NCBI GenBank assembly: GCA_024860865.1 | Contig: JACRDV010000044.1 | Coordinates: 1 to 7,270 of the forward strand | Source: JACRDV01 sp024860865 [NCBI: Methanobacteriota archaeon] | GTDB taxonomy: Archaea; JACRDV01 | Length of the DNA stretch: 7,270 bases | Direction: 5' to 3' | In this document: piece after piece, positions 1-7,270 of the stretch | How the letters are laid out: each line of letters opens with the position of its first letter | How positions within the stretch are numbered: position 1 is the first letter of the stretch | Notes under the pieces: model-generated | Databases searched by the model: none | What the model saw: only the letters and a program-made list of their open reading frames with translations | What the model was told of the DNA's origin: nothing | Program-made: the position numbers and the translations under genes

Positions 1-492
1 TGCTCCAATTATGAAATATTTCATTGCACTTTCTAGCGATCTCGGATCCTTTTTATTAAAGCCGGCCAGCACATAGGTAGATAGACTAGCTAACTCCAAT
101 CCCACGTACAAGGATATTAGGTCATTAGCCAATGCCACTATCATCATACCGGTAGTTGCAAACAATAAGAGCGAGTAGTATTCATCCTGATTCGGATTGT
201 CTTTATAATACTTTAATGAGGATATCGCCACAATTATTGCAACACTTAAGAATATAAGATTGAAAAATTGCCCAAAGCTATCAACTATTAGTGTATTGTA
301 AATAGGATTGCCAAGAAAAACTTCTTTCACGTTTAAAGTGTTTAACGTTAATACCAAGGCAACTGTTAATGCAAAAATTGAAAAATATCCTAAGCTCCTT
401 TTCTGTTCTGTCTTTAAAAATAATCCAACGAGAATTATGATTATAGCCACACTAACTAATACTAGCTCTGGTGCCAATAAGAAGTAATTCAA
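1..492 (-). CDS. nuoN: NADH/F420H2 dehydrogenase-like subunit N (NuoN), N-terminal part, runs off the window
   Basis: This is one of the three antiporter-like membrane subunits of a complex I-type proton pump. Only the first 164 codons are present; the frame is open to position 1. I translated it by hand. Hydrophobic helices lie at about residues 5-26, 36-50, 66-93 and 105-123. The segment around ELASLSTYVLAGFNKKD (133-149) is the family core: Glu133 and Lys158 sit where the conserved functional Glu and Lys of NuoN are expected. The start is chosen as TTG at 492, because it overlaps the nuoM stop as TTGA and has a GGGGGA ribosome binding site about 9 nt upstream, inside the end of nuoM; no ATG or GTG comes early in the frame. 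It is last in the visible nuoJ-J-K-L-M-N order and probably translationally coupled to nuoM. The partner that supplies electrons (NADH, F420H2 or ferredoxin) cannot be read from this subunit. Confidence 0.93.
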   Translation of the reverse strand, partial: MNYFLLAPELVLVSVAIIIILVGLFLKTEQKRSLGYFSIFALTVALVLTLNTLNVKEVFLGNPIYNTLIVDSFGQFFNLIFLSVAIIVAISSLKYYKDNPNQDEYYSLLLFATTGMMIVALANDLISLYVGLELASLSTYVLAGFNKKDPRSLESAMKYFIIGA

Positions 493-2000
493 AGCTGTAT
501 TCCCCCAATTGGTAAAATGCTAGTGAGACTCCCAGCAGTTGAACGCATGATATTGAATAAAGGCGTTGGATAAATACCAAGTGCAAGTATTAACAGTATC
601 CATATCAATAGCGCTGTGAGCTCATACCAAGTTGCCTCTGTGATATCTCCAAGATATTCATTATACGGCCCGAACATCGCCCTTTGTAGCGCCCATAAGT
701 GATATGCAGCGGTGAGCGGAATGCTAATGATTGCAATAATTACAAAATAAGGTAATTGTGGATAAGATCCGGCCAATACTGAAAACTCTGCAACAAAGCC
801 GCTCATCCCCGGTAATCCCATTGAAGCAAAGAAACCTGCAACCATTAAGAACGTAAACTTTGGCATCTTTTTAGCTAGCCCACCTAAATCCTGGATTATC
901 CTTGTGCCAGTATGGTGCTCAATAACTCCACATGAACCAAACAAGACTGAAGTTATTATTCCGTGTGAAAACAATTGGAACATCGCCCCGGATTGCGCAA
1001 AAATTCTCGGAATCTCATGCCCAGCTGCGATGGAAGCTGCAACCCCCAGGGATATGAATCCCATATGACCGATACTCGAGAATGCCACTAGCTTCTTTAA
1101 ATCAGGCTGTGCCAGCGCTGCAAGTGGGCTATATAATATGCTGACTAACCCAAATATTGCTATGGCATAGACAAAAAAATGATGAGCGTTTGGAATCATT
1201 GGAATTAAAAATCTAAAGAGCCCATAGCCGCCCATTTTTAGTAAAACGCCTGCCAAGAGTATGGAGCCAATCGTTGGAGCTTCCACATGTGCATCCGGTA
1301 GCCATGTGTGAAATGGAACTGCCGGCATCTTGATTAAGAAGCTAAACAGCAATGAAGCGAATATGAAGTCCTTCCAAATCCCTTGTAATGGTATTGTGCT
1401 GTAGGCTGAAAGCAAAGTTACCATATCAAAAGTGTAAATACCAGTAGCTTTTCCATGGAAATGGTACATCGCAAATATTCCTAAAAGCATAATTACGCTG
1501 CCGACATGTGTGTATATTATGAACTTTATTGCTGAGTAATCTTTCCTCGGTCCTCCCCATATCCCAATAAAGAAGAACATTGGTATTAGCACGAGTTCCC
1601 AGAATATGAAAAATAAGAAAAAGTCAAGTGAAACAAAAACACCTGTTAAAGCAAAGTTCATAAGCAAAAGGATACCGAAAAATTCATTTGGTCTGTGCTT
1701 CTCGCCCCATGCATAGATTGCACAAAGAGCTGAAACAAGCACGGTTAATAAAACCATTGGTAAACCAATACCATCAACACCAACATGATAGCTAATGCCT
1801 ATAGATGGTATCCAATTGTAAAATTCCTTGAAATTGTTCAAACCCTTTGAGGGATCATAGTTCAGAAACATAATTGTTGCTAATCCAAGTGCAATCCAGG
1901 ATGCTGTCACTGCTACTATTCTAGCTTGCTCCCTAGTTCTTGTCAGAAATGCTATTATTGAACCGATTAATAGTATTGACAATATAGCCGAAATATACAT
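489..2000 (-). CDS. nuoM: NADH/F420H2 dehydrogenase-like subunit M (NuoM)
   Basis: An antiporter-like proton-channel subunit in the membrane arm of complex I. Numbered from the TTG at 2021, the family signatures are WELVLIPMFFFIG with Glu142, KMPAVPFHTWLPDAHVEAPT with Lys231, LLKMGGYGLFR with Lys262, DLKKLVAFSSIGHMG around 308-321, and GMSGFVAEF with Glu412. These Glu and Lys residues match those essential for proton transfer in NuoM. The length is about 500 residues with roughly 14 hydrophobic helices, normal for the family. Two starts are possible: TTG at 2021, which overlaps nuoL by 19 nt, and ATG at 2000, seven codons in. I prefer the ATG: it follows the nuoL stop by 2 nt and has a GGAGTG ribosome binding site 5 nt upstream. 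The stop TGA (491-489) overlaps the nuoN start. It lies in the middle of the nuo operon. Confidence 0.96.
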   Translation of the reverse strand: MYISAILSILLIGSIIAFLTRTREQARIVAVTASWIALGLATIMFLNYDPSKGLNNFKEFYNWIPSIGISYHVGVDGIGLPMVLLTVLVSALCAIYAWGEKHRPNEFFGILLLMNFALTGVFVSLDFFLFFIFWELVLIPMFFFIGIWGGPRKDYSAIKFIIYTHVGSVIMLLGIFAMYHFHGKATGIYTFDMVTLLSAYSTIPLQGIWKDFIFASLLFSFLIKMPAVPFHTWLPDAHVEAPTIGSILLAGVLLKMGGYGLFRFLIPMIPNAHHFFVYAIAIFGLVSILYSPLAALAQPDLKKLVAFSSIGHMGFISLGVAASIAAGHEIPRIFAQSGAMFQLFSHGIITSVLFGSCGVIEHHTGTRIIQDLGGLAKKMPKFTFLMVAGFFASMGLPGMSGFVAEFSVLAGSYPQLPYFVIIAIISIPLTAAYHLWALQRAMFGPYNEYLGDITEATWYELTALLIWILLILALGIYPTPLFNIMRSTAGSLTSILPIGGIQL

Positions 2001-2002
2001 AC

Positions 2003-4000
2003 TCACACTCCAAAGTACCAAATCACAGTTAATAACAACACTATGCCAAGAAGGATTACGGTTGCATAATTCTGAACAACGCCAGTTTGTACCCTTCTTA
2101 TAACGGTTCCAGATTTAACAGTCAGCCAAGAAATGCCGTTAACTACTCCATCGATCACATAGAGATCAAAAACATCCCAAAGTATCACTAAAGTTATTAT
2201 GAACTTCTCAGCTACCAAATTCCTATAAACATAATCTAGGTGGTATTTATTCCAAACAATTTTATAAATCGGATTTCCTTTTTTAATGTACTTCCCAACA
2301 TCTACGCGGTTATTGAAGTATATGTAGCCTGCAATTCCAATACCGAGAAAAACAAAAACAGTTGGGAGCAATTCAATATACAAGGGAGTCTCAACATGCT
2401 CAAGACCATAAGGATTTCCTCCCATCTTTGCTAAATGCTCGAAGTTAAGAGCTGACATGTATGCTGTAGTTGTAGTGAATGTGGTCGAGAGGAAATCATA
2501 GAACTTTGTTTGGGTTAAAATTCCAAATATCAATGAACATGCTGCTAATATTATTAAAGGCATGATCATGCTGGATATCGGTTTAGGCTCATGCGCATGC
2601 TCGGCTAAATAAGTCTTTGGTTTTCCAGTAAATGCTAAAAAATACATTCTAAATGTATAAGTCGCAGTAAGAAACACCCCAAAGATTAAAAAGATCCATG
2701 GAAGGTAATGTACTAAGCCACCTGTTTTACTTGCTATTTCACCGTACTCATATGCTGACTCTATAATCTTGTCTTTGCTATAGAACCCGCTAGTGAGTGG
2801 AAAGCCTGCAAGAGTAAGTGCTCCTATAAGCATTGTTATTGAAGTAATGCGCATTTTATCTCGCAATCCGCCCATTTCTTTTATGCTTCTAATATTCCAA
2901 AGACCGTGAAGAATACAACCCGCGCCAAGGAATAACAACGCTTTGAAGAAAGCATGGCTAATTAAGTGGAATATCGAGTAGCCAACTGCATAAGCACCGA
3001 TTGCTGCTCCAACACCAAGCATGCAAAGCATGTATCCAAGCTGACTTATTGTTGAATAAGCCAAAACCCTCTTCAAATCATTAACAACCAAACCCATAGT
3101 TGCTGTCAATAATGCTGTGAATCCACCAACAATTGCTACAACCCACAATGCATTGGGTGCAGCCATGAATATCGGAAAAGTTCTTGCAACTAGATAAATT
3201 CCAGCGGTAACCATTGTTGCAGCATGGATTAATGCAGAGACTGTAGTTGGACCCTCCATAGCATCTGGTATCCATCCGTGCAATGGGAATTGAGCGCTCT
3301 TACCACAGACCCCGGCAAGAGTTAGCAAAGATACTAATGTTAACATTGGAGGAGGTATAACCCCTGTCTCTAAACTTGAGAAAATTTGAGAGAAAGTTAT
3401 AGGTTCAGTTATGCCTGGAGCTGAAAACATGTAGTTGTATACGATAACAATTCCTAGCAGGAACAATGAGTCCCCTACTACACAAAACATCCATGCTTTT
3501 TTAGCCGCTGCAGCTGCCTCCGGTTTATACCACCAGAAACCTATTAGCAGGTAAGAACAAAGTCCTACAAGTTCCCAAAACAAGAATAGTTGTATAAAAT
3601 TGTTTGAGAGCACTAACCCAAGCATTGCGCCAGTAAATAGAGCAGTCTCACCAAAGTATAGAAACTTGTCTGGATCTTCTCCCATGTAACCTATTGCAAA
3701 TATGTGAATGAGCAACCCAACAAAAGAGACCATGCATACCATTACAATGGAGAGAGGGTCCACCACTATACCAAATACAATACCGGGATAAAACCAATTC
3801 CAAGATTTCTCGTAAAATGACATGCCTTGAAAGTATACATTGTAAAGTATCCCCAATGAAATAATAAGTGATCCAAAAATTGTTAGATTTGCAAACATTC
3901 CCCCCCTTCTCCAAGAATACTTCCCAAAGAGGAGGCACAAGAGGAATCCTAAAATTGGTAGAATTGGAATTAAATATGCAAAAGGTCTGAAATCGATCAT
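2003..4000 (-). CDS. nuoL: NADH/F420H2 dehydrogenase-like subunit L (NuoL)
   Basis: The most distal antiporter-like subunit of the complex I membrane arm; 665 residues, slightly long but in range. Signatures: LFLFWELVGLCSYLLIGFWW with Glu143; GKSAQFPLHGWIPDAMEGPT with Lys234; VSALIHAATMVTAGIYLVAR (254-273); DLKRVLAYSTISQLGYM with Lys310; SHAFFKALLFLGAGCILH with Lys353; and LAGFPLTSGFYSKDKI with Lys409. The C-terminal extension (about 575-665) contains NKYHLDYVYRNLV, a segment expected to be the lateral helix along the membrane arm, and a last helix after RRVQTGVVQNYA. That extension marks a true Nuo/Fpo L subunit rather than an Mrp antiporter subunit. The ATG start at 4000 follows the nuoK stop TAA with 1 nt between. 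The hydrophilic linker 460-475 is rich in His, Glu and Lys, and 500-545 is variable. Which ion is moved cannot be settled from sequence; H+ is the default for the family. Confidence 0.97.
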   Translation of the reverse strand: MIDFRPFAYLIPILPILGFLLCLLFGKYSWRRGGMFANLTIFGSLIISLGILYNVYFQGMSFYEKSWNWFYPGIVFGIVVDPLSIVMVCMVSFVGLLIHIFAIGYMGEDPDKFLYFGETALFTGAMLGLVLSNNFIQLFLFWELVGLCSYLLIGFWWYKPEAAAAAKKAWMFCVVGDSLFLLGIVIVYNYMFSAPGITEPITFSQIFSSLETGVIPPPMLTLVSLLTLAGVCGKSAQFPLHGWIPDAMEGPTTVSALIHAATMVTAGIYLVARTFPIFMAAPNALWVVAIVGGFTALLTATMGLVVNDLKRVLAYSTISQLGYMLCMLGVGAAIGAYAVGYSIFHLISHAFFKALLFLGAGCILHGLWNIRSIKEMGGLRDKMRITSITMLIGALTLAGFPLTSGFYSKDKIIESAYEYGEIASKTGGLVHYLPWIFLIFGVFLTATYTFRMYFLAFTGKPKTYLAEHAHEPKPISSMIMPLIILAACSLIFGILTQTKFYDFLSTTFTTTTAYMSALNFEHLAKMGGNPYGLEHVETPLYIELLPTVFVFLGIGIAGYIYFNNRVDVGKYIKKGNPIYKIVWNKYHLDYVYRNLVAEKFIITLVILWDVFDLYVIDGVVNGISWLTVKSGTVIRRVQTGVVQNYATVILLGIVLLLTVIWYFGV

Positions 4001-4001
4001 T

Positions 4002-4310
4002 TTACCACTTCAACGTAGCTATCTTTTCTAAATCTATGTCTTTATACGCCCTGTAAATGCCGATAAATATCGCAAGCCCTACTGCTGCTTCTGCAGCTGC
4101 AACGGAAATGGTAAATGTCACAAATACTTGCCCAGTTAAACTAAAAGGAGTATTATATGATGAAAAGGCCACCAAATTTATGTTAGCAGAATTTAGCATT
4201 ATTTCAATTGACATCAGCATTCTAATTGCATTTCTTTTCGAAATAACTCCATAGGCACCAATGCTGAACAATATTGCTGAAAGCAGTAGATAATATTCTA
4301 ATGGTATCAT
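4002..4310 (-). CDS. nuoK: NADH/F420H2 dehydrogenase-like subunit K (NuoK)
   Basis: A small three-helix membrane subunit that forms part of the fourth proton path of complex I; 102 residues, the usual family length. Helices lie at about 5-22, 28-48 and 60-86. The second helix has MLMSIEIMLNSANINLVAF with Glu36, and the third has SVAAAEAAVGLAIFI with Glu74. These are the two buried glutamates conserved in NuoK (36 and 72 in E. coli), so the proton path looks intact. The ATG start at 4310 overlaps the stop of the upstream nuoJ C-terminal gene as ATGA, with a GAGAGA-type weak ribosome binding site. The stop at 4002 is 1 nt from the nuoL start. Confidence 0.96.
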   Translation of the reverse strand: MIPLEYYLLLSAILFSIGAYGVISKRNAIRMLMSIEIMLNSANINLVAFSSYNTPFSLTGQVFVTFTISVAAAEAAVGLAIFIGIYRAYKDIDLEKIATLKW

Positions 4311-4540
4311 TTTGAAGTCTCTCTCTTTGCTAGAAAAATTGCTCCAATCATAGCAGCAAGCAAAACTATCGAAAGTATCTCAAACGGAACAACATAATTT
4401 GTGAAAAGTAACTCTCCTATTAATGGAGTGGATACTACTTGATTTTCTAATGGAATTTCAGTAGGCCATTCTACTTGGGTGAGAAATAGCGCTAATAAAG
4501 CTAGAAAAAGAACAAATGTGATATATTCTAATACTTTCAC
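4307..4540 (-). CDS. nuoJ: NuoJ C-terminal half encoded as a separate gene
   Basis: 77 residues with two hydrophobic helices (about 4-20 and 46-70). The end, IGELLFTNYVVPFEILSIV followed by LLAAMIGAIFLAKRE, corresponds to the C-terminal helix of NuoJ/ND6, with the conserved PFE (52-54) and AMIGA. The linker 21-40 (VEWPTEIPLENQ) is polar. The start is GTG at 4540, overlapping the stop of the N-terminal half as GTGA. A strong GAGGAG ribosome binding site (4553-4548) 7 nt upstream shows that it is a real separate start and not simply a frameshift product. In Methanosarcina, NuoJ (FpoJ) is likewise divided into two genes. Together the two pieces have 159 residues, close to a single-chain NuoJ. 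The likely role is helix packing and part of the conformational relay beside NuoK. Confidence 0.9.
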   Translation of the reverse strand: MKVLEYITFVLFLALLALFLTQVEWPTEIPLENQVVSTPLIGELLFTNYVVPFEILSIVLLAAMIGAIFLAKRETSK

Positions 4541-4785
4541 TTAGCTTCTCCTCTTTTTGTTAACATTATTGCAAATAATATTAGCACAATCACGGCTCCG
4601 GCGTATATCAGTATCTGAATAGCAGCAAGAAATTCAGCATTCAACAAAATGAATAAACCCGCAACACAAACAAACATTAAAGCTAGGTAAAGTGCGCTAT
4701 GAAAAATTTCTTTAGACTCTAAAACAAGGATAGAGGATACTATCGCCGTCAAGCCCAATACTAGAAATGCTAAAAGATCGAACAA
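4537..4785 (-). CDS. nuoJ: NuoJ N-terminal half encoded as a separate gene
   Basis: 82 residues, three hydrophobic helices (about 3-22, 29-48 and 52-75). LLNAEFLAAIQILIYAGAVI and the following VLILFAIML (47-74) is the NuoJ/ND6 third-helix signature, including Glu51. That helix carries the pi-bulge which changes shape in the catalytic cycle of complex I. LESKEIFHSALYLALMFV (22-39) is the usual second-helix entry. The only early in-frame start is TTG at 4785; a TGA lies three codons upstream, so the gene cannot be longer. There is no good ribosome binding site, only a weak AAGTGA, which suggests inefficient or short-leader initiation. It is the first gene of the visible operon; the nuoI gene expected upstream is missing. 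Confidence 0.9.
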   Translation of the reverse strand: MFDLLAFLVLGLTAIVSSILVLESKEIFHSALYLALMFVCVAGLFILLNAEFLAAIQILIYAGAVIVLILFAIMLTKRGEAK

Positions 4786-4837
4786 AGTTTTTCACTTTTT
4801 AAAATTTTGCATTGAGGATTAACACATAGCTCGCAAA

Positions 4838-4846
4838 ATGTATATC
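4838..4846 (-). promoter_or_regulatory. possible TATA box for the nuoJ-N operon
   Basis: On the minus strand GATATACAT lies about 55 nt upstream of the nuoJ TTG. Archaeal transcription starts about 25 nt after the box, which would give a leader of roughly 30 nt. The box sits inside a short inverted repeat (CACATAG at 4823-4829 and CTATGTG at 4848-4854), which could be a regulator site. The match to a TATA consensus is moderate and AT-rich DNA gives such matches by chance. Confidence 0.3.
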
Positions 4847-4935
4847 TCTATGTGCTTTTTTCTTCAAATTTGATAATTCTTTGAACCATAAACCGTCACC
4901 AGCTAACTATCTCTAGATTGATACTGAAAAGGGGA

Positions 4936-4970
4936 CTTTCTAAGCCTAGGAAGCCCTAGAAAGCCTACTA
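4936..4970. repeat. short imperfect repeats with a hairpin-capable inverted repeat
   Basis: Three similar units follow each other: AAGCCTAGG (4942-4950), AAGCCCTAG (4951-4959) and AAGCCTACTAG (4961-4971). Overlaid on them, CTTTCTA (4936-4942) and TAGAAAG (4957-4963) can pair around a 14-nt loop. It is a GC-richer island in otherwise AT-rich DNA. The function is unknown; operator or RNA structure are both open. Confidence 0.4.
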
Positions 4971-5008
4971 GCAAGAAGAAATCAAATAGCTGATTAATAA
5001 AACTATCG

Positions 5009-5020
5009 CTAGAATTCTAG
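5009..5020. repeat. 12-bp perfect palindrome
   Basis: CTAGAATTCTAG is its own reverse complement. Such a site could bind a dimeric winged-helix regulator, and the neighbouring gene encodes one, but there is no second copy in the window to support an operator role. Confidence 0.35.
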
Positions 5021-5031
5021 AATTAATTTAA

Positions 5032-5067
5032 TTATAAAAAATTTATAAAAAATTAGTTATTAAAAAA
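5032..5067 (-). terminator. T-tract terminator region for the RDD gene, with an 11-bp tandem duplication
   Basis: On the minus strand, 90-125 nt after the RDD stop codon, three T6 tracts follow each other (complements of A6 at 5062-5067, 5047-5052 and 5036-5041). Archaeal RNA polymerase terminates at such U-rich tracts without needing a hairpin. Two of them arise from an exact tandem copy of TTATAAAAAAT (5032-5042 and 5043-5053 on the plus strand). The same sequence also resembles a plus-strand TATA box, but no plus-strand gene follows. Confidence 0.45.
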
Positions 5068-5156
5068 TATGAGTTTCCAACTATTTTTTAGAATTAAAGT
5101 ACAGACTTAATCCCTTTTGAAGAACTAAAATTTTCGTAAACCTCTCACAAATTACT

Positions 5157-6002
5157 CTACATAGGTTTTTCTTGTGCCTCAGCGACTTTAGCTATTTCCG
5201 GCTCAGCTATTTCTGCTTTTACCTCTTCTACTCTTTTTATTTCTGGCATAATTTTTTCAACTGTACATTTAGTATAATAGTCAAAAAATCGGAGATAACC
5301 ATATCTCGCGTAAAATAGTAATCCAAGAATCATATCTAGTGGCAAAAGAAATGCTTTACCGATATTCCTGACTGCTGAATCTAAAATTTTTATCTTTTCC
5401 CCACTAACCTTTACGCACCTAATCCTAAACACATGCTTTCCCAGGGTCTGGCCTTTGTATGCATCTAAGACAGTGAAATATCCATAACTAGCTAAAAACA
5501 TCGTAGAGTATGAGGCAACCGTTTCATAGGTTGCATTTATTATTGGAGAGAGATCACCCGAAGCCAGTAACCAGAAATTCTTATCTAAAAACAATCCAGT
5601 GGATAAAAATAAAATGAGAGCATCTAAAGCAAAAGCTAGAATTCGCCGAGATATGATATCAAGGCTAAGAGGTTTCCCTATTTCTTTCAATCGTTCTTCT
5701 TTTAAGCCTATTAAGTGGAGTTTCTTATTAGCATCACAAACAATTTCGTGAGCGATTTTCCCGCACTCTGATAAAACGTAGGTACCCGAATTTGTTGGTC
5801 TAATAAATCTTTTAATTTTTCTTAAATGAAAGTTGAGCAATCCGCTGTCTATCTTCAGTGCGTCTAAAATTTCAGAATAAGACATCTCGATATTCTCATA
5901 CAACAATTGAATAATCTTCATACGAATTTCATGGCTAAGTACATCAAAAATATCGGCAACGTCACAGCAAGGCATTTGTTGCGTTTTATTAGTATTACTC
6001 AT
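5157..6002 (-). CDS. ArsR-like winged-helix / RDD-domain membrane protein
   Basis: Predicted two-domain protein. Numbered from the TTG at 6050, residues 31-105 form a winged helix: DVLSHEIRMKIIQLL is the typical first helix of ArsR-like archaeal regulators, IDSGLLNFHLRKI the recognition helix, and TNSGTYVLSECGKIAHEI the wing and last helix. Residues 131-265 are an RDD domain with SRRILAFALDALILFL (RR and D143), GQTLGKHVFRIR (200-211), RNIGKAFLLP and the closing LRFFDYYTKCTVEKI. Two or three helices cross the membrane. The tail 272-297 is charged, rich in Glu, Lys and Ala. CC at 28-29 and C105 might bind a ligand, unproven. I take the ATG at 6002 (281 residues), which follows a GGGA; ATG at 6014 or TTG at 6050, the latter overlapping the transposase end, are possible. 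Function is unknown: it may link a membrane state to transcription, or the DNA-binding fold may be vestigial. Confidence 0.85.
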   Translation of the reverse strand: MSNTNKTQQMPCCDVADIFDVLSHEIRMKIIQLLYENIEMSYSEILDALKIDSGLLNFHLRKIKRFIRPTNSGTYVLSECGKIAHEIVCDANKKLHLIGLKEERLKEIGKPLSLDIISRRILAFALDALILFLSTGLFLDKNFWLLASGDLSPIINATYETVASYSTMFLASYGYFTVLDAYKGQTLGKHVFRIRCVKVSGEKIKILDSAVRNIGKAFLLPLDMILGLLFYARYGYLRFFDYYTKCTVEKIMPEIKRVEEVKAEIAEPEIAKVAEAQEKPM

Positions 6003-6024
6003 CAAATTTCCCATATTATTTTTG

Positions 6025-6630
6025 CTAAGATAGGTAAAAAGGTTTTGCAATTTTTCTTTTTTGTTTAAGTGCCCATCTATTATGCTTTATATCGCATTTT
6101 AAGGTCTGACTTTTGCTATTGAAATACTCGACATATCTAGCTATTGCTTCCTCAAGCTCTTTTTTACTTTTATAGTTGCTGTTGTTTATAACATCCCTTT
6201 GAAGTGCTGAGAAAAATTGCTCGATTCTATTCAACCATGGAGTATTTGTTGGAAGATATACTAGCTCAATTTTTCCATCTTTTTCAACAAATTCTTTAAA
6301 AGCTTTAGATCTATGAACAGACCAGTTGTCAAGGATCAAGTATATCTTTTCTTCAGTTTCTTTCCTAACTTCTTTTAAAAAATCAATCGCTTCAATGGAA
6401 GTTTTTCTTTCATAGCACTTTGAAAGAACTTTTTTAGAATGAGGATTGAAAACTGATAAGAGCTCTGAAGTCTCTTTTACTTCTTGCCTTTCTAGAACTT
6501 TTCTTCTCTCTTTGCTCCAGCTTTCGCCTCCATATTCTTTTATTGCAATTGTTCCCTTTTCATCGAAGCAAAGGACAGCTCCATCCTCTGGCTTTCTTTC
6601 ATAGAGCTCAATAACTCTGTTTTTTTTATC
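6025..6630 (-). CDS. IS630-family transposase, second frame (D-D-E catalytic part)
   Basis: This frame opens just 5' of the A8 run (a TGA lies at once upstream) and has no ribosome binding site or good start of its own, so it should be made only as a fusion with the first frame. The fused protein would have 359 residues. Translated by hand, it holds the whole catalytic core: LCFDEKG with Asp181, LILDNWSVHRSK with Asp259, and LPTNTPWLNRIEQFFSALQR with Glu295, which leaves 35 residues between the second Asp and the Glu, as IS630/Tc1 enzymes have. No stop interrupts the frame until TAG at 6027-6025. All three metal-binding residues and the DN-S-H-SK signature are present, so the enzyme looks able to cut and join DNA if the frames are joined. 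The TTG at 6339 is an in-frame codon, not a likely start. Confidence 0.85.
   Translation of the reverse strand, partial: DKKNRVIELYERKPEDGAVLCFDEKGTIAIKEYGGESWSKERRKVLERQEVKETSELLSVFNPHSKKVLSKCYERKTSIEAIDFLKEVRKETEEKIYLILDNWSVHRSKAFKEFVEKDGKIELVYLPTNTPWLNRIEQFFSALQRDVINNSNYKSKKELEEAIARYVEYFNSKSQTLKCDIKHNRWALKQKRKIAKPFYLS
6085..6093 (-). promoter_or_regulatory. possible TATA box inside the transposase 3' end, facing the RDD gene
   Basis: GATATAAAG on the minus strand lies about 80-90 nt upstream of the ATG starts of the RDD gene, within the last codons of the transposase. A start about 25 nt downstream would give a leader of some 50-60 nt. It could give the RDD gene a promoter after the insertion sequence separated it from its own upstream DNA. 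The match is by eye only. Confidence 0.25.
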
Positions 6631-7103
6631 TCATAGTTTGGGTCATTGCTTTTCAGCCATTTCTTCGCTTTTTTGTACTCTATTTCATTTTTCCTTAGGA
6701 TTCTCCTAATTGTCTCGTTGCAAATCCTCCTAACGATTTTTTTCTCTTTTAAATAGCTTTGAAGCTTTTCTAAGCTCCAAGTGTTGTAAGGCAGTCCTAG
6801 ATCAGAAGGTTTTGAAGTTGCTATTCTAACTATTTCCTGCTCTTGCTCTTTTGTGAAGTTTCCTTTTTTAGTTTTTGGCCATTTTGTAAAAAGACCTTCA
6901 ACTCCTCTCTCATTGAACCTTTTTATCCACTTTCTAATTGCACAAGGGTGCATGTCAACCTTTGGATTTATTTCAACTGGATTAAGCCCTTCTCTTGATA
7001 GCAAAATTATCTTTGCCCTTTTAGCTATGGCAACATCATTCGAATCTAATAGAGGGTAAAGCCGATTCAATTCTTCCTGAGAGATTTCTCTAACAAATAA
7101 CAT
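6540..7103 (-). CDS. IS630-family transposase, first frame (DNA-binding part)
   Basis: The first 161 or so residues are the N-terminal half of the transposase. Residues 10-75 form a helix-turn-helix of the IS630 kind: LLDSNDVAIAKRAKIILLS, then a recognition region with HPCAIRKWIKRFNERGVEGLF. A second winged helix follows (about 85-140), ending ETIRRILRKNEIEYKKAKKW. This part binds the terminal repeats. The start is ATG at 7103, preceded 5 nt upstream by a very strong GAGGTGGT ribosome binding site; the TTG at 7118 upstream lies inside that site and is unlikely. In this frame the sequence after the A8 run (6620-6627) loses family similarity and stops at 6540. A -1 slip at the run joins it to the catalytic frame. 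If no slip occurs, a protein of 187 residues with DNA binding but no catalysis would result, a possible inhibitor. Confidence 0.85.
   Translation of the reverse strand: MLFVREISQEELNRLYPLLDSNDVAIAKRAKIILLSREGLNPVEINPKVDMHPCAIRKWIKRFNERGVEGLFTKWPKTKKGNFTKEQEQEIVRIATSKPSDLGLPYNTWSLEKLQSYLKEKKIVRRICNETIRRILRKNEIEYKKAKKWLKSNDPNYEIKKTELLSSMKESQRMELSFASMKREQLQ
6603..6627 (-). other. candidate -1 frameshift signal: A8 slippery run plus hairpin
   Basis: In the first frame the mRNA reads GAG ATA AAA AAA ACA, giving a perfect A AAA AAA slippery heptamer within eight A (6627-6620). Slipping back one base gives AAA AAC AGA GTT, exactly the catalytic frame. Just downstream AGAGTT and AGCTCT (6618-6603) can pair as a 6-bp stem with a 4-nt loop, though only 2 nt from the heptamer, closer than usual stimulators. 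Transcriptional slippage adding one A would have the same effect. A single-base loss is the alternative. Confidence 0.6.
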
Positions 7104-7108
7104 TATAC

Positions 7109-7116
7109 ACCACCTC
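7109..7116 (-). promoter_or_regulatory. ribosome binding site of the transposase
   Basis: GAGGTGGT on the minus strand, 5 nt before ATG 7103, closely matches the complement of the archaeal 16S rRNA 3' end. It decides the start and argues against TTG 7118. Confidence 0.7.
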
Positions 7117-7133
7117 AAAAATAAATAGTAATG

Positions 7134-7146
7134 AAAATTTAAAAAT
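7134..7146 (-). promoter_or_regulatory. possible TATA box of the transposase
   Basis: ATTTTTAAATTTT on the minus strand has a TTTAAAT core about 35-40 nt before ATG 7103. A start about 25 nt downstream would give a very short leader that still just includes the GAGGTGGT site. AT-rich context lowers the weight of this match. Confidence 0.3.
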
Positions 7147-7270
7147 CTGTGTCAGACGTTAGAAAAATTAACCTATTGCCTCTTAGATGGTGCAGTTAAG
7201 GTTAAGAAAAAAAGGTTTTATTATAAAGTTATTGAAACCTATGGAACAATAGAAATAGCTGATTTTGAAA
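7135..7270 (+). pseudogene. open plus-strand frame without a start, running off the right edge; gene fragment or IS end
   Basis: A frame opens after TGA at 7132-7134 and stays open for 45 codons to the end of the window. It has no ATG, GTG or TTG in frame. The translation begins KFKNLCQTLEKLTYC and ends KRFYYKVIETYGTIEIADFE, a Lys/Glu-rich composition that looks more like protein than the minus-strand reading does. I do not recognise the family. It could be a host gene that lost its 5' end to the insertion sequence, a remnant of a second transposase (the bases for CQTLE match those for SQTLK in the C-terminus of the neighbouring transposase), or non-coding DNA that belongs to the IS end. Confidence 0.3.

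Follow-up and report, generated by a model that had tools for sequence, protein, structure and literature searches.

A frame-split IS630-type transposase gene in an archaeon and the probable role of slippage at its A8 run

Insertion sequences (ISs) of the IS630 family are bounded by terminal inverted repeats and duplicate a TA target. IS630 is listed among the IS families that use frameshifting, and a Roseiflexus member is cited as a case in which genes are expressed through transcriptional realignment (PMC5009743). A large body of such cases comes from the GeneTack study of Antonov (2013), in which two HTH_Tnp_IS630 clusters (667870043 and 858558073) gather 495 genes shifted by -1 and 185 shifted by +1, with 98-100% of them carrying a poly-A/T stretch of at least 7 nt near the predicted shift (PMC3711429). 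For these clusters, programmed transcriptional realignment is proposed by the authors. Archaea account for 77 of the 1106 genomes of that work, a figure that applies to the whole study and not to the two IS630 clusters (PMC3711429). Earlier, Baranov (2005) described IS genes with overlapping frames at A9 and some A8 runs in hosts including Sulfolobus solfataricus, with a run length varying between copies in Nostoc and Deinococcus (PMC1088944). In the available text of an archaeal recoding review, a word search finds no IS630, and transposases appear only as pyrrolysine-containing proteins and in one reference (PMC8211752). Among titles and opening lines of abstracts, a scope leaving most subscription literature outside, no bench work on archaeal IS630 frameshifting was found.

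The window, i.e., the whole stretch of 7,270 nt analyzed here, ends with an IS630-type transposase gene carried by the minus strand. Its first frame, ORF1 (6540-7103), begins with an ATG at 7103 and stops at 6542-6540. The ATG is preceded by GAGGTGGTGTATA, which is Shine-Dalgarno-like; read directly, the Shine-Dalgarno-like stretch GAGGTGGTG is found at 7108-7116 on the minus strand, just 5' of the ATG. ORF1 encodes the HTH half of the transposase (HTH_32, HTH_29, and HTH_23 above cut-off), whereas the DDE catalytic half (DDE_3, 93 bits) is encoded by ORF2 (6025-6630, minus strand), open from 6630 and stopping at 6027-6025. On NF033545, the NCBIfam IS630 model of 299 positions, ORF1 covers positions 1-135 with 85.3 bits, the score of a half protein against a whole-protein cut-off of 100, and ORF2 covers positions 133-298 with 128.4 bits. 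As both halves are complementary on this model and meet at an A8 run (6620-6627, minus strand), they correspond to one protein divided once, at the run, which is the presumed slip site. In the ORF1 frame, this site reads ATA AAA AAA ACA, i.e., A_AAA_AAA. Shifted by -1 once the second AAA has been read, ORF1 continues into ORF2 and gives a protein of 359 aa with D181, D259, and E295, the columns of which are invariant in a four-row alignment. The original prediction, made from the letters of the window, had described a transposase split at an A8 run, with two overlapping frames joined by a -1 slip, the three catalytic residues kept, and no other lesion in 359 codons. All of this holds: the frames overlap by 88 nt (6543-6630, minus strand), the frame changes once, at 6620-6627, and neither half of the window copy contains a stop or a further frame change. 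One detail had to be corrected, as only a single codon (GAT), and not two, separates the opening of the second frame from the run.

Counting codons from 0 at the opening of the frame, ORF2 contains no ATG, GTG, or TTG until codon 97 (TTG at 6339), and the first catalytic Asp is codon 22. An independent start of ORF2 was thus rejected for the window element because the first start codon lies beyond this Asp, and in the absence of a usual start codon ahead of it, only the fusion could be active. Among split relatives, a start codon precedes the first catalytic Asp in 49 of the 78 assessed; nine more have no recognisable motif. Those having an early start codon may start their second half independently.

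The boundaries of the IS are less clear than its gene. The best ungapped candidate for inverted repeats matches at 14 of 18 nt, which is weak, with no flanking TA as far as the sequence was read. Weak terminal inverted repeats have been noted in an IS630 group (PMC2246112). Just past the 3' end of the transposase gene begins another minus-strand gene (5157-6014), encoding a protein with an RDD domain and, at the N terminus, a DUF7347 domain that weakly matches an ArsR-type HTH. Elsewhere in the window are found genes for complex I-type subunits, with matches to NuoM, FpoL, and FpoK/NuoK models.

The host genome is a draft assembly of 1.54 Mb in 160 contigs, in which the search returned a single full copy, that of the window, and one decayed fragment 81% identical to it (contig C16, positions 1501-1804 of locus L002) that stops short of the run. 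This fragment is broken by gaps at seven places over some 300 nt, and ORF2 is matched in three frames with stops in each. Its mismatches to the window copy are concentrated at third codon positions, with 29 there, 11 at first positions, and 6 at second positions; 40 codons are changed, and the amino acid is kept in 23 of them. This pattern indicates that selection acted on the ORF2 frame during part of the divergence. The C16 fragment is what decay looks like in this host, and the window copy is unlike that. At the right end of the contig, positions 7195-7270 match positions 1501-1583 of another locus of the same genome (L003, contig C65) and are identical save for a 7-nt gap. The gene matched there, recognised by eye, is one which we take to be a SufS-like cysteine desulfurase, and this match to part of it may represent either the remains of a gene next to the IS or an artefact of the assembly end.

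Outside the host, relatives are distant. A DNA search of 149 genomes, including its own, returned only matches of 22-33 nt in four other genomes, a scan of genome contigs returned two Okeania loci at 40% identity, and a scan of viral sequences gave no match to the IS. The protein search of 394 genomes gave matches in 37, including its own, and no genome of the host's phylum was among the matches listed. Across these DNA, contig, viral, and protein searches, no relative exceeded 40% identity. By E-value, the four best non-host matches come from genomes G253, G266, G078, and G153, all below 40% identity. In three of them, namely G253 (locus L012), G266 (L013), and G153 (L015), with ORF2 identities to the window of 38%, 35%, and 35%, the split falls where it does in the window protein, with runs of A8, A9, and A7, respectively; it directly follows an NDPxF-type sequence, which in G153 is PDKNF, plus two lysines. 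A -1 shift is needed in G266 and G153, whereas G253 needs +1 (or -2). In the remaining match, G078 (L014), that place reads AAA AAG CGC, without a run, and a single frame passes through it, with a TGA later; a single frame without a run is also seen at the same place in L016. Another split relative, L042 (G562), carries A6 followed by T5 in its overlap (GATAAAAAATTTTTGAG), which might act as a slip site made of two homopolymers. By itself, one A8 run is no surprise in a gene rich in A; what goes beyond chance is that relatives share both the split and its place.

The comparison was then extended over archaeal IS630 loci. Further searches of 371, 23, 34, and 344 genomes, in partly overlapping sets, gave 24, 6, 5, and 127 positive genomes. 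The last count is based on the matches listed, from which 30 loci were drawn automatically and 60 regions were selected by hand. The later loci were chosen with open-frame lengths in view, so that frequencies are not those of a random sample. After removal of 34 loci that duplicated a place already sampled, 31 represented by a single half, 10 whose junction was not covered, and eight with halves not adjacent, 133 had both halves and a readable junction; 121 are intact and 12 with internal stops were left out. L045 and L091, placed in the same frame by a first HMM pass, show by eye a -1 change at the run and a later second lesion; this assignment was rejected, and both stand outside the final counts, as their second half is not covered at the junction.

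Among the intact loci, those with A≥7 at the junction comprise 45 at -1, 42 at +1, and 10 in frame, and those with a shorter run or none comprise 21 in frame, two at -1, and one at +1. Clustering at 85% nucleotide identity gave 95 clusters, nine of them holding decayed rows only. Out-of-frame clusters represent 56 of the 64 with A≥7 (seven are in frame and one is mixed), whereas 19 of the 22 without such a run are in frame and three are out (Fisher p = 1.7e-10, the mixed cluster being left out). Two of the in-frame clusters, L055 and L068, have by eye an A7 that lies elsewhere in the linker, and they are still counted against the slip reading. For clusters made of later loci only, the prediction was set beforehand: with a run, 27 are out of frame, four are in, and one is mixed; without a run, two are out and five are in. 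The predicted trend held in these loci, and the wording "nearly all out of frame" is too strong for 27 of 32. Of the 97 intact loci with A≥7, 72 have TT before the run and 93 have C or G after it. The run is also retained in GC-rich genes. Five split relatives of 56-58% GC (L193, L195-L197, and L200, from G957, G1030, G888, and G917) each have one isolated A7, located at the frame change, for 0.03-0.04 expected runs of A7 or longer per core. Plasmid records of haloarchaea, 13 in number, contain near matches to L193.

The window element thus shares its site, its run, and its out-of-frame state with archaeal relatives. An intact split element with a run is present in 61 of the 86 archaeal genomes having any intact pair, that of the window included. 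The survey thus points to split frames being frequent among archaeal IS630 transposases, including those of GC-rich haloarchaeal type. The view that archaeal examples with evidence are few accordingly fails for sequence evidence; for results from the bench it may be true. The claim of a probable programmed -1 frameshift fared unevenly. A programmed slip at the A-run is borne out by the split and run common to relatives of 35-38% identity and by the tendency of A≥7 to go with the out-of-frame state, and -1 is the right direction for the window copy. As a general mechanism, a purely -1 shift is unsupported since relatives with a run need +1 about as often.

The length of the run differs between copies within some genomes. 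In G241, a single-contig genome, the 10 copies fetched of 11 listed all have A8 and need -1, and a relative of this element in G1046 has A7 and needs +1. In G993, for which 11 copies are listed and 11 of 31 candidates were scored, eight copies have A8 at +1 (L170-L176 and L180) and three have A7 in frame (L177-L179). In G814 (seven of eight matches taken), six copies have A7 at +1 (L164-L169) and one has A6 in frame (L163). The copies of G993 and G814 were chosen because their frame lengths differed. The loci L084 and L085 of one genome, which are 99.5% identical and whose first halves both contain a stop, have A8 (-1) and A7 (+1). These differences show that run length drifts from copy to copy, sometimes between the two out-of-frame states. 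A further pair, L038 (G259) and L039 (G347), is 97.8% identical with A8 and A21 at the junction, which may be a real expansion or an assembly error. What speaks most strongly against a strictly programmed state is the minority of copies that are in frame.

Comparison nonetheless lends good support to a slip at the A-run that is programmed. On balance, the IS630 transposase is probably kept in two frames deliberately, with slippage at A8, most likely that of RNA polymerase, giving the fusion. The run, placed in the linker between the DNA-binding and the catalytic halves, would be the slip site. Most messages or ribosomes would yield only the DNA-binding product of 187 aa. In a minority of cases, the polymerase copying the run would most likely add one A, or lose two, and a ribosome slipping by -1 on A_AAA_AAA could have the same effect. 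Either slip would produce the 359-aa protein, presumably the active transposase, and its low output would keep transposition rare. Several observations count against this proposal. The window copy is single in a draft genome, the other copy is decayed and without the run, and the inverted repeats are unclear; seven in-frame clusters and a mixed one have the run, and in-frame copies occur in G993 and G814; the early start codons of the 49 split relatives count likewise. That the six-row clade of the window is entirely at -1 counts against RNA polymerase as the slipper, being equally explained by a ribosomal -1 shift.

A clue to how the frames are joined is given by the direction of the shift. 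According to Antonov (2013), an unconserved direction is a mark of transcriptional realignment, whereas a conserved one denotes ribosomal frameshifting (PMC3711429). In a tree of 109 proteins, a quick tree with several long branches, split rows require no fewer than 13 switches between -1 and +1, some of them inside close clusters. By that criterion, RNA polymerase is the likely slipping agent in these relatives rather than the ribosome alone. Programmed -1 ribosomal frameshifting at the tandem lysine codons of A_AAA_AAA, the RNA being unaltered, is rather unlikely as the whole explanation, and yet several points speak for it. The site in the ORF1 frame is a heptamer given as a ribosomal frameshifting motif (PMC3711429), an archaeal virus is listed with a -1 site at A_AAA_AAC (PMC5009743), and all six rows of the clade of the window (support 88, not starred) are at -1. 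With a fitting heptamer and a uniform clade, ribosomal slipping is possible for the window element. The starred 11-row clade around it is less uniform, with eight rows at -1, two at +1, and one in a single frame; it includes L012, which has A8 yet needs +1 (or -2). The near balance of 42 intact loci at +1 with 45 at -1 speaks against a -1 mechanism, and the TTT AAA AAA AGC of L015 misfits, by eye, the heptamer expected for a two-tRNA -1 shift. The 131 nt spanning the run of the window fold somewhat better than shuffled sequences (z = -1.99; 7 of 200 shuffles as good), and a 6-bp hairpin directly follows the run, but downstream structure taken alone is weak (z = -0.96, -1.06, and -1.2), and over 67 elements no structure is enriched on either side of the run (mean z from -0.08 to 0.12).

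The split could also be an accident or a switch. That a one-base change in the run, by mutation or assembly error, has left a dead or mis-sequenced copy with nothing programmed is improbable. Homopolymers attract such errors, and this copy is the only one of a draft assembly, with inverted repeats that are not recognisable; however, the same kind of split is found in relatives from other genomes, single-contig ones included, and the truly decayed C16 copy has its many gaps and stops, whereas the window copy is free of a second lesion. Decay or sequencing error does not explain, at the level of these clusters, the association of the run with the out-of-frame state. Phase variation, in which replication slippage would alter the run and switch the transposase on and off, the out-of-frame copies being off, seems very improbable, even though run length differs among copies within G993 and G814, some of which are in frame, and between the near-identical L038 and L039. 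A random phase would leave two thirds of the clusters out of frame, whereas 56 of 64 are (p = 1.3e-4, kinship and choice of loci being ignored). In-frame copies are also the minority in both mixed-state genomes, and some length changes lead from one out-of-frame state to the other, as between G241 (A8, -1) and G1046 (A7, +1) or between L084 and L085.

The breadth of such splits across archaea makes a better story than the window element alone. It can be proposed, tentatively and with some doubt, that throughout archaea IS630 transposase genes are held out of frame at A7-A9 and that RNA polymerase slips there either way without a stimulatory structure. In that case, slippage of the archaeal RNA polymerase at runs as short as A7 would count among the ordinary means of protein production. 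Such split genes are easily dismissed as pseudogenes or sequencing errors, and comparison separates the two here. The in-frame and out-of-frame copies of G993 and G814, one A apart, constitute natural test pairs for transposase output. Moreover, cultured and named hosts carry the same type, which makes the respective parts of RNA polymerase and ribosome directly testable. RefSeq holds an IS630 CDS of 1048 nt on pMETEV01 of Methanohalobium evestigatum and another of 1022 nt on pHsi540 of Haloarcula sinaiiensis, neither length being a whole number of codons; in both, the frame changes at an A7, with +1 needed in the former and -1 in the latter. From their lengths, both appear to be slip-joined annotations. 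Three other named archaeal IS630 CDSs examined are single-frame, with no A-run at that place.

Compared with the known systems, the window transposase resembles the GeneTack IS630 clusters in being split at a poly-A stretch and in having relatives that shift in both directions; it differs from them in that the nearest IS relative found is less than 40% identical. The elements of pMETEV01 and pHsi540 are archaeal IS630 members with an A7 junction like that of the window type, but belong to other IS630 subgroups. The overlap at A8-A9 is also shared with the elements of Baranov (2005), a study which searched for A9/T9 and, in its available part, names no IS families (PMC1088944). The Roseiflexus element belongs to the same family, its host being a bacterium, whereas the window host is an archaeon. 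Its realignment is reportedly stimulated by a stem-loop, whereas the 67 archaeal elements show no enriched structure. The slip trick is thus already known for the IS630 family, mainly from bacteria, and the window element is a distant further case of it.
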